From an uncultured Gemmatimonadales bacterium (GTDB lineage: Bacteria; Gemmatimonadota; Gemmatimonadetes; JACCXV01; JAHWKZ01): a DNA stretch of 64,000 bases. Position 1 is the first letter of the stretch. Each line of letters opens with the position of its first letter. The DNA is taken from assembly GCA_947259315.1 (NCBI GenBank), contig CAMYLR010000004.1, positions 146,192-210,191 on the forward strand. The letters are read 5' to 3'. The notes under the pieces were generated by a model. The model had not been told where the DNA came from. It made no database searches and worked only from the letters and a program-made list of their open reading frames with translations. Both the position numbers and the translations under genes were made by a program. This document shows positions 1 through 64,000 of the stretch, piece after piece.

Positions 1-191
1 ACGGTGAGATAACGAGTCAACCGTTCGCGACCGGCCTGGATATCAACCTTGTCGGCGGGAAACCCTGCCCAGGTTACAAACGGCGCGCCGTGCGCCCGGC
101 GACACAGCGAGCAATGACAATGCCCGCAGTACCGGCTAGGCGGTGTGACTTCGAATTGGACCGCACCACAGAGACATGAGCCCTTGGCCAT
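1..191 (-). CDS. GFA-family (glutathione-dependent formaldehyde-activating-like) zinc protein, C-terminus cut by window edge
   Basis: Only the first 63 residues are in the window; the gene runs off position 1. The start ATG at 191-189 follows a clear GGAGGT ribosome site. The N-terminus reads MAKGSCLCGAVQFEV and then has a Cys-His cluster, giving cysteines at about residues 6, 8, 22, 25, 27 and 30. This is the characteristic zinc-binding beginning of GFA/CENP-V-like proteins (CxC then CxxCxxC). Family members are small zinc proteins of mostly unknown substrate; true formaldehyde-glutathione activity has been shown for few. The following Arg-Arg-Ala-His-Gly and Phe-Val-Thr-Trp pattern also fits the family. 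Function beyond the fold is not assigned. Confidence 0.82.
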   Translation of the reverse strand, partial: MAKGSCLCGAVQFEVTPPSRYCGHCHCSLCRRAHGAPFVTWAGFPADKVDIQAGRERLTRYLT

Positions 192-212
192 GTGAACCTC
201 CGTCCATAAAGA

Positions 213-237
213 AGGGCGGCTTCAGGGAAGCCGCCCT
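213..237 (-). terminator. Rho-independent terminator candidate downstream of the small secreted protein gene
   Basis: A perfect 10-bp inverted repeat (213-222 with 228-237, GC-rich, 5-base loop) lies between the secreted protein gene that ends at 286 and the GFA gene start at 191. Read on the minus strand it is followed by TTCTTTA, a short T-rich run. It would separate the two minus-strand genes into different transcripts. Confidence 0.65.
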
Positions 238-285
238 CTTTCCAACCACCGAGAGGGCTGCGCAGCCCCTCGTCTTTTTGAATGC

Positions 286-726
286 TTACTCCCCGTTCCC
301 ACCTGCGTTGGGTCCCATGGTGTAGAAGCCGTCTTTGTGGGGTCCACAAGCGTCACTGAAAGCGTCGGGGGCGTCCTCCCCGTACCGCTCTTCCATCCGG
401 TCAGCCGCTTCGTCCACGGCGGCGATGATCGCCTCGATGCTATCGCCGATCGTGTAGATCCCGAGGTTCCACTCATCGGCCCACCAGTGATAGATGTAGC
501 CGTGATTCTGAACGCCCATCCCCTCTGCGATCATCTCTTTCCAGATCGGCATGATCTGCGTCTCGGCCTGCTCCTCGACCGCAGCACCGGCCCCATCCGT
601 GAAGTCACACATGAACCACGACAGGCGGAGGACGGGTGCTTCCTCCTCCTCCATTTCTTGGGCCCAGGCGGTGCTCGTAACACCGACCACCATCAAGGCC
701 GCCAGCAACAACAACGTCTTGCGCAT
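286..726 (-). CDS. Small secreted protein of unknown function
   Basis: 146 residues. I chose the ATG at 726 because it follows GGAGGT at good spacing and begins a textbook signal peptide (MRKT, hydrophobic stretch, cleavage expected after AWA near residue 22). The mature part is acidic at its start (EMEEEE), has two cysteines near residues 40 and 127, several aromatic residues in the middle (a His-Trp-Trp stretch near 80), and an amphipathic region around 95-115. I recognise no family. The segment from about 85 to 115 might form part of a small alpha/beta domain, but that is a guess. It is probably exported to the periplasm or outside. The next gene upstream is another orphan secreted protein, and a hairpin terminator follows. 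Confidence 0.75.
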   Translation of the reverse strand: MRKTLLLLAALMVVGVTSTAWAQEMEEEEAPVLRLSWFMCDFTDGAGAAVEEQAETQIMPIWKEMIAEGMGVQNHGYIYHWWADEWNLGIYTIGDSIEAIIAAVDEAADRMEERYGEDAPDAFSDACGPHKDGFYTMGPNAGGNGE

Positions 727-820
727 TAACCAACCTCCGACTTTGCACGGGTGCGTTCCCCTAGCTGGGAAAATCGAGGGGAGGTTAACACCTTTGTAGT
801 CAAGAACACAGACTGCCCCA

Positions 821-1318
821 TCAGGGCAGATTCCACTCGCCCTTCCAGTACGAAATCCCCTGCGGCGTGTTCCCAATGAACCGGCCCTCAAACGTCATCT
901 CGCCGCTGATGCCCTCGTACTTTCCGGTCCCGGCTACCCAGCTCTGCGGGCCCGGGCATACACCATCGGCTTGCATCTCGCAGTTCCAGATGAGCATGGC
1001 TTGATCGCCATCCGCATCGGTCACGGTGCAACTACCCTGAAAGAACTGCCTGCCCCCGACGGTTCCTCCCGCTGCCGGACAGGTGATCCCCGCCTCGTGA
1101 AGAAACCCCGAGCCGTCGCTGTGGACGAACCCCCCATTGAACCCACCGTGCCAGTAGGAACTGTCATTCACGCTCTCCGTGGTCTCGCCGTAGCTACTCC
1201 ATGGGAATACGCCCTCGAAGCTGCCGCTCTTCGCCATCTGCGCCTGAGCAGAGTTGGCAACCACCACGAGCGCCAGCCCAGAGGCAAACGCCGCTGCAAA
1301 CATCATCCGCTTTTTCAT
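821..1318 (-). CDS. Small secreted protein, beta-rich, unknown function
   Basis: 165 residues starting with MKKRMM at an ATG preceded by AGGAGAAG. The signal peptide is clear, with cleavage expected after AQA near residue 27. The mature chain is rich in Gly, aromatic residues and short beta-like segments, and has four cysteines clustered in the middle third that could form two disulphides. The late segment GTGKYEGISGEMTFEG resembles the glycine-rich strand-turn pattern of small lipocalin-like or allene-oxide-cyclase-like barrels, but this is only a resemblance. It lies directly downstream of tRNA-Pro on the same strand and may share its transcript. No function is assigned. Confidence 0.75.
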   Translation of the reverse strand: MKKRMMFAAAFASGLALVVVANSAQAQMAKSGSFEGVFPWSSYGETTESVNDSSYWHGGFNGGFVHSDGSGFLHEAGITCPAAGGTVGGRQFFQGSCTVTDADGDQAMLIWNCEMQADGVCPGPQSWVAGTGKYEGISGEMTFEGRFIGNTPQGISYWKGEWNLP

Positions 1319-1371
1319 GTGCTTCTCCTGAGGAAGGAAGGAAACAAAACCTTGACCCGTAATTGATTAGC

Positions 1372-1448
1372 TGGTCGGGGCGACAGGATTTGAACCTGCG
1401 ACCACCTGAACCCCATTCAGGTGCGCTACCGGACTGCGCCACGCCCCG
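1372..1448 (-). tRNA. tRNA-Pro (anticodon GGG)
   Basis: 77 bases on the minus strand including an encoded CCA end. The acceptor arms CGGGGCG and CGCCCCG pair fully. The D arm, a five-base-pair anticodon stem with loop ATGGGGT (anticodon GGG), and the T arm with GGTTCGAATCC are all present. The 5' end starts with C, as is usual for bacterial tRNA-Pro. Confidence 0.96.
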
Positions 1449-1562
1449 ACCCAAGTGGTACGGAAAGCTGAGCTCATCCAAATTAGCGCGCTGGCGGTCG
1501 AGCGGCATCGGCTCGACCATACGGCTCCACACCAGAAACGATCTTACACCGGAGGTAACCCC

Positions 1563-3200
1563 GTGATCGCTCGCCCCGCGCTACTCGTCACATCGATGAT
1601 TCTCGCGTTATCCGGTTTGGCGACCGCGCAGGAAGCCCAACCGAAGAGCGATATCCACCCCGCCGCTTTCCGCGCTCACGTGGAGTTCCTCGGATCGGAT
1701 CTGCTCGAGGGTCGTGAGGCTGGCACTCGGGGCTACGCGCTGGCGGCCGCGTACGTAGCGGCGCAGTTCAAGGCGTACGGTCTCGAGCCGGCCGGTGACG
1801 GGGATTCCTTCTTTCAGTCGGTCCCGCTACGAAGCGCAAGGATCGACCCGGACGGTGCCGCTCTTACGATCGTGCGACGCGATCAACGGACTGAGTTGAC
1901 GTTCGGTGACGACTTCGTACCTACCGCCGATTTCTCGCGGACGAGTAGCTCGGTGGAGGCGGACGCGGTGTTCGTCGGGTACGGGATCTCGGCACCCGCC
2001 TTCGGCCACGATGACTACGCGAAAGCGGACGTTGACGGTAGGATCGTCGTCGTCCTGGCCGGCGGACCGGAGACGCTGCCGACTAACGCCCGCGCGCACT
2101 ACTCATCGGGGTCCGAGAAAGCGACCGCTGCAGCTGCCAACGGAGCCGTCGGCGTGTTGGTCGTTTTCACACCCGAGCTTGCCCAGCGATTCCCGTGGGA
2201 GGCGTTCGTCCGTTCGCGACAGGGGACGCGCATGCAGTGGCTCGACCCCCAGGGCACACCTCACAACGCCTTCCCGGGGCTTCAGTTCGGAGCGGCAGTC
2301 AATATGGTCGGAGCGAACAAGGTGTTCGCGAGCGCGCCGATGAGCCCGGAAGAGGCGATCGAGGCCGCACAAACGGGTAGGCCGATATTTTTCGATCTCG
2401 GCATTACGCTAGCGGCACAGGTCGAGACGCATCACGAAGACATTGTGAGCCCGAACATCGTCGCCCGCTTGAACGGGTCCGATCCGACACTGGCAGACGA
2501 GTTTGTCGCCTACACCGCGCACGTCGATCACATCGGGATCAGCACACCGGTTGACGCCGACTCGATCAATAACGGGGTGTTCGACAACGCGGCTGGCGTC
2601 GCTGCCCTCCTCGAGGTCGCTCGCGCGTTCTCGGACCGTCCCCAGAAGCCCAAGCGATCGATCCTGTTTATCGGAACCGCGGCCGAGGAGAAGGGGCTGC
2701 TTGGCGCCGACTACTTCGTTCACCACCCAACCGTCCCGATCGACCGCGTCGTCGCCAACATCAACATGGACGGGAACATTATGGCGTTTCCGTCGAAAGA
2801 CTTTCACGCCATTGGAAGCCCGCACTCTTCACTCGGGGACTTGGTGATCGACGTGGCGCGGGAGATGGACGCCGAGGTGCTCCCCGATCCGATGCCCGAG
2901 CAGAACTTCTTTGTCCGCAGCGATCAGTACGCCTTCGTCAAGAAGGGCGTGCCAGCCTTAGCGATCGTCAACGCGTTCGAGAGCACCGACCCGTCGATCG
3001 ACGGACGACAGGCGGTTCTCGAGTGGATCGGCACTCGGTACCACCGGCCGAGTGACGATCTCAGCCAGCCTATCCACTGGAACGTAGGAGTCGCATTCAC
3101 CGAGCTGTCGTATCGGACTGGGGTTCGAATCGCGAATGAACCACAACAGCCGACGTGGAATGAAGGGGACTTCTTCGGGGAGCAGTTTGGACGCCGCTAG
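1563..3200 (+). CDS. Secreted M28-family zinc metallopeptidase with PA-type insert
   Basis: About 545 residues from a GTG start at 1563, chosen because GGAGGTAA sits just upstream and a signal peptide follows immediately (cleavage near ATAQ, residue 23). A protease-associated-like region occupies roughly residues 110-290. The M28 domain then shows the di-zinc ligands: H320 in AHVDH, D341 in the NGVFDNAAG loop, the catalytic pair E375/E376 in AAEEKG, D403 in NINMDGN, and H494 in YHRPSDD. M28 enzymes are aminopeptidases or carboxypeptidases that release amino acids from peptides in the periplasm or outside the cell. It is monocistronic and converges on the radical SAM gene with a 14-base gap. 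The exact substrate cannot be told. Confidence 0.92.
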
Positions 3201-3214
3201 GGTGCGACGACCGT

Positions 3215-5215
3215 TCAGACCGAGGCCGACCGATCCCCTCGCGAGATGCCCTGCATCACGCGCTCGTAGTGCAGCCCCTTGATGGCGAGCTCGAACGCCT
3301 TAACGAGGTAAGCGCCCGGGAAGCGGTGGACACGGCGGTGATGGAGGGCGTGTTCGCGACCCCACCGGTATAGCGACCGCACGTCATCCGCGCTCGGTGA
3401 CCGGGCCTCGACCTTCTCCTTCAGCCGCACCACCCATTCGCTGACCTCGTCCAACCTGCGGCTCGGATCCGAGCGAACGATCGCATCGTGCGCGCGGTCG
3501 ACCAACACCGACAGCGACTCGACGTCGTTATCGGTCAGCGACGCGTGGGCTCTGTCGCCGAGCGCACGCAAGCGACGATTCATGTCCGAAGTTGCCCGCC
3601 GGGCCTCCCGGAAGTGAGCGAAATCGAGCCGTATCGCTTTCAATAGCAAACCGAAGTATCGCGCGCGCCGGTTGCTCACGATGCCCTGTCGCCAAACCGA
3701 GTGGAACGCCGCTTTGAGGTCGGAACGCCTCACGAATCCGCCACGGAAGATGTGCGGGTCGATGCGCTCCAATAGCAGCGCCGCCCGATGGTACATCTCC
3801 CCCGGGCTGAACAGCTTCTCGAGCATCTGGTAGTACCCGGTCCGCATCTCCTCGCGAGTCATCTTCATCGGGATGAACTGCACCTCATCGTCGGTGTTGT
3901 TCCCCGAATACTCGGCTTCGCGCAACCGCCCCTCGCTGCGCAGCCGTTCGGCCAGCGGCGTGTGCGGGATGGGCGTCAACATTCCGGCCATGGCGGTCGG
4001 GATCGCGGCGTCCTTGGCGAACGACGCGATCGCCTCGCCGGTTTCGATCGTGTCCTCGTCTCCGCCAAAGATGAAACCCGCCATGACTTCGATCCCGGCG
4101 CGCTGGATCTTGGCCACGGTCCGAGCGATGTCGACCTTGACGTTCTGCTTCTTGTTCATCCCCTTGAGCGCGGCCGGATCGGGGTTCTCGATCCCCAGGA
4201 ACACTTCCCCAAATCCGGCCTGCTGCATCAGCGGCAGCAAGTGCGCCAGCTTGGGTGCGCCCAGATCGAGGCTCGCCTGCGTGTAGAACGAGAACGGATA
4301 GTCGTGCTCGCGTTGAAACTCGATCATCTCGCGCAGGATCACTTCGATCGCTTTGGGGTTGCCGACGAAGTTGTCGTCGACGGTAAAGATTCCGCCGCGA
4401 TACCCGAGGCCGAACAAGACCTCCAGCTCCTCGCGCACGGACTCGAGCGTCTTGGGCCGGGTGAACCCACCGTTGAACTGAATGATGTCGCAGAAGTCGC
4501 ACCGAAAACGGCACCCAACGGTCGTCTGCATCATGAGCGCGCGATAATCCCTGATGTCGAGCAGATCCCACCTGGGCGGTGGCGTGTAATCGAGCTCCTT
4601 GAAGATCGCCCGATCGTTCAGGACCTTGCGCGAACCCGGAGGCTCAGCGGCGATCGCCTCCGGAATGAGCAGCGTGGGTCGGCCGTCCGAATGGTGGCGC
4701 CCTTCGGGATGGTGCAGGATGCGGTTGATCGCGTCGACCCACTGGCCGCCCTCCCCCCACACCAGCACATCGAGACCCCGGTGCAGGATCTCGTCGGATG
4801 GGGTTTGCGGCTCAAGCAAATGATCCCGAAAACTCGACGGGTACGGTCCGCCGATCACCCATGGAGTATCCAGACCCTTGGCCGGCCCATCCATGACCTC
4901 GACGAGTGACGGTTTCTGTACCGACATCGCACTCGTGAAAACCGCATCGGCGCCGTCGATCCGCTCGCGCAGCTCTTCATCTCGCACGCGCTCGACGTTG
5001 AGATCGATCAACTCGAACGTCCAGTTCTCGGGCATCATCGCAGCAAACGTGATCAGACCCAACGGCGGGAAGGCGGCCTTCCGACCGACCATCGGCATGA
5101 TGTGCCGGTAGCTCCAGAAGCTGGCCGGGAACTCGGGGGCAACGAGGAGTCCCCTCTTCGGCTCGTTGCATTCGGTTTCGGGCACGCCCGCGATCTGGAC
5201 CAACGGTTCGCTCAC
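3215..5215 (-). CDS. B12-binding radical SAM protein, HpnP-like architecture (DUF4070 type)
   Basis: 666 residues. The N-terminal part (about 20-170) matches the cobalamin-binding type of radical SAM enzymes, with the typical APEFPASFWSY and KAAFPPLGLIT segments. The radical SAM core follows, with the iron-sulfur motif CxxxCxxC at C235, C239 and C242. A C-terminal helical extension from about 430 fits the DUF4070 group, which includes the hopanoid C-2 methylase HpnP, but many relatives act on other substrates. No hopanoid genes lie nearby, so the substrate is unknown. The start overlaps the stop of the M61 peptidase gene by 4 bases (ATGA), implying translational coupling. The last ~120 residues are Arg-rich and helical. 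Confidence 0.85.
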   Translation of the reverse strand: MSEPLVQIAGVPETECNEPKRGLLVAPEFPASFWSYRHIMPMVGRKAAFPPLGLITFAAMMPENWTFELIDLNVERVRDEELRERIDGADAVFTSAMSVQKPSLVEVMDGPAKGLDTPWVIGGPYPSSFRDHLLEPQTPSDEILHRGLDVLVWGEGGQWVDAINRILHHPEGRHHSDGRPTLLIPEAIAAEPPGSRKVLNDRAIFKELDYTPPPRWDLLDIRDYRALMMQTTVGCRFRCDFCDIIQFNGGFTRPKTLESVREELEVLFGLGYRGGIFTVDDNFVGNPKAIEVILREMIEFQREHDYPFSFYTQASLDLGAPKLAHLLPLMQQAGFGEVFLGIENPDPAALKGMNKKQNVKVDIARTVAKIQRAGIEVMAGFIFGGDEDTIETGEAIASFAKDAAIPTAMAGMLTPIPHTPLAERLRSEGRLREAEYSGNNTDDEVQFIPMKMTREEMRTGYYQMLEKLFSPGEMYHRAALLLERIDPHIFRGGFVRRSDLKAAFHSVWRQGIVSNRRARYFGLLLKAIRLDFAHFREARRATSDMNRRLRALGDRAHASLTDNDVESLSVLVDRAHDAIVRSDPSRRLDEVSEWVVRLKEKVEARSPSADDVRSLYRWGREHALHHRRVHRFPGAYLVKAFELAIKGLHYERVMQGISRGDRSASV

Positions 5216-6750
5216 TCGTTCTCACTCCAGGCCTGGCGAAGCATCAGCTGGCGCTCGTCGGCGTCGGCTTGAATCTCGAATCTGACGACTTGTCCCCGAG
5301 CATCGGTAACCGCGTCGATCCCCAACGTGCCGAAATACTCACCGATCGGCAGCGGTTCGGCGTGCCGCACGTAACGCTCGAAGAACTCAAAAATCTCGGG
5401 ATAGGTCATCGCCGCCACCACGTCGTAGAACCCGCAATCGGGAAACGCCCGACCCTTACCGTAGTACCGCATCAGCTTCTGAAGCAAATCTTGCAGTCCG
5501 CTCTCACCGTCGGAGAGATCGAGCAACAGGATGTCGAGTAGCTCCCCGACCAGCGCCCCCCGCTGGTAGACGTTCGGAAACTGGCGCTGGCCTTCCTCGC
5601 TATACGACGTCAGCGACAGCTGTTCGAGGCTGTAGTCAGCCCGGAACTGGCGATCCGCCTGGATCTTGCCGGCGATCGTTTCGAGGTGCTCTTCGATCGT
5701 CGTGAGTCCCGATCGCAGCTGCATCGCGTGAGCACCCCACTCGGTCACGCCTTCGTACAGCCACAGGTGCGCAGATGGAACGGGCTGCTCAAAGTTAAAG
5801 CTCTCGATGATCTCGCTGTGAATGTTGAGCGGCGTGATAATGTGCAGGAACTCGTGCGCCGCGATGTCGGTGATGAACGCACCCGCTCGTTCCGAGAACG
5901 GGATATCCGGCAACACGTACTCGGAGCTGTACGAATGCTCCCACGCCCCGGCGGTTTGACCGGCCCATTCGAAATGAAAGAGGAAGACGTAACGATCGAC
6001 CGGCAGCTCGCCGAGAAACTCGCCCGCCGACTTCAACATCTCGCTCATCGACCCGAGTAGCTGTTCGGATCGCACACCGCCGCTCTTCGAGTACGTGTAG
6101 ATCTCGACCTGCGCGCCACCGACCTCCGTGCTGGCGAACGTCAACTCGCCGAGTAGGATCGGCGAATCGACCAGATGGTCGTAATCGTCGGCGGCAAAGC
6201 CGCCATCGTCCGCGCGTTCCAACGCCGTTCCGACCTGCCACTCGTCCGGGTACTCCAGATGAACGTGGACGGGCGCGTCCTGGAGTCCGGCCGGAAAACC
6301 CACCACCGCGTGCGGGTTGAAAAGCAAGTGGTTCGACTCGATCGAGGTGCCCGCCATCGGGTAGATCGGATGCTCCTCGACCGGATTGTCCCACGTCTCG
6401 GCGATCGAATACTCGATCGAGCGCACTTGCGAGGGGTCTGCGATGCGCCACTGATTGGTCGCTACGCGTTCCGTCTCTAGCGGCGCCCCATCCGCGTCGA
6501 AAGCCTCGAACGATCGCACAAAACGGCCCACATCCATCACCTGATAGGTTCCCGGTGCGGTGGACGCGAATTGGTACACATCGTTGTCGGTTCCGAGACC
6601 CTCGACCGCTAGACGAACGTGGAATAAGTCTTCCGCGGGGTCGCCGAGATCGATGTGGTACTCGAGCGGCGTGGTCTGGCCCAACGCCGGGACGGCGATC
6701 GCAAGTAGAACGAGCGTTGTGGATAGCGCTCCGGCGAGCCTGTTTCTCAT
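5212..6750 (-). CDS. M61-family (glycyl aminopeptidase-like) metallopeptidase, secreted
   Basis: 512 residues with a signal peptide (cleavage near ALGQ, residue 24). The first 200 residues form the beta-rich N-terminal domain seen in M61 proteins. The thermolysin-like zinc site is HEFLH at 299-303, with the third ligand probably E333 in WLYEGVTEW. M61 members often carry a C-terminal PDZ domain. Here I do not see a clear PDZ; the chain ends soon after the helical catalytic domain with a short segment (about 470-512) that may be a PDZ remnant. It is the first gene of a two-gene unit with the radical SAM enzyme. The M61 substrate is unknown in most bacteria. Confidence 0.85.
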   Translation of the reverse strand: MRNRLAGALSTTLVLLAIAVPALGQTTPLEYHIDLGDPAEDLFHVRLAVEGLGTDNDVYQFASTAPGTYQVMDVGRFVRSFEAFDADGAPLETERVATNQWRIADPSQVRSIEYSIAETWDNPVEEHPIYPMAGTSIESNHLLFNPHAVVGFPAGLQDAPVHVHLEYPDEWQVGTALERADDGGFAADDYDHLVDSPILLGELTFASTEVGGAQVEIYTYSKSGGVRSEQLLGSMSEMLKSAGEFLGELPVDRYVFLFHFEWAGQTAGAWEHSYSSEYVLPDIPFSERAGAFITDIAAHEFLHIITPLNIHSEIIESFNFEQPVPSAHLWLYEGVTEWGAHAMQLRSGLTTIEEHLETIAGKIQADRQFRADYSLEQLSLTSYSEEGQRQFPNVYQRGALVGELLDILLLDLSDGESGLQDLLQKLMRYYGKGRAFPDCGFYDVVAAMTYPEIFEFFERYVRHAEPLPIGEYFGTLGIDAVTDARGQVVRFEIQADADERQLMLRQAWSENE

Positions 6751-6774
6751 CTCTTCAACCCTCCTGTACTTACG

Positions 6775-7989
6775 TCATGTCACATGAGAGACTACTTCAA
6801 TTGGTCGACCGTGGCGCTTTAGCGCCGGGTGGATCGCCAGCAGGGTCGCGATAAACATGATCGGGGTGATCGCCAGCGCCGACTCGCGGGCGCCGATCGC
6901 GTCGCCGAGCACGCCAGCACCGATGACCGCCACCGATCCCACGGCCCACGCCAGACCCATCACGATACCCGAGTACAGCGCGGCGCGGTCGGGCCGAATC
7001 TCCTGCGCGATCACGACGATCGGCGGCAGGACCGACATGTTGGCGAAACCTGCAAACGCCATGGCGATGAGCGCTGGCGCGGTGCCGGGAGTAAACCAAA
7101 ACGCGAGAAAATGGGTTGGCAACGCGATCAGCGTGAGCCCCGCCAGCAACCAACGGCGATCGATGCGATCGGTCAGGTAACCGCCCGTCAACGAGCCGAC
7201 GGCTTGTGCGGCCAGGTACAAAGATAGGGCGTAAGCCCCAGACATCTCAGAACGGCCAGCCTCAGCGTTGGCGATCGGCGCCATCGTCAGGAACACGCGC
7301 TGGAAAAAGGCAGCGATCGCACTCACGCCGAACAGGAGCCCGAGCGGTCCGCGCAACGACCGAGCCAGCCGGCCCACCGTCAACGAGGGGCCGGCGGGGA
7401 CGAGGTTCTCGCCGGTCGGAATCGCTGGATACAAGGCGATCGCCAGGATCACGACCGGAATCGCCGCCACCCAAAGCCCGCGGAAACCGAGCCAAGCCAC
7501 GATCCAGACCGCGATCAAGGGACCCACGGCATAACCGACAGTGCCGCCCGACGAGAAGACGGCGTGGCGCATGCCGCTCCCCCGTCCGCCAGTCACGTTC
7601 GCGGCGACTGCGACCGCCGGCGGGTGAAACGCTGCGCCCCCGAGTCCACCCGCGATCAGCAACAACAGCAACACAGTGAACGTCGGCGCCCAACCGATCA
7701 TCGACAGGAACACCCCGCTCACGATTGGACCTGCCACGATCATCAGCCGCCGGCCACGCCGATCGGCGACGTGGCCCAGCACCGGCTGCGCCAGCGACGC
7801 GGCGATCGACAGCGCCATCGTCGCCCCCGCCGCGGCCGCTATCGACATGTCGAGCTTGGCCATGAGGCGCGGCAGGAGCGGGTGGACGAACGCCGTATAT
7901 GCGTCGTTCGCGCCGTGGAGAACGGCGATCGCGAGCGCGACCTTCATCGCGCCCATGCGCTTTGTCCCAGGTGGGGTCGGATGCGTCAT
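6775..7989 (-). CDS. MFS transporter, fosmidomycin-resistance (Fsr)-like group
   Basis: About 404 residues with some twelve hydrophobic segments, the size and spacing of a major facilitator. The first helix carries the pattern HGANDAYTAFVHPLLPRL and a following GHVADRRGRR loop. The first resembles the Fsr-type subgroup; the second is the MFS loop 2-3 motif. I placed the start at the ATG at 7989; a TTG fifteen bases upstream is also in frame. The gene ends 24 bases upstream of the M61 gene, which is on the same strand, so it could lead that unit. The probable role is proton-driven export of a small molecule. Named substrates in this group (fosmidomycin) should not be assumed here. Confidence 0.82.
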   Translation of the reverse strand: MTHPTPPGTKRMGAMKVALAIAVLHGANDAYTAFVHPLLPRLMAKLDMSIAAAAGATMALSIAASLAQPVLGHVADRRGRRLMIVAGPIVSGVFLSMIGWAPTFTVLLLLLIAGGLGGAAFHPPAVAVAANVTGGRGSGMRHAVFSSGGTVGYAVGPLIAVWIVAWLGFRGLWVAAIPVVILAIALYPAIPTGENLVPAGPSLTVGRLARSLRGPLGLLFGVSAIAAFFQRVFLTMAPIANAEAGRSEMSGAYALSLYLAAQAVGSLTGGYLTDRIDRRWLLAGLTLIALPTHFLAFWFTPGTAPALIAMAFAGFANMSVLPPIVVIAQEIRPDRAALYSGIVMGLAWAVGSVAVIGAGVLGDAIGARESALAITPIMFIATLLAIHPALKRHGRPIEVVSHVT

Positions 7990-8089
7990 CTCGTCCCGTC
8001 TCAATCGAACGCTGGAGAAGTCGGCAAGCTATCGTCCACCCGTCAGCCGGTCGACAAGAATCACGCCAGTCTGTTATCGTCCCTATGCG

Positions 8090-9208
8090 ATGGAGTTCTT
8101 AGGGTTCGACCTCGGACAGTTCGACTTTCAAGGCTGGCTCGATACGGCATGGGCGTTCGCCGCCCCGCGACTCGTCGTCTCGGTCGGTCAGCTCCTCCTC
8201 GTACTCGTCGTTTGGCTGGCGGCGCGGTGGATACTGAGGCGGGTTGAGCGCCGCCTGACGTCCCGCACCAAGACCGACGTCGACGACTTGGTGGTGCAGC
8301 TCATCCGCCGGTTGGTCCTGATATCGATCGTCTTCTGGGGCGCATGGCGGTTGGCTGAAATCTGGGAGCTGGGTCACATGTCGCGCACGATCGGCGCGGT
8401 CTGGATCGTGATGCTCTCGCTGCCGATCAGCGCCTTTGTATCGAGCGCACTGCGGGTCATCGAAGAGAAGGTGGCGCCAAAAACCGAGAGTCGCCTCGAT
8501 GACACCGCGCTGCCGCTGCTCAACCGGATCGTGCGGGGACTCGTGATCGGCCTCGGTATCCTGATCGCGCTGACGTTTCTCGGCATCAACATCACCCCGA
8601 TCCTGGCTGGCGCCGGCGTGATGGGGCTCGGTGTTTCGCTGGCCGCCAAGGACACGCTGTCCAACCTGATCGCCGGGTTGCTGCTGATCGTCGACCGCCC
8701 GTTCCAGGTCGGCGACCGGATCGAGCTGTGGAACGCGCCGACCGAAACCGGAAGCTGGGGCGACGTGATCGAGATCGGACTCCGGGCGACCAAGATCCGA
8801 AACCCCGACAACTTGATCATCGTGGTGCCAAACAACGAGATCATGCGCCGCGACATCATCAACTACACCGCATCCGGACCGCACATTCGGTTGCGCCTCC
8901 CGATCGGGATCGCCTACAACGCCGATGCGGAGAAGGCCAAAGCGCTAATCATCGAAGTCGCCAAATCGACCGATGGTGTCAAAGCGACTCCCGAGCCGGT
9001 CGTAATCACCCGCAAATTCGGCGAGTCATCGATCGATCTGGAGCTGCGGGTTTGGATCCGCGAGGCGCGTGACCGCCGGGCGATCGGCGATGCGATCGGC
9101 GACCAGGTAAAGACAAAGTTCGATGAACACGGGATCGAGATCCCGTTCCCGCGGCGCGACATCGTGGTCCGCACCGAAGGCGGCGAGCCTACCCTCCCAA
9201 CAGAGTAG
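8090..9208 (+). CDS. MscS-family small-conductance mechanosensitive channel
   Basis: 372 residues. Helices lie near residues 25-50, 75-95, 100-120 and 150-175. They are followed by the hallmark pore-lining TM3 and beta domain: the GAGVMGLGVSLAAKDTLSNL segment, then LIVDRPFQVGDRIEL, and later IVVPNNEI. These are conserved in MscS. The ATG at 8090 is the first good start after the divergent MFS gene; the roughly 100-base gap holds both promoters. The channel opens under hypo-osmotic stress to release solutes. The C-terminal cytoplasmic domain is of normal length. It converges with the peroxiredoxin gene with a 26-base gap. Confidence 0.92.
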   Translation: MEFLGFDLGQFDFQGWLDTAWAFAAPRLVVSVGQLLLVLVVWLAARWILRRVERRLTSRTKTDVDDLVVQLIRRLVLISIVFWGAWRLAEIWELGHMSRTIGAVWIVMLSLPISAFVSSALRVIEEKVAPKTESRLDDTALPLLNRIVRGLVIGLGILIALTFLGINITPILAGAGVMGLGVSLAAKDTLSNLIAGLLLIVDRPFQVGDRIELWNAPTETGSWGDVIEIGLRATKIRNPDNLIIVVPNNEIMRRDIINYTASGPHIRLRLPIGIAYNADAEKAKALIIEVAKSTDGVKATPEPVVITRKFGESSIDLELRVWIREARDRRAIGDAIGDQVKTKFDEHGIEIPFPRRDIVVRTEGGEPTLPTE

Positions 9209-9234
9209 GCCCGCGTGTGTCCAAACTACGCCAA

Positions 9235-9894
9235 CTAGAGGGGCTGTTTTACCACTCGGATATAGGGAAGCGGCTGCTCCCAACCTTCCGGAAAGCGTGC
9301 CTTGGCGTCCTCGTCCGACACCGCTGGCGAGATGATGACATCACCGCCCATCTCCCAGTTAGCTGGGGTCGCGAGCTGTTGCTCCGCCGTTAGCTGGCAC
9401 GAATCGACCAACCTCAGGATCTCGGCAAAGTTGCGACCGGTGCTCATCGGGTACGTGAGGGTCGCCTTGATCTTCTTGTCCGGCCCGATCACGAAAACCG
9501 AACGCGCTGTGGCGTTGTCCATCGGCGTGCGTCCCTCCGACGTGTCGCCCGAGTCGGCCGGCAACATGTCGTACGCCTTGACGACCTTGAGCTCCGGATC
9601 GCCGATCAGCGGGTAGTTGACCGCGTGTCCCTGTGACGCCTCGATGTCCTTCGACCACGCTTCGTGATCGCTGACGCCGTCGATGCTGATGCCGATGATC
9701 TTGCAGTTACGCCTGTCGAACTCGCTCTTGAGGCCGGCGACAGCGCCGAGCTCGGTCGTGCAGACGGGCGTGAAGTCCTTCGGATGCGAGAAGAGGATCG
9801 CCCAACTATCGCCGATCCACTCATGGAAGTTGATCCTTCCTTCGGTCGTATCGGCCGTGAAGTCGGGCGCCGTGTCGTTGATTCTAAGTGCCAT
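9235..9894 (-). CDS. 1-Cys (Prx6-type) peroxiredoxin
   Basis: About 219 residues from the ATG at 9894, which follows GGAGGACGGT. The peroxidatic cysteine is C45 in DFTPVCTTE. The long C-terminal domain with MGGDVIISP and RFPEGWEQPLPYIR is diagnostic of the Prx6/AhpC-TSA 1-Cys subfamily. It reduces hydrogen peroxide and organic hydroperoxides in the cytoplasm. A second cysteine is present late in the chain (DSCQL), but it is not in the 2-Cys resolving position. It lies 51 bases downstream of the NHL-repeat gene on the same strand and could be the last gene of that transcript. Confidence 0.94.
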   Translation of the reverse strand: MALRINDTAPDFTADTTEGRINFHEWIGDSWAILFSHPKDFTPVCTTELGAVAGLKSEFDRRNCKIIGISIDGVSDHEAWSKDIEASQGHAVNYPLIGDPELKVVKAYDMLPADSGDTSEGRTPMDNATARSVFVIGPDKKIKATLTYPMSTGRNFAEILRLVDSCQLTAEQQLATPANWEMGGDVIISPAVSDEDAKARFPEGWEQPLPYIRVVKQPL

Positions 9895-9945
9895 ACCGTC
9901 CTCCGTTGAAGTCCCCACAACAGGTCGATTTTACCGCTCGTCGAG

Positions 9946-10896
9946 TCAGTCGCCCAACCCGATGGGCTCCAACTCGACCACTCGTTTGTCGATCTGGTCG
10001 ACGCGCAGAATCCGGTGCTGGTTCGTGTCGGCCACGTACACCATGTGCCCGGCCGAGGCCAACCCCATCGGCTCGTCGAGCTCGGCCTCGAACGGCTCCA
10101 CCGTCTCGACCGCCCTGGTGTCAGGCTCCAACATCTTGAGCTTGTGGTTGTACGTGTCGGCGATCCACAACCGGTGGACGCCCTGACCCCACGCCAGACC
10201 GGCGAACGAGCCCGCCGCGACCAGGGTCGTCACTTCGGAGCCGGGCTCGAACCCGACCGTTCGCACGCCAGACGACTCGGCGTCGGCAAAGAACAGTCGC
10301 TCACCGTCGGTCGCCAGCGCCATCGGTTGGGCTAGTGCCGCCGTCTCGGATGGACCATCGGTGATAAGCTCGGTCCCCGATCCGGCATGCGGTGCCAACT
10401 CGCCCGACTTGAGATCGAGCCGCCAGATCTGGTGCGATCCGGCCATGGCGATAAAGAGATCGTAATCCCAGAGCAGCACGTCCCAAGGCGAGCGCAGCGA
10501 TGTATCGAGCGCATTGCCGGGTGCGATCGTGTCACCTGCCAGCTCCCCGGTGCCGGCCATCGTCGCCACCTCATCCGACGCCAGATCGACCATTCGTACG
10601 GCGTGGTTCGCCCGATCGGCGACGATCAACATGTCGCCCGAAAGCGCCAACCCCTGGGGTTCGTTAAACGCCGCCTCACCGATCGAGCCATCGGCGAACC
10701 CGGCTTCTTTGCCACCGATCACCTTTTGGACCTCGAACGAATCGCCCACAACGTGCCCGAATACGATGCGATGATTGCCGGTGTCTGAGATCGCCAACCG
10801 ACCTTCGATGTCGGCCGCCAAGCTGCCCGGGAACCGGAGTCCGCTCAAGGGTCCTGCTTCCCGGCGCTCGCCTACAGATGTCGCTTCTTGATTCAA
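9946..10896 (-). CDS. NHL-repeat beta-propeller protein
   Basis: 316 residues, start TTG at 10896 with AGGAGG nine bases upstream. The chain contains repeated NHL-type units, seen as ISDTGNHRIV, VADRANHAVRMV, IADTYNHKL and VADTNQHRIL, roughly 45-55 residues apart, enough for a six-bladed propeller. There is no signal peptide or membrane segment, so it is probably cytoplasmic. The sequence resembles the propeller part of NHLRC2-like proteins, which usually carry an N-terminal thioredoxin domain; here that domain is missing, although a peroxiredoxin gene lies next door. Function unknown; ligand binding or scaffolding is typical of the fold. Confidence 0.8.
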   Translation of the reverse strand: MNQEATSVGERREAGPLSGLRFPGSLAADIEGRLAISDTGNHRIVFGHVVGDSFEVQKVIGGKEAGFADGSIGEAAFNEPQGLALSGDMLIVADRANHAVRMVDLASDEVATMAGTGELAGDTIAPGNALDTSLRSPWDVLLWDYDLFIAMAGSHQIWRLDLKSGELAPHAGSGTELITDGPSETAALAQPMALATDGERLFFADAESSGVRTVGFEPGSEVTTLVAAGSFAGLAWGQGVHRLWIADTYNHKLKMLEPDTRAVETVEPFEAELDEPMGLASAGHMVYVADTNQHRILRVDQIDKRVVELEPIGLGD

Positions 10897-10908
10897 GGCG
10901 TGCCTCCT

Positions 10909-11307
10909 TTACTCGCCGTTGCCCTCGCCCGGCTCGGCGTCGCCACGATGAAACGCATCAACGTAATCGACGAGCTCTCCGAGGTCGCGGGCCAGCGTCT
11001 CGAAGGTGTCCTTGACACGCGCCTCCTCGAGCTCGACCGACAGCTGACCGCTGCCCTTGCGCATCTCCGCCAACCGCTGGCGCGCCCCTTCGATGGTGTA
11101 CTTCTTGTCGTAGAGCAGCTCCTTGACGAGCTGCACCATTTCGATCTCACGCTTGCGGTAGGCGCGGTTGCCGGCACGGTTCTTGACCGGCGCCAACCCC
11201 TTGAACTGGGTCTCCCAGTACCGCAGGACGTGTGGTTTTAGACCGGTGATCTCGCATACCTCGCCGATCGAGTAGTACTCCTTCTTCGCAATCGGGTTTA
11301 ACGCCAT
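10909..11307 (-). CDS. MerR-family transcriptional regulator
   Basis: About 132 residues, starting at the ATG at 11307 preceded by GGAGG with 5-base spacing; an in-frame GTG at 11313 overlaps the gpsA stop. The helix-turn-helix at 9-45 reads YYSIGEVCEITGLKPHVLRY, which is typical of MerR. The wing and the linking helix follow (AYRKREIEMVQLVKELLYDKK). The C-terminal part is a long coiled-coil-like helix without the cysteine cluster of metal sensors, so no effector is indicated. It sits at the 3' end of a der-plsY-gpsA run, a context in which MerR-like proteins of this type often occur. Its targets are unknown. Confidence 0.9.
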   Translation of the reverse strand: MALNPIAKKEYYSIGEVCEITGLKPHVLRYWETQFKGLAPVKNRAGNRAYRKREIEMVQLVKELLYDKKYTIEGARQRLAEMRKGSGQLSVELEEARVKDTFETLARDLGELVDYVDAFHRGDAEPGEGNGE

Positions 11308-11309
11308 GT

Positions 11310-12329
11310 TCACCTCCGTTCGAACTCGGGCTTCAGCTCCCGAGCCATGAGTTCCTCCAAAACGACTCGTGGGCTCTTGGCTTGGTACAACATCTCGTAG
11401 ACGTGATTCGCGATCGGCATCTGAACCTCGGCGCTCAGAGCCAGATCGTGCACCGACCGCGCGGTGCGCACCCCTTCGGCCACCATCCGCATGTCGGCCA
11501 GGATCTCCTCCAGCGTCTCGCCCCGGCCGAGCCGGACGCCGACGGTTCGGTTGCGTGACAGCTCGCCGGTGCAGGTCAGCACCAGGTCGCCGAGACCGGC
11601 CAACCCCATAAACGTCAGCCGCTCCCCGCCGAACGCCATTCCAAGCCGTGAGATCTCCGCGAGACCGCGCGTGATCAATGCCGCGCGAGCGTTGTGACCG
11701 TACTCGAGACCGTCGGCGATGCCAGTTGCGATGGCGATGATGTTCTTGACCGCTCCACCCAACTCGACACCGACGACGTCACTCGACGTGTAGACCCGGA
11801 ATCGTGGACCGGCGAACGGCTCGCGTGCGGTTTCCGCCACCACCGGATCTTCGGCCGCCAGCGTCACCGCGGTCGGGTACCCTCGACACACCTCTTCGGA
11901 GAATGACGGACCCGACAGGACCGATACGCGTGCGGCGTGTCCCGACCCCAGAACCTCGCTCAACACCTCGGTCATTCGTTTCAGCGTCTCGTTCTCGATC
12001 CCCTTCGAAGTCGAGACGACGATCGCATCGCCGCCGATGTGCGGAGCCGCTACGGTCATGACCTCGCGCACGGCGTGGCTCGGCGTCGCCGACACGACCA
12101 ACTCGGCGCCGCCAACCGCGTGATCGAGATCACTCGTCGGCTCGATGTCGGCGCTCAACTCGTGCTGCGATAAGTACCTCGGGTTGCGACCGGTATCGCG
12201 GATCGCGGCCACCAGATCCGGATCGCGCGCCCAGAGCCGAACGGCGTGACCGTTCCGCGCCAACAGATCCGCCAGCGCCGTTCCCCACGAGCCAGCACCA
12301 ACCACACCGATCGTCCGCTGATCGCTCAC
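11310..12329 (-). CDS. gpsA: Glycerol-3-phosphate dehydrogenase [NAD(P)+]
   Basis: 339 residues. The Rossmann motif GVVGAGSWGTALADLLARNG lies at the N-terminus, and the family block LSGPSFSEEV and catalytic-lysine region GGAVKNIIAIATGIADGLE follow. The enzyme makes sn-glycerol 3-phosphate from dihydroxyacetone phosphate for phospholipid synthesis. The start overlaps the plsY stop by 4 bases. It is coupled to plsY, whose product uses glycerol 3-phosphate directly, so the two genes form a functional pair. Length is normal. Confidence 0.96.
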   Translation of the reverse strand: MSDQRTIGVVGAGSWGTALADLLARNGHAVRLWARDPDLVAAIRDTGRNPRYLSQHELSADIEPTSDLDHAVGGAELVVSATPSHAVREVMTVAAPHIGGDAIVVSTSKGIENETLKRMTEVLSEVLGSGHAARVSVLSGPSFSEEVCRGYPTAVTLAAEDPVVAETAREPFAGPRFRVYTSSDVVGVELGGAVKNIIAIATGIADGLEYGHNARAALITRGLAEISRLGMAFGGERLTFMGLAGLGDLVLTCTGELSRNRTVGVRLGRGETLEEILADMRMVAEGVRTARSVHDLALSAEVQMPIANHVYEMLYQAKSPRVVLEELMARELKPEFERR

Positions 12330-12961
12330 GCCGCCCCCGCCCCGGTCGGACCACTGGGCCGGATCTGTTTCTCATCTCCGCGTTTCAATCGTCCGATGTT
12401 CTCGCGATGGGTCCAGAAAACGAACACCGCCAACAACGTGGTCAGGGTCAGTAGCGGCCAGCTCGCCGGTAACCCTCCCGCGTACAGGATCCAGACGGCG
12501 ATCAACAACACCAATGTCGCACACAGCGACGCCAACGAGACGATTCGGCGCCACCCGACCACCGTGATCCAAGCCACCGCGGCTAACCCGGCCGCCAACG
12601 GAGCTAGCGCCAAGAACACACCCGCCGCGGTGCCGATCCCCTTGCCACCCTTGAACGCCAGAAAGATCGAGAACACATGCCCGGCCACCGCTGCTACACC
12701 CACCAGCACGGCAAACGTGTTGGGCTCGATCCCACCGGCGAACCATCGCGGTAAGAACCAAACCGGCAAAAACCCTTTGGCCACATCGACCACCAGCACG
12801 ACGACCGCCGGTCCCGCGCCGAGATTGCGATAGACGTTGGTCGCACCGTAGTTGCCGCTACCGACCTTCGATAGATCGACGCCACGCACCCGGCCCGCCA
12901 GAAACGCGGTCGGAAACGAGCCCGCCAGGTACGCCAATACGATCCCCCCGATCGCGCTCAT
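12326..12961 (-). CDS. plsY: Acyl-phosphate:glycerol-3-phosphate acyltransferase
   Basis: 211 residues with about five membrane segments. The three PlsY motifs are visible: LAGSFPTAFLAGR near the start with SGNYGATNVYRNLG, the FKGGKGIGTAAG loop, and the C-terminal THRENIGRLKRG. The enzyme transfers an acyl group from acyl-phosphate to glycerol 3-phosphate at the inner membrane, the first step of phosphatidic acid synthesis. It overlaps der upstream and gpsA downstream by 4 bases each. Length is normal. Confidence 0.96.
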   Translation of the reverse strand: MSAIGGIVLAYLAGSFPTAFLAGRVRGVDLSKVGSGNYGATNVYRNLGAGPAVVVLVVDVAKGFLPVWFLPRWFAGGIEPNTFAVLVGVAAVAGHVFSIFLAFKGGKGIGTAAGVFLALAPLAAGLAAVAWITVVGWRRIVSLASLCATLVLLIAVWILYAGGLPASWPLLTLTTLLAVFVFWTHRENIGRLKRGDEKQIRPSGPTGAGAA

Positions 12962-14334
12962 CGTGCCCCGTCGTCAGCGGTGGCACCGACCCTGGCTCGG
13001 GATTTCGATGTCGCCTTCCGGAAGAAGATCTTTAGCGGCACACCCGTAAACCCGAATGCGTCTCGGACCTGGTGCTCGATGTAGCGCCGATAGTGTTCTG
13101 GAATCGCCGCCGGGTCGTTCGAGTAGAACAAGATCAGCGGCGGCCCAGTCTCGACCTGATGACCGTACAGGATTCGAACCACGCGGCCCGGGCGACGGCC
13201 CTTGGACTGCGGCGGTTGCACCTTCGACGTCGCCGCATGCAGCACGCGATTGAGGTCCGGCGTGGGGATCTTCTTGTGCCATTCGTCGGCCACGCGGATC
13301 GCTTCATCGAGGGTTCGGCGGACCCGCTGCCCTGTCAGCGCGCTCAACGTCACGACCGGTGCGTACGCCAGCCGGGGCGCCTGCTCGCAGAACGCCTTCT
13401 CGTACTCGCTCGCGGTGCGCTCATCCTTCTCTACCAGATCCCACTTGTTCGCGCACACGACGATGCCTCGGCGCCGCTCCTCGACCAGGTTCAAGATGCG
13501 CATGTCCTGGCGCGACAGTGTGTCGGTGGCGTCGAGCATGACGATCGCCACCTGCACCCGGTTCAGGCTCCGCACGGCGCGCAAGTACGTGTAGTACTCG
13601 AGGCCCACCTCGAGCGCGGCGTGGCGACGGATGCCGGCGGTGTCGACCAACCGGATCTGTCGTCCGTCGTACTTCATCGTCGTGTCGATCGCGTCGCGGG
13701 TAGTACCCGCCATCGGCGAGACGATGAACCGTTCTTCACCGAGCAATCGATTCAGAAACGACGACTTGCCGACGTTGGGCTTTCCCAAAACGGCGATCGC
13801 GATCTCGTCGGGGTCGAGCCCTTCTTCACTGGACTTTGGCGGCAACGCATCGACGATCGCATCCAACAAATCACCCGACCCCATCCCCGATAGCGCTGAG
13901 ACTGCTCGAGGATCACCCAAGCCGAGCTCGAAAAACTCGTACACGAGGTCGTGCTGACGCGTGCCGTCGATTTTGTTGACGGCCAGAATTGCCGGCCGGC
14001 CGCTCTCGCGGAGCATGATCGCCGCGTCCCGATCTGTCGCCGCGATGCCGGCCTGCGCGTCGACCACCAGCAAACACACGTCGGCCTCTTCGATCGCGGC
14101 CTGAATCTGAGCGTTGACTTCGCGCTCCATCCCCTCCTGGCTCTCGGGGACCAAGCCACCGGTGTCGACCAGCGTGAACTTGCGACCGTTCCAGTCGGCG
14201 GTCGCCGTGTGACGGTCTCGCGTAACGCCCGGTTGATCGTCGACGATCGCCATCTTCCCTCCGAGGAAGCGATTGAAGAGCGTCGACTTACCGACGTTCG
14301 GGCGACCGACGATGGCGACTACCGGGAGACTCAT
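12958..14334 (-). CDS. der: Ribosome-assembly GTPase Der (EngA)
   Basis: 458 residues from the ATG at 14334, which gives the standard MSLPVVAIVGRPNVGKST beginning. Two tandem GTPase domains are seen: the first P-loop near residues 9-17 with VDTGG, and a second P-loop GKPNVGKSSFLNRL near 180 with VDTAGIRR. A KH-like C-terminal domain ends around FRKATSKSR. Der acts in late assembly of the 50S ribosomal subunit. Its start overlaps the stop of the AI-2E family gene by 4 bases and its stop overlaps plsY by 4 bases. Confidence 0.97.
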   Translation of the reverse strand: MSLPVVAIVGRPNVGKSTLFNRFLGGKMAIVDDQPGVTRDRHTATADWNGRKFTLVDTGGLVPESQEGMEREVNAQIQAAIEEADVCLLVVDAQAGIAATDRDAAIMLRESGRPAILAVNKIDGTRQHDLVYEFFELGLGDPRAVSALSGMGSGDLLDAIVDALPPKSSEEGLDPDEIAIAVLGKPNVGKSSFLNRLLGEERFIVSPMAGTTRDAIDTTMKYDGRQIRLVDTAGIRRHAALEVGLEYYTYLRAVRSLNRVQVAIVMLDATDTLSRQDMRILNLVEERRRGIVVCANKWDLVEKDERTASEYEKAFCEQAPRLAYAPVVTLSALTGQRVRRTLDEAIRVADEWHKKIPTPDLNRVLHAATSKVQPPQSKGRRPGRVVRILYGHQVETGPPLILFYSNDPAAIPEHYRRYIEHQVRDAFGFTGVPLKIFFRKATSKSRARVGATADDGAR

Positions 14335-15578
14335 GCCGTCTCCTCGTCGTGGACCGAATCGGCCTTGCGGTAGTAGACCGACTTCTGGTAGGCGGAGAAC
14401 GTGTTTTCGATCAGCAGCTTGATCAGCACCGCGAGCGGAATCGCCAGCAACAACCCGGTCAGACCGAAGAACGAACCGAACGCGATGATCGCCAGCATCA
14501 CCCACACCGGGTGCAGACCGACGCGGTCACCGACGATCTTGGGCGACAGGAAGTAACCGTCGAACGCCTGCACCACCAGGAATACCCCTGCCACCTTGAG
14601 TAGCGAGATCCAGACCGGGACCGTTACCAAAGCGATAAAGAGCGCCGGGATCAAGCTCACCACGAGCCCCAAGTACGGTACGATGTTGAACACTCCGGCG
14701 ATCACGCCCAGCAGAACGGCGTTCGGAAAACCGACGATCCAAAACCCAATGCCGGTCGCCAAACCGACAAACAGCGCGACCATCAATTGACCCCGCAGGT
14801 ACTCACCGAGCAGCTCGTCGTAGGTCTCAAGAAACGACATCGTTCGCTTGCGGTGGTCCCGCGGCACCAGCCGTCCAACCCAGCGCTCGATGCTGTGGAA
14901 GTCGCGCAGCAAGTAAAACGTCAGCACCGGCGTCAACACGATGTAGCCCAAGATCGTGAACGCCGTCTGGACGCCGCGGCCGAGACCGATCGCCGCACCC
15001 CACGACGGCTGCAACGAGCGGATCTGCTCGCTGATGAACACCATCACGTCGCGACTCTCGATCTCTAGGGCACGCTCGAACTGGATGTCGCGGATAAGCG
15101 GCAGTGGGCTGTCGGCGAATGCCTGGATCTGTGCTTCGTACCAGCGCTGCAACCCGGCCAGCATCTCCGGGAGGTCCTCCAGGAACTGACGCCCCTGTTC
15201 GAAGACCATCGGGATGACCAGCACCAGCGACAGCGCGACCACGAGGCCCGCCAAGCCGACCACCATCACCGCCCCCCACGTTCGGCTCACGTTCTGGCGC
15301 TCCAAACGGTCGACCAGCGGATCGGCTACGTAGGCTAGGATCAGGCCGAGCACAAATGGCGCCAGGAACGAGCCCGCGACGTGAACCAGCCACAGGGCCG
15401 TGAGCGTCCCGAGCGCGATCACCAATCGTCGGTACGCTTCGGTCCCGAACAGCGGCGTCAGCAGGTAGACCAGCACCAGGAACAGGACGATCGGCGACAG
15501 CACCGGGCGGATCGACCACACGAAGAAGGCCAACAGCAGGGCCCACGCGATGATCATCGTCGGGCGTCGTTGTTCCAT
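14331..15578 (-). CDS. AI-2E/PerM-family membrane protein
   Basis: 415 residues with seven to eight hydrophobic segments. It has the family's long soluble region in the middle (about 140-220) and the conserved C-terminal half with FWIVGFPNAVLLGVIAGVFNIVPYLG and GDRVGLHPVWVMLAI. The pattern matches Pfam 'AI-2E transporter', which includes exporters of autoinducer-2 and Na+/H+ antiporter-like proteins; the real substrate is unknown. It is the first gene of the minus-strand run der-plsY-gpsA-merR, coupled to der by a 4-base overlap. Start ATG at 15578; a weak purine-rich site lies upstream. Confidence 0.88.
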   Translation of the reverse strand: MEQRRPTMIIAWALLLAFFVWSIRPVLSPIVLFLVLVYLLTPLFGTEAYRRLVIALGTLTALWLVHVAGSFLAPFVLGLILAYVADPLVDRLERQNVSRTWGAVMVVGLAGLVVALSLVLVIPMVFEQGRQFLEDLPEMLAGLQRWYEAQIQAFADSPLPLIRDIQFERALEIESRDVMVFISEQIRSLQPSWGAAIGLGRGVQTAFTILGYIVLTPVLTFYLLRDFHSIERWVGRLVPRDHRKRTMSFLETYDELLGEYLRGQLMVALFVGLATGIGFWIVGFPNAVLLGVIAGVFNIVPYLGLVVSLIPALFIALVTVPVWISLLKVAGVFLVVQAFDGYFLSPKIVGDRVGLHPVWVMLAIIAFGSFFGLTGLLLAIPLAVLIKLLIENTFSAYQKSVYYRKADSVHDEETA

Positions 15579-15636
15579 AGAAACCGCCTCCGGAGAACCC
15601 GGCTAACCGCCTTTAGTCACAACAGATAGGAAGGCC

Positions 15637-15653
15637 AAGCTCAGATTGAGCTT
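15637..15653. other. Short inverted repeat in the 131-base gap upstream of the AI-2E family gene
   Basis: A perfect 7-bp inverted repeat with a 3-base loop lies in the only sizeable non-coding gap of this part (15579-15709), between the phosphatase-superfamily gene end and the next gene start. No T-run follows on either strand, so it is a poor terminator. It could be an operator or nothing. The rest of the gap shows no feature I can name. Confidence 0.3.
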
Positions 15654-15709
15654 GAAGGCAGGAGTTTAGAGGCGAGAAAGGCCGAGCGTCAAGCGCGACT
15701 CAGCATCCG

Positions 15710-17647
15710 TCACTGCTTCCAGATATCGAGCGCCTGACCATCGATATCGGTTCGCATCTCAGCTTCGCCGCGGTAGGATCCCAACAACCCGCCCAGCCGG
15801 GGTATCTCCCACGTAATCCGGTCGGGTGGTTCCATACCATAGAGCTCCAGGATCGTGGGATAGATGTCGACCGTGCGTGGCATTCGACCGCTCTCGAACA
15901 ACCGCTCCGCTTTCTCAACGTCCAGCTTGGGGCCATGGATCAAGAGCGGGACGACGATGTGCTCTCGTCGGAGGCCACCGTGAAGCCCCGCTTGCATCTG
16001 GTCCCATGGTTCATACCCTGGCGCGGCATCAACGATGATGTCGCCCGAGTTGGGTCCGTCCAGCAACTGCACGATCTGAACAATCCCGTCCGGGTACTCG
16101 GAATCACGCGTCGCCGCGGCCCACGCGTCACCATCGTAATAGAGTTCTCCGCCTACCATCGCCCGCGTACCCTCGAACGACGCATAGCCGAGCGGGTCCA
16201 CTCCGAGCACCGCGCGGTACGAGTATTCCCGTTTTCCACGATCGTCACGCCGAGCGCGAATCACCGCCTCCCCCGAACGTGAGAAGACGTGGTACTCCAC
16301 CCGGCTCCGATCCTGCGCATAAACGTGTGAGACCTGGGGGTACGCCAGAAGCGCTCGGACAAGATCTGCCACCTTGCGGTCACCATCTGCCAGCCCCTTT
16401 ACCCCGTAGGCGCGAAGCTCTTCATATGACGGCCGCGTCGTCCAATCGTCGAGTGACGCGTCAGGCCGTCGGAAATACAGTTGCACGTTTCCATTCCCAG
16501 AGACGGCTCCGATCCCTGCCCACTGTCGATGAGAACCGCACCGCCAACGTTCGATCTCACGCCCCGAACTCCCCATCATGTTCAAGTGCGAATCGTGAAT
16601 CGGAATAGCAGTGTCTTGCGACAGTTGTCGAATAACGTTGAAGTGTGCATCCGGTGTGTCGCGCACCGTGCTCGTGCCGTGATCGGCGGTTACGATAATC
16701 GTGAGATCATCGAGCACACCGCGTTGTTGAAACACATAGCCGATTGCGCCCAGGATCTCGTCCGTCTGGCGTAGCGCTAAAGCGTACTCGTTCCCCACGC
16801 CGTATTGGTGCGAGGTGTCGTCGGGCAACCGGAGTGAGATCATAGAGAATTTCGGCGTGTGGCCTAGCTTTCGTGCCGACCATCGCTTTTCGCGAACCAC
16901 TCGTTCGAGGCTTGCCAGGCTAAAGAACTCTTCGACCAGTAGTCGCCCCCGGCCGCGACGACCCCACGGGAACAGTTCGCCTTCAAACTCGGCGATATCG
17001 GCGTACCGCCTGATGCTGAAGTCGGGGCTCAAGTAGTTCAAGAACGACAGCAAATTCTGAAGATCGTTATCGGCCACGCGCCCGAGGCCATACATGCCGA
17101 TCGCCCCCGGCAAGCTGAAGTAGTTCTCGTGAAGAGGCCGGAGCACAGACCCATCATCCCGCCACCCGCGCCGGGTCACGAACCCTGCCTGGTTGAACGT
17201 CTCTTCGCGTCCCAAGACCTCGAAGATCGTCGGGAACTCCGTCGTGAGATCCTGGCTGATCTCCTTCGTGTGTTGACCGATGTACGCCCGGAACGACTTC
17301 TCGCTCCGCAGATACTGACGGATCCCTGAAAGGTGCGACCTCTCAGGGAAAAGCCCCATCAGGAACGGTGCGTAGGCTGGGCCCGTAGTGCTCGGCCACA
17401 CGGACGTTGCCGCTGTGTACACGCCCCGCTTGACACCGCTCGAGTCTGGCGCCAACAGCCGTCCCAAGTACGGGAGCTCACCGGACTCAAGCATCGACCT
17501 GAAAACCGTCTCACTCGTTCCGTCGAGAATAACGAGTACGACCGGGTCTTTTACGGGCTGTCGTTCAGGATCTGACGACGTCGCGAAGATGAAGAGGAGA
17601 ATGGCGAGAAATGGCGCTGCGAGCCAAATGACATTTCTGCGCTTCAA
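15710..17647 (-). CDS. Alkaline-phosphatase-superfamily (type I phosphodiesterase-like) membrane-anchored enzyme
   Basis: 645 residues. The N-terminal hydrophobic segment (about 5-25) is a signal anchor, so the body is periplasmic. The first metal-binding block is VVLVILDGTSETVF, and the nucleophile Thr/Ser region is TAATSVWPSTTGPAY. A second metal site is TIIVTADHGTS, and a C-terminal His lies in LHGGLRREH. This set fits the phosphodiesterase/nucleotide-pyrophosphatase branch of the superfamily. The substrate cannot be told: nucleotides, phospholipid head groups or teichoic-like polymers are all possible. The start is TTG at 17647, overlapping the stop of the broken channel gene. Nearby genes do not form an obvious pathway. 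Confidence 0.82.
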   Translation of the reverse strand: MKRRNVIWLAAPFLAILLFIFATSSDPERQPVKDPVVLVILDGTSETVFRSMLESGELPYLGRLLAPDSSGVKRGVYTAATSVWPSTTGPAYAPFLMGLFPERSHLSGIRQYLRSEKSFRAYIGQHTKEISQDLTTEFPTIFEVLGREETFNQAGFVTRRGWRDDGSVLRPLHENYFSLPGAIGMYGLGRVADNDLQNLLSFLNYLSPDFSIRRYADIAEFEGELFPWGRRGRGRLLVEEFFSLASLERVVREKRWSARKLGHTPKFSMISLRLPDDTSHQYGVGNEYALALRQTDEILGAIGYVFQQRGVLDDLTIIVTADHGTSTVRDTPDAHFNVIRQLSQDTAIPIHDSHLNMMGSSGREIERWRCGSHRQWAGIGAVSGNGNVQLYFRRPDASLDDWTTRPSYEELRAYGVKGLADGDRKVADLVRALLAYPQVSHVYAQDRSRVEYHVFSRSGEAVIRARRDDRGKREYSYRAVLGVDPLGYASFEGTRAMVGGELYYDGDAWAAATRDSEYPDGIVQIVQLLDGPNSGDIIVDAAPGYEPWDQMQAGLHGGLRREHIVVPLLIHGPKLDVEKAERLFESGRMPRTVDIYPTILELYGMEPPDRITWEIPRLGGLLGSYRGEAEMRTDIDGQALDIWKQ

Positions 17648-18194
17648 TCTCTAGCGCCGGTTACCGTGCGACCAACCAAATACGCCACCAACCCGACAAG
17701 AAAAAGTTGTCCAGTGATCGCCTCGACTGTGGCCATCGTCTGTGCCAACGGTCGCACCGGTGTAACGTCACCGTATCCGAGTGTCGTCAGTGTCACGTAA
17801 CTGAAGTAGACGAACTGCCGTCCTAGGTCACTGCCGTGATCGAGCCCGGCGAACGAACCTGCAGCCATTCGCTCCACCATACCGTATGCAATCGCCCAGA
17901 CCATTCCGACAATGATGTAGACGCACAACGATGCGCTGACCGCAGCCGCAGTGATTCTGCGGTAGGTCAGAACGCGGAGCAAGAAGACCACCGCCACAAC
18001 ACAAACAGCGCTTTCTGGGTTCGAACGGTGAACAGTGAGCCAACGAAGATCGCGCCCCACAGTAGCGCGATGGGCCTCACACCCAAGACCGTCTGGCTAA
18101 TCACGGGTTGAGCAAGCAACATGAGCAGAAGAACAGCCAGGATGGCGTGGTAGATCTGGCTCGGAGCGTCGGCGTCTCGTGTAACAGTCATCAC
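17644..18194 (-). pseudogene. Two-helix potassium-channel-like protein, broken by a frameshift and probably an internal deletion
   Basis: Two reading frames together make one channel protein. Frame one (18194 to about 18000) starts with MMTVTRDADAPSQIY and encodes two hydrophobic helices, then ends in a frame-altered tail. Frame two (about 18020 to 17644) has VAVVFLLRVL, the helix CVYIIVGMVWAIAYG, the pore loop with selectivity filter TLGYGD (in TLTTLGYGDVTP), and a final helix. The switch lies near 17985-18010. Related proteins usually have another helix pair between these halves, so around 30-40 codons may also be missing; that would argue against a simple sequencing error. No slippery heptamer is evident. 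It is most likely a decayed K+ channel gene. Confidence 0.7.
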
Positions 18195-18230
18195 ATGTCG
18201 AGTGTGGTCTCAGCAGCGGATCGAACCGAG

Positions 18231-18259
18231 TTGACAACGACGTTAGCCATAAGTACTCT
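18231..18259 (+). promoter_or_regulatory. Sigma-70-type promoter for the RND efflux operon
   Basis: A perfect -35 box TTGACA at 18231-18236 is followed after exactly 17 bases by TACTCT at 18254-18259, which matches TATAAT at the first two and last positions. Transcription would begin near 18266, about 40 bases before the TolC-fusion start at 18307. It sits in the 112-base divergent gap between the broken channel gene and the efflux operon. Confidence 0.65.
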
Positions 18260-18306
18260 GGCCGCCCATCTGAGCCACGACTGACCTCATCCCACGGTGC
18301 GATGGC

Positions 18307-20688
18307 ATGAATTTCTTGACCCTTGCATTCACGGCTGCTGTCTTCTTTCACTCATCCGCCGCGCTTGCCCAGGTACCGGATCTCCGCGTCGGCGTCGTCA
18401 TCGATGGGCCGTGGGAACTGAACGACGATATCCGCCAGATGATCCATCGCGAGACTGCGACGCTTACAGCTAGTGAGTTTGACGTCCGATTTCCGGCCGA
18501 CAAGGATATCACCGCCGACTGGACGACCGAGGGCGTGCGCGCAGCACTAGACGTTCTGCTTGCTGATCCGCAGGTCGATCTGGTGATCGCATCCGGGGTT
18601 CTCGCTTCAATCGACGTCGTCCAGCGAGGACCGCTGCCCAAGCCAGTGATCGCCCCATTCACGATCTTCCCGGAGATACTAGGTCTGCCCCCAACCGGCG
18701 GGAGTGGCGTTGAGAATCTGAGCTATGTGACGCTTCCATCGACGTTCGAGAGAGATCTCCAAGCCTTCCGGGATATCGTCCCCATCACGCACCTGGCACT
18801 GCTGATGAACGCCGGGATCGCGACTGGAGTCCGCCACGGTCTGGCTACTATGGCGCAGCGCGCCGAGGCGTGGGGCATAGACGTGACCGTGGTTCCGGTT
18901 TCATCGTCGATTGACGACGCCATCGCCGCGATCCCGACTACCGTTGACGCCGTCTATTTGGCTCCCCTGCTGCACATCCCGATTAGCGAGCATGATCGAT
19001 TGCTGGACACGCTGATCGAGCGGCGCCTGCCGAGCTTCTCCGTGCTCGGACGTGAAGAGGTCGAGCGCGGAGCGTTGGTGGGGTTGCAGATGGACACGTG
19101 GTTTCCACGTATAACGCGTCGCATTGCGCTCAATATTCAGCGCATCCTGCTGAGCGAGCCCCCAGAACAGATCCCGGTCGAATTCCGCACTCAGGAACGG
19201 TTGGTAATAAACATGGCCACCGCTCGCGCGATCAATCGCTTTCCGCCCTACTGGGTATTGATCGAAGCCGAAGCCCTGAACGAAGCTCCTTCAGCCCCGA
19301 GTTTGGAACTCGATCTCCACTCCGCAGTCCATGAAGCGATTCGAGAGAACCTCGACCTGGCGGCCAATGAGCGGGCGGTCGCAGCCGGTGCGCAGGAGAT
19401 CCCGCTCGCCAGGTCCCGTCTGCTCCCTCAAGTGGACGCCTCCACGCTTTCGACGGCGATCGACGAAGACCGTGCGGAGGCCAGCCTCGGAGTCCAACCC
19501 GAACGCCGTTCAACCGGCACGCTGGCGCTGAACCAACTCCTATTCTCGGAATCGGCTTGGGCCAACCTGTCGATTCAGCGCCGCTTGCAGAATGCTCGTG
19601 AGCACGATCGGGAGGCACTCCGTTTCGACATCGCCCAAGCAACGGCCACGGCCTACCTGAATGTACTCCAGGCCAAGACCGCGGAGTCCGTTGAGCGCGA
19701 CAACCTCGCACTAACCCGCACAAACCTTGAGATGGCGCAATCAAGAAAGGAGATAGGGATCGCTAACCCATCAGAGGTCTATCGCTGGGAAAGCGAGGTG
19801 GCGCTCAGTCGCCGGCGAGTCATCGACGCGGTTGCGGCAACTCGCCAGGCGGAGATCGCTCTCGCGCGTCTTCTTAACCGTCCTCTGAACGAAACATTCG
19901 AGCTGGCCGATGTAGCGATCGAGGATCCTTCGCTCGTTACTGGGCAACGTGGCTTTTTTGGCTATGTCGAGGACCAGCTAGTCTTTGATGCTTTCTCCGA
20001 CTTTCTAGTCAAGGAGGGGTTGGCAGCCTCACCCGAGATCCATCAGCTAGACGAGCTGATCGCCGCAAGCGAGCGCTCGCTTCGCTCGGCAACGAGCGCG
20101 TTCTTCTCGCCCACCGTCTCGCTGCAGGCTCGAGTCGATCGTCAGTTCAACGAGAGTGGTGCCGGCACGGGAGGGCTCGGAGTTCAACTCCCGACCGAGC
20201 TTCCAACCGCCGACGACACCGACTGGAGCGTCGGCGTCAATCTCAGCATTCCGGTGTGGACGAGCGGTTCACGGCTAGCCGATCGCGTGCAGGCCAGCGA
20301 AGAGCTTTTTGACCTGCGCCTCCAGCGGGCTGCTGCCGCCGAGAAGGTCGAGCAACGCATCCGCACCGCCCTCGAGCGGATCAGTGCCTCGTTCCTGGGG
20401 ATCCAGCTCGCCGAAGATGCGGCTACCGCTGCTAACCAATCGCTCGAACTCGTATCTGATGGGTATTCCCGCGGTGTCGTTTCGATCCTCGACGTGCTCG
20501 ACGCGCAGAACGCGGCGCTGACTGCTGACCTCGCTGCGGCCGCCAGCGTCTACCAGTTCTTGATCGATCTAATGGAGGTCGAGAGAGCGACCAGCCAGCT
20601 CGATTTCTTCATGTCACCGGAAGCGTACGCAGCGTGGTTTCAGCGCCTCGATACTCACTTCGAGTCGGTTGGGGTTTCTCCTCGGTAA
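18307..20688 (+). CDS. Fusion of an ABC-type periplasmic substrate-binding domain to a TolC outer-membrane efflux protein
   Basis: 793 residues, about 300 more than a usual TolC-type protein. After a signal peptide (cleavage near ALAQ, residue 22), residues about 25-330 match the PF04392-type ABC substrate-binding fold. The evidence is an opening RVGVVIDGP strand, VDLVIASGVLAS, VDAVYLAPLLHIPISEHD, RRLPSFSVLGREEVERGALVG and VINMATARAINRFPPYWVL. From about 340 to the end the chain is a TolC/OEP protein, with two long helical repeats, SRLLPQVDAS and QLLFSESAWANL, and the second repeat ending in GVVSILDVLDAQNAALTA. It is the first gene of a three-gene RND operon, and the next gene overlaps its stop by one base. 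The fused binding domain could capture a ligand at the outer-membrane channel. The domain assignments are by motif recognition and the role is inference. Confidence 0.85.
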   Translation: MNFLTLAFTAAVFFHSSAALAQVPDLRVGVVIDGPWELNDDIRQMIHRETATLTASEFDVRFPADKDITADWTTEGVRAALDVLLADPQVDLVIASGVLASIDVVQRGPLPKPVIAPFTIFPEILGLPPTGGSGVENLSYVTLPSTFERDLQAFRDIVPITHLALLMNAGIATGVRHGLATMAQRAEAWGIDVTVVPVSSSIDDAIAAIPTTVDAVYLAPLLHIPISEHDRLLDTLIERRLPSFSVLGREEVERGALVGLQMDTWFPRITRRIALNIQRILLSEPPEQIPVEFRTQERLVINMATARAINRFPPYWVLIEAEALNEAPSAPSLELDLHSAVHEAIRENLDLAANERAVAAGAQEIPLARSRLLPQVDASTLSTAIDEDRAEASLGVQPERRSTGTLALNQLLFSESAWANLSIQRRLQNAREHDREALRFDIAQATATAYLNVLQAKTAESVERDNLALTRTNLEMAQSRKEIGIANPSEVYRWESEVALSRRRVIDAVAATRQAEIALARLLNRPLNETFELADVAIEDPSLVTGQRGFFGYVEDQLVFDAFSDFLVKEGLAASPEIHQLDELIAASERSLRSATSAFFSPTVSLQARVDRQFNESGAGTGGLGVQLPTELPTADDTDWSVGVNLSIPVWTSGSRLADRVQASEELFDLRLQRAAAAEKVEQRIRTALERISASFLGIQLAEDAATAANQSLELVSDGYSRGVVSILDVLDAQNAALTADLAAAASVYQFLIDLMEVERATSQLDFFMSPEAYAAWFQRLDTHFESVGVSPR

Positions 20689-21803
20689 TGAGCACATTCT
20701 CGTCACACCGTGCTGTCCTGGTCACAACGGTGTTGCTTTGTATCCAATTCATGGCTTGCGGCGCCGAATCGGAGGAAACCTCTCCCCTCAGGCCGGTTCG
20801 GACAATGGAGATCCTCACCGGGGCCGGGGCTCGACAGCGCACGTTCTCTGGCGTGACGCGTGCCGGGATCGAGGCGGTGCTGAGCTTCCGCGTTCCAGGC
20901 ACAATCGTTCAACTTCCGATCGCAGTTGGTCAATCCGTCGATGAAGGCCAGGTGATCGCAGCTCTCGATCCAGCGGATTACAGGTTGCAGGTACAAGAAG
21001 CAGCCGCAGCGCTCGCCCAGTCGCAAGCCAGTGCTCGTAACACCCAAGCCAACTACGATCGCGTACGAGAGCTATATGAAAACGAAAACGCCTCGCTAAG
21101 CGAGCTCGACGCGGCTCGAGCGGCAGCGGAATCTGGCCAAGCATCGGTTTCGGCGGCCCGGACTCGCCTAGCATTGACGCGATCCCAACTCAGCTACACA
21201 ACCCTCCGGGCACCGGTCGCGGGCGACATCGCCTCGGTCACGACCGAAGTCAACGAGAACGTCAATACCGGCCAGGCGATCGCCGTGCTCAACGCCGGAG
21301 AAATTCCAGAAGTTGAGGTCGCGATCCCGGAGAACCTGATCTCGGGGATCCAGGTCGGAGATGACGTGACCGTCACGCTGGACGCGATTCCGGATCGACG
21401 ATTCCCCGCCACGATCACAGAGGTGGGCGCCGCCGCGACCGCCGCGGGCGCGACGTTCCCGGTCACCGTCCGGTTTGACGACGCAGACACGGCGATCCGA
21501 CCGGGCATGGCCGCATCGGCGACGTTCTCCTTCGCCGCCACGTCTGCTGGAAATGTGGTTCAAGTTCCCCCAGCCGCTGTCACCGAGGACCGTCAAGGAC
21601 GATACGTCTACGTCGTGGAGCGCTCCGATGAGGGCACAGGTGCAGTCCGGCGTCGCTCGGTTCGCGTCGGCGAGCTCACCGCTTCGGGTTTGACTGTCCT
21701 CGGCGGGCTCGACGATGGTGATCTGCTCGTAACCGCCGGCGTCAGTCGCATCCAGGACGGTCAGCGAGTGCGCCTGCTGAACGGCTCAGGGATCGCTGAG
21801 TGA
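20688..21803 (+). CDS. RND efflux periplasmic adaptor (membrane fusion) lipoprotein
   Basis: 371 residues from the ATG at 20688, which overlaps the TolC stop as TAATG. A lipoprotein signal ends in FMAC, with the lipidated cysteine at residue 24. The lipoyl half-motif VLSFRVPGTIVQLPIAVGQSVDEGQ and its partner LRAPVAGDIASVTTE flank a helical hairpin (about 90-165) rich in Ala and Gln. The beta-barrel domain and a membrane-proximal domain ending in VTAGVSRIQDGQRV follow. This is the adaptor that links the inner-membrane RND pump to TolC. It overlaps the pump gene by 4 bases. Confidence 0.95.
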   Translation: MSTFSSHRAVLVTTVLLCIQFMACGAESEETSPLRPVRTMEILTGAGARQRTFSGVTRAGIEAVLSFRVPGTIVQLPIAVGQSVDEGQVIAALDPADYRLQVQEAAAALAQSQASARNTQANYDRVRELYENENASLSELDAARAAAESGQASVSAARTRLALTRSQLSYTTLRAPVAGDIASVTTEVNENVNTGQAIAVLNAGEIPEVEVAIPENLISGIQVGDDVTVTLDAIPDRRFPATITEVGAAATAAGATFPVTVRFDDADTAIRPGMAASATFSFAATSAGNVVQVPPAAVTEDRQGRYVYVVERSDEGTGAVRRRSVRVGELTASGLTVLGGLDDGDLLVTAGVSRIQDGQRVRLLNGSGIAE

Positions 21804-24800
21804 GCCTTACCAGCCAAGCACTAGCCAAGAACCGCATTACGTTCACCGCCCTGGCGATCATTCTGGTCGGGGGGGTGTCAGCCTATCGCACCCTGCCGCG
21901 TGCCGAAGATCCGGGCTTCATAATTCGGACCGCTGTTGTAATCACGAACTTCCCCGGTGCGAGTCCTGAACGAGTCGAGCTGCTTGTCACCGACAAGATT
22001 GAGAAGGCGATCCAGGAGATCCCCGAGCTCGACATCATCAGAAGCCAGTCGAAAACCGGGAGCTCGATCATATGGGTCGACATCAAGGAAGAGTACACCG
22101 AGATGCGACCGATCTGGGACAGCCTTCGGCGTAAAGTCGATCGGGTTCGGGGTGACCTGCCAGAGGGTGTCAGTAGTCCGTTTGTCAACGACGAGTTTGG
22201 CGATGTCTTTGGTATCGTAATCGCTTTAACCGGCGACGGGTTCACATATGCGGAGCTCAAAGACGTGGCCGACGAAGTCCGTGACGAGCTCCTGCTCATC
22301 CCCGACGCCGCCAAGGTCGACATCTACGGTGCACAAGACGAACGGATTTTTGTCGAGTACAACAACGCCCGTTTGGCCGAGTACGGGATCTCGCCGATTC
22401 AGCTCGAGCAGATACTCGCGAGCCGCAACATCGTAATCCCGGGCGGCAACATTACCACCGGAGACGAACGCATCGTTCTCGAACCCACCGGGAACTTCGA
22501 GTCCGTCGACGAGCTGAAACAGACGATCATAAAGCTCCCCGGCCGCGATGCGTTGATCTACCTCCAAGACCTGGCCGAGATCTCCCGAGGCTACGTCGAC
22601 CCACCAAAGACGATGATGCGAGCGAACGGAATCCCATCGCTCGGTCTCGCGGTCTCGATGCGGGAAGGCGGCAACATCATCGTGCTGGGGGAGGCGGTGA
22701 GGGCCACGATCGATCGAGTCAAAGCTACGTACCCGATCGGAATCGAATTCGATTACATCCAGTTCCAGCCTGACCCGGTACAGAAAAAGGTCGATGATTT
22801 CGCCGGAAGTCTCCTGCAGGCGATCGCCATCGTCGGGCTCGTAATGCTGCTCACGTTGGGCCTCCGGACCGGGTTCGTCGTCGCCAGCCTAATCCCGATG
22901 GCGATGATCATGGCGCTTCTGGTCATGTCGTTTCTGGGGATCGGCCTAGATCAGATGTCGCTGGCTTCCCTCATTATCGCGCTGGGCATGCTGGTCGATA
23001 ACGCGATCGTGATGTCAGAATCGATCATGGTCATGATGCAATCTGGAAAGTCCGCTGTGCAATCGGCCGTGGATTCGGCGCACGAGCTCATGTTACCGCT
23101 ACTTACCTCTTCGTTGACGACCGCGGCCGCTTTTCTTCCGATCTACTTAGCGGAGTCAACAGTTGGTGAATACACAGCTCCGATCTTCCTAGTCGTCACG
23201 ATCACGTTGCTGTGCTCGTGGCTCTTGGCGCTGACGATGATCCCACTTCTAGCGGTGCGCTATCTGCGCGTGAAGCCCACGGCCGGAGAGGCCAGTTTCG
23301 ACACACCGTTCTACCAACGGTATCGCAGTCTCCTTCTCGCCGGGCTTCGGCGTCCTTGGCACACCCTTGCAGCCGTATTTGTGATATTGGTATTGGCGTT
23401 GGGTGTTTTCCGCTTTGTTCCGGTCATCTTCTTTCCACCGAACGATCGACCGACTTTCTCTGCCGATCTCGAATTGCCAGTCGGGACCCCGATCGAAAAG
23501 ACCGCTGCCATGGTAAGCGCGTTCGATCGTTTTCTGATAGACAGCCTCGCGACCAATGACAACCGCGAGACGGGTGTAACCAACTGGGCGGCCTTTATCG
23601 GCGAGGGCGCACCTCGATATCTGTTGCCGTACGCTCCCGAGATGGCCGCACCGGAGTACTCGTACATGATCCTCAACGCAACATCGCGCAACGCCGTGGA
23701 GGATCTTGTCGCATCGATCGAGGCATTTGCGAATCGCAAGTTCCCAGACCTTAAGGCGACGATCCGCCCGCTCGACCTGGGTCCACCAGCATGGCCGCCA
23801 ATCGAGGTTCGAATCTCGGGGCGGAATCCCGATGTGCTGTTCAACCTGGTCGACCAAGTAAAAACGCAACTGCGACAGATCCCGGGAACAAAGCTGATCG
23901 ACGACAATTGGGGACCGCGATCAAAGAAACTCGAGGTGCGGGTGAATCAACCTCGGGCCCGCCGGGCTGGCGTCACGAGCCAGGACATCGCCGTCTCGTT
24001 GCAGACCTACTTGAGCGGCATCGAGATCAGCGAGTACCGCGAAGAAGACGAGGTCATACCGATTACGATGCGATCGGTGGCAGCTGAAAGGCAGGACATC
24101 GATCAACTGGAAAGTCTGAACGTCTACGCCCAGGCGACGGGCCGATCGGTACCGTTGCGACAAGTCGCGGATGTCGAGGTCGTTTGGCAGCCGGCCAAGA
24201 TCCTGCGCTATGACCGGCTCAAGACGGTCACCGTCGAGGCTGCCACGGAGCCGGGCGTGACAGCCAACGAGGTGACCACTCAACTTCGACCTTGGCTCGA
24301 AGAGCAGAGCCAGGAGTGGGGTCTCGGCTACTCATGGGCGTTCGGGGGCGAGCAGGAAACCTCTGTCGAAGCAAACCAGTCGATCATGGCAAAGCTCCCG
24401 ATCGCCGGGCTGATCATCCTCTTGCTGTTGGTAGGTCAGTTCAACTCGTTCCGCCGACCGGCGATCATCTTGCTGACGATCCCATTGGGTGTGATCGGTG
24501 TCATCTTTGGGCTCTTCATGGCGCGTTCGTACTTCGGATTTATGACGCTGCTGGGAATCATCTCGTTGTCGGGAATCGTGATCAACAACGCGATCGTGTT
24601 GCTCGATCGGATCAAGATCGAGATCGAGGAGAACGGTCTCGAGCCATCAAAGGCGGTGGTCGAAGCCGCACAGAAACGGCTGCGGCCGATCCTCCTGACG
24701 ACCGCGACGACGATCGGTGGGTTGCTTCCGCTATGGTTCGGCGGCGGGCCGATGTGGGAGCCGATGGCGATCGCCATCATCTTCGGACTCCTCTTCGCCA

Positions 24801-24865
24801 CCATGCTGACGCTGGGTGTCGTGCCGGTGCTCTACTCGCTGTTCTTTGGGGTCAAGTACTCGTAG
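21800..24865 (+). CDS. RND-family efflux permease (AcrB/HAE-like)
   Basis: 1021 residues from a GTG start in a GTGA overlap with the adaptor stop. The architecture is standard: a helix after MSLTSQALAKNR, the porter domain with TNFPGASPERVE, and a helical bundle carrying GMLVDNAIVMSESI, where D400 is the likely proton-relay Asp. A second porter domain and a second bundle with GIVINNAIVLLDRIK follow. The pump takes substrates from the periplasm or inner membrane and passes them to the TolC fusion. The sequence looks like the drug/solvent-type branch rather than the heavy-metal branch. No regulator gene is adjacent on the plus strand. It converges with tRNA-Gly. Confidence 0.95.
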   Translation: MSLTSQALAKNRITFTALAIILVGGVSAYRTLPRAEDPGFIIRTAVVITNFPGASPERVELLVTDKIEKAIQEIPELDIIRSQSKTGSSIIWVDIKEEYTEMRPIWDSLRRKVDRVRGDLPEGVSSPFVNDEFGDVFGIVIALTGDGFTYAELKDVADEVRDELLLIPDAAKVDIYGAQDERIFVEYNNARLAEYGISPIQLEQILASRNIVIPGGNITTGDERIVLEPTGNFESVDELKQTIIKLPGRDALIYLQDLAEISRGYVDPPKTMMRANGIPSLGLAVSMREGGNIIVLGEAVRATIDRVKATYPIGIEFDYIQFQPDPVQKKVDDFAGSLLQAIAIVGLVMLLTLGLRTGFVVASLIPMAMIMALLVMSFLGIGLDQMSLASLIIALGMLVDNAIVMSESIMVMMQSGKSAVQSAVDSAHELMLPLLTSSLTTAAAFLPIYLAESTVGEYTAPIFLVVTITLLCSWLLALTMIPLLAVRYLRVKPTAGEASFDTPFYQRYRSLLLAGLRRPWHTLAAVFVILVLALGVFRFVPVIFFPPNDRPTFSADLELPVGTPIEKTAAMVSAFDRFLIDSLATNDNRETGVTNWAAFIGEGAPRYLLPYAPEMAAPEYSYMILNATSRNAVEDLVASIEAFANRKFPDLKATIRPLDLGPPAWPPIEVRISGRNPDVLFNLVDQVKTQLRQIPGTKLIDDNWGPRSKKLEVRVNQPRARRAGVTSQDIAVSLQTYLSGIEISEYREEDEVIPITMRSVAAERQDIDQLESLNVYAQATGRSVPLRQVADVEVVWQPAKILRYDRLKTVTVEAATEPGVTANEVTTQLRPWLEEQSQEWGLGYSWAFGGEQETSVEANQSIMAKLPIAGLIILLLLVGQFNSFRRPAIILLTIPLGVIGVIFGLFMARSYFGFMTLLGIISLSGIVINNAIVLLDRIKIEIEENGLEPSKAVVEAAQKRLRPILLTTATTIGGLLPLWFGGGPMWEPMAIAIIFGLLFATMLTLGVVPVLYSLFFGVKYS

Positions 24866-24878
24866 CGTCGGCAGTTTG

Positions 24879-24953
<75 letters not shown>

Positions 24954-24977
24954 TCGCGGCGTGCGGACCCAAGATAT

Positions 24978-25014
24978 TGAAGAAATGGGCGACGGCCCAA
25001 CCGAGCCATCGCCC
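24978..25014 (-). terminator. Rho-independent terminator after the TPR protein gene
   Basis: On the minus strand, a 10-bp stem (25014-25005 with 24996-24987, one G.U pair) is followed by ATTTCTTC. It begins 28 bases downstream of the TPR gene stop at 25042 and lies between that gene and tRNA-Gly. Confidence 0.7.
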
Positions 25015-25041
25015 ACCTCGTCTCGCTACCTGAACCCTCAG

Positions 25042-26376
25042 CTACAGAATATCGTACCGAACGCGCGGATTCTCGGCCGGCGTCGAGAACTGGACCGTCA
25101 CGTTCTCGGCCTCGCCGGCAGGCAGCGGCTCCCCCGCCACCGACATCTCTTTCGCCTCGATCACGTCGCCATCTGCAGAGATGAGCATGAACTTGACCAT
25201 TATGTCCTGAACCGGGGCCTCCGTCCGATTCGAGAACGTCACCTCGACACCCCACGTCTCGTCGCTTCTCTGACTCAGGCGCAGCGCTTCGAGCTTGAGC
25301 GGGATCGCCTCGGCGTACCCAAACGCCTCCTGGGCGCCCTCTACGTCGCCCAGATCACGCCTGACGTACCCCATGTACTCCCAAGCTTCGTGGTTGTCGG
25401 GCTCGAGCTCGATCTGCTGTTCGAGCACCGCTTTGGCTCCCTCGAGATCGCCGCTCTGGATGCGTACGAATGCAAGGTACGACAGCGGCTCGGTGTTTTG
25501 CGAACGGCTCATCTCGACGGCTCGTGACAGGACTTCGTCGGCCAGCTCCAACTGTTGCGCGTTCGCCAACCGGAAACCGAACTCGGTCAACACGTCCGCG
25601 TTGGCGGCTTCGGAATCCATGATCTTGCGAATGATCGGCTCAGCCTTCTCCATGTTGCCGAGCGACGCGTGCAACCCCGCCAGCTGGATCTCGACCTCGA
25701 TCTCATCGGGGTTATCGGCCAGGTAGTTCTCGTACACGGTCGCGGCTTCACCGGCGATCCGTTCGGCCTGATTGGTGTTCCCCGCGGCGGCCGCTTCCTC
25801 CGCCTTGAACTGATACGTCTGGCCGAGCCTCAAGAGCGCTGGCTTGTAGGCTGGATCGAACTCGAGCGCTTTGTTAAAGCTCTCGATCGCCAGATCGTAC
25901 TCCTTCTTGGTCTGGTGTACCGCGCCCAAGCCGAGGTAGCCCTCTTTCCCGGTCGGGTTTACTTCGACCGCGGTCCTGAGCGTACTCTCGGCAGCCTCGA
26001 CGTCGCCGGCCGACAACAACCGCACGCCTTCGTTCACCATCGGCCCCCACAGCGCCATCTTGGCTTGATCGATGTCGTCTTGCAGCTCGTCGCCTGCGCC
26101 GGGATTGCCGTTCAGGCTGTCCGCGACCGCCAGCAGGCCGAGCGCTTTGTAGCTCGAGTCGGGCGATACGCGGGCCAGCGCCACCGCATACAAGTACTGA
26201 TACTCTGAGTTGTCCGTGCACATCTCGAGGTTCTCGGCCAGCACTTTACGCGCGTCGGCCCATTTGTTCTTCGAGATTCGGGCCTTCGACCCGTTGATGT
26301 AGGCCTGGCACGTTTGGCCGTAGCCGAGTTCAGCGCTCAGCAGCACCAGCACCCCGGCGAGCAGAATCCGTTTCAT
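25042..26376 (-). CDS. Secreted TPR-repeat protein
   Basis: About 444 residues from the ATG at 26376, which follows GGAGGACATCG; an upstream in-frame start at 26409 is less likely because a signal peptide begins at MKRILLAGVLV (cleavage near GYGQ, residue 20). At least six TPR-like units can be seen, for example the stretch EGYLGLGAVHQTKKEYDLAI, then AYKPALLRLGQTYQF, and EAWEYMGYVRRDLGDVEGAQ. The last ~90 residues are beta-rich and not TPR. Such proteins scaffold complexes in the periplasm or on the outer membrane. No partner is evident from the neighbours. A terminator follows the gene. Confidence 0.85.
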   Translation of the reverse strand: MKRILLAGVLVLLSAELGYGQTCQAYINGSKARISKNKWADARKVLAENLEMCTDNSEYQYLYAVALARVSPDSSYKALGLLAVADSLNGNPGAGDELQDDIDQAKMALWGPMVNEGVRLLSAGDVEAAESTLRTAVEVNPTGKEGYLGLGAVHQTKKEYDLAIESFNKALEFDPAYKPALLRLGQTYQFKAEEAAAAGNTNQAERIAGEAATVYENYLADNPDEIEVEIQLAGLHASLGNMEKAEPIIRKIMDSEAANADVLTEFGFRLANAQQLELADEVLSRAVEMSRSQNTEPLSYLAFVRIQSGDLEGAKAVLEQQIELEPDNHEAWEYMGYVRRDLGDVEGAQEAFGYAEAIPLKLEALRLSQRSDETWGVEVTFSNRTEAPVQDIMVKFMLISADGDVIEAKEMSVAGEPLPAGEAENVTVQFSTPAENPRVRYDIL

Positions 26377-26413
26377 CGATGTCCTCCGTAGAAAAGAATC
26401 AGGTAGCACACGA

Positions 26414-27598
26414 TTATACCTCCATATCGGGACCGGGTTCCAGCCGCGCCAATTCGGCCGTCAGTGCCGCAACCACGTCGCGGACGGCTACCCCTCGGGC
26501 TTCGGCGATCGCCCGGCAAGCGTCGAACTCGGGTCGCAGCTCAACCCGACCGTCGCGTCGCCGCACACGCTTGACGGAGACTCGTCCAAACGACGTGTCG
26601 ACTTCGATCGATTCACGCGCCAGTGTGTGACGGGAGGCGTCCCAATAACGAACGCCCAGTGTCGTAGTTTCGTTGAACAGTACTTCGGTCGTCGCATCGA
26701 CCATCTCGCGCGGTGCAAGTAGTCGTACCGTGACACCCGGTCGCTGCTTCTTCATCTGCACCGGCACCCAATGCACCTCGACCGCACCGGCCGCGTACAA
26801 CCGATCGGCCAGCGGACCGAAAAGCCGCGGCTCGAGATCATCCAGATCGCACTCGACGACAGCCAACCGTTGAGCCGGTTCGCGGGAATCGCCGACAACG
26901 AGTCGCAACAGGTTGGGCTGCTCGTTCAACTCCCGAGTGCCGGCGCCGTAACCGACGTGATCGGGTACGAAGTCGGGCGGCAACCCTTGCGCAGACGCCA
27001 GCGTCGTCACCAACGCTGCTCCGGTCGGAGTCGTGAGCTCGGTTTGGACCGCCGAGTCGCGAATCTGCCAGCCCTGAACGAGCTCCATGACCGCCGGTGG
27101 CGGAACCGGAAGCCGTCCATGACTCGTCTCGGTCCAACCCGAACCCAACGTGAACGGCGACGCGTGCAGCGCCCCGATGTTGAGGCTGTCGAGACACCAA
27201 ACAACACCGACGATATCGACGATCGCGTCCAGCGCCCCGACTTCGTGAAAGTGCACCTCGTCGATCGTCGTGCCGTGGACCTTGGCCTCGGCCTGCCCAA
27301 GTCGCTCGAAGACGTGTCGCGCTCGATCGGTGACGGAAGCGTGGAAATTGGCGTTCTGGATCCGCTCGATGATCTCGGTCAGTGACCGGTGCTCGACCCG
27401 GTCGGGCACATCCACGTGGCACAGAGTCGCGTTGATCCCGTGACGAAAGACGACCTCGGTCGTGAGGCTGACGCCTTCGAGCGCCAGTGGCTCGAGCGCG
27501 GCCTCGAGCCGGTCCAGCTCGACACCCGCATCCAAGCATGCACCGAGCAGCATGTCACCGCTGACACCTGAGAACATGTCGAGATAACCGATCCGCAT
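26414..27598 (-). CDS. larC: Nickel-pincer cofactor biosynthesis protein LarC (single full-length ORF)
   Basis: 394 residues from the ATG at 27598, giving the family start MRIGYLDMFSGVSGDMLLGA. Other family blocks are DEVHFHEVGALDAIVDIVG, TPTGAALVTTLA, and ECDLDDLEPRLFGPLADRLY in the LarC2 half. LarC inserts nickel into the pyridinium bis-thiocarboxylic acid mononucleotide made by LarB and LarE, forming the cofactor of lactate racemase and related enzymes. In Lactobacillus plantarum, LarC is made by a programmed frameshift; here both halves are in one frame. The gene is downstream of threonine synthase with a 29-base gap. larB lies 11 kb away at 38075; larA and larE are not in this window. 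Confidence 0.93.
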   Translation of the reverse strand: MRIGYLDMFSGVSGDMLLGACLDAGVELDRLEAALEPLALEGVSLTTEVVFRHGINATLCHVDVPDRVEHRSLTEIIERIQNANFHASVTDRARHVFERLGQAEAKVHGTTIDEVHFHEVGALDAIVDIVGVVWCLDSLNIGALHASPFTLGSGWTETSHGRLPVPPPAVMELVQGWQIRDSAVQTELTTPTGAALVTTLASAQGLPPDFVPDHVGYGAGTRELNEQPNLLRLVVGDSREPAQRLAVVECDLDDLEPRLFGPLADRLYAAGAVEVHWVPVQMKKQRPGVTVRLLAPREMVDATTEVLFNETTTLGVRYWDASRHTLARESIEVDTSFGRVSVKRVRRRDGRVELRPEFDACRAIAEARGVAVRDVVAALTAELARLEPGPDMEV

Positions 27599-27627
27599 GG
27601 AACCAAGTGTAGCCTGGGCGCCGGCCA

Positions 27628-28791
27628 TCACGCCGCACTCATGACGGCGGGGTATTTGAGCCCGTGCCCGGTGACAAAACACACCACCCGTTCGTGACGC
27701 GCGATCGCACCGGCGTCGAGCAGCTTGTTCAGTGCGCCAACCGTGGCCCCGGCCTCCGGCCCGGCCAAGATCCCTTCCTCGCTCGCCAACTGGTGGGCAC
27801 CATCGAGGAGCTGAGGATCGGACACCGCGACCGCGGCGCCACCCGAAGAGCGGAGCGTCGCCAGGATCAGAAAGTCACCCAGAGCCGATGGTACTCTGAG
27901 ACCGCTGGCCACCGTCTCGGGATCGGCCACCGGAATCGCGGCATCCGCACCGGCCCGAAAAGCAGCCACGATCGGCGCGCAGCCGATCGCTTGAACGGCG
28001 ATCATGCGCGGCCGGTCGGCACCGATCCAACCCAGAGCTTGCATTTCGTCGAACGCTTTCCACATAGCGATCAAACCGGTGCCACCGCCGGTGGGGTAGA
28101 CGATCGCGTCGGGTAGCTGCCAATCGAACGCTTCGGCCAGCTCGTACCCCATCGTCTTCTTGCCCTCGATCCGGTAGGGCTCGCGCAAGGTCGAGATATC
28201 GAACGAACCGTTCTCCGCGATCCGTTCGCGCACCCACTGACCGGCGTTTGCGATCGACCCGGCGACCAGATGCAGATCGGCGCCAAACGCATGGCACTCG
28301 TCGATGATCGGCCGCGGTGTCGACTCGGGCATCGCTACCGTGCAGGTGAGACCGGCGGCCGCGCAGTACGCAGCCGCGGCGCTGCCGGCGTTGCCGGCGC
28401 TCGGAAGGATGACGCCGCGCGCGCCCAAAGCGCGTGCACGATGCACGGCTACCGCCATCCCGCGGGCCTTGAACGTGCCGGTCGGGTTTAGTCCCTCGTC
28501 CTTGAAGTAGAGTCGTTCGAGGCCCAGTGCGGGGCCGATCCGCTGCGAACGGACGAGCGGGGTCCACCCCTCACCCAAGGTGAGCGGCGTCTCATCAACT
28601 CCGATCGGCATGACCTCGTGGTAACGCCAGACATCGGTGCGCTCACGATCGGCACCGGGGTGTGGCGCGTGTGCCGCGAGCGCGGGCAGGTCGTAGTGCG
28701 CCATCAATGGAGCGCCGCAACCACACGTGTTCGTCAGCTCGGCGGCCGACGCCGTCTGTCCGCAACGAGTGCACGCCAGGTGGTCGACCAT
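27628..28791 (-). CDS. thrC: Threonine synthase (PLP-dependent, zinc-ribbon type)
   Basis: 387 residues. An N-terminal zinc ribbon (C7, C10, C23, C25) is followed by the fold-type II PLP enzyme core. The PLP lysine is K108 in NPTGTFKARGM. Phosphate-binding and family blocks include LPSAGNAGSAAAAYCAA, YPTGGGTGLIAMWKAF and a C-terminal VVCFVTGHGLKYP. The last matches the 'threonine synthase-like' group that converts O-phosphohomoserine to threonine. A threonine dehydratase-like activity is a less likely alternative. The start overlaps the ispF stop by one base (TGATG-type junction at 28791). No homoserine genes are adjacent. Confidence 0.87.
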   Translation of the reverse strand: MVDHLACTRCGQTASAAELTNTCGCGAPLMAHYDLPALAAHAPHPGADRERTDVWRYHEVMPIGVDETPLTLGEGWTPLVRSQRIGPALGLERLYFKDEGLNPTGTFKARGMAVAVHRARALGARGVILPSAGNAGSAAAAYCAAAGLTCTVAMPESTPRPIIDECHAFGADLHLVAGSIANAGQWVRERIAENGSFDISTLREPYRIEGKKTMGYELAEAFDWQLPDAIVYPTGGGTGLIAMWKAFDEMQALGWIGADRPRMIAVQAIGCAPIVAAFRAGADAAIPVADPETVASGLRVPSALGDFLILATLRSSGGAAVAVSDPQLLDGAHQLASEEGILAGPEAGATVGALNKLLDAGAIARHERVVCFVTGHGLKYPAVMSAA

Positions 28792-29267
28792 TAGCCCGAC
28801 TCGAGGGTGGCTACCGCTAACGCGGCGATGCCTTCTTCGCGACCCAACACGCCCAATCCTTCAAACGTCGTCGCCTTGACGCTCACCCGATCGCGGTCGA
28901 TGCCGAGCGCAGCAACGATCCGGTCGCGCATCGCGGGGACGTGCGGTTGCATGCGTGGCGCTTCAGCGATCACCGTCGCATCGACGTTGACGATCGTAAA
29001 TCCGCCGGCGCTGATCCGGCCGGCGACTTCCCGCAGGAGCTCGATGCTGTCGGCACCCTCGTACCGCGGATCGTCGGGTGGAAAGAGTTGGCCGATGTCG
29101 CCCAGCGCCGCGGCTCCAAGCAAACCGTCTGCGATCGCGTGGAGCAAGGCGTCGGCGTCAGAGTGACCGGCCAACCCGCGCGGATGCTCGATCGTCACCC
29201 CACCCAACACGAGCGGTCGACCCTCGACCAACCGATGAACGTCGAACCCGATCCCGGTGCGCGTCAT
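28791..29267 (-). CDS. ispF: 2-C-methyl-D-erythritol 2,4-cyclodiphosphate synthase
   Basis: 158 residues from the ATG at 29267, which overlaps the ispD stop. Family blocks: [19 protein letters not shown] with metal ligands Asp and His, [32 protein letters not shown], and the C-terminal [19 protein letters not shown]. The enzyme closes CDP-methylerythritol phosphate into the cyclodiphosphate in the MEP isoprenoid pathway. It follows ispD directly, so two consecutive modification steps of the pathway are coupled. Length is normal. Confidence 0.97.
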
Positions 29268-29935
29268 CGCCACCGGACGTGCCCCCGATCGATCATCTCC
29301 TCGGCCCACTCCCAATCGGCGCTGGCGGTGAGCTTGCGGTTGAGAGGTTCGCCCTCGATCCAGAAGACCGGCACACCGAGCGCCTCGCACAGCCAGGCGT
29401 CGTCGGTCGCTTCCCCAGGATCTGAGTTCGCGTGCGCACGCTCGAGGACCTCGGTTGGGAACCCTTGTGGCGTTTGGGCGAGGACAAATCGGTCCCGATC
29501 GCGGGTCGCGGTGATCCGGTCGCCGTCGGTCTCTTTGAGCGTGTCGTGGATCGGCAACGCTGGAACGACGGCCCGACCTTGGGCGGCCCGGCGGCCGACG
29601 CGCTCGACCAGCCCACGGCTGGCAAACGGACGCGCGGCGTCGTGAACCAACACGGTTCGAGCCTCCCCTATCAGCGCCAGCCCGGCGGCGACCGAATCAC
29701 GCCGTCGCGCACCGCCGGCCGTCACCAACACTCGATTCGCGTCATCCCCGAGATGACCGTGGAGCAGTCCCTCTCCTAGATCGAGGTCGTCACGGGGCAG
29801 GACGACCACTACCGGACCTGCCAACGCGCCCAGCAACGCGCGCGCCGCCCAGCAGACCGTCGGCCGACCGTCCAGCAAGCGGAACTGCTTGGCTTCACCA
29901 CCCATCCGCCGGCTGCTGCCGGCGGCTACGACCAC
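29264..29935 (-). CDS. ispD: 2-C-methyl-D-erythritol 4-phosphate cytidylyltransferase
   Basis: 223 residues when started at the GTG at 29935. The nucleotidyltransferase signature [20 protein letters not shown] opens the chain, followed by [33 protein letters not shown] and the closing [13 protein letters not shown]. The enzyme makes CDP-methylerythritol in the MEP pathway. Family members usually have about five residues before VVAAGS. In frame upstream are Leu-Ile-Arg-Ala-Ala-Gly from a CTG at 29953 that overlaps the stop of the PIN/TRAM gene as CTGA, so translation may begin there by coupling. No ATG is available between. Confidence 0.94.
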
Positions 29936-29949
29936 GCCGGCGGCCCGGA

Positions 29950-30987
29950 TCAGGGGCTGTTCGCCCCGCTCATCGCGGCGCCGCTTCCGAGGTCGGCCCC
30001 CTCGCCGCTCTTCTTGGCGAAGATCAATGTGCCGGCCCGAGTCTCATGAAGGCCGGTGACCGCGACTCGCAGCGTCTTGCCGATATCGTCGCGCGAGTCT
30101 TCGACCACGACCATGTTGCCGTTGTCGAGGTAGCCGACCGCTTGCTCCTTCTCCTTGCCCTGTTTGACGAGTCGAACGACGAGCTCGTCGCCAGATAGGA
30201 TTTCGGGCTCGAGCATCGTCGCCACGTCGTTCAGATTGACGATCGGGATGCCGCGGCGCTTGGCTTCTTCGATCATCGCTTCGTTGTGGGTCACCACTCG
30301 GGCATCGTGTTGCACCGCGTAGTCGAGCACACCCTCGATCTCCCCGTGCAACAGATCGAGCTCGCGAATGAACACCGGTCGCGTGCGGTTTTGCTGCAGA
30401 CGCTTGAGGCCATCCAGCCCACGCTCACCGCGGAAACGCTCGATCGGGATGTGGCTGGCCATCATCTCGTTCAGTTGATCGACGACGAACCGCGGGATCA
30501 CGATCTCGCCCGCCAAGAGTGGGCTCTCGGCCAGCTTTACGATCCGCCCGTCGATAAGCGACTTCTCGCCGACCAAGTACCGCGCCCGCCGGCCGGCTTC
30601 GGGATCGGCCTGCCGAAAGAGCGTCAGGTCGAGCGCCACCGCGCGTCCGGTGACGGCTCCGAGGTAGGCGCACACCAACACCAGCAGCAAGATGCCAAAC
30701 ACCGCCACCTGTGTTCCTCGGATCTCGGCGATGAACGGTATCGGCAAGCGTCCTATCACTGCCAGAAGCGACGACGCCAGTAGGATTCCGAGAATCAGCC
30801 CGATCCCACCAGCCAGCACCTGCCGCGGGTCGCCTTGTCGGATTCTGGCTTCCAAGAGGACGGTGATCAGCAGCATCAGTGCACCGCTGACGATCACCAA
30901 GTACGTCGAGACGTTAGGCTCTTCCAGGAGGGCCGCCGCGCCGAACAATACGACCAGCGCGACGAATACGAGGCGCAGATAAGTCAT
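29950..30987 (-). CDS. Membrane-anchored PIN/TRAM domain protein (YacL-like)
   Basis: 345 residues from the ATG at 30987, which follows GGAGGTATACC. Four hydrophobic helices occupy about residues 1-115. A PIN nuclease-like domain follows, with the acidic residues in SLIDGRIVKLAE and ARVVTHNEAMIEEAKRRGIP. A C-terminal TRAM domain reads ELVVRLVKQGKEKEQAVGYLDNGNMVVVEDS. The architecture matches YacL-type proteins found beside ispD and radA in many phyla. A role in RNA processing or turnover at the membrane is assumed for the family but not shown. An inverted repeat lies just upstream. Confidence 0.9.
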   Translation of the reverse strand: MTYLRLVFVALVVLFGAAALLEEPNVSTYLVIVSGALMLLITVLLEARIRQGDPRQVLAGGIGLILGILLASSLLAVIGRLPIPFIAEIRGTQVAVFGILLLVLVCAYLGAVTGRAVALDLTLFRQADPEAGRRARYLVGEKSLIDGRIVKLAESPLLAGEIVIPRFVVDQLNEMMASHIPIERFRGERGLDGLKRLQQNRTRPVFIRELDLLHGEIEGVLDYAVQHDARVVTHNEAMIEEAKRRGIPIVNLNDVATMLEPEILSGDELVVRLVKQGKEKEQAVGYLDNGNMVVVEDSRDDIGKTLRVAVTGLHETRAGTLIFAKKSGEGADLGSGAAMSGANSP

Positions 30988-31008
30988 GGTATACCTCCGG
31001 TCTGATTG

Positions 31009-31043
31009 CGCATCGCCATATGTATTGAATGATGGGCGATGCG
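31009..31043. repeat. Inverted repeat between radA and the PIN/TRAM gene
   Basis: Perfect 9-bp arms (31009-31017 and 31035-31043) with a 17-base AT-rich loop occupy most of the 75-base gap between radA and the next gene. On the minus strand it lies 22 bases before the ATG. There is no T-run, so it is more likely an operator or mRNA structure than a terminator. Confidence 0.5.
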
Positions 31044-31062
31044 ATCCAAGGGCAAATCATCG

Positions 31063-32439
31063 TCATTTCGACAGGGCGAGCGCAACCGCCTCGCGCACCG
31101 TGGTGGCGGTTTCCAGGGTGATCCCTACACCGCGCTCGGTAGAGGCCCGAGCCGCGTCGCGATCGGGAGTTGCCAGAACGGCACGCTCGAACCCGAGCCG
31201 GGCAGCCTCTTTGAGCCGCGCCGCGGACCATCGCACGGGCCGAACCTCGCCCGTCAGGCCGACCTCGCCAAAGACGACCGTCCCCTGGCGCACCGGTCGA
31301 TCCGCGCGGCTGGATGCCAACGCCGTGATCACGCCCAAATCGACCGCCGGCTCGGTCAGCGTGAGCCCGCCGACCACGTTCAGGAACACATCGCTCGCCC
31401 CGAGCGCACAATCGGCCTTCTTCTCCAGCACCGCCAGCAACAACGACAATCGGCGCGCGTCAAACCCGCCGGCCACGCGCTGCGGTGTGGAGTACGGGCT
31501 CGATGCGACCAACGCCTGGACCTCGATGACCAGCGGCCGTGTGCCTTGCACGCTGGCCACGTGCGCCGAGCCGGGGACAGGCTCGCTGTCCCGTCCCGTG
31601 CCCAGGAACATCGCCGACGGGTTGTCGACGACTTCGAGCCCCCCGTCGTGCATCGTGAAAACGGCGATCTCGTGGGTCGAACCGTAGCGATTCTTGAGCG
31701 CCCTCAAGACCCGCAGCTCGTGGTGGTGGTCGCCCTCGAACTGCAGCACGACGTCGACCACGTGCTCCAACGTCTTGGGACCCGCAATCCCGCCTTCCTT
31801 GGTCACGTGTCCGACCAGGAAGACGCTGCTGCCGGTGGTCTTGCAGTGCCGGTGGAAGGCGTCGGCAGCGGCCCGTACCTGAGATACCGAGCCCGGTGCG
31901 CTCGACAACGCCGGGTCGTAGACCGTCTGGATCGAGTCGCACACGATGATCTCCGGCGAGGCCTGCCGACACGCGGCGAGCAGCCCGTCGACCGCGGTCC
32001 CCGCGGCGATCAAGACATCCGATCGATCGATGCCCAACCGTTCGGCGCGGAGTCGGATCTGAGCCGGCGACTCTTCACCGGCCAGGTAGAGCACGCGGTT
32101 ACCGTCGGCGGCCATCTGACCGGCCACCTGCAGGAGCAGCGTCGATTTCCCGACCCCCGGCTCGCCGGCAACGAGTGCGATCGACCCCGGAACGACGCCG
32201 CCACCCAAGAGCCGGTCGAGCTCGTCGAGGCCACTCGATCGACGCGAGAGATCGGATGCAGCCACGTCAGCCAGTGATTGCACTTTGGGTGCGGGACCCG
32301 AGCTGGCTTCTCTCCGCTCCACGACTTCTTCGACGAGCGTGTTCCACGCCTCGCACGACGGACAACGCCCGCCCCAACGGGGCGCGGTCGCGCCACAAGC
32401 TGTACAAGAGAACCGCGTCCGAACTCGAGCCGCGGTCAA
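31063..32439 (-). CDS. radA: DNA repair protein RadA
   Basis: 458 residues. An N-terminal zinc finger has two CxxC pairs (FSCTACGATAPRWGGRCPSC). The RecA-like ATPase carries the Walker A motif GEPGVGKST, and the RadA-specific KNRYGST motif is present. A C-terminal Lon-protease-like domain starts around 290 (FLNVVGGLTLTEPAVDLGV). RadA drives branch migration in recombination repair. The start overlaps the dnaB stop by 4 bases. Length is normal. Confidence 0.97.
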   Translation of the reverse strand: MTAARVRTRFSCTACGATAPRWGGRCPSCEAWNTLVEEVVERREASSGPAPKVQSLADVAASDLSRRSSGLDELDRLLGGGVVPGSIALVAGEPGVGKSTLLLQVAGQMAADGNRVLYLAGEESPAQIRLRAERLGIDRSDVLIAAGTAVDGLLAACRQASPEIIVCDSIQTVYDPALSSAPGSVSQVRAAADAFHRHCKTTGSSVFLVGHVTKEGGIAGPKTLEHVVDVVLQFEGDHHHELRVLRALKNRYGSTHEIAVFTMHDGGLEVVDNPSAMFLGTGRDSEPVPGSAHVASVQGTRPLVIEVQALVASSPYSTPQRVAGGFDARRLSLLLAVLEKKADCALGASDVFLNVVGGLTLTEPAVDLGVITALASSRADRPVRQGTVVFGEVGLTGEVRPVRWSAARLKEAARLGFERAVLATPDRDAARASTERGVGITLETATTVREAVALALSK

Positions 32440-33815
32440 GGAGTGGTGTGGAATGGGTCGAGGTTCTCGAACCGCATGTACTCGCTCAAGAACGCGAGCT
32501 CTACCGACCCGGTCGGCCCATTACGGTTCTTCCCCACGATCACTTCCGCGATTCCCTGCTTCTCGGTTTCGGGATGGTAGTATTCGTCGCGGTAGAGGAA
32601 GATCACCACGTCGGCATCTTGCTCCAGCGATCCGCTCTCCCTGAGGTCCGCCAATCGCGGTCGCTGATCGGCGCGGTGCTCGGGTCCGCGCGATAGCTGC
32701 GACAGCGCAACCACCGGGATGTTGAGCTCCTTGGACAGCGCCTTGAGTGAGCGGCTGATCTCGGTGATCTCTTGCTGACGGCTCTCGGCGCGGGTGCCGC
32801 TCTCCATGAGCTGCAGATAGTCGACGACCACCATTCCGATGTCGCGCTGCTGTTTGAGACGTCTCGCCTTGGCCCGCATCTCGAGCATGTTGAGCAAGCC
32901 GCTGTCGTCGATGTAGATCGCCGCGCGCCGCAGCCGTTCGCAGGCGTCGGCGACGTTCTTCCACTGGTCGCTCGAAGCCTGACCGGTGCGCAACGTCTTG
33001 AGCGACACACCTCCCTCGGTGCTAATCAGCCGCTGAACGAGCTGCTCCATCGACATCTCGAGGCTGAAGATCGCCACCGGGAGATCCTCCACGATCGCCG
33101 CGTGGGCGGCGACGTTCAGCGCGAAGCTCGTCTTCCCCATCGATGGGCGACCGGCGACGATGATCAGATCGCTGAGCTGAAAACCGGCGGTGAACTCGTC
33201 CAGATCGCGGAAGCCGGTCGCCGTTCCGGTGATCGCTTCCTTTTGTGCCGAAAGCGATTCGAGCTGCATCAATGCTCCCTGGAGAAGCTGGCCAATGGCG
33301 GTAAACGACTTCTTGAAGCGGTGCTCCGACAAGCGGAAGATCTTCTCTTCGGCGCGGTTCAACAGTTGGTCGGAGCGGTCGGTAGAGCGATACGCGTCGC
33401 TCGCGATGTCGGTGCCGGCGAGGATCAGTCGCCGCTTGACGGCGGAATCGAGCACCAGCTGCGCGTGGTAATCGATGTTGGCTGCGGTCGGGACGATCTC
33501 GACGATGCGCGCCAGGTACTCTTCGCCGCCCGCTTCCTCGAGCGACCCAAGCCGGTTGAGCTCCTCGCGCACCGCGAGCGCGTCCGGCGCGTGACCTTGA
33601 TCGCGGAGGTCGTTGATGGCGGCAAAAATCCGGCGGTGAGCGGGATGGTAGAAGTCCTCCTGGTCGAGGATCTCCATGGCGCGGTCGGCGGCTGTTTCCT
33701 CCAGCAACATCCCGCCGAGAACCGAGATCTCCGCTTCGTCGCTGTGTGGCGGAACCCGTTCGGCCCCAGTCGGGGTGACGATCGAGGAAGGGATCGTGGC
33801 CACGCCGTCGGTCAT
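32436..33815 (-). CDS. dnaB: Replicative DNA helicase DnaB
   Basis: 459 residues. The N-terminal helical domain has PPHSDEAEISVLGGML and EDFYHPAHRRIF. The linker is followed by the RecA-like helicase domain with Walker A GRPSMGKTSFAL, the block VAIFSLEMSMEQLVQRL and VVDYLQLM. The C-terminus has DADVVIFLYRDEYY and KNRNGPTG. No intein is present, although dnaB is a common intein site. It unwinds DNA at the replication fork. The start overlaps the udg stop by 4 bases. Confidence 0.98.
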   Translation of the reverse strand: MTDGVATIPSSIVTPTGAERVPPHSDEAEISVLGGMLLEETAADRAMEILDQEDFYHPAHRRIFAAINDLRDQGHAPDALAVREELNRLGSLEEAGGEEYLARIVEIVPTAANIDYHAQLVLDSAVKRRLILAGTDIASDAYRSTDRSDQLLNRAEEKIFRLSEHRFKKSFTAIGQLLQGALMQLESLSAQKEAITGTATGFRDLDEFTAGFQLSDLIIVAGRPSMGKTSFALNVAAHAAIVEDLPVAIFSLEMSMEQLVQRLISTEGGVSLKTLRTGQASSDQWKNVADACERLRRAAIYIDDSGLLNMLEMRAKARRLKQQRDIGMVVVDYLQLMESGTRAESRQQEITEISRSLKALSKELNIPVVALSQLSRGPEHRADQRPRLADLRESGSLEQDADVVIFLYRDEYYHPETEKQGIAEVIVGKNRNGPTGSVELAFLSEYMRFENLDPFHTTP

Positions 33816-34531
33816 TGCGCCGCCCGCTTCTGCAGCTCCTCGTCGTACACCTTTTTGGCCAACTGCACATCCTCCCAGGTTGGGCGCTTGAACTTCGGGT
33901 TCCGGAGCAGCGCTGCCGGATGATACGTCGCCACCAACGGTACACCCCGATACTCGAACACGCGACCGCGGAGCGAAGCCATCGAGCCGTCGACGCCCAA
34001 CAGCGTGCGCGCCGCGTGACGACCGAGTGCGAGGATCACCGCTGGGTTGATGATCTCGATCTGCCGTTCGAGATACGGTTCACACGCTGCGACCTGTTGC
34101 AGGGTCGGGTCAGCGTTCTTGGGGGGCCGACTCTTCAAGATATTTGTGATGAAGACTTCGTCACGCCCGAAGCCGATCGCAGCCAAGATCTTGGTCAACA
34201 ACTGGCCGGCCTTGCCGACGAACGCCTCGCCCTGTTGATCCTCGTAGTAGCCCGGCGCCTCGCCGACGATCATAAAACCGGTGTGTGGAGTGCCGCTGCC
34301 AAAGACGCCCTGTGTTCGCGTCTTGTGGAGCTCACACTTTGTGCAACCCAGCACCTCCTGTTGCAACGCCTCCCATCCGGCGGCGTCAAAACCGGTCTCG
34401 TCCGGGGCGGTGCTGGTCGAGCCTACCGTCTCCTCGCCCACTTCGTCTGTCCGATACAAGAAACGCTCGCCGAGAGCTCGGGCTCTCGCCAATCGTGCGA
34501 CCGCCTCGCGACTCGCGCGTTGGTCGCTCAC
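33812..34531 (-). CDS. Type 4-like (iron-sulfur) uracil-DNA glycosylase
   Basis: 239 residues. After an N-terminal extension of about 50 residues rich in Arg and acidic residues, the family block CTKCELHKTRTQGVFGSG supplies two of the cluster cysteines. Then follow MIVGEAPGYYEDQQGEAFVGKAGQLL, ITNILKSRPPKNADP, CEPYLERQIEIINP and a late YHPAALLRNP. This fits the UdgA/UDG family 4 group that removes uracil from DNA. It is coupled by 4-base overlaps to coaBC upstream and dnaB downstream. The N-terminal extension is common in this group. Confidence 0.92.
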   Translation of the reverse strand: MSDQRASREAVARLARARALGERFLYRTDEVGEETVGSTSTAPDETGFDAAGWEALQQEVLGCTKCELHKTRTQGVFGSGTPHTGFMIVGEAPGYYEDQQGEAFVGKAGQLLTKILAAIGFGRDEVFITNILKSRPPKNADPTLQQVAACEPYLERQIEIINPAVILALGRHAARTLLGVDGSMASLRGRVFEYRGVPLVATYHPAALLRNPKFKRPTWEDVQLAKKVYDEELQKRAAQ

Positions 34532-35754
34532 CTCTCGGCCGTCGTCAATGCGCTCTGTTTATCGAGAATGTGATTAACGAGCCGTTCGGCCAGCTCGTGC
34601 TTTGACATCAACTCAAAATCGGTAATCGCTCCGTCGCGACTCAGCAACGCCACCCGGTTCGTGGCGTGGCCGAAGCCGGCGCCCTCTTCGAGCGGGTTGT
34701 TCACGACGATATAGTCACAACCCTTCGATTCCAGTTTCGTGCGTGCGCGGTCGAGGATGTCGTCGGTTTCGACCGCAAACCCGATCAGCACCGTGGTAGG
34801 ATCACGATCGGCGGCAGCGCGGGCCAGGATGTCCTCGGTTCGGGAGAGCTGTAGCATGCCGTCCCACTCGTCCTTCTTGAGCTTGTGCTCAGCTCTATCC
34901 GGCGCCCAATCGTTGACCGCCGCCGCCATCCAGAGCTGTGATGCTCCGGGCAGCGCGGTTCGAACCGCTTCACTCATCTCGTCGACGGTGCGCACCGCGA
35001 CGGTGCGGACAAAGGGTGGCGTCGGTAACTCCGTCGGGCCGTGAATCAAGGTGACGTCCGCCCCGTGGAGCCATGCAGCCCGGGCGAGGGCGAAACCCAT
35101 CCGTCCGCTGGCGCGATTGGTCAATGTGCGCGCCGGGTCGATGTCCTCCTCAGTGCGACCGGCGGTCACGACGACGCGATGGCCCTCGAGACGTGTCGAG
35201 CCGTTGACGACCCGATCGAGCGCGGCCACGATCGATCGGTTCCCCGGCCACCTGCCGATCCCCTCTTCACCACACGCCAACGGCCCCTCGTCTGGCGTCA
35301 CGATCCAGTACCCGCGTTCGCGCAACACCGCGCGGTTGGCGACCACCGCCGGGTGACCGTACATCGTCGCGTTCATCGTCGGCACGAGCACCACCGGGGT
35401 GCTTCGCGGATCGACCGCCAGCAGCGTCGTCGTCAACAGATCGTCGCCGATCCCGGCCGCAGCTTTACCGAGCAGGCTCGCGGTCGCCGGGGCTACGACC
35501 AGTGCATCGATGCCGCGAGCGAAGTCGAGGTGCGGGAACTGCGCGTAGGCGCCCTCTTCGTCGTGGGACCACCCCTCCCAGAGCGAAGTCCCGATCTGCT
35601 CGCCGCTCAGCGCTTCGAACAGCGCCGGCCTCACGAGCTCGGCCGCGGACGCACTCTCGATCACGCGGACTCGCGCCCCCGCGCGTTGCAGATCACGCAT
35701 CAGATCGACTGCCTTGTAGCAGGCGATGCCGGACGTCACACCGAGAGTGATCAC
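34528..35754 (-). CDS. coaBC: Bifunctional phosphopantothenoylcysteine decarboxylase / phosphopantothenate-cysteine ligase
   Basis: 408 residues. The flavoprotein decarboxylase half begins LGVTSGIACYKAVDLMRDL and contains VVAPATASLLGKAAAGIGDDLL and VPTMNATMYGHPAV. The ligase half begins near residue 190 with VVVTAGRTEEDIDPAR and has TNRASGRMGFALARAA, AAVNDWAP and KLKK. Both halves act in coenzyme A synthesis, turning phosphopantothenate into phosphopantetheine. It lies between rpoZ and the glycosylase gene, in an order seen in many genomes (gmk-rpoZ-coaBC). Confidence 0.97.
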   Translation of the reverse strand: MITLGVTSGIACYKAVDLMRDLQRAGARVRVIESASAAELVRPALFEALSGEQIGTSLWEGWSHDEEGAYAQFPHLDFARGIDALVVAPATASLLGKAAAGIGDDLLTTTLLAVDPRSTPVVLVPTMNATMYGHPAVVANRAVLRERGYWIVTPDEGPLACGEEGIGRWPGNRSIVAALDRVVNGSTRLEGHRVVVTAGRTEEDIDPARTLTNRASGRMGFALARAAWLHGADVTLIHGPTELPTPPFVRTVAVRTVDEMSEAVRTALPGASQLWMAAAVNDWAPDRAEHKLKKDEWDGMLQLSRTEDILARAAADRDPTTVLIGFAVETDDILDRARTKLESKGCDYIVVNNPLEEGAGFGHATNRVALLSRDGAITDFELMSKHELAERLVNHILDKQSALTTAER

Positions 35755-35780
35755 CCGGCCAGCGAATGGTTGGGGCTCGA

Positions 35781-35993
35781 CTATGGTGACCTCTTATCTA
35801 CGACTGCGTAGTCGATCTCGCCTGAAACGAGGTCTTCCAGCGCACGCGTGGTGTACTTCCTCTTCCACTCCTTGCCACCCTCCTTGGGCAGCTCGTTGAG
35901 CTTACGCGCATAAGCGGCCGCGACCATGATCGACTCGTACTTGTTCTCGCTCGTGGTCGCGGCGGCGATCTCTCCTGCCGTATAGACCTTCAT
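35781..35993 (-). CDS. rpoZ: RNA polymerase omega subunit (RpoZ-like)
   Basis: About 70 residues from the ATG at 35993, which shares one base with the gmk stop (TGATG). The sequence MKVYTAGEIAAATTSENKYE with the following VAAAYARKLNELP and RALEDLVSGEIDY fits the short Rpb6/omega fold in bacteria of the FCB type, although it lacks the classic MARVT opening of proteobacterial omega. Position after gmk and before coaBC supports the call. Omega aids assembly of core RNA polymerase. Confidence 0.88.
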   Translation of the reverse strand: MKVYTAGEIAAATTSENKYESIMVAAAYARKLNELPKEGGKEWKRKYTTRALEDLVSGEIDYAVVDKRSP

Positions 35994-36661
35994 CAATTCC
36001 CTCCTGATCCGCAGATCGCGTCCACTCGTCCCCGATCGGGAAAGCGGCTGTCGATCCACTCTTGTAGGCTATCACGCCGGGCGCGTCGATGCTCCTCAGC
36101 GCGGATGATACTGGCGAACACTTCGACTGTCTTCTCCACCTCTTCATTGACGATCACGTACTGATAATCGGTTACGCAATCGATCTCGTTTAGCGCCTCA
36201 TCGACCCGTCCCTGAATCGCTTCCGACGATTCCGTGCCACGACCCCGAAGACGCTGTTCGAGGATCGCATGCGACGGCGGCAGCAAGAACACCGACACGG
36301 CGTCCGGATAGGCCTGCATGAGTTGCACGCCACCCTGAACGTCGACGTCGAGCAGAACGAAAAATCCGTCCGCCAGCGCAGCGGCGATCTCGGCCCTCGG
36401 CGTACCGTACAGGTGCCCGTGTACCACCGCCCACTCGGCCAACTCGTCCGCGTCCCGGGCACGCTCGAACTCGGTCGCGTCGACAAACCGGTAGTCGCCG
36501 TCGTCGATCTCGCCCTCGCGACGCGGACGCGTCGTCAGCGAGACTGAGAACCTCAGCCTCGGATCCTGCTTCAGCATCTCGTTTGCGACCGTTGTCTTGC
36601 CGGCTCCACTCGGCGCCGACAAAATGATCGGAAACGGCAGCGTCGTTGCTTCCGCGCTCAC
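35993..36661 (-). CDS. gmk: Guanylate kinase
   Basis: 222 residues. The P-loop ILSAPSGAGKTTVANEML is near residue 15. The GMP-binding region VSLTTRPRREGEIDDGDYRFVD and the lid-to-core block YGTPRAEIAAALADGFFVLLDVDVQG follow, then LPPSHAILEQRLRGRGTES. It phosphorylates GMP to GDP. The C-terminal segment after about 185 is Arg-rich. It overlaps yicC upstream by 4 bases and rpoZ downstream by one base. Confidence 0.97.
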   Translation of the reverse strand: MSAEATTLPFPIILSAPSGAGKTTVANEMLKQDPRLRFSVSLTTRPRREGEIDDGDYRFVDATEFERARDADELAEWAVVHGHLYGTPRAEIAAALADGFFVLLDVDVQGGVQLMQAYPDAVSVFLLPPSHAILEQRLRGRGTESSEAIQGRVDEALNEIDCVTDYQYVIVNEEVEKTVEVFASIIRAEEHRRARRDSLQEWIDSRFPDRGRVDAICGSGGN

Positions 36662-37548
36662 TCGACGTTCTCGGCCTGCTCGCGAAGCTTCTCCATCTCG
36701 GTCTTGATCTCGATCGCGGCCTGCTGCATCTCGGCATTATTCGCCTTTGCCGCGACGGTGTTCGCCTCGCGGTTCATCTCCTGAATCAGGAACGTCAGCT
36801 TGCGGCCGACGGCCCCTCCTTCGGCGCTCGAGAGCTCCGACCCAAACTGCTCGATGTGGGTTCGCATCCGCATCAACTCTTCGCTGATATCGAGCCGATC
36901 CGCGATCAGGACGATCTCCTGCATCACTCGGTGGTCGAGCTCCTCTGTTAGCTCCGGTACGAGCGCCTGCACTTTGTCACGCAACCGATGCCGCTCGCGT
37001 TGCTCGCGCTCCGGCGCTCGCTCCTCGATCACCTTGCGCCACCGTTCGATCGTCTCGAGACGGCTCAGAAACTCCTGCTCGAGCGCCTCTCCTTCCGTTC
37101 TGCGACTCTCCACCAGCTGGTCTAACGCCATGCTGAGCGCCTCTCGGGCCCCACCCAAAAAAGCGTCGTCGTCGAGCGCCTCGCCGGCCGAGTGCCACTC
37201 TATGACCCCAGGCAGCGACAACAGCGTCTGCATGCTAACGCCACCTTCGACCCGGCTACCGAGTTTCCGGGCGATCTCCAGGAACTCGTCCACCAGCGGC
37301 TGGTTCAGCCGCGGCACCTGCGAACCGCCACCCGCAGTCGGTTCGATCTCGACCTTGACCGCTAGATGGCCGCGTTCACAACGCTCAGCGCATTCCGCCA
37401 CCAGGGTGTTCTCGAGATGGCTGAACTCCCGAGGAAGTCGGAGCTTGGTGTTGAGAAAACGGTGGTTGACGGACTTTATTTCGGCGAGAAACTGGTAACC
37501 GTCCACCTGCGCCTCGCCGCGTCCGAACCCAGTCATGCTATGAATCAC
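36658..37548 (-). CDS. YicC/YloC-family endoribonuclease
   Basis: 296 residues. The family start MIHSMTGFGRGEAQVDGYQF is complete, followed by EIKSVNHRFLNTKLRLPREF. The C-terminal block ELMRMRTHIEQFGSEL and GRKLTFLIQEMNREANTVAAK is diagnostic. YicC proteins are hexameric RNases that act on structured small RNAs; this activity is known for the family, not for this member. It is the first gene of the tightly coupled yicC-gmk-rpoZ-coaBC chain. An 81-base gap precedes it on the DUF1232 side. Confidence 0.95.
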   Translation of the reverse strand: MIHSMTGFGRGEAQVDGYQFLAEIKSVNHRFLNTKLRLPREFSHLENTLVAECAERCERGHLAVKVEIEPTAGGGSQVPRLNQPLVDEFLEIARKLGSRVEGGVSMQTLLSLPGVIEWHSAGEALDDDAFLGGAREALSMALDQLVESRRTEGEALEQEFLSRLETIERWRKVIEERAPEREQRERHRLRDKVQALVPELTEELDHRVMQEIVLIADRLDISEELMRMRTHIEQFGSELSSAEGGAVGRKLTFLIQEMNREANTVAAKANNAEMQQAAIEIKTEMEKLREQAENVE

Positions 37549-37629
37549 GAGACGCCTCCGGTCAATCTTAAAATTTACCGCTGGCCGGCTTGATCAGCAA
37601 CGATCAAATACGCGTGAAGCCTTCTTGAT

Positions 37630-38082
37630 TCAGACCTTCGAATCCCAATCGCCGGGGAGCAGCGCCGCAGCGGCCGCGACACCCTGTCTGATCGCCAGAA
37701 TCACGTCCCGACGACCATCCCAGTGCTCGATCACGACTTCCTCGTCGACGCGGTTGAGAACGCTGTGTAACGCCAGTAGCGCCACCACGATGTCGTCGAG
37801 CTGACCTAGCCCGGGCACAAAGTCGGGGATCACATCGATCGGCGAGACCAGGTAGAGGAACGTACCGCCCAGAACGAGCTTGCTCCGCTTGGGGACCCGC
37901 GGGTCGGCCAACAACCGTTTGAGCAACAGAGCGAAGTGCGGCAGGAACAGCGCCAACTCGAGTAGAACTTGTTTCGCTTTTTGGGGTGGGACTCCAGCCA
38001 ACTCTTGGCCTTTGTACGCATCGACGTCGTCGGGCAGCGTCGAGTCGTCTTCGTTCGAGATCGGGTACACGTGCTCAGGCAC
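37630..38082 (-). CDS. DUF1232 (YkvA-like) membrane protein
   Basis: About 150 residues from a GTG at 38082. The start is supported by GGGGGAGGAC upstream, and the GTG overlaps the larB stop (GTGCCTGA). The central hydrophobic segment KLVLGGTFLYLVSPIDVIPDFVPGLGQLDD is the signature of DUF1232, a short hairpin membrane domain of unknown function. An acidic N-terminal stretch and an amphipathic helix (LELALFLPHFALLLKRLL) precede it. Coupling with larB suggests co-expression but gives no clear role. Confidence 0.9.
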   Translation of the reverse strand: MPEHVYPISNEDDSTLPDDVDAYKGQELAGVPPQKAKQVLLELALFLPHFALLLKRLLADPRVPKRSKLVLGGTFLYLVSPIDVIPDFVPGLGQLDDIVVALLALHSVLNRVDEEVVIEHWDGRRDVILAIRQGVAAAAALLPGDWDSKV

Positions 38083-38887
38083 AGGCGTCCTCCCCCTCAA
38101 CGATCGAGTCGCCGGCCGAACCCGAGTCGACTCCGGATCGGCGCAACGCATTGATCCGGGCGGCTGCTACACCGGCGCCAAAACCGTTGTCGATGTTGAC
38201 CACCGTCACCCCCGGGGCGCAGCTGTTCAACATCCCCAGGAGCGCTGTGAGGCCATCAAACGAGGCGCCATATCCGACGCTGGTGGGAACGGCGATGACC
38301 GGGGCGGGGGTCAGGCCCCCGACGACCGAAGGCAGTGCGCCCTCCATGCCAGCTACGACGACGACCACGCCGGCATCGGTCATCGTCTCCTGGTGCGCCA
38401 GCGTGCGGTGGATACCGGCGACACCGACGTCGGCCACCCGCACCACCGGTTCGCCGTGCATACGCACGGTCTCGATCGCCTCTTCCGCCACCGGGAGATC
38501 GCTGGTACCGGCCGTCATCACGACCACCGAACGACCCGCTGCCGGCGTTGGGGCTCCCGCGCTGACGGTGCGCGCCAACGGATTGTGGCGGGCGCTCGGG
38601 ACTACCGCTCGGATCGCGACGGCATGCTCGTCGTCGGCTCGCGTTGCCAGCAACCGTCCCGATCGCTCCCACATCCGGGCCGCGATCTCGCCCACCTGTA
38701 TCGCGGTCTTACCGCTGCAGAAGATCGCCTCCGGGAATCCGGTCCGGGATGCCCGGTGGTGATCGATGGTGGCGAAAGGAAGCGTCTCGAGCGGCGAGAC
38801 GGCCTGGAGCTCCCGGTGCGCATCTTCAACCGCCAGATGACCGTCCCGAACCGCCCGAAGTATCGTGCGCAACGAGTCTTGCATCAT
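38075..38887 (-). CDS. larB: Nickel-pincer cofactor biosynthesis carboxylase/hydrolase LarB
   Basis: About 270 residues. I used the ATG at 38887; a second ATG follows immediately and an in-frame TTG lies at 38896. The N-terminus LRAVRDGHLAVEDAHREL and the PurE-like C-terminal domain SVVVMTAGTSDLPVAEEAIET, then GVAGIHRTL, VVVVVAGMEGALPSVVGGL and PVIAVPTSVGYGASFDGLTAL match LarB. LarB carboxylates and hydrolyses nicotinic acid adenine dinucleotide at the start of nickel-pincer cofactor synthesis. It is divergent from the PPTase gene, whose first codons overlap it. larC is 11 kb away on the same strand. Confidence 0.95.
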   Translation of the reverse strand: MMQDSLRTILRAVRDGHLAVEDAHRELQAVSPLETLPFATIDHHRASRTGFPEAIFCSGKTAIQVGEIAARMWERSGRLLATRADDEHAVAIRAVVPSARHNPLARTVSAGAPTPAAGRSVVVMTAGTSDLPVAEEAIETVRMHGEPVVRVADVGVAGIHRTLAHQETMTDAGVVVVVAGMEGALPSVVGGLTPAPVIAVPTSVGYGASFDGLTALLGMLNSCAPGVTVVNIDNGFGAGVAAARINALRRSGVDSGSAGDSIVEGEDACA

Positions 38888-39695
38888 TAGCTTCAAGTTT
38901 ATCGTTCGCTCTCATTGCGTACCACCGAAGCGCTGGAGCCTCGCGCTGGTCTGGGACCCACCACCACGACAACTCAGCCTCGTCGACGACGAAGTTCACG
39001 TGTGGCGAATCGAGCTCGATCTTTCGCCCCCGTCGTTGGCGCGGGCTTACGAGGTGCTGTCGAATGACGAGCGCCGGCGAGCGGATCGGTACCGATTGTT
39101 GGGTCGTCGACACCGATATGTGTCAGCGCGGGGTGCACTGCGTGCAATCCTCGGCGGCTACCTCGGCGAATCGGCGGCCGAGGTACGTTTGGGTCTGCGT
39201 CCGTCAGGACGCCCGTTTGTCCGCACTCGCGACGACGATCCGATCGACTTCAACCTCGCTCACTCGGGTAATGTCGCGTTGGTCGCGGTGACACGTGGCC
39301 GCTCGGTCGGCGTCGACATCGAGCGCTTGAGGCGCGGTCTCCCGTACGAGCGTATCGCTGATCGGTTCTTCGCCGACCGCGAGGTAGCCGCACTCAAGGA
39401 GGTCCCAAAGCCCGTCCGGCCAGCCGCCTTCTTCGCCTGCTGGACACGAAAGGAAGCCTACCTCAAGGCCAGTGATCGCGAGCTCGCGATGGGTCTCCCG
39501 GCAGCGCTTTCGCGTTTCTCAATCGTGTCGCAGCCAGAACGGTCGATCTCGATTCTGTCGGTGCCCGGTCGCCCGAACGAATCGACCCGCTGGTCTCTTG
39601 TAGACGTCGACGTGGGGGCGGGGTTCGCCGGCGCGCTGGCGGTCGAAGGTCGTGCTACGCCACGCTTTTTTGATTGGATCGCTCCCCCCCGGTGA
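38865..39695 (+). CDS. Sfp-type 4'-phosphopantetheinyl transferase
   Basis: Up to 276 residues. The reading frame is open from a GTG at 38865, inside the start of larB, and an in-frame GTG at 39000 would remove the first 45 residues. I favour the longer frame because the segment DDEVHVWRIELDL and the preceding WDPPPRQLSLVDD look like family sequence. Magnesium-binding motifs are visible: VGVDIERL and the FACWTRKEAYLK block with the WxxKEA signature. It transfers phosphopantetheine to acyl or peptidyl carrier proteins. No carrier protein or polyketide gene is near, so the partner may be the fatty-acid ACP. The exact start is uncertain. Confidence 0.88.
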   Translation: MRNESCIISFKFIVRSHCVPPKRWSLALVWDPPPRQLSLVDDEVHVWRIELDLSPPSLARAYEVLSNDERRRADRYRLLGRRHRYVSARGALRAILGGYLGESAAEVRLGLRPSGRPFVRTRDDDPIDFNLAHSGNVALVAVTRGRSVGVDIERLRRGLPYERIADRFFADREVAALKEVPKPVRPAAFFACWTRKEAYLKASDRELAMGLPAALSRFSIVSQPERSISILSVPGRPNESTRWSLVDVDVGAGFAGALAVEGRATPRFFDWIAPPR

Positions 39696-40975
39696 TCAGT
39701 CGACGCAAGCTGGCGCTTAATTGGATCAACATCGCCGTCTGTATCGCGGCGACATGGTCGACGCCCACGGCTGCGCTGGGACAGGAACCCGAGCGGCGAC
39801 CATCTGAGCCGGTGCCGATCGACTCCATTCCGGTCGACGTCACGCCAACCCCGCGGCCCACGCTGCCGATCCTCTCCGAGCTCGTGACCGCCGAGGACCC
39901 ACCCCGCTGGCTCTTTTCGCTTGATGGTCTGTACGGGTTCTCGATACTGCGGTACAACCGAATATCTGGCCTCGCGCCCGCCTGGGGGCTCACGCTCGAG
40001 GCGACCGATCCGCAGACCACCCCGAACCTGGGTGGCAGGATCGGGATCGCGACGACCCATCAGCGAACGTACTGGAGCGGCTGGGCCGAGCAACGGCTGC
40101 CCGTTCCCGGTGCCATCGTCGTTCGTTACGAGCACTTCCAGCGCCAGGCGACGTTCGACGATTGGCGCGTACCCAAGCGCGAGAACGACCTCGACACGTT
40201 TTTCGCTGGAAACGACCTGCTCGATTGGTGGCGAGAAAAGGGGTACACGATATCGGTCGACGCCGAGGCGACCAGTGGTCGGTATGGGGGGCGCGCGACG
40301 TTCCTCAACGCGTCCCAGCACAGCGAGCGGAATCGCTCCCCGTTCGCGCTGTTCGATGATGACGACTACCGCGACAACCCGAGCGTCGCCACCGGCAAGC
40401 TCCACAGCTTGACGCTCTCTTTTCGGTACGATGGGCGGGATGTCCAGAGCCCGCTATTGCCGGCGCCAGGTTGGTTCGTCGGTGGCGAGTGGGAACGGGG
40501 CGGCGGGTTTATCGGCGGCGACATCGACTTCGTGCGTGGCGCGGTCGATGTCCGGCGTTATATGCGGTTCGGGCGTGACACGTGGTGGGACTGGCAGGTG
40601 CTGTGGCTGGGAGCACTCACCGATCGCGGTGTGCCCCCCCAGCGGTTGGTGCGTCTCGGGGGTCCGGGCTCGCTACGTGGCTTTCCGACCACCGCTTTCG
40701 TCGGTGAAGAGGGGGTCCAGGCGTCAACCGAAGTGCGTTTTCCCCTGCCGGTCAATCGGCGCATCGCGCTCATATTCCTGTCGTGGCACCTGGTCGGGTT
40801 CGCCGATGTAGGGACGGTCGGCGACTACGAAGACTGGCACGCGGACGTCGGAGTGGGTATCTCCGGTATCAACCTTTTCTCGTACCTGGGGTTCTTCGTC
40901 GCCCAGCGGGTCACCGATCTGGACCTACCGAACAGCGACCCCCGGTTTATTGTCAGACTCCGACGCGATTTCTAG
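39692..40975 (+). CDS. Outer-membrane beta-barrel protein, surface-antigen (BamA/Omp85 C-terminal-like)
   Basis: About 427 residues from a GTG at 39692 that overlaps the PPTase stop (GTGA); an in-frame TTG at 39674 is possible. A signal peptide (cleavage near ALGQ) is followed by a Pro-rich linker. The remainder is made of alternating hydrophobic strands rich in Tyr, Trp and Gly. The late block LVRLGGPGSLRGFPTTAF resembles the conserved L6-loop (RGF) region of the bacterial surface antigen (D15) family, and the chain ends in aromatic Phe, usual for outer-membrane insertion. No POTRA domains are seen, so it is a barrel-only member. Function unknown. Confidence 0.8.
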   Translation: MISRRKLALNWINIAVCIAATWSTPTAALGQEPERRPSEPVPIDSIPVDVTPTPRPTLPILSELVTAEDPPRWLFSLDGLYGFSILRYNRISGLAPAWGLTLEATDPQTTPNLGGRIGIATTHQRTYWSGWAEQRLPVPGAIVVRYEHFQRQATFDDWRVPKRENDLDTFFAGNDLLDWWREKGYTISVDAEATSGRYGGRATFLNASQHSERNRSPFALFDDDDYRDNPSVATGKLHSLTLSFRYDGRDVQSPLLPAPGWFVGGEWERGGGFIGGDIDFVRGAVDVRRYMRFGRDTWWDWQVLWLGALTDRGVPPQRLVRLGGPGSLRGFPTTAFVGEEGVQASTEVRFPLPVNRRIALIFLSWHLVGFADVGTVGDYEDWHADVGVGISGINLFSYLGFFVAQRVTDLDLPNSDPRFIVRLRRDF

Positions 40976-40990
40976 TTTTAGGAGTTACGC

Positions 40991-41443
40991 ATGAGATTGT
41001 TCGAATTCTTCCACGACACCGAGGTCACTCTCGACCTCGCCGCGACCACAAAGCCAGCGGTCCTCGAGGAGATGGTCGCGTTGTTTGGGCTCGATGAGGA
41101 CGCTCAACAGCTGCTCGTCAAGCTCTTGAAGAAGCGCGAGAACCTAGGCTCGACCGGAATCGGCAATCACGTCGCCATCCCTCACTGTCGCTCGCTTGTC
41201 GTCGACCGTCTTCGAGTCGCTTACGCTCGCAAGGCGGCTGGCCTCGATTTCGACGCGATCGACGACAAGCCGGTCAACCACTTGTTTCTCATTGTCGCCC
41301 CGCCAGTTGAGATCTCGAATCAGTACCTGCCGGTGCTCGGTAAGATCGCGCAGTTCTGCAAGAACGAGCAGAACATCGCTCGGCTCAACGAGGTCGGGAC
41401 AACCGAGGAGTTCTTGGCCGTGCTCAAAGACGCCGAGGTCTAG
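40991..41443 (+). CDS. PTS EIIA protein, nitrogen-regulatory type (EIIA-Ntr-like)
   Basis: 150 residues with start ATG at 40991 after AGGAGTTACGC. The phosphorylated histidine is H65 in the motif HVAIPHCRS. The block NHLFLIVAPPVEISNQYLPVLGKIAQ follows in the usual place. No EI, HPr or sugar-specific EIIB/EIIC genes are nearby, which is typical of regulatory EIIA-Ntr proteins rather than sugar uptake systems. It might respond to nitrogen or energy state. It precedes a zinc-ribbon gene by 12 bases and could be co-transcribed with it. Confidence 0.9.
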   Translation: MRLFEFFHDTEVTLDLAATTKPAVLEEMVALFGLDEDAQQLLVKLLKKRENLGSTGIGNHVAIPHCRSLVVDRLRVAYARKAAGLDFDAIDDKPVNHLFLIVAPPVEISNQYLPVLGKIAQFCKNEQNIARLNEVGTTEEFLAVLKDAEV

Positions 41444-41455
41444 AGGAGGCTCAGG

Positions 41456-41788
41456 CTGGAAGCGAGCATCGAACGACTAATCGCGTTACAGGATCTAATG
41501 CAGCTTCAACGCGATATCGGTGATAACTCGTACGAGGCGCTCGGTTTTAAGACCGATGATGCGGCCACGATTGACGCCGAGATCGAAAGCCTGAAGTCGC
41601 AGATCGACCCGCCCGTTTTGCGCCGATTCGAGAAGATCGCGACCAAGTACGATCGACCGCTCGTACCCGTTCACAACGGGGTCTGCTATGGGTGTTTCGT
41701 TCGCTATCCCACCGCCAAGCTGGCCGATATCGGCGACACTCCGACGACGTGCGAGAGCTGCGGCCGACTCATCTATCAGGTTCCTTGA
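41456..41788 (+). CDS. Small coiled-coil protein with C4 zinc ribbon; CTG start likely
   Basis: About 110 residues. The ATG at 41498 has no ribosome site, whereas a CTG at 41456 has a perfect AGGAGG six bases upstream and is in frame; I therefore start there, giving LEASIERLIALQDLMQLQ. The N-terminal part is an amphipathic helix, and the C-terminal zinc ribbon has CYGC and CESC pairs about 20 residues apart (VCYGCFVRYP, TTCESCGRL). The pattern matches the small zinc-ribbon proteins (PF02591-like) found in many phyla. Its role is unknown; nucleic-acid binding is possible. Confidence 0.8.
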   Translation: MEASIERLIALQDLMQLQRDIGDNSYEALGFKTDDAATIDAEIESLKSQIDPPVLRRFEKIATKYDRPLVPVHNGVCYGCFVRYPTAKLADIGDTPTTCESCGRLIYQVP

Positions 41789-41795
41789 TCGGCGC

Positions 41796-42233
41796 TTAAC
41801 CGACCACTATCGGACTGGGTACACGGCTCGACTCTGCCGCTTGACGGACGCGGAGACGTTTGAGCGCCGTCTTGCCGTTGGCCTCGAGCTTGTACCAGTA
41901 GACGCCTGCGGGCACCGGTTCGCCATCCCCCGTCGTGCCGTCCCACGCGACCCGATGAAGGCCGAGTCCCTGACGCTGGTCTACGAGTACGACGACTTCC
42001 TGCGCCAGGAGATTGTAGATCACCAATCGGGCATGGGTCTCGGCGTCCAATCGATAGGTGAAGATCGTTGGGCTGACGCCGGGCGTGAATGGGTTGGGGA
42101 AGTTCTGCTCGAGGAAAAACTCGCTCTCAGGAAGCCCGGTCTGTGCGGTCAGCGAGCCGGGCGCAGCGACCGCCAAAGCGACCGCCAACCCGATCAGGAC
42201 AGCCAGCCTAAGGAGCGCGAGTGATAAAGGCAT
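41796..42233 (-). CDS. Short secreted protein consisting mainly of a FlgD-Ig/T9SS-type C-terminal domain
   Basis: About 145 residues from the ATG at 42233, inside the end of the SPOR gene. A signal peptide (cleavage near LTAQ) is followed directly by EQNFPNPFTPGVSPTIFTYRL, an Ig-like beta segment, and GVYWYKLEANGKTALKRL. This is the FlgD-like/T9SS type A sorting domain pattern. In other proteins this domain sits at the end of large secreted enzymes; here almost nothing else is present. The final tail ESSRVPSPIVVG is unusual. It could be a remnant, a stand-alone surface component or a decoy. No T9SS genes are in the window. Confidence 0.78.
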   Translation of the reverse strand: MPLSLALLRLAVLIGLAVALAVAAPGSLTAQTGLPESEFFLEQNFPNPFTPGVSPTIFTYRLDAETHARLVIYNLLAQEVVVLVDQRQGLGLHRVAWDGTTGDGEPVPAGVYWYKLEANGKTALKRLRVRQAAESSRVPSPIVVG

Positions 42234-42783
42234 CGGGGTAGCCGCGCTGGGCGACGTGATTCCGCCACTGCTCGGCCGTCCCGCGGTCGACAAACCGTCC
42301 CAGGTAGACACGGTGGACGTCACCGTCGACGAACCACCGCGCCAGTTGGGGAAACTCCTGCTCGAGTTGTCGAATCCGTACAAGGGCTCCAGTCTCGCTA
42401 TTGAACGCTCCCGTCTGAATGGTCCACTGACCGCTCTCAACCGATGGATTATACGTCGGTTGCGGCTCCAGGGTTCCGATCAACTCTTCGGTGCTCGGAT
42501 CGCCCTCCACCCGTGGCGTCGTCAGCTCCGGGGTCGCCGGAGGTGGTGGCCGCCCACCGACCGAGTCGGGGTGAACAAACGGTTCATAGACGCCAGCCGC
42601 GACCGCGTCGGTCTGTGTCTCAAACTCGCGCTCGCGCTCGGCCGCCTCCCGAGCCGCGGCGAACTCCGCGTCGTCGCTTTTGTCGCCACTGGTTGCTGGC
42701 GCCCTGCGTTCCGGCGAGCTGGAACACGCCGTAGCGATCACCAGCGCCAACGCGGCACTGTACCGAATGACCGAAAGTCTCAT
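42208..42783 (-). CDS. SPOR-domain lipoprotein
   Basis: 191 residues. A lipoprotein signal with lipobox IATAC (Cys near residue 20) is followed by a charged, Pro-rich linker, and then a SPOR domain in the last ~75 residues (WTIQTGAFNSETGALVRIRQL and HRVYLGRFVDRGTAEQW). SPOR domains bind denuded peptidoglycan at division sites, so it probably acts at the cell wall. The start overlaps selB by 4 bases, which appears to be positional rather than functional. It overlaps the FlgD-like gene start by 26 bases. Confidence 0.92.
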   Translation of the reverse strand: MRLSVIRYSAALALVIATACSSSPERRAPATSGDKSDDAEFAAAREAAEREREFETQTDAVAAGVYEPFVHPDSVGGRPPPPATPELTTPRVEGDPSTEELIGTLEPQPTYNPSVESGQWTIQTGAFNSETGALVRIRQLEQEFPQLARWFVDGDVHRVYLGRFVDRGTAEQWRNHVAQRGYPDAFITRAP

Positions 42784-44708
42784 GCTGCCGGTTTGGCGAG
42801 CACCCGTTTGTTACCGTCGCGTCGCGTCACGCCACTCCGATCGAAATACTCGAGAACCGGGATCAGGAACTTCCGACTTACCCCCAAGATCGCCTTGCAG
42901 GTTCCAGTGTCCACCGCGCCGTCGGCCTCGAGGCGCTCGACGAGTGCGACCCGCGCCGTCTCGAGCGCTGATACATCGATGTACCAATCGCTGGCCAGCT
43001 TGGCGAGCTCGTTACGCCGTTCAAGGTAATGCTGGAGCTCTCTCAGCCGCTGCTCGTCGACACCGAGCTGTTTGGCGAACTGAACCGTGTCGGGGGCTTC
43101 GAGACCGGCCTCTCGATAGCCGGCTCGGATCGACTCGACCAAGCGCTCCTCCTCCTCCTCCAACTCGACCGCGTGACCCGCCAAAGCGACCACCGCACCC
43201 TGGCGATCGAGTTGACCGTCGACGACGAGCGCGCCGATCACCGCCTCGACCAGGACCGGGTCGGCAGCGACCGCCTGCCGGGCGGCCTCAAGACCCATCC
43301 CGGGCTGGAGCGGCTGGCGTCGATGATACGCAGTCACCGCGTCGAGGAGTTGTTGCGCCGCGGCATCGACCGCACTTCGGGCGAACCATCGCTCCCCATG
43401 ACGCGCAACGCGCTCAGGGATCGCCGCCAGCGCCGCCTCGAGCTGGTTGGCCCCCAGCCCGCTGTCGAGCACCAGGCTCGAGTCGACGACCCCGCGTCCA
43501 GCGGCCATCTCCAGGATGTGGGCAACGCGCTCCGACGGACTCGCCCCAACGATCTCGGCCAATCGGGTGGCGTGCTCACCGCGCTCGCGAGCTCGCACCC
43601 GGGGCGGCGCGCGCAACACGATCTCGGCCCCACCGATCGTCTCGACCGGGCTGTACGCCCTGACGACGAGACGATCACCGGCAGCGATCACGAGCGGTTG
43701 CTCGAACCGCACACGCCCGTACCCCTCTCCTCCCGGCTCGACCCGCCGGCCCGAATACCAGCGCACGCGACCCATGACCTCGGTCGTCCCGTGATGGAAA
43801 CGCAGCCGATCACCAGACTCGACCGACCGCGGGGCCGACGCCACCAGCCATAGACGTACGTCCGCGCGCCGGTTCGAGCGCCAACCCACGTCCGGCTGGA
43901 CAAGCGTCGTCCCGCGGCGAATCGACTGTGCCCCGCTGCCGGTTAGCGCCACCGCCGTGCGTTGACCCGATCGCGCCTGCTCCACGGAAGAACCGTGTAC
44001 CTCGATCGACCGGACGCGAACCGTGCCCCTCTCTGGGAGTGAGCGCAGCGTGTCGCCTTGAGCGATGGTGCCGGCCCACAGCGTCCCGGTGGCAACCGTT
44101 CCCACCCCAACCACTGGAAACGACCGATCAACGGGCAGTCGAGTGGGTCTGTCGGTACGCGCACCGGAAACCTCCATCGCGACGCGCGCCAGTGCCTCAC
44201 GCAACCGATCGACGCCATCCCCCGTGCGCGCCGAGACGACCACCGTTTCTGCTCCTTCAAGTCGGGTTCCGGCGAGCATTTCGGCGGTCGTCTCGACCAC
44301 CAACTCGGACCAATCGGCATCGACCAGATCGGACTTCGTGATCGCGACAACGGCGCGCTCGATACCGAGCGCCTCGAGTACGACGACGTGCTCCCTGGTT
44401 TGTGGCATGACGCCTTCGTCCGCGGCTACCACCAACAGCGCGATGTCGATCCCGGTCGCGCCAGCAACCATGTTCTTTATGAATGCTTCGTGCCCGGGCA
44501 CGTCGACGAAGCTGGCGGCTGGCGCATCCGCGCCGAGATCGAGCGGAGCAAAACCCAAATCGATCGAGATCCCGCGGCGTTTCTCTTCCGGCAAGCGATC
44601 GGTGGCGATGCCGGTCAGCGCCTCGACCAACACCGTCTTACCGTGATCGATGTGCCCGGCCGTCCCGATGATCACCGGTCGAAAGTCTGGGCCCACCGGA
44701 GAGCTCAC
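42780..44708 (-). CDS. selB: Selenocysteine-specific translation elongation factor SelB
   Basis: 642 residues. The GTPase domain opens with GTAGHIDHGKTVLVEALTGI and has SIDLGFAPLDLG, the DVPGHEAFIKNMVAGATG block and ITKSDLVD. Two beta-barrel domains follow. The C-terminal third contains the tandem winged-helix modules that bind the SECIS hairpin, ending with CKAILGVSRKFLIPVLEYFDRSG, which is typical of SelB. It delivers selenocysteyl-tRNA to UGA codons. No tRNA-Sec, selA or selD is in the window. The start overlaps recO by 4 bases. Its length is typical. Confidence 0.96.
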   Translation of the reverse strand: MSSPVGPDFRPVIIGTAGHIDHGKTVLVEALTGIATDRLPEEKRRGISIDLGFAPLDLGADAPAASFVDVPGHEAFIKNMVAGATGIDIALLVVAADEGVMPQTREHVVVLEALGIERAVVAITKSDLVDADWSELVVETTAEMLAGTRLEGAETVVVSARTGDGVDRLREALARVAMEVSGARTDRPTRLPVDRSFPVVGVGTVATGTLWAGTIAQGDTLRSLPERGTVRVRSIEVHGSSVEQARSGQRTAVALTGSGAQSIRRGTTLVQPDVGWRSNRRADVRLWLVASAPRSVESGDRLRFHHGTTEVMGRVRWYSGRRVEPGGEGYGRVRFEQPLVIAAGDRLVVRAYSPVETIGGAEIVLRAPPRVRARERGEHATRLAEIVGASPSERVAHILEMAAGRGVVDSSLVLDSGLGANQLEAALAAIPERVARHGERWFARSAVDAAAQQLLDAVTAYHRRQPLQPGMGLEAARQAVAADPVLVEAVIGALVVDGQLDRQGAVVALAGHAVELEEEEERLVESIRAGYREAGLEAPDTVQFAKQLGVDEQRLRELQHYLERRNELAKLASDWYIDVSALETARVALVERLEADGAVDTGTCKAILGVSRKFLIPVLEYFDRSGVTRRDGNKRVLAKPAA

Positions 44709-45442
44709 GCGGCTCCAGACCGCAGATCCGCGTGGTACCGGACAAACTCGCGCACAAGCTCGCGTACCTTGGCGTCACCGTTGGCGGTGTCGTCCAACTG
44801 CTCGAGAAGCCCGTAGTCCGGATGATGGTAGAGGTTCAGAAGCGCGTACTCCGCTGACGACAGTGACCGACACCCGGTGCGGTCACGCCTACACTGCGGA
44901 CAGACGACGCCACCGTCGACGACCGAAAACGATGGCGCTTGGGAGCCGGCGACGGGACGGCCGCACGCTACGCACGCGGCGAGCTCCGGCGTGACACCCA
45001 GCTGCGCGACCGCCGCCAACCGATGAAAGGTCTCCCAGCGCGATGCCCGCGTGGCCGGTGTGCGGCACAATCGTTCGAGCGCCACGGGAACGAGGTCGAA
45101 CATCGCCACCGCCGGCGCGTGGTCGGGCAGCACCGCGCGCAGGAACCGAAACCATCGGCCGGCAGCATCCATTCGTTCCAACGATTCGACGATCGCCGGA
45201 TATGCGGTTACCAACTCGACGCCCGACAACGTTTGGATATCGCGGTTGTCGCGCGAATAGTACGTCACCTGAAGACGGCGGAACGGTTCGATGATCCCGC
45301 CAAATCGACTCTTTGGCCGTCGCACGCCACGCGCCATGACCGGCACCACACCGTAGTCACGCGTGAACAATCGGTAGATCACGCTCGTGTCACCAAACCG
45401 GATCGCCTTTAACACAAAGGCTTCGGTGCGCACGAGCGACAT
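44705..45442 (-). CDS. recO: DNA repair protein RecO
   Basis: 245 residues. The N-terminal OB-fold block reads RTEAFVLKAIRFGDTSVIYR and is followed by LFTRDYGVVPVMARGVRR. A C-terminal zinc-binding segment has CVACGRP and CPQCRRD. RecO loads RecA on single-stranded DNA with RecR. It is coupled to selB by a 4-base overlap and lies 12 bases downstream of mgtE. Length is normal. Confidence 0.94.
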   Translation of the reverse strand: MSLVRTEAFVLKAIRFGDTSVIYRLFTRDYGVVPVMARGVRRPKSRFGGIIEPFRRLQVTYYSRDNRDIQTLSGVELVTAYPAIVESLERMDAAGRWFRFLRAVLPDHAPAVAMFDLVPVALERLCRTPATRASRWETFHRLAAVAQLGVTPELAACVACGRPVAGSQAPSFSVVDGGVVCPQCRRDRTGCRSLSSAEYALLNLYHHPDYGLLEQLDDTANGDAKVRELVREFVRYHADLRSGAA

Positions 45443-45454
45443 ATCGACCGTTGG

Positions 45455-46816
45455 CTACAGCAGCTGCGTGAGGAAGAAAGAGGCGGAGCCCAGAATCAAC
45501 AAGAACGAAACGATATCGGTCATGGTCGACAGAAACACCGATGATGACACGGCTGGGTCGAGCCCAATCTTATCGAGCAGGATCGGGAACGCGGCGCCCC
45601 AAAGCACACCCAGTGAGATGGCGCCCCACATCGAACCGCCGATTACAGCGCCCACGGTGATGTCGTTCCGCCACACGCCGGCTACGATGCCGATAATCAA
45701 GGCGATCAAGAATCCGATCACGAGGCCGGCGATGAGTTCTCGCACGACCGACCGCAAGGGTCTCGCGGTATGACTGGCCAGTGCGAGCCGCCTCACCGCC
45801 ACCGCGGTTGCCTGCACCGCCGAGTTGCCGGCCATAGCGGCGACGACGGGCATAAACACCACGATGAACGCCATCTGCTGAATGGTGCTCTCGAAGTGAG
45901 CGACGACGAGCGCGCCAAGCCCCGACGTGCAGAGTGTTACCAACAGCCACGGGGTCCTCGACCGTATGATCTCGATCGGGGTGGCGTACGATTCCTCCTG
46001 CTCGGCGACGCCGGACAAACGAAAGATGTCCTCGGTTACCTCGGCTTCAATAATGTCGATCACGTCGTCGACCGTGATTCGTCCGAGCAATTGATCGGAC
46101 TCGTCCACGACCGGAATCGACACCAGGTTGTACTTGGCGATCAGTCGAGCCACTTCTTCCTGGTCGACAGCCGGAAGCACGCGCACGACATCGCGCTCTA
46201 TGATCGTCTCGACCGGGTCGGAGCCGTCGGCCAAGATCAAATCCTGCAGCGCCAGCCGGCCGACCAGCTTGCCACTCTGGTCAACCACGTAGACGGTAAA
46301 GAAATCGCGCATCTCGCGGCCCTGTTGCCGAACAGACGCGATCGCCTCGTCGGCCGTGAGATGCGCCAACACACTGCAGAAGTCGGTCGTCATCACGCCG
46401 CCGGCCGATTCCTCGTCGTACTCCATCAGCGCCGCGATCTCGCGCGACTCCTCGGGCTCGATGTGCTCGAGGATCTCGTCGGCGTCCTGCGGCGGGAGCT
46501 CGGCCAGGATGTCGGCCGCGTCGTCGCGCTCGAGCTCCTCGAACAGCGCTGTCACGCCGGCCGCACCAACTGCGTGGAGAAGCTCCGGCCACGAATCCTC
46601 GTCCACCTCGGTCAGCGTTTCCGCGCGCATCGACGTCGGGATGCGCAGGAAGAACGACACCCGATCGTCGTCGTCAAGCCCGTCGATGATCTCGGCCAGG
46701 TCAGCCGGACGGAGCTCGGCGATGATCGCCTCCAGGTCGCCGTCCTCGACGCCTTGCGCGAGCACCTCGCGCACCGCCGACACCATCTCTCTGATGTGCT
46801 CCGCCTGGTCCTTCAT
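45455..46816 (-). CDS. mgtE: Magnesium transporter MgtE
   Basis: 453 residues. The N-terminal regulatory domain (HPxDLAEII-like block ELRPADLAEIIDGLDDDDR) is followed by two CBS domains (about 130-260). Five transmembrane helices complete the channel, with the conserved MPVVAAMAGNSAVQATAVAVRRLA block and the Asp-rich last helix (FLSTMTDIVSFLLIL). MgtE is an ion channel gated by cytoplasmic Mg2+ binding to the N and CBS domains. There is no ykoK riboswitch in the 12-base upstream gap. Two CorC/CNNM-type genes lie next to it, making a divalent-cation cluster. Confidence 0.96.
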   Translation of the reverse strand: MKDQAEHIREMVSAVREVLAQGVEDGDLEAIIAELRPADLAEIIDGLDDDDRVSFFLRIPTSMRAETLTEVDEDSWPELLHAVGAAGVTALFEELERDDAADILAELPPQDADEILEHIEPEESREIAALMEYDEESAGGVMTTDFCSVLAHLTADEAIASVRQQGREMRDFFTVYVVDQSGKLVGRLALQDLILADGSDPVETIIERDVVRVLPAVDQEEVARLIAKYNLVSIPVVDESDQLLGRITVDDVIDIIEAEVTEDIFRLSGVAEQEESYATPIEIIRSRTPWLLVTLCTSGLGALVVAHFESTIQQMAFIVVFMPVVAAMAGNSAVQATAVAVRRLALASHTARPLRSVVRELIAGLVIGFLIALIIGIVAGVWRNDITVGAVIGGSMWGAISLGVLWGAAFPILLDKIGLDPAVSSSVFLSTMTDIVSFLLILGSASFFLTQLL

Positions 46817-46828
46817 CGTCTATACCGC

Positions 46829-48058
46829 TTAGTCACTCGGGAAAGGTGTACGCCGCCGGAACCGCACCTTGCGTACACGTTGGGGCGTGGCGTCGAGTAC
46901 ATCGATCGTCCACCCTCGATGGACGATCACGTCACCCACCCTGGGGATCCGTCCAAGCCGAGCGATTACGAATCCGGCTACGGTCTCGGCACGATCAGTC
47001 GGCAGGTCCACGCCGCGCGCACTGTTAATCTCCGTGATCGGTACTTGGGCGTCAACGACAAACGCGCGCCGATTGGGCTCGGGCTGGGTGTCATGCTCAT
47101 CCCGAATATCGCCCACCAGCTCTTCGACCAGATCTTCCAGCGTGACCATGCCGACGACGTCGTCGTCTTCAGAAACAACGGCCAAATGGCAACGCCGGCG
47201 CTTCATCTCGAGCAGCAAGGTGTCGCAGCGCGTGCCTGGGTTGGTATGAACCACGGGACGCACCGCTGGCCTTTGGTCAGGAGCACCGCCAAAAAGATCG
47301 AACACGTGCACCATGCCGAGCACTGAAATCGAGTCGGGCCCGCGGATCGGAATGCGGGAAAAGCCGGTTCGCCGGACCAGCGCGGTGATATCAGCGATCG
47401 TCGCGTCCCACCCTGCATCGACGACCCGATTGGCCGGCGTCATGACGTCCTCGACTTGAGTACGACCAAACTCAAACACGCCACTGATGATCTCCCGCTC
47501 ACCAGACTCCACCAACCCTTCGCGCTCGCTTTCGACGAGCATCAACTCGAGGCCACGTTGATCGAGCGCGGCCTGCATCTCCGAAGTTCCTCCGGCGTAG
47601 CGCAGGATTAGTGACGCGACGCGATCAGCAAACCAGCTGATCGGGATAAAGGCCCAGGTTGCCACACCCAGAACTCGGGCCGTCGAGTTCGACGTTCGGT
47701 CGTGACCGCCGTTAACGACAACACCCGATGCCACCTCGTCGGCCGCGAACAGGAGCGGTCCCAGCACCAGGGTCACGATTATCGCCACCGCCCACGGTGA
47801 TCCGCCGGCGAATCGCTGCACCGTTGCTGCCATGAGAATCGCGGCGGCTGCGGCGGCGATCGCGTGACCGGCGCGAATGGGTCCCAGCAGATGACCCGGC
47901 GACTCGCCAAAGCGGGCCGACGCCCAACCCGCTCCGCGGACCGTGTCCGAGACCCAGCGCTGGAGTCGCGCCCGGCCAACCGACAGCAGCATCCTCTCCG
48001 ACGCGGCAAAGAAGGTCGCCGCGGCGACAGCCACCGCTATGCCCAGCAGCGCCATCAC
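46829..48058 (-). CDS. CorC/HlyC-CNNM family protein (DUF21 + CBS + CorC_HlyC)
   Basis: 409 residues. Three to four hydrophobic helices (DUF21 type) are followed by a cystathionine-beta-synthase pair (VEDVMTPANRVVDAGWDATI and RIPIRGPDSISVLGMVHVFDLF), then EEDLVEELVGDIRDEHD, and a C-terminal CorC_HlyC domain (INSARGVDLPTDRAETVAGF). The family includes Mg2+/Co2+ efflux and sodium-coupled Mg2+ transport proteins. It sits between mgtE and a second paralogue, so a role in divalent cation homeostasis is likely. The DUF21 helices are less typical than in the neighbour. It overlaps the paralogue start by 4 bases. Confidence 0.9.
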   Translation of the reverse strand: MMALLGIAVAVAAATFFAASERMLLSVGRARLQRWVSDTVRGAGWASARFGESPGHLLGPIRAGHAIAAAAAAILMAATVQRFAGGSPWAVAIIVTLVLGPLLFAADEVASGVVVNGGHDRTSNSTARVLGVATWAFIPISWFADRVASLILRYAGGTSEMQAALDQRGLELMLVESEREGLVESGEREIISGVFEFGRTQVEDVMTPANRVVDAGWDATIADITALVRRTGFSRIPIRGPDSISVLGMVHVFDLFGGAPDQRPAVRPVVHTNPGTRCDTLLLEMKRRRCHLAVVSEDDDVVGMVTLEDLVEELVGDIRDEHDTQPEPNRRAFVVDAQVPITEINSARGVDLPTDRAETVAGFVIARLGRIPRVGDVIVHRGWTIDVLDATPQRVRKVRFRRRTPFPSD

Positions 48059-49272
48059 GCCGCATCACCCTCGGTGGCGGCTTCATCCTCTTCGATCGGC
48101 TCTGCGACCACTTTCGTGATGCGTTTGCCGTCCACCGCCTCGACCCGGAAAAGCCAATCCGCCAAGCGGATCTCCTCTCCGCCTTCAGCGATGCGTCCCA
48201 TTTCGCTCGCCACCAGCCCACCGACCGTATCGACTTCGTCGGCTCGTAGATCGCTGCCGGTCAACTCGTTGAAATCGTCGAGATCGAAACCACCGTCCAA
48301 TCGATACCCACCGGCGGCAATCAACTCCACACGCGGCTCTTCACGATCGTGCTCGTCGCGTATCTCACCAACCAACTCTTCGATGATGTCTTCCAGCGTC
48401 ACGATCCCCGCCATGCCACCGTACTCGTCGACGACGATCGCCAGGTGGATGCGATCGCGCTGGAACTCCCGCAGCAGGTCATCGATTCTCTTTGCCTCTG
48501 GGACGAACGTCGGCTCCCACAAGAGCTCCTCGATCGTGTTCGGCGCGGTCGCCAAACTATGAACAAACACGACCAGTTCCTTGGCGTACAGGACACCGAC
48601 CATCGTATCGAGATCATCTCGATAGACTGGGATGCGAGAGTGTCCCGACCGTTTGACCAGCTCGGCTGCGTCGCGCCACGAGCAGTGCGCGTCGATGGCT
48701 ATCACATCGGGGCGTGGTGTCATGACCTCGCGAACGGTGGTCTCACCAAAAGAAAAGAGCGACGGTGCATCTGGAGAGACGATGTCGGTGTCGTGCGCGT
48801 CATCGTCCAACTCCCCCGATTCCGCGCGCCGCCACATGTCGTCCAGATGTCCGAGAATCGCTGTCGCCGGCTCGACCGCTCTGGTCCACGCGGCCAAGAC
48901 GGAAGCCGTCCTCCGGGCCCACGCCTCAGGCCGCTCGGCTCCCATTGCCCGTGCCACCCGATCAGCGAATACCAGCACGATCACCGCCACAACTAGCACC
49001 GATCCAAACCCGACCAGGGCGCCAAACCGCCCCGCCACCAATAGATCCGCGGTAAGCCAGCTAGTAGCCGCCATCCAGACGAGAAAGACGATCCGGCCAA
49101 ACGAAGTTCCGCGTTGAAGCTGATCGGGACTGCGGATGAGCTCGGCCACGCTCGTCGTCTCTATCGTCAGCTGGCTCGACTTGAGTGAGAAGAACGCACC
49201 CTCGCAAATCGCGAAGAAGCTGATCCCTACGAACCCGAGAATAGCGGCTGTAAAGAGCGCGACTTCGTTCAT
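48055..49272 (-). CDS. CorC/HlyC-CNNM family protein, second paralogue
   Basis: 405 residues. It has the same layout as its downstream neighbour: DUF21 helices in the first ~150 residues (ISFFAICEGAFFSLKSSQL), CBS pair with VREVMTPRPDVIAIDAHCSW and VYRDDLDTMVGVLYAKELVVF, and a well-preserved EYGGMAGIVTLEDIIEELVGEIRDEHD block. CorC_HlyC follows. The pair may form a heteromer, since two adjacent and translationally coupled paralogues are common in this family. The acidic tail (EEDEAATEGD) is unusual but short. An upstream 24-base gap separates it from ybeY. Confidence 0.92.
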   Translation of the reverse strand: MNEVALFTAAILGFVGISFFAICEGAFFSLKSSQLTIETTSVAELIRSPDQLQRGTSFGRIVFLVWMAATSWLTADLLVAGRFGALVGFGSVLVVAVIVLVFADRVARAMGAERPEAWARRTASVLAAWTRAVEPATAILGHLDDMWRRAESGELDDDAHDTDIVSPDAPSLFSFGETTVREVMTPRPDVIAIDAHCSWRDAAELVKRSGHSRIPVYRDDLDTMVGVLYAKELVVFVHSLATAPNTIEELLWEPTFVPEAKRIDDLLREFQRDRIHLAIVVDEYGGMAGIVTLEDIIEELVGEIRDEHDREEPRVELIAAGGYRLDGGFDLDDFNELTGSDLRADEVDTVGGLVASEMGRIAEGGEEIRLADWLFRVEAVDGKRITKVVAEPIEEDEAATEGDAA

Positions 49273-49296
49273 CCGTTTCGCCTCTCGTTCAAGCGC

Positions 49297-49734
49297 TCAG
49301 ACCGCTTCGGTGACGGCGCGCTGAACCCACTGCTCCTGCTTTTCACGCATGACCTGATCGGCCGACTCTGTGTCATGATCGTAACCCGCCAAGTGGAGCG
49401 CGCCATGGACGAACAACCGGCAGAGTTCACGCTCGATCGACTCGGAAGCCCGGGCAGCTTGCTCGCGCGCGCGATCGATAGAGACATAGATATCACCGAT
49501 CACCCCACCGGATCGATTGAGCTCGTACGGAAACGCGAGCACGTCGGTCGGACCGTGTTTGGCACGAAACCGCTCGTTCAATCGAGACAGGTCACGATCG
49601 TCGGTGAGGATACAATTCACCGTACCGACCTCCAATCCCTCCTCAGCCAGTAACGAGGCTAGCGTCTGGACGGGAAAGGGGTCGAGCTCAGACGGGGGCT
49701 CGACCAGCGGATGAAAGTGGATCCGAAGGCTCAT
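49297..49734 (-). CDS. ybeY: Endoribonuclease YbeY (rRNA maturation)
   Basis: 145 residues from the ATG at 49734. The zinc site HGALHLAGYDHDTESADQV is complete. The first half has NERFRAKHGPTDVLAFPY and GDIYVSIDRAREQA, standard for the family. It acts in 16S rRNA 3'-end processing and 70S quality control. Its start lies 47 bases inside the 3' end of the PgpH-like gene, a larger overlap than usual, but the next upstream ATG would only lengthen it. The neighbours pgpH and phoH form the usual YbeY gene cluster. Confidence 0.95.
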   Translation of the reverse strand: MSLRIHFHPLVEPPSELDPFPVQTLASLLAEEGLEVGTVNCILTDDRDLSRLNERFRAKHGPTDVLAFPYELNRSGGVIGDIYVSIDRAREQAARASESIERELCRLFVHGALHLAGYDHDTESADQVMREKQEQWVQRAVTEAV

Positions 49735-51961
49735 CTCGAACCTCGGGGGCGTGCAGTGACACCGTCGGGTAATCGATGCGGTGGTGGTGAATCCCGCCCA
49801 ACACAGAGACAAACTTGTCCTGCACTATGGCGAGGTCGCGAAACGTCAGATCAGCCTCGTCGAGCTGATGCTCGTCGAGCTTCATATCCACGATGCGACG
49901 AACGGCTTTCCGGAAGGCCTCCGGGGACGGGTCGCTCACCACCCGGCAGGCGGCTTCGACCGAGTCCGCAAGCATGACGACGGCGGTCTCCTTGGACCTT
50001 GGCCGTGGTCCCGGGTAAACGAAGTCGCTCACCGTTGGGAGGTCTACGCGCTCCTCCTGCTCGGCCTTGTGCCAGAAATACGTCAACCGGGTCGTCCCGT
50101 GGTGCTCGCGAATGAAGTCGATGACGTCCTCTGGGAGACCCGCGGCGGTAGCCATCTCGATGCCGTCGTGCACGTGGCGCGAGACGACACGAGCACTCGC
50201 CTCGGGGGTCAGCGAGGTATGAGGGTTTACTCCGCCGCGTTGGTTCTCGGCGAAGTACTCGGGCCGCGTCATCTTGCCGATATCGTGGTAATACGCACCA
50301 ACGCGGGCCAGAAGCGAGTTGGCTCCGATCCCCTCGGTCGCTGCCTCGGCGAGGTTGCCGACGATGATCGAATGATGGTACGACCCCGGCGCCTGGAGCA
50401 ACAAGTCCTTTAGCAGCGGTCGATTGAGATCGGCCAGCTCGAGCAGCGTAAGGTCGGTGGTCCGACCAGAAGCCCACTCCAGGACCGGGAGCAGACCCAT
50501 CGCGAGAAAGACCGCCAAACCGGCGCTCAGCGCACCCCAACCCAGGGCGATGATGAAGTCGCCCCAACCCCAGAATTGAGTCAGCCCGAGGGCGGCGATG
50601 GCGATCGCATACCCCACGATGATGAACAGCAAGCTCTCATAGAAGTGCGTCCTGCGACGAATGCGGCGCACACTCCACGCACCCGAGAGTCCAGCCACGA
50701 TCCCGGTCCACAACAATGGAAAACCAGGATCGACTTGCGCGCTCAGATACACCGCCAGGAAAAGCGTGAACGGTACGCTGAGACGGGCGTTCCACAGGAT
50801 CGCAACGGTCACCGAACCGAATGCGATCGGCGCTGCGTACACGGGGATCGACTCGACCCGGTCAAACACGGTCGTCAATCCAGCCACCAGTGCCCAGATC
50901 ATCGTCAGCACGCCGACGGCGCGATAATCTCCGAAGACGTCTCTCCGGTACATAAACAAGAAGAACCCAAACAAGGACAGCAACACGATGCCAAGGAACA
51001 GCGATCCGAGCGCCGCGCGGATGTCGTCCACCGTAAAACCACCCCGGCGACGATTGAGCTCTTCTGAGAGGCTGCGCAGCCGCTCGGCCTGCTCCAGCGT
51101 GACGCGGGTGTGCTCAGCGACGATCAGCTCGCCTTCGAGCACCTCGCTCTTCACCGGGCTCACCGTTCTTCGCGCTTCGGTGCGACGCAGAGCGGTCAAC
51201 GTTGGATGGGGTTCGAGGTTCGCCGGCATGACCGCCGGTAACAGCTGATCCGCTATGCGCTGAATCGCGGCGTCATCGATCGGGGACAATCGCCTCAACG
51301 CCGGGATCTCGGCACCGGCTCGTAATGCGACGATCTCCGATCGCGGTACTACCGCCTCGCTTCCGTCGGTTCGCAGTACCGAGATCTGGGTGCCGGCGAT
51401 TCGACTCAGATCGGTGGCCTGCAACATGAGGTGCTCGACGTAGACCGCGGGCAGTATCTGACGTGCCACCGAGCGGATCTCCGCGCGGACGCGGGGGTTG
51501 GTCAACGCCCTCTGCTCGGCGGGTCGTAACCCCACGCTGCGGCCGTTGATCCGGTTGAGTTGCGCCAGCACAGCTGAGCTCGGAGAGTCGACTTCAAACC
51601 GGCTTAGATAGGCATCGAGCTCAGCCACCGCCGAGTCGGCGTATGCCGGCTCGTGTGAGAAGACCGGTGGGACCGAGATCGCCGCCCGCTCCTGCAGCTC
51701 CTCCAATTCGCTTTCATCTCGTAGCACCGGGAAATCGAACGGCGCCAACACATCGTCGGAAGCCACCACCCCGACCCGCACGGCGGGTACCTCGTAGCCG
51801 CTCTCGGGTGGAAACAGGATCAGCGTCAGCAACGCGATGACCATTACGAGGCCCAGGCGGAACGCGAGTCCGCGCGGAGATTCGGCGTCGCGACCCGCCT
51901 TCCACCCATCGCGAAACAGAGTCAGCCGGTGAACGAAACGGTGCCAGCGATTGGCGTTCAC
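49688..51961 (-). CDS. 7TM-HD family phosphohydrolase (PgpH/YqfF-like, probable c-di-AMP phosphodiesterase)
   Basis: 757 residues. A helix near residue 35 is followed by the extracytoplasmic 7TMR-HDED domain (FSHEPAYADSAVAELDAYL), seven hydrophobic helices (about 330-500), and the cytoplasmic HD domain with GAYYHDIGKMTRP and EHHGTTRLTYFWHKA. In Listeria, PgpH hydrolyses c-di-AMP; the family assignment is firm, the substrate in this lineage is inferred. It is coupled to phoH by a 4-base overlap and overlaps ybeY by 47 bases. Confidence 0.93.
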   Translation of the reverse strand: MNANRWHRFVHRLTLFRDGWKAGRDAESPRGLAFRLGLVMVIALLTLILFPPESGYEVPAVRVGVVASDDVLAPFDFPVLRDESELEELQERAAISVPPVFSHEPAYADSAVAELDAYLSRFEVDSPSSAVLAQLNRINGRSVGLRPAEQRALTNPRVRAEIRSVARQILPAVYVEHLMLQATDLSRIAGTQISVLRTDGSEAVVPRSEIVALRAGAEIPALRRLSPIDDAAIQRIADQLLPAVMPANLEPHPTLTALRRTEARRTVSPVKSEVLEGELIVAEHTRVTLEQAERLRSLSEELNRRRGGFTVDDIRAALGSLFLGIVLLSLFGFFLFMYRRDVFGDYRAVGVLTMIWALVAGLTTVFDRVESIPVYAAPIAFGSVTVAILWNARLSVPFTLFLAVYLSAQVDPGFPLLWTGIVAGLSGAWSVRRIRRRTHFYESLLFIIVGYAIAIAALGLTQFWGWGDFIIALGWGALSAGLAVFLAMGLLPVLEWASGRTTDLTLLELADLNRPLLKDLLLQAPGSYHHSIIVGNLAEAATEGIGANSLLARVGAYYHDIGKMTRPEYFAENQRGGVNPHTSLTPEASARVVSRHVHDGIEMATAAGLPEDVIDFIREHHGTTRLTYFWHKAEQEERVDLPTVSDFVYPGPRPRSKETAVVMLADSVEAACRVVSDPSPEAFRKAVRRIVDMKLDEHQLDEADLTFRDLAIVQDKFVSVLGGIHHHRIDYPTVSLHAPEVRDEPSDPLSSAGRAPV

Positions 51962-52944
51962 TTGTCCCGCTCCGGGTCGGGCGGCACCAACTTCTCGTAA
52001 GCGGTGAGGATCTTCTGGACGAGCGCGTGACGGACGACGTCTTGCGCCGTCAGGTAGACGAACTCGATGCCGTCGATGCCGGTCAGGATGCGTTCGATCT
52101 GAAGCAAACCCGAGAACTCCGCCGGCGGCAGGTCGATCTGCGTCACGTCGCCGGTGATGACCGCTCTGGAGTTGAGCCCGAGCCGCGTGAGGAACATCTT
52201 CATTTGACGGGTGGTCGCGTTCTGGGCTTCGTCGAGGATCACGAACGCGTCCGCCAGAGTCCGGCCGCGCATGTACGCCAGCGGCGCGATCTCGATCACA
52301 CGGGTTTCGATGTAGCGACGCACCCGATCACCCGGGAGCATGTCTTCGAGCGCATCGTAAAGCGGTCGGAGATACGGATCGACTTTCTCCTGCAAGTCAC
52401 CCGGCAAGAAACCGAGCGTCTCGCCGGCCTCTACAGCTGGCCTCGCGAGGATGATGCGACGCACCGCGCGCCGCTGAAGCGCGTCGATCGCCATCGCCAC
52501 CGCCAAATACGTCTTGCCGGTACCCGCCGGACCGATCGAAACGACGATGTCGTTCTCGTTGATCGCTGCCAGGTAGGCTTCTTGTCCGGCGGTCTTGGGG
52601 CGGATGATCTTCTGCGTGCCGCGGATCGCCACCCGCTCGGCGCCCGAGGCAGGCGGAAACTCGACCGCGCCGGCCTCCAATCGATCGTAGAGACGGCGGA
52701 TGTCTTGCACGTCGAAGCCAGCGCCGGTCTGTACCAGCTCGATCAAGTGCTCGATCAAGCCGATCGCACGTGCCACACCGCGGCCGCCACCACGGACGCG
52801 CAATTCGCCCTCGCGAACGACCATGCGCGTTCCGCTCAGGTTCTCGATCAGCTTTAGGTTTTTGTCTTGTGTACCGAAGAGCGCCAGCTGATCGACGCCG
52901 TCGAGCCGAATAGCCTGGCTGCGGGAAGAGGCTTCAATAACCAC
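51958..52944 (-). CDS. phoH: PhoH-like ATPase
   Basis: 328 residues. The Walker A motif VSIGPAGTGKTYLAVAMAI lies near residue 140, followed by RIILARPAVEAGETLGFLPGDLQEKVDPYLRPLYDAL and FVILDEAQNATTRQMKMFLTRLG. The N-terminal KH-like part is present. PhoH proteins are RNA-binding ATPases that often sit beside YbeY, as here. The order aspS-phoH-pgpH-ybeY suggests a ribosome-maturation unit. Length is normal. Confidence 0.95.
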   Translation of the reverse strand: MVIEASSRSQAIRLDGVDQLALFGTQDKNLKLIENLSGTRMVVREGELRVRGGGRGVARAIGLIEHLIELVQTGAGFDVQDIRRLYDRLEAGAVEFPPASGAERVAIRGTQKIIRPKTAGQEAYLAAINENDIVVSIGPAGTGKTYLAVAMAIDALQRRAVRRIILARPAVEAGETLGFLPGDLQEKVDPYLRPLYDALEDMLPGDRVRRYIETRVIEIAPLAYMRGRTLADAFVILDEAQNATTRQMKMFLTRLGLNSRAVITGDVTQIDLPPAEFSGLLQIERILTGIDGIEFVYLTAQDVVRHALVQKILTAYEKLVPPDPERDK

Positions 52945-52982
52945 AACTAGACAGATAGTTTAGCCAGCGATCTCCCGTCCCG

Positions 52983-54788
52983 TCAAGCCGGGGGGTCGGC
53001 CTGATCCAAGCGGATATGCAGATCGGCGAGGTCGCCTTCGTCCGGTGTTGATGGCGCCCCCTCGAGCAACGCGCTGGCGCTGGTCGTCTTAGGGAACGCG
53101 ATGACCTCGCGCAGGCTGGTGGCGCCCGCGAACAACATCGCGATCCGGTCGAGCCCGAGCGCGATCCCACCGTGCGGAGGCGCACCGTGCTCCAACGCCT
53201 CGAGCAGGAAACCGAACTTCTCCTCGGCTTCGGTTCGGTCGATCCCCAACATCGCAAAGGCGCGTTCCTGCACTGGGCGCTGGTGAATACGGATCGAGCC
53301 GCTGCCGAGTTCGTAACCGTTGAGAACCAAGTCGTAGGCTTCGGACTCGATCGTCAGTGGGTCGGAAGCATCCAACGCCTCCAACCCACCTCGTGGCGCG
53401 GTGAACGGATGGTGACTGGGCTCGAGCCCACCATCAGCGCCGGGCTCGAACAGCGGGAAATCGACGACCCACAACAGTCGCCAGGGTGATCGATCGTCGA
53501 GCCAATCCCGTTCGATAGCGATGTGCAGTCGCAGTTCCCCGAGCGCCTGTTGCGCCACGCGCTGTTGGTCCGCCACGACGAGCAGCAGATCACCGGGTTC
53601 GGCGTTCGCGAGCTCTCCGGCACGGTCCCAATACGCGCTGTCGACGAACTTGTCGACCGCAGTTCGCCAACCATCGGTCTGACGGCGGGCCCACACGACC
53701 CCCTTTGCGCCCGCTGCGCCAGCAACCTCAGTCCAGCGGTCGATCGTGCCGCGACTCTCTTCCCCGGCGGCGGGAACCCGAAGCGCCACCAACCGCCCGC
53801 CCGCACCGACGACATCGTCGAACACCCGAAAACCTGTATCACGGAATGCACCCGTTACGTCAGTCAGTTCCTGGTTGATCCTGAGATCGGGCTTGTCGGT
53901 TCCAAACCGCGACATCGCTTCATCGTATGTCAATGTCGGTATCTCGCCGAGCTGGTAATCCAGACACGACTCGAACAGATGGTGGAAAAGTCCGCTCACG
54001 ACGGCGATCACATCCTCGGCACCGACAAACGACATTTCGAGATCGATCTGGGAAAACTCGGGTTGGCGATCGGCGCGCAAGTCCTCGTCTCGGAAACATC
54101 GCGCCAGTTGATAGTAGCGATCGTACCCGGCAACCATGAGGAGCTGCTTGTACAGCTGCGGTGACTGCGGCAGGGCGTAGAACTTCCCTGGTTGCACTCG
54201 CGACGGGACCAGGAAGTCGCGTGCGCCTTCCGGTGTGCGACGCGTCAGTATCGGGGTCTCGATCTCCCAGAAGTCGAGTCCGTCCAAGTAGCGGCGCGTC
54301 TCGATCGTGATCTTGTGCCGTAAACCCAATGCTCTGGTCGGGATCAATCTGCGCAGCTCGACGTAGCGGTGGCGCAGGCGCACCTCTTCAGCTACTTCCC
54401 CGCGGCCCTCTTTCTCAACGTCTACCGGGAATGGTGGTGTCGCCGACTCGTTGAGCAATCGACAGGCGACGACGTCGATCTCGATCGTCCCAGTCGCCAT
54501 CTCGGGATTGACACTCTCCTGGGGACGCGCGAGAACCTTCCCCTCGACAGCGACTACGTCTTCCGCCCTCAGCTTCTCGACCACAGCGAACACGTCCGCC
54601 GGCAGCCGTTCAGGCGAGGCCACGCATTGGAGCAGGCCGTAGCGGTCCCTCAAATCGAAGAAAACCAGCCCACCGTGGTCACGCCGGCGGTGAATCCAGC
54701 CGCATAGAGCCACCGACTCACCGACGTTGTCGTCGCTCAGTGCACCGGTCACCCGGCTTCGCAGGGAGGTCGCGAGGTACTCTTTCAT
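52983..54788 (-). CDS. aspS: Aspartyl-tRNA synthetase (bacterial type)
   Basis: 601 residues. The N-terminal OB-fold anticodon domain (VALCGWIHRRRDHGGLVFFDLRD) is followed by the class II core with motif 2 FRDEDLRADRQPEFSQIDLEMSF. A bacterial insertion (GAD) domain lies at about 300-420. The C-terminal motif 3 reads GGIALGLDRIAMLFAG. It charges tRNA-Asp; whether it also charges tRNA-Asn (non-discriminating) cannot be told, though the full-length bacterial type is compatible with either. It is transcribed with phoH at 38 bases spacing. Confidence 0.97.
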   Translation of the reverse strand: MKEYLATSLRSRVTGALSDDNVGESVALCGWIHRRRDHGGLVFFDLRDRYGLLQCVASPERLPADVFAVVEKLRAEDVVAVEGKVLARPQESVNPEMATGTIEIDVVACRLLNESATPPFPVDVEKEGRGEVAEEVRLRHRYVELRRLIPTRALGLRHKITIETRRYLDGLDFWEIETPILTRRTPEGARDFLVPSRVQPGKFYALPQSPQLYKQLLMVAGYDRYYQLARCFRDEDLRADRQPEFSQIDLEMSFVGAEDVIAVVSGLFHHLFESCLDYQLGEIPTLTYDEAMSRFGTDKPDLRINQELTDVTGAFRDTGFRVFDDVVGAGGRLVALRVPAAGEESRGTIDRWTEVAGAAGAKGVVWARRQTDGWRTAVDKFVDSAYWDRAGELANAEPGDLLLVVADQQRVAQQALGELRLHIAIERDWLDDRSPWRLLWVVDFPLFEPGADGGLEPSHHPFTAPRGGLEALDASDPLTIESEAYDLVLNGYELGSGSIRIHQRPVQERAFAMLGIDRTEAEEKFGFLLEALEHGAPPHGGIALGLDRIAMLFAGATSLREVIAFPKTTSASALLEGAPSTPDEGDLADLHIRLDQADPPA

Positions 54789-54834
54789 TTCGCTTTGCCT
54801 TCAGGCGCGCAGCAGTATACCTGGCGGCGCGCGA

Positions 54835-55680
54835 TCAGAACAGCCGCACGGCACGGGCTTCGAGCAGCTGCCGACTCGGAATCTCAACGAGCTCGTTGTC
54901 CGGACCTGTCAGGATCAGTGTCGATTTCAGGTCTTGCCTGCGCTCGTGCAGGTTGAACACCTGATCTTGCGGATCGAACAAGTAGTTCCCGGTGACTTCA
55001 CCGCGACCGGTCAAGGTCACGCTCGAACCACTGATCGTGCCCATGCCTCGAACGATGATATCACCACTGTAATCGATCGGGATAACGGGTCGACCGGCCA
55101 ACGCGCTGGTGTCGGCCACGGCATATGTCAGCACCATCTCGATCTCGGTCGTGACGCCGCGAAGAACTTCGGTAACGGTCAGAGTATCGCTCCAACTCAC
55201 GCCGACGGTTGCCTCCCCTTCGGGCAACTGCGGGAAGAACGCTTGCGCCGATCGTTCGAGGTACCGAGTGCCGATGCCGGGTGGAACGACACCGCTGGCC
55301 CGAGCATCGAGGACCACGCCGCTCGGCGTGGTCGACAACGTGATCACCGTTCCACGGAGCGCCTCCCGGCGTGGGGTCGGGAACGCACCCTCGATGTTCA
55401 GGTCGAGCGTCTCAAAACCGAGCCGCCACAGCATGCGCGCCCCAGGGTCCATCAATGTCAATCGTACGACACCATCGGAGCTGATCCGATAATCGGTGTC
55501 GCGCTCGAGGATCCGCTGTGACACCGTCAGAGTATTGGTGCTCCGATAGCGAAGCGACTCACCGCGATCGGGATTGTAAACGAGCGCCTGACCGCTCGCC
55601 GGTTGGGTCACGATTAGCGACATGACGCTTGCCAAGATCCACGTGCCAATGCGCCGTTTTGGGTATATGCTGCTTGACAC
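54835..55680 (-). CDS. Secreted protein of unknown function (DUF6263-like pattern)
   Basis: About 281 residues from a GTG at 55680; an in-frame GTG at 55707 is also possible. The N-terminus has a short Lys-Arg-Arg run and a hydrophobic segment ending PASGQA, so a signal peptide is likely. The mature chain is beta-rich with repeated strand-like segments, for instance RYRSTNTLTVSQRI, TVTEVLRGVTTEIEMVLTYAV and DIIVRGMGTISGSSVTLTGRGEV. The general pattern resembles DUF6263-type secreted proteins, a weak call. It could sit in the periplasm or on the outer membrane. It is the last gene before the tRNA pair and lies 46 bases upstream of aspS. Confidence 0.65.
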   Translation of the reverse strand: MSSSIYPKRRIGTWILASVMSLIVTQPASGQALVYNPDRGESLRYRSTNTLTVSQRILERDTDYRISSDGVVRLTLMDPGARMLWRLGFETLDLNIEGAFPTPRREALRGTVITLSTTPSGVVLDARASGVVPPGIGTRYLERSAQAFFPQLPEGEATVGVSWSDTLTVTEVLRGVTTEIEMVLTYAVADTSALAGRPVIPIDYSGDIIVRGMGTISGSSVTLTGRGEVTGNYLFDPQDQVFNLHERRQDLKSTLILTGPDNELVEIPSRQLLEARAVRLF

Positions 55681-55741
55681 TTCTCGCCGCCCAGATCTAG
55701 ATTTCACTACTCAACGAACGAGTTCTATCGCTCGTTGTTGT

Positions 55742-55817
<76 letters not shown>

Positions 55818-55830
55818 ACTGTGTGCGAAT

Positions 55831-55854
55831 GGCCCTTCCTACGTTGGGAGGGCC
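55831..55854 (+). terminator. Hairpin between the two tRNA genes
   Basis: A 9-bp stem (55831-55839 with 55846-55854, one T.G pair) and 6-base loop lie between tRNA-Gly and tRNA-Cys. Only two T residues follow, so it may act as a weak terminator or an RNA-processing hairpin rather than a strong stop. Confidence 0.45.
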
Positions 55855-55873
55855 TTCGCATTGGACGCTGCAA

Positions 55874-55948
<75 letters not shown>

Positions 55949-55967
55949 CCACTTCCAGCCTACAAGA

Positions 55968-56795
55968 CTAGTCGGGTTCTAGAAACAGGTCGGTCCTGAG
56001 CTGCCTCCCCGGCTCGACCGCATACTGTTCGAAGTCGGTCACCCCCTCGGCCACCAGCACCTCTTCATCGATGAAGAAATTCCCCGTGCAATCACGGCTA
56101 TCACGCGTGACGATCGCGTGGGCCGCATCGGCGACGATCTCGGGCCGCCGACATTGCTCGGGCGACACCAACCCCTTGAGCCTCGCGAGGGCAGCGGTCG
56201 CGATCACCGTCTTTGGCCACAGCGCGTTTACACCAATCGACTCATTCTCGAACTCGGCCGCCAAACCGATCACAGAGAGGCTCATTCCGTACTTGGAGAG
56301 AGTGTACGCAAGATGCGGTGCCAGCCACTTCGAGTCGAGGCTGGGCGGTGGCGCGAGGATGAGCACGTGAGGGTTCTCAGAATGCTTGAGGTGAGGAACG
56401 CAAGCCCTTGTACACAAGTACGTTGCCCGAACGTTGACGGCCATGAGCAGATCGAACCGTTTGGCCCCGGTCTCAAGCGTCGAGGTGAGGCTGATCGCGC
56501 CGGCGTTGTTGACGACCGCGTCGATACCGCCGAACGCGTCGACCGCGCGCTCGACACCGGTCTCGATCTGGTCCTCGAAGCGAAGATCGACCGCTACCGG
56601 CAGCGCGCGTCCACCAGCCGCCTCGACCTCCGCAGCCACAGTGTGGATCGTGCCGGGTAGCTCGGGATGCGGATCGGTAGTCTTGGCGGCGATCACGATG
56701 TTGGCGCCATCGGCTGCAGCGCGCAGAGCGATCGCCCTGCCGATCCCGCGGCTGGCACCGGTTATAAAGAGCGTCTTATCGCGGAGGCTGGCCAC
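55968..56795 (-). CDS. Short-chain dehydrogenase/reductase, HSDL2-like
   Basis: 275 residues from a GTG at 56795. The cofactor motif TLFITGASRGIGRAIALRAA is at the N-terminus and the following IVIAAKTTDPHPELPGTIHT is specific to the HSDL2-like group of SDRs. NNAGAISL and the catalytic YTLSKYG (YxxxK) are present. The substrate is unknown; relatives are linked to fatty-acid or steroid-like metabolism. The gene lies 10 bases downstream of the cyclase-like gene on the same strand and could be in one transcript with msrPQ. Its length is typical of the core SDR. Confidence 0.9.
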   Translation of the reverse strand: MASLRDKTLFITGASRGIGRAIALRAAADGANIVIAAKTTDPHPELPGTIHTVAAEVEAAGGRALPVAVDLRFEDQIETGVERAVDAFGGIDAVVNNAGAISLTSTLETGAKRFDLLMAVNVRATYLCTRACVPHLKHSENPHVLILAPPPSLDSKWLAPHLAYTLSKYGMSLSVIGLAAEFENESIGVNALWPKTVIATAALARLKGLVSPEQCRRPEIVADAAHAIVTRDSRDCTGNFFIDEEVLVAEGVTDFEQYAVEPGRQLRTDLFLEPD

Positions 56796-56805
56796 CCTGC
56801 GCGGA

Positions 56806-57525
56806 TCAGCTCGGGAGGTTTGTGTACTGCCCAGTGTCCCGGCGGATCCAATGCGCCAGGCCGCGGGCGTGGACACGCGCCAGATGGCCGAGCTTCTGTT
56901 TGGTCGCCGGAGTTGGGGGCGCTGCAAATACCGGTTCGCGATCGAGCGGCGCGTACGTGATCTCGACGGGCTCGAATCCCTCCACCTGCTCAACGTGTTG
57001 ATCCATGTGCGATCGCTCTTCCTCAGTCAGTACGTCAAAGAAGGGCTCGGTCATAAGAAAGTACTCGCTCGCGGGAATCGAGTTCTTGAGCAACCGGTAC
57101 GCCAGGATGACCGATGGACCGGAAAAATCTGGTGATCCGCCTCTCTCCGACACGACCGCTTCCCCGGCATGAGCAACGAACTTGATTCGTAACTCGTCAA
57201 CCGCTTCGCAAGCGGTGCACCGACAGAGCTTGGCGGATTGAATCTCTTCCTGTTCCGACGCGAACGCTGTCAGGAGTGTTGGAACTGAGTCCACGATCGC
57301 CCGCCGGGTCGTTTCGCCATCCCCCATCGCATAGAAGATCGTCGCGTCACCCTCGATCTTGCTCAGCGCCAACGGGCGCTCAACGATCTTTACCAACGCA
57401 GTCGTCAGTCGGTCGATGAGCGCCTGGGCGTGAAGCAAGCTCATGCGCGGTTGCCGCATGAAGCGCGTATACCCGCTGATATCCGCCAGCAAGAGCGCCA
57501 CGCCACTGAGTTTGGGTTCAGACAT
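56806..57525 (-). CDS. Class III adenylate/guanylate cyclase-like protein (DUF2652 type)
   Basis: 239 residues. The N-terminal LLLADISGYTRFM and a following LSKIEGDATIFY match the DUF2652 group, which is related to class III nucleotide cyclases. An added segment with CRCTACEAVDELRIKFVAH sits in the middle. The first metal Asp (ADIS) is present, and the second catalytic Asp might be D60 (EGDATIF). I cannot show that the active site is complete, so cyclase activity is only possible. The start overlaps the msrQ stop by 8 bases. There is no sensor domain. Confidence 0.8.
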   Translation of the reverse strand: MSEPKLSGVALLLADISGYTRFMRQPRMSLLHAQALIDRLTTALVKIVERPLALSKIEGDATIFYAMGDGETTRRAIVDSVPTLLTAFASEQEEIQSAKLCRCTACEAVDELRIKFVAHAGEAVVSERGGSPDFSGPSVILAYRLLKNSIPASEYFLMTEPFFDVLTEEERSHMDQHVEQVEGFEPVEITYAPLDREPVFAAPPTPATKQKLGHLARVHARGLAHWIRRDTGQYTNLPS

Positions 57526-58117
57526 GTCGCCTTCTTCTCGGGATGAACCGCACCGCCAATAGGACCGCCAGGATCAGGCCGTACACGAGCGGCACCCGGG
57601 TGTCGGCCTTTACCGCCCACCAGTAGTGCATGACCCCGCCAACTCCGGCCAAGTACACCAGTCGATGCAGGCGTCGCCATCGGCGGGCACCGAGCCGCCG
57701 CACCATGCCGTTGGTTGAGGTGACCGCCAATGGGATAAGGAGCAGCAGCGTCGCGAACCCGATCGTGATCCACAGCCGATCGGCGATCTCAGCTACAATG
57801 TCGGCCCATACGAACCATTGGTCGAGCCACACAAAGCAGGCGAAATGGAAGACAGCGTACCCGAAGGTCGTGAGGCCAACCGTGCGCCGGTACCGAATGA
57901 GTTGGGTTAGACCCAGGAATCGGCTGGCCGGAGTGATCGCCAACGTGATCAACAGGAACCGGAGCGTCCAATCGCCCGACACTTGACTCAGCGTCTCCAC
58001 GGGGTCGACGCCCAGGTCGCCATTGAACGCTCGAACGGCCAGCCACGCCCCCGGCGTGAGGCCCAGCCCGACGACGATGAACTGACCGAGACGCCGACTC
58101 ACGACCCGGGACGACAC
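57518..58117 (-). CDS. msrQ: MsrQ, heme-binding membrane subunit of the MsrPQ methionine-sulfoxide reductase
   Basis: 199 residues with about five to six hydrophobic helices of the ferric-reductase-like fold. The block LRFLLITLAITPASRFLG and the heme-ligand helices VGLTTFGYAVFHFACFV and RRLHRLVYLAGVGGVMHYWW (with conserved His) match MsrQ. It passes electrons from quinol or flavin to MsrP. The gene starts three bases after msrP ends. The partner makes the call strong. Confidence 0.95.
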   Translation of the reverse strand: MSSRVVSRRLGQFIVVGLGLTPGAWLAVRAFNGDLGVDPVETLSQVSGDWTLRFLLITLAITPASRFLGLTQLIRYRRTVGLTTFGYAVFHFACFVWLDQWFVWADIVAEIADRLWITIGFATLLLLIPLAVTSTNGMVRRLGARRWRRLHRLVYLAGVGGVMHYWWAVKADTRVPLVYGLILAVLLAVRFIPRRRRHV

Positions 58118-58120
58118 CGT

Positions 58121-59050
<930 letters not shown>

Positions 59051-59111
59051 GCCTCCTCCCACAATAGGATACGCGTCAGCGACCCAAAATGTTCGTTTGT
59101 GAGATCTTTTT

Positions 59112-60281
59112 CTAGGCTGGGACGACCAGCGCGGTGGCGTACATGACGAGCACCCCGACCGCGGCACCGGCTAGAACCTCTCCGCGCCACAGGCCGACCC
59201 CGCCGGTCTCGGGCCGAGTCACGAGGCGGCCCACCTCATAGACGACCTGCAGGATCGCCCCCGTCCCCACCGCGAGCGCCAGCGCGCCCCAGAAGGGGCT
59301 GAAAACGAAGCCGCCGATCCACGTCCCCAGGATCGCCGGACCACCAGCCAAGAGTGCCAGGCCGGCGAAGTGCGAGATCCGCGGCTCGCCACGCAGCAGG
59401 GGCGCTGCGATGCCTATCCCCTCGGTGATGTTGTGGAGGGTGAACCCGACGACCAGAAACGTGCCCAGTCCGACCGCCCCGGTAGCGAGTGCGGCTCCGA
59501 CGGCGAGGCCTTCACCGAGATTGTGAAGCCCGATCCCGAACGCGATCAAGGTGGCGATCGCGAGCGGGCTCAACGTCCCGCTGCGGGCCCGACGCCGACC
59601 GGTCAACGCGAGCAACCCCAAGACGGTGGCGAGCGTCACGATCCACACCAGGATCGACGTCTGGAACGCCTCCGGAACGTCTGACGCCAGCTCCAGCGCT
59701 TCAGTCAGCGTGTCGATCGCCAAAAACACGAGTAGCCCCACGGTGAGCGCCAGCAGGAAGTCGATCCCCCGCGATCCGAGTCCGCGCAGGAACGGGTAGG
59801 TCGCCAAACCGAGCGCGACCGGAACGACCCCGATGTAGAACCCCAACAGACCCAGCCTCCAGAACCACCCGCCGGTCGCTTGAGGGGTCTCCGTCGCGAC
59901 CTCGATCTCTGCATCGAACGTCACCCCGGTGCTCGAAACGAGAACGATCTCGTGTGCCTCGCCTTCGACCCACGGATACGGGATCTCGATCGTCGCTCGA
60001 CCCAACCGACCGATCGTCGGATCGGGCTGGATATCGAACGCCCAGATCGCGTCGTCGATCATGAGCTGACTCACGGTGACGGGGTCGATCCCGCCGTTGA
60101 CGAGGTTGAGCCGGATCAATCCCGGCTGTGGCAGCTCGATCCGCTGAATCGTCAACTCCTCGATCGGGGGCGCGGCGCGTTCCAGCCCCACGTTTCGACC
60201 CAGCAGGAAGGCCAGTAAACCAACCAGCAGCACGATCACCACCGAACCGGCGATGAGACCGGCGCTACGCGTCCGCGACAT
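59112..60281 (-). CDS. ZIP-family metal transporter with an extra N-terminal extracytoplasmic domain
   Basis: 389 residues from the ATG at 60281, inside the end of the multicopper oxidase gene. A helix at about 5-30 anchors a beta-rich extracytoplasmic domain (about 40-140) that is not usual in ZIPs. Then come eight helices with the ZIP signatures [17 protein letters not shown] and [21 protein letters not shown] proteins import Zn, Fe or Mn. The function of the extra domain is unknown; it might receive metal from the oxidase encoded upstream. The gene overlaps the oxidase stop by 17 bases, so the two are very probably co-translated. Confidence 0.88.
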
Positions 60282-61290
60282 CGAACAACCCCATCCACCC
60301 CAATTCGGCGAACTCGCTTTGGTGGGCGTGGAACATGAATGGACCGGGGTGCTTGAACTCGAACTCGAGCACGTGGCGCTCACCCTGGCAAAACATCAGC
60401 GTGTCGGTGAACTCATCCGGCTCGAGCGCGGTCCCGGTGCGGTACACGTGAAAGAAGTTGGCGTGCAGGTGGAGCGAGTTGATCAAGTCGAACTCCAGCA
60501 GGTTCACCACGTAGAGTCGAACTCGCTCGCCGACCACGGCCGGCAACGGATGGCGCATGTAGTGGAAAGCCACGGTGTTGACGGCGTAGAACTCGTTCTC
60601 GGCGTCGAAGTTCGTGTCGAAGCCGTTCATCACCATGACGTACTCGCGCGCCGGCTCGCGGCCGACCGCCGGATCGACGATGAACGCACCATACAGTCCC
60701 TTGTGGATGTGACGTTTCAGCGGTGTCGTGTGGCAGTGATACAGATGGAGCCCAAAGGGGTCGGCGTCGAACTCGTATACGAACTGCTGCCCGGGGTCGA
60801 CGATCTCGAACACGCCATCCATGTCGGCGGGATGGAAGCCGTGAAAATGGATCGTGTGCGGGTGACTGCCGCCGTTGCGGAAGTTGACCCTGATGCGGTC
60901 GCCCTCGGTGCACCGAATCGTCGGGCCCGGCACGCGGCCGTTGTAGGTCCACGCCGGATACCAGACCCCGGGAGCGATCTCGATCTCCTTGTCGATCGCC
61001 ACGAAATCATACTCGCGGAGGGTCTGGCCGCTGGGTAGCTGCGACACCCGACCACCGTCGAACTCGGTCGCAAACGCGGTCGCGTCGAATCCGCCCGGCT
61101 GGATGTCCTTGAACGGTCCGGTGCCCCCGGCACCGTGCAGATCGGGCACCTCGGCTCGGGGCTCAAGCTGCTGGCCGGCCTTGCTCAAGGCGTTGCCGCC
61201 GAGCGCCGCCGCTCCAGCTAGCGCACCGCCCTTCAGCACCGTCCTTCGGCTCAGCCGACGGTCATTACTCTTGGGATCTCGATCGCTCAT
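60265..61290 (-). CDS. Two-domain multicopper oxidase (Tat-exported)
   Basis: 341 residues. The Tat signal SRRTVLKGGALAGAAAL is followed by cupredoxin domain 1 with HPHTIHFHGFHP (His 143-153) and HLYHCHTTPLKRHIHKG, where C186 and nearby His give the type 1 copper. Domain 2 has NSLHLHANFFH and PFMFHAHQSEF, with His but no Cys, so the type 1 site is in domain 1 only. That is the type C two-domain arrangement, also found in NirK-like proteins. Full-size oxidases have three domains. The substrate could be Cu(I), Fe(II), Mn(II) or a phenol. The ZIP overlap and the upstream palindrome suggest metal handling. Confidence 0.9.
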   Translation of the reverse strand: MSDRDPKSNDRRLSRRTVLKGGALAGAAALGGNALSKAGQQLEPRAEVPDLHGAGGTGPFKDIQPGGFDATAFATEFDGGRVSQLPSGQTLREYDFVAIDKEIEIAPGVWYPAWTYNGRVPGPTIRCTEGDRIRVNFRNGGSHPHTIHFHGFHPADMDGVFEIVDPGQQFVYEFDADPFGLHLYHCHTTPLKRHIHKGLYGAFIVDPAVGREPAREYVMVMNGFDTNFDAENEFYAVNTVAFHYMRHPLPAVVGERVRLYVVNLLEFDLINSLHLHANFFHVYRTGTALEPDEFTDTLMFCQGERHVLEFEFKHPGPFMFHAHQSEFAELGWMGLFDVADA

Positions 61291-61296
61291 CAGAAA

Positions 61297-61339
61297 TTAG
61301 CCTGGCCTAAATATCGGGCCGTAGGCCATCGTTCGTCAA
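61297..61339 (-). promoter_or_regulatory. Promoter of the multicopper oxidase-ZIP unit with an overlapping DtxR/IdeR-like palindrome
   Basis: On the minus strand a -35 box TTGACG (61339-61334) and a -10-like GATATT (61315-61310) are 18 bases apart. Starting at the end of the -10 box is the 14-base sequence TTAGGCCAGGCTAA (61310-61297), whose outer arms TTAG/CTAA are palindromic. It matches 12 of the first 14 bases of the published DtxR/IdeR box TTAGGTTAGGCTAACCTAA, less well in the remaining five. The start codon is at 61290, seven bases on. A metal-dependent repressor bound here would block transcription. Confidence 0.5.
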
Positions 61340-61379
61340 CCGCTCGATCCGAGCCGCGAGACTTCTTGGCCAGCCTTCC

Positions 61380-62813
61380 CTAGCGTGCCCGATGTTCAGG
61401 CGAAACCCCACTCGCCGGGGGCCACTCAGGTATGCTCGGCCTCGCCATCCCGTGTGACTCTATGACGAACGAAGCCAGCCTAGGATCGGGAGCCGGTTCT
61501 GACTCCGGGACCTCCCTTACACGGTCGCGCAACAACACGTAACCCAGGACGAGAAACCCAAACAACTTCGGGCCCGGGAAGATTGTGATCGCGATCAAGA
61601 AACCATTGAAGATCAAGAAGACTAAATACGTCGCCAAGAAAACGCAGTCTGGATCTCGAAGCCGATTGGACCAAAAAACGGCACGGCCCAAGCTACCGAG
61701 CAGGATCGTGACAAAGAGAGCGAGGCCCACGAACCCAGTACCAAGCAACAATTCCAAATAGAGGGAATGGGTCTCGCTAACACCCCAAGCCACGAGGGCG
61801 GGCATCTCGCCAGCTCGCTCCGGTGACATGAAGCTATTATACCCGTACCCCACAACTGGCCGCTCGATGGCGAAGCTCCACAGGTACGACCACAGCCTGG
61901 TCCTACCGCTCAGCGAGCCGACTAGCTCAGTACTCTGTTCTCGCCCCATCAAGATGAGCTGCCAAGGCGTCGAAAGAGCTTCGTTTTGCAGAAGAAACGC
62001 GATCAACAGCCCAACCGCGCCGGCGGACATCAACATCGCGGTCAAACGCAGGGGGGACGAACGAAGACCTACGAAGACCGCAAGTGCAATCAGGGTAGCG
62101 CCAGTCGCGGTTCGCGACCGTGTTAGCAGAAGCAAAAGCAAACCGGTGATCGTGACTATGACAAAAAACCAGCGTCGAGAGCCCGATATCCTCGACAAGC
62201 AAAGTCCTCCCAGGATCACCGCGGCCAGATTCATTCCCTGTCGGTTAGGGTGCACCGTGCCAGCGAATCGGTAATCCGCAGAAAGAGGCCTAAACGTGCC
62301 GTACGCAAGCTCAGCGGCCACCCCGATCATCGCATAGGCTAGTGACGCCAGAGTGATGAAGAGAACCAACTCGCGCAACGAAAACTGCCTTAGAATCCCA
62401 ATCGTCGCGACTGTGACCATGCCGAGTATCACCAATCGGCGGAGAGCAAGTGCGGGGTCTACTGCCCACAGCAAGCTGAGCAAGGCCCAGAGCAGGAAAC
62501 CCATCGCGATCAAAGGCAAGAGACCGTTCAGCCGGAGCTTGTACCGGGGCCGCGCGAGAATGATCGTGGCGACCCCCCACAAACCGAGGAGAAAGAAACC
62601 GAGCCGACGCCGCGGAGAGCCCTCCGCAATCCCCTCAGCGGCGCTACCAAAGTAGGTTGACCAATCGGTCGCGACGGAAAAATCGAGCCTATGGCCAACT
62701 ACGAAAACGAGCGCACCCACCACGATCATCGTGAGCCAGGGAATCGGTTGTTTCTCGAGAGTCGGCGGCTCGGGCCGCAGAGGATTACCGTAAGTTGTTA
62801 CGGGCTGTATCAT
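61380..62813 (-). CDS. O-antigen ligase/polymerase-like membrane protein
   Basis: 477 residues with about 11 hydrophobic helices and a large periplasmic loop in the last third. The pattern RTRLWSYLWSFAIERPVVGYGYNSF followed by ETHSLYLELLLGTGFVGLALF is characteristic of the Wzy_C/O-antigen ligase family. The His-Ser block ('THSLYLEL') is near the predicted catalytic loop. It may ligate or polymerise surface glycans. The N-terminal 30 residues and the tail after 450 are soluble. Its start overlaps the cation-efflux gene stop by one base, an odd pairing of functions. Neighbouring glycan genes are not seen. Confidence 0.88.
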   Translation of the reverse strand: MIQPVTTYGNPLRPEPPTLEKQPIPWLTMIVVGALVFVVGHRLDFSVATDWSTYFGSAAEGIAEGSPRRRLGFFLLGLWGVATIILARPRYKLRLNGLLPLIAMGFLLWALLSLLWAVDPALALRRLVILGMVTVATIGILRQFSLRELVLFITLASLAYAMIGVAAELAYGTFRPLSADYRFAGTVHPNRQGMNLAAVILGGLCLSRISGSRRWFFVIVTITGLLLLLLTRSRTATGATLIALAVFVGLRSSPLRLTAMLMSAGAVGLLIAFLLQNEALSTPWQLILMGREQSTELVGSLSGRTRLWSYLWSFAIERPVVGYGYNSFMSPERAGEMPALVAWGVSETHSLYLELLLGTGFVGLALFVTILLGSLGRAVFWSNRLRDPDCVFLATYLVFLIFNGFLIAITIFPGPKLFGFLVLGYVLLRDRVREVPESEPAPDPRLASFVIESHGMARPSIPEWPPASGVSPEHRAR

Positions 62814-64000
62814 CAGGGTTCTTCTGTCAGATCAACGTTCTCTAGGGTCGACTCAATCGCCAGGCGCTTACCTAACCGATCGAGGTCAGCGCCTGTCTGA
62901 TCATCATGATACCGTGTTTTGGCGGCGAGAATCCGCGCGTGAAGTAACTGCAAGGAGGGGGCCGGTGGCGTTGCGGCGTCAAGCGAAGCGGTCATCGTCG
63001 TATCTTGCGGAGTAGCTGCTGCAGCGTAGCAGCGATGGGCGTGACCGTCTTCGAGCTTGAGCGCTAGCCGGACCGCCTCACCAGGACCAACTTCAACTCC
63101 AGTCAGTTCTTGCACAATACCGTCGAGCACCCGTCGGCGCTCCTGTACCCGACTGACAGACAAATCGCTGTCGTCAAAATGCCAACCGGCGCTCTTTAGT
63201 CTTCCCACGACCTGCAGTCTCTCCGCCCGCGCTTGAGCCCGGGTCGCCAAGACCCGCCATAGTCCTGCGAGCTCCGCCCGGTCTGATTGCAGGATCGCGA
63301 GTCTGGCGTAGATCTCGCTTACGAGCGATTCGTTTCCGGCGAGTGTATCCACGATCAGCGTGGAATCAAGCACCGGATCGATGTGGACAAAGGCGCGGTC
63401 GATCGCGCTGTGCTCCTCTATCGCTTGCCGAACCATGCCTCCGACATCGTGAGATTGGCGGGTGCGCAACTCTTGATCGACCTCAATGTGAACTTCTACG
63501 TGGATGCGATGACCGACGTAGTGCCCGCGCACGTCGTGGACACCCTTTACGCCACGAATTCCAACCGCCGATCGACGGACGTGGTCAAGCAGCTCAGGGG
63601 TGGGACTCTTTCCCATCAAGTAATCGATGTTTTGACGACCAAACCGGTAACCGCCAACGACGATCCAGGCCCCAACGACGATCCCGGCCAAGGGGTCGAT
63701 GGGCGCCCAACCGAGAGCCGAGCCGGCGACTCCGACCAAGGCCGCGAACGACGTTCCGATGTCGTTCTCGCACTCAACCGCGTTCGCGAGAATGGCCGGG
63801 CTATCCAAGGCCTCCCCACGCCGACGCAGGTACTTGGCCAATAGCAAATTGCCAACCATTGAAACCAGCAGCGCGCCCAGGGCCCAGAACGGCATTCGGA
63901 TTTGAGTTGCTCCGGCGATCAAGCGTTCAACCGCCGCTGGCCCTACCGAGAACCCGAGGATCCCGGTGAAGATCGCCACCCCGAGCGCGGCCAGCGGTTC
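62813..64000 (-). CDS. Cation diffusion facilitator (CDF) family protein with a long C-terminal extension, 5' end outside the window
   Basis: About 395 residues are visible; the first helices lie beyond position 64000, where the frame stays open. The visible part has the CDF helices TM4-TM6 and the C-terminal ferredoxin-like domain (GVHDVRGHYVGHRIHVEVHIEVDQ). In TM5 the usual HxxxD metal site reads ExxxD (AVECENDIGTS). A further ~190 residues follow the normal end of a CDF (after HIDPV) and match nothing I recognise; this part is helical and Arg-rich. The protein may export Mn, Fe or another metal. Its stop overlaps the O-antigen ligase-like gene start by one base. Confidence 0.82.
   Translation of the reverse strand, partial: EPLAALGVAIFTGILGFSVGPAAVERLIAGATQIRMPFWALGALLVSMVGNLLLAKYLRRRGEALDSPAILANAVECENDIGTSFAALVGVAGSALGWAPIDPLAGIVVGAWIVVGGYRFGRQNIDYLMGKSPTPELLDHVRRSAVGIRGVKGVHDVRGHYVGHRIHVEVHIEVDQELRTRQSHDVGGMVRQAIEEHSAIDRAFVHIDPVLDSTLIVDTLAGNESLVSEIYARLAILQSDRAELAGLWRVLATRAQARAERLQVVGRLKSAGWHFDDSDLSVSRVQERRRVLDGIVQELTGVEVGPGEAVRLALKLEDGHAHRCYAAAATPQDTTMTASLDAATPPAPSLQLLHARILAAKTRYHDDQTGADLDRLGKRLAIESTLENVDLTEEP

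Follow-up and report, generated by a model that had tools for sequence, protein, structure and literature searches.

Outer-membrane factors are usually treated as ducts that are opened from below by an adaptor. The 64,000-nucleotide stretch of Gemmatimonadales DNA analysed here (the window) holds a channel gene that also appears to encode a periplasmic binding domain, which raises two questions: is this a single genuine protein, and what would such a domain do on an efflux channel? The features of the locus are collected in Table 1.

Table 1 Fused channel gene, its domains and its neighbours in the window
Feature	Start	End	Strand	Basis or remark
Pore-loop ion channel gene (TLTTLGYGD), divergent, frameshifted	17644	18191	-	Recurrent neighbour in other genomes
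Promoter-like site TTGACA-17-TACTCT	18231	18259	+	-35 perfect (18231-18236); -10 at 18254-18259, 3/6 matches, weak
Fused outer-membrane factor gene, 793 aa	18307	20688	+	Exact ORF, ATG start; Pfam
Sec signal peptide MNFLTLAFTAAVFFHSSAALA	18307	18369	+	Sequence
Type I substrate-binding domain (SBP), residues 24-325, PF04392-like, TrpX/CD0873 fold	18376	19281	+	Profile, AlphaFold2 model, structural matches
Linker of 9 residues, residues 326-334	19282	19308	+	Family alignment; full-length model
Complete TolC/OEP channel domain, residues 335-769	19309	20613	+	Pfam, model, structure alignment
Equatorial segment, residues 524-575	19876	20031	+	Length comparison, fused vs unfused channels
Periplasmic adaptor gene (RND_mfp, lipoprotein-type start)	20688	21803	+	ATG overlaps channel stop by 1 nt (TAATG)
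RND permease gene (ACR_tran)	21800	24865	+	4-nt overlap with adaptor gene (GTGA)

A binding domain and a complete channel in one protein

An earlier note on this DNA had read the gene as joining a PF04392-like binding fold to a full TolC-type channel in one polypeptide. Both folds were modelled and matched to solved structures, and the gene is confirmed to encode a single SBP-TolC fusion protein. In public databases, genes of this kind are annotated as either 'TolC family protein' or 'ABC transporter substrate binding protein'. The signal peptide of the window protein has no lipobox, and only one possible lipobox was found among 76 relatives.

The channel part is unambiguous in Pfam, where the window protein matches OEP (PF02321) in two stretches at 136 bits (E 1.3e-39; cut-off 22 bits). 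In the full-length model, residues 24-325 align with SBPs and residues 335-769 with residues 1-411 of mature TolC (1ek9, Z 28.5). Because residue 335 corresponds to mature TolC residue 1, the fusion point lies just before that residue, across a linker of nine residues. Strands 375-384, 400-413, 603-617 and 638-647 are modelled together with long helices, as in the TolC protomer with its alpha-barrel and four beta strands. The full-length model is of a monomer (pTM 0.74) and leaves the relative orientation of SBP and channel unfixed. The span from A321 to L337 is 17 residues long in 67 of the 70 family proteins and is variable in sequence, so that the linker conservation sought as a sign of a real fusion holds for length and fails for sequence. 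The equatorial segment measures 52 residues in the fused family, at the median and at both quartiles, against a median of 37 in unfused channels.

The N-terminal assignment stands on structure, on the family profile and on the matches of relatives, whereas the window protein alone falls below the Pfam gathering cut-off for PF04392 (19.5 bits over residues 151-307 and at most 22.6 bits; cut-off 25.9). PF04392 is matched by 44 of the 70 family members, with a best E of 6e-11. A profile of the N-terminal part built from the 70 relatives retrieved 3lkv (E 9e-13), 3lft (E 1e-7) and 6hni (E 4e-4) from the PDB, and nothing else under E 0.5. The same three structures lead the matches to the AlphaFold2 model of the domain (pLDDT 94.5, pTM 0.90), with Z scores of 26.3, 25.3 and 24.8 over 287-290 aligned residues, against at best Z 17 for other full-length SBPs and Z 18 for half-length matches. 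As modelled, the domain is a full-length two-lobed type I SBP fold, closest to TrpX/CD0873.

Spread and history of the fusion

A scan of GTDB genomes returned 174 relatives, of which the best 80 full-length matches were kept, a selection that would under-sample domain losses. The kept loci come from more than 12 phyla, bearing out the expectation that the architecture would recur outside the window's own phylum; their taxa, whose names may be imprecise since many of the relatives are metagenome-assembled genomes, are Pseudomonadota, Thermodesulfobacteriota, Acidobacteriota, Nitrospirota, Nitrospinota, Myxococcota, Gemmatimonadota, Hydrogenedentota, Calditrichota, Latescibacterota, Bacteroidota, Ignavibacteriota, Zixiibacteriota, KSB1, Aminicenantes and GN15. 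Plasmids carry the same fusion too: tblastn matched it on one from Sulfuricurvum (33% identity over 96%) and on others from Cetobacterium. In the Cetobacterium members the SBP domain is missing some 30 residues near positions 210-240 of the window protein. Divergent fused channels of 20-29% identity also occur in Gemmatimonadota genomes and Cetobacterium plasmids (L006, L007, L054, L033, L034 and L049).

The reading frame runs unbroken from the SBP through the channel in nearly all 80 loci, some of which are cut by contig ends, and the frame breaks seen in two of them (L094 and L111) both lie away from the junction. Because virtually all full-length relatives, in independent genomes, plasmids and phyla, are read through with no intervening stop, an assembly join or a stop between the two parts is ruled out. 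An apparently unfused member of the fused clade (G204/L164, channel 45% identical) proved uninformative, its missing part being a run of N. Of 298 genomes sampled from the window's phylum, 18 contain the SBP part, in a few cases as a free SBP; the fusion is widespread yet patchy.

A channel-only tree that also took in 22 unfused channels from the window's class placed every one of the 79 fused channels on the same side of a single branch (SH-aLRT 99). Separate trees of the SBP and channel parts share 33 of 73 splits, against a mean of 0.2 and a maximum of 3 when names are shuffled, and nowhere do well-supported splits conflict. The simplest reading of these trees would be a single old fusion that has since been inherited as a unit, in a sample that was picked by similarity to the fused protein and is compatible with later domain losses. 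Relatives are on average 39% identical to the window over the SBP part and 43% over the channel part; this about equal conservation indicates that the SBP part is under selection. The sub-threshold Pfam score could still suggest an artefact, be it an assembly join or a false motif match, but we consider the chance of this negligible given the uninterrupted fusion across independent genomes, plasmids and phyla, the fold match at Z 24-26 and the congruent trees of the two domains.

Operon, pump partners and neighbouring genes

The fused gene is, as had been proposed, the first of an RND operon, ordered channel, adaptor, RND pump and tied together by overlapping stops and starts. No importer genes occur in the window operon, and no regulator gene adjoins it, consistent with the suggested lack of a local repressor. 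The sigma-70 promoter attributed to the operon is weak: the -35 box is perfect and the spacer is 17 nt, but the -10 box is poor and a promoter scan accepted no site.

Among the 80 loci, counted by hand and in part truncated at contig ends, the order channel-adaptor-RND was found 33 times, adaptor-RND-channel 14 times and HlyD-RbbA-ABC2 permease-channel 12 times. Sulfuricurvum has channel-HlyD-RbbA-permease, and the upstream sequence of two Hydrogenedentota loci (L123 and L112) weakly resembles ABC components. The same fused channel accompanies both RND pumps and HlyD/RbbA/ABC-2 exporters, so the domain is a property of the channel and not of a single pump class. This suits a function on the channel and speaks against one tied to the substrate of a particular pump.

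RND genes of this type with no fused channel beside them were looked into and set aside: G039 encodes the fused channel elsewhere in its genome, and the contigs of G042 and G145 stop too early, though G042 yielded no complete fused channel at any other site. In G039 the fused channel (L067) lies about 2.8 Mb from the likely RND pump, which has an adaptor and no channel gene. Of the gene families on either side of the operons, only PqiA in Nitrospirota hinted at a substrate. PqiA-type and MlaD-type (PqiB-like) lipid-transport genes stand upstream of the channel in Nitrospirota/Nitrospinota loci: the upstream set holds five PqiA matches, which we provisionally assign to L065, L083, L085 and L086, and MlaD is confirmed in L065.

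A further, unexpected neighbour is the pore-loop ion channel. Its gene in the window is split, with N-terminal helices read from the ATG at 18191 and the pore part in another frame; either a pseudogene or an error in the sequence could account for this. It adjoins a gene of the type I phosphodiesterase / nucleotide pyrophosphatase family (15710-17647, minus strand). At seven other loci (L058, L068, L078, L092, L117, L132 and L134) an intact ion channel of about 235-250 aa with a TLTTLGYGD-type filter lies at most 80 nt from the pump genes on the same strand, and L077 has a 69-residue fragment in the same position. Each of the seven genomes has one full-length relative of the ion channel, equated with the neighbour from frame length and strand. 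Ion_trans_2 genes adjoin the fused channel in G040, G182, G251 and G237 too. In G030, G039, G051 and the genomes of L113 and L120, the one full-length relative did not appear next to the fused channel, and three of the genomes searched had none. The link is thus recurrent, not universal; that the ion channel compensates charge for the pump is only a guess.

Conservation within the binding domain

Six residues of the SBP part are invariant in the family alignment (D33, G97, G255, R271, N302 and A321). D33, with the near-invariant G34, follows strand 1 and G97 follows strand 3, positions held by cleft loops in type I SBPs. The remaining cleft-side loops are mostly no more conserved than average, and cleft residues vary from member to member; an apparent division of these residues by pump type was discarded, as it mostly reflects close kinship among ABC-type members. 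The most conserved stretch is the channel-proximal end, residues 299-323, which is conserved in free PF04392 proteins as well and may represent a common core only. At two positions the window protein differs from its relatives, with F121 where 62 of 70 have D and S283 where 69 of 70 have G.

In TrpX of S. suis, the amino acid is bound by T108, A127, T129, D152 and N233 (PMC9382623). These correspond to V98, F118, I120, L143 and H223 in the window protein, by an alignment at about 18% identity in which single positions may be off by one. All five columns have an entropy above the domain mean, and the TrpX residue dominates in none. Amino-acid binding of the TrpX kind is therefore unsupported, and, judged from these alignments, a TrpX-like ligand is unlikely because the residues that would hold it are not conserved.

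Possible functions of the fused domain

In TolC the N-terminal helix starts at the equatorial ring and extends to the membrane; in E. coli the TolC equator is also where the lipoprotein YbjP docks (PMC13082787). By analogy, our tentative first choice is a ligand-responsive SBP collar at the TolC equator. Each protomer would carry a TrpX-class SBP nine residues from its equivalent of TolC residue 1, and in a TolC-like trimer the three domains would encircle the channel from outside, as a collar level with the equatorial ring. If the SBP closed on a small ligand in the periplasm, one that is probably not an amino acid bound in the TrpX manner, this closure would act through the short linker and the equatorial segment and shift the ease of adaptor docking and channel opening. 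The predicted equatorial position, the fixed linker and the two pump classes make action on the channel itself (opening, docking or assembly) likelier than substrate delivery, and a linker of fixed length and variable sequence is more in keeping with mechanical coupling than with loose tethering. The cleft-side conservation of D33, G34 and G97 argues for a ligand, while the variable rest of the cleft and the reduced Cetobacterium domain argue against one. The variable TrpX-pocket positions and the unfixed domain orientation also count against a ligand-responsive collar, as do the deletion data for its analogue YbjP, which give no support for an allosteric role (PMC13082787).

The same collar could be purely structural, which we regard as almost as likely. 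The SBP would bind no ligand and serve as an equatorial spacer or docking surface for assembly, outer-membrane placement or contact with peptidoglycan or the adaptor, as a covalently attached equivalent of YbjP or of the lipid anchor found on OprM-type channels. Loss of the TrpX pocket residues and a largely variable cleft are in keeping with this, as are the constant lengths of linker and equatorial segment, signal peptides without a lipobox, and a Cetobacterium domain that is reduced but retained, its missing piece fitting a structural role at least there. The strong conservation of residues 299-323 points the same way, but its persistence in free PF04392 proteins weakens the point. D33, G34 and G97, invariant or nearly so on the cleft side, speak against a mere spacer, and a complete two-lobed SBP kept across many phyla would be a costly one.

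Unlikely, in our view, is that the domain captures the pump's own substrate in the periplasm and enriches it locally for uptake by the adaptor and RND pump. SBPs do bind small molecules, RND pumps draw substrate from the periplasm, and cleft residues that differ between members are what differing substrates would produce. Yet the same domain accompanies ABC-2/RbbA exporters, thought to be loaded from the cytoplasm or inner membrane; it would sit at the channel, outside a closed wall and far from the pump's entrance, on a short, fixed linker.

The ligand-responsive collar can be carried one step further, to an efflux duct whose opening is set by a periplasmic small molecule on the fused SBPs, in a module that works with RND and ABC-2 exporters and is co-encoded with an ion channel in several lineages. 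This fuller picture we consider doubtful.

Comparison with known systems

We found no description of an SBP-TolC architecture in the open-access literature. Both parts are known families, and their combination is old and widespread. The fused protein resembles TolC, OprM and CusC (PF02321) in having a complete channel with two OEP repeats and all helices and strands (Z 27-29 over 383-404 residues); it differs from them by about 300 additional N-terminal residues and from unfused channels by its longer equatorial segment. With TrpX, CD0873 and VC_1101 (PF04392) it shares the full-length two-lobed type I fold (Z 24-26, 13-18% identity), but the fused SBP is neither a free protein nor an importer lipoprotein, and it has not kept the residues by which those proteins hold the amino acid. 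Helicobacter pylori HP1489, a possible relative compared by description only, is presented without mention of such a domain in the portion of its source consulted. Bucl8 of Burkholderia is likewise a channel protein with an added domain, which in the part of the source consulted is a collagen-like region and not a periplasmic SBP (PMC7682875).

The YbjP-TolC complex is alike in placing an extra periplasmic domain at the TolC equator (PMC13082787), a placement that is predicted for the fused protein. YbjP, however, is a separate lipoprotein with an unrelated DUF3828 fold, whereas here the SBP is part of the channel polypeptide. A conserved SBP anchored on the duct, across many phyla and in combination with two classes of pump, would add to tripartite pumps, on their outer-membrane side, either a ligand input or a new assembly element.
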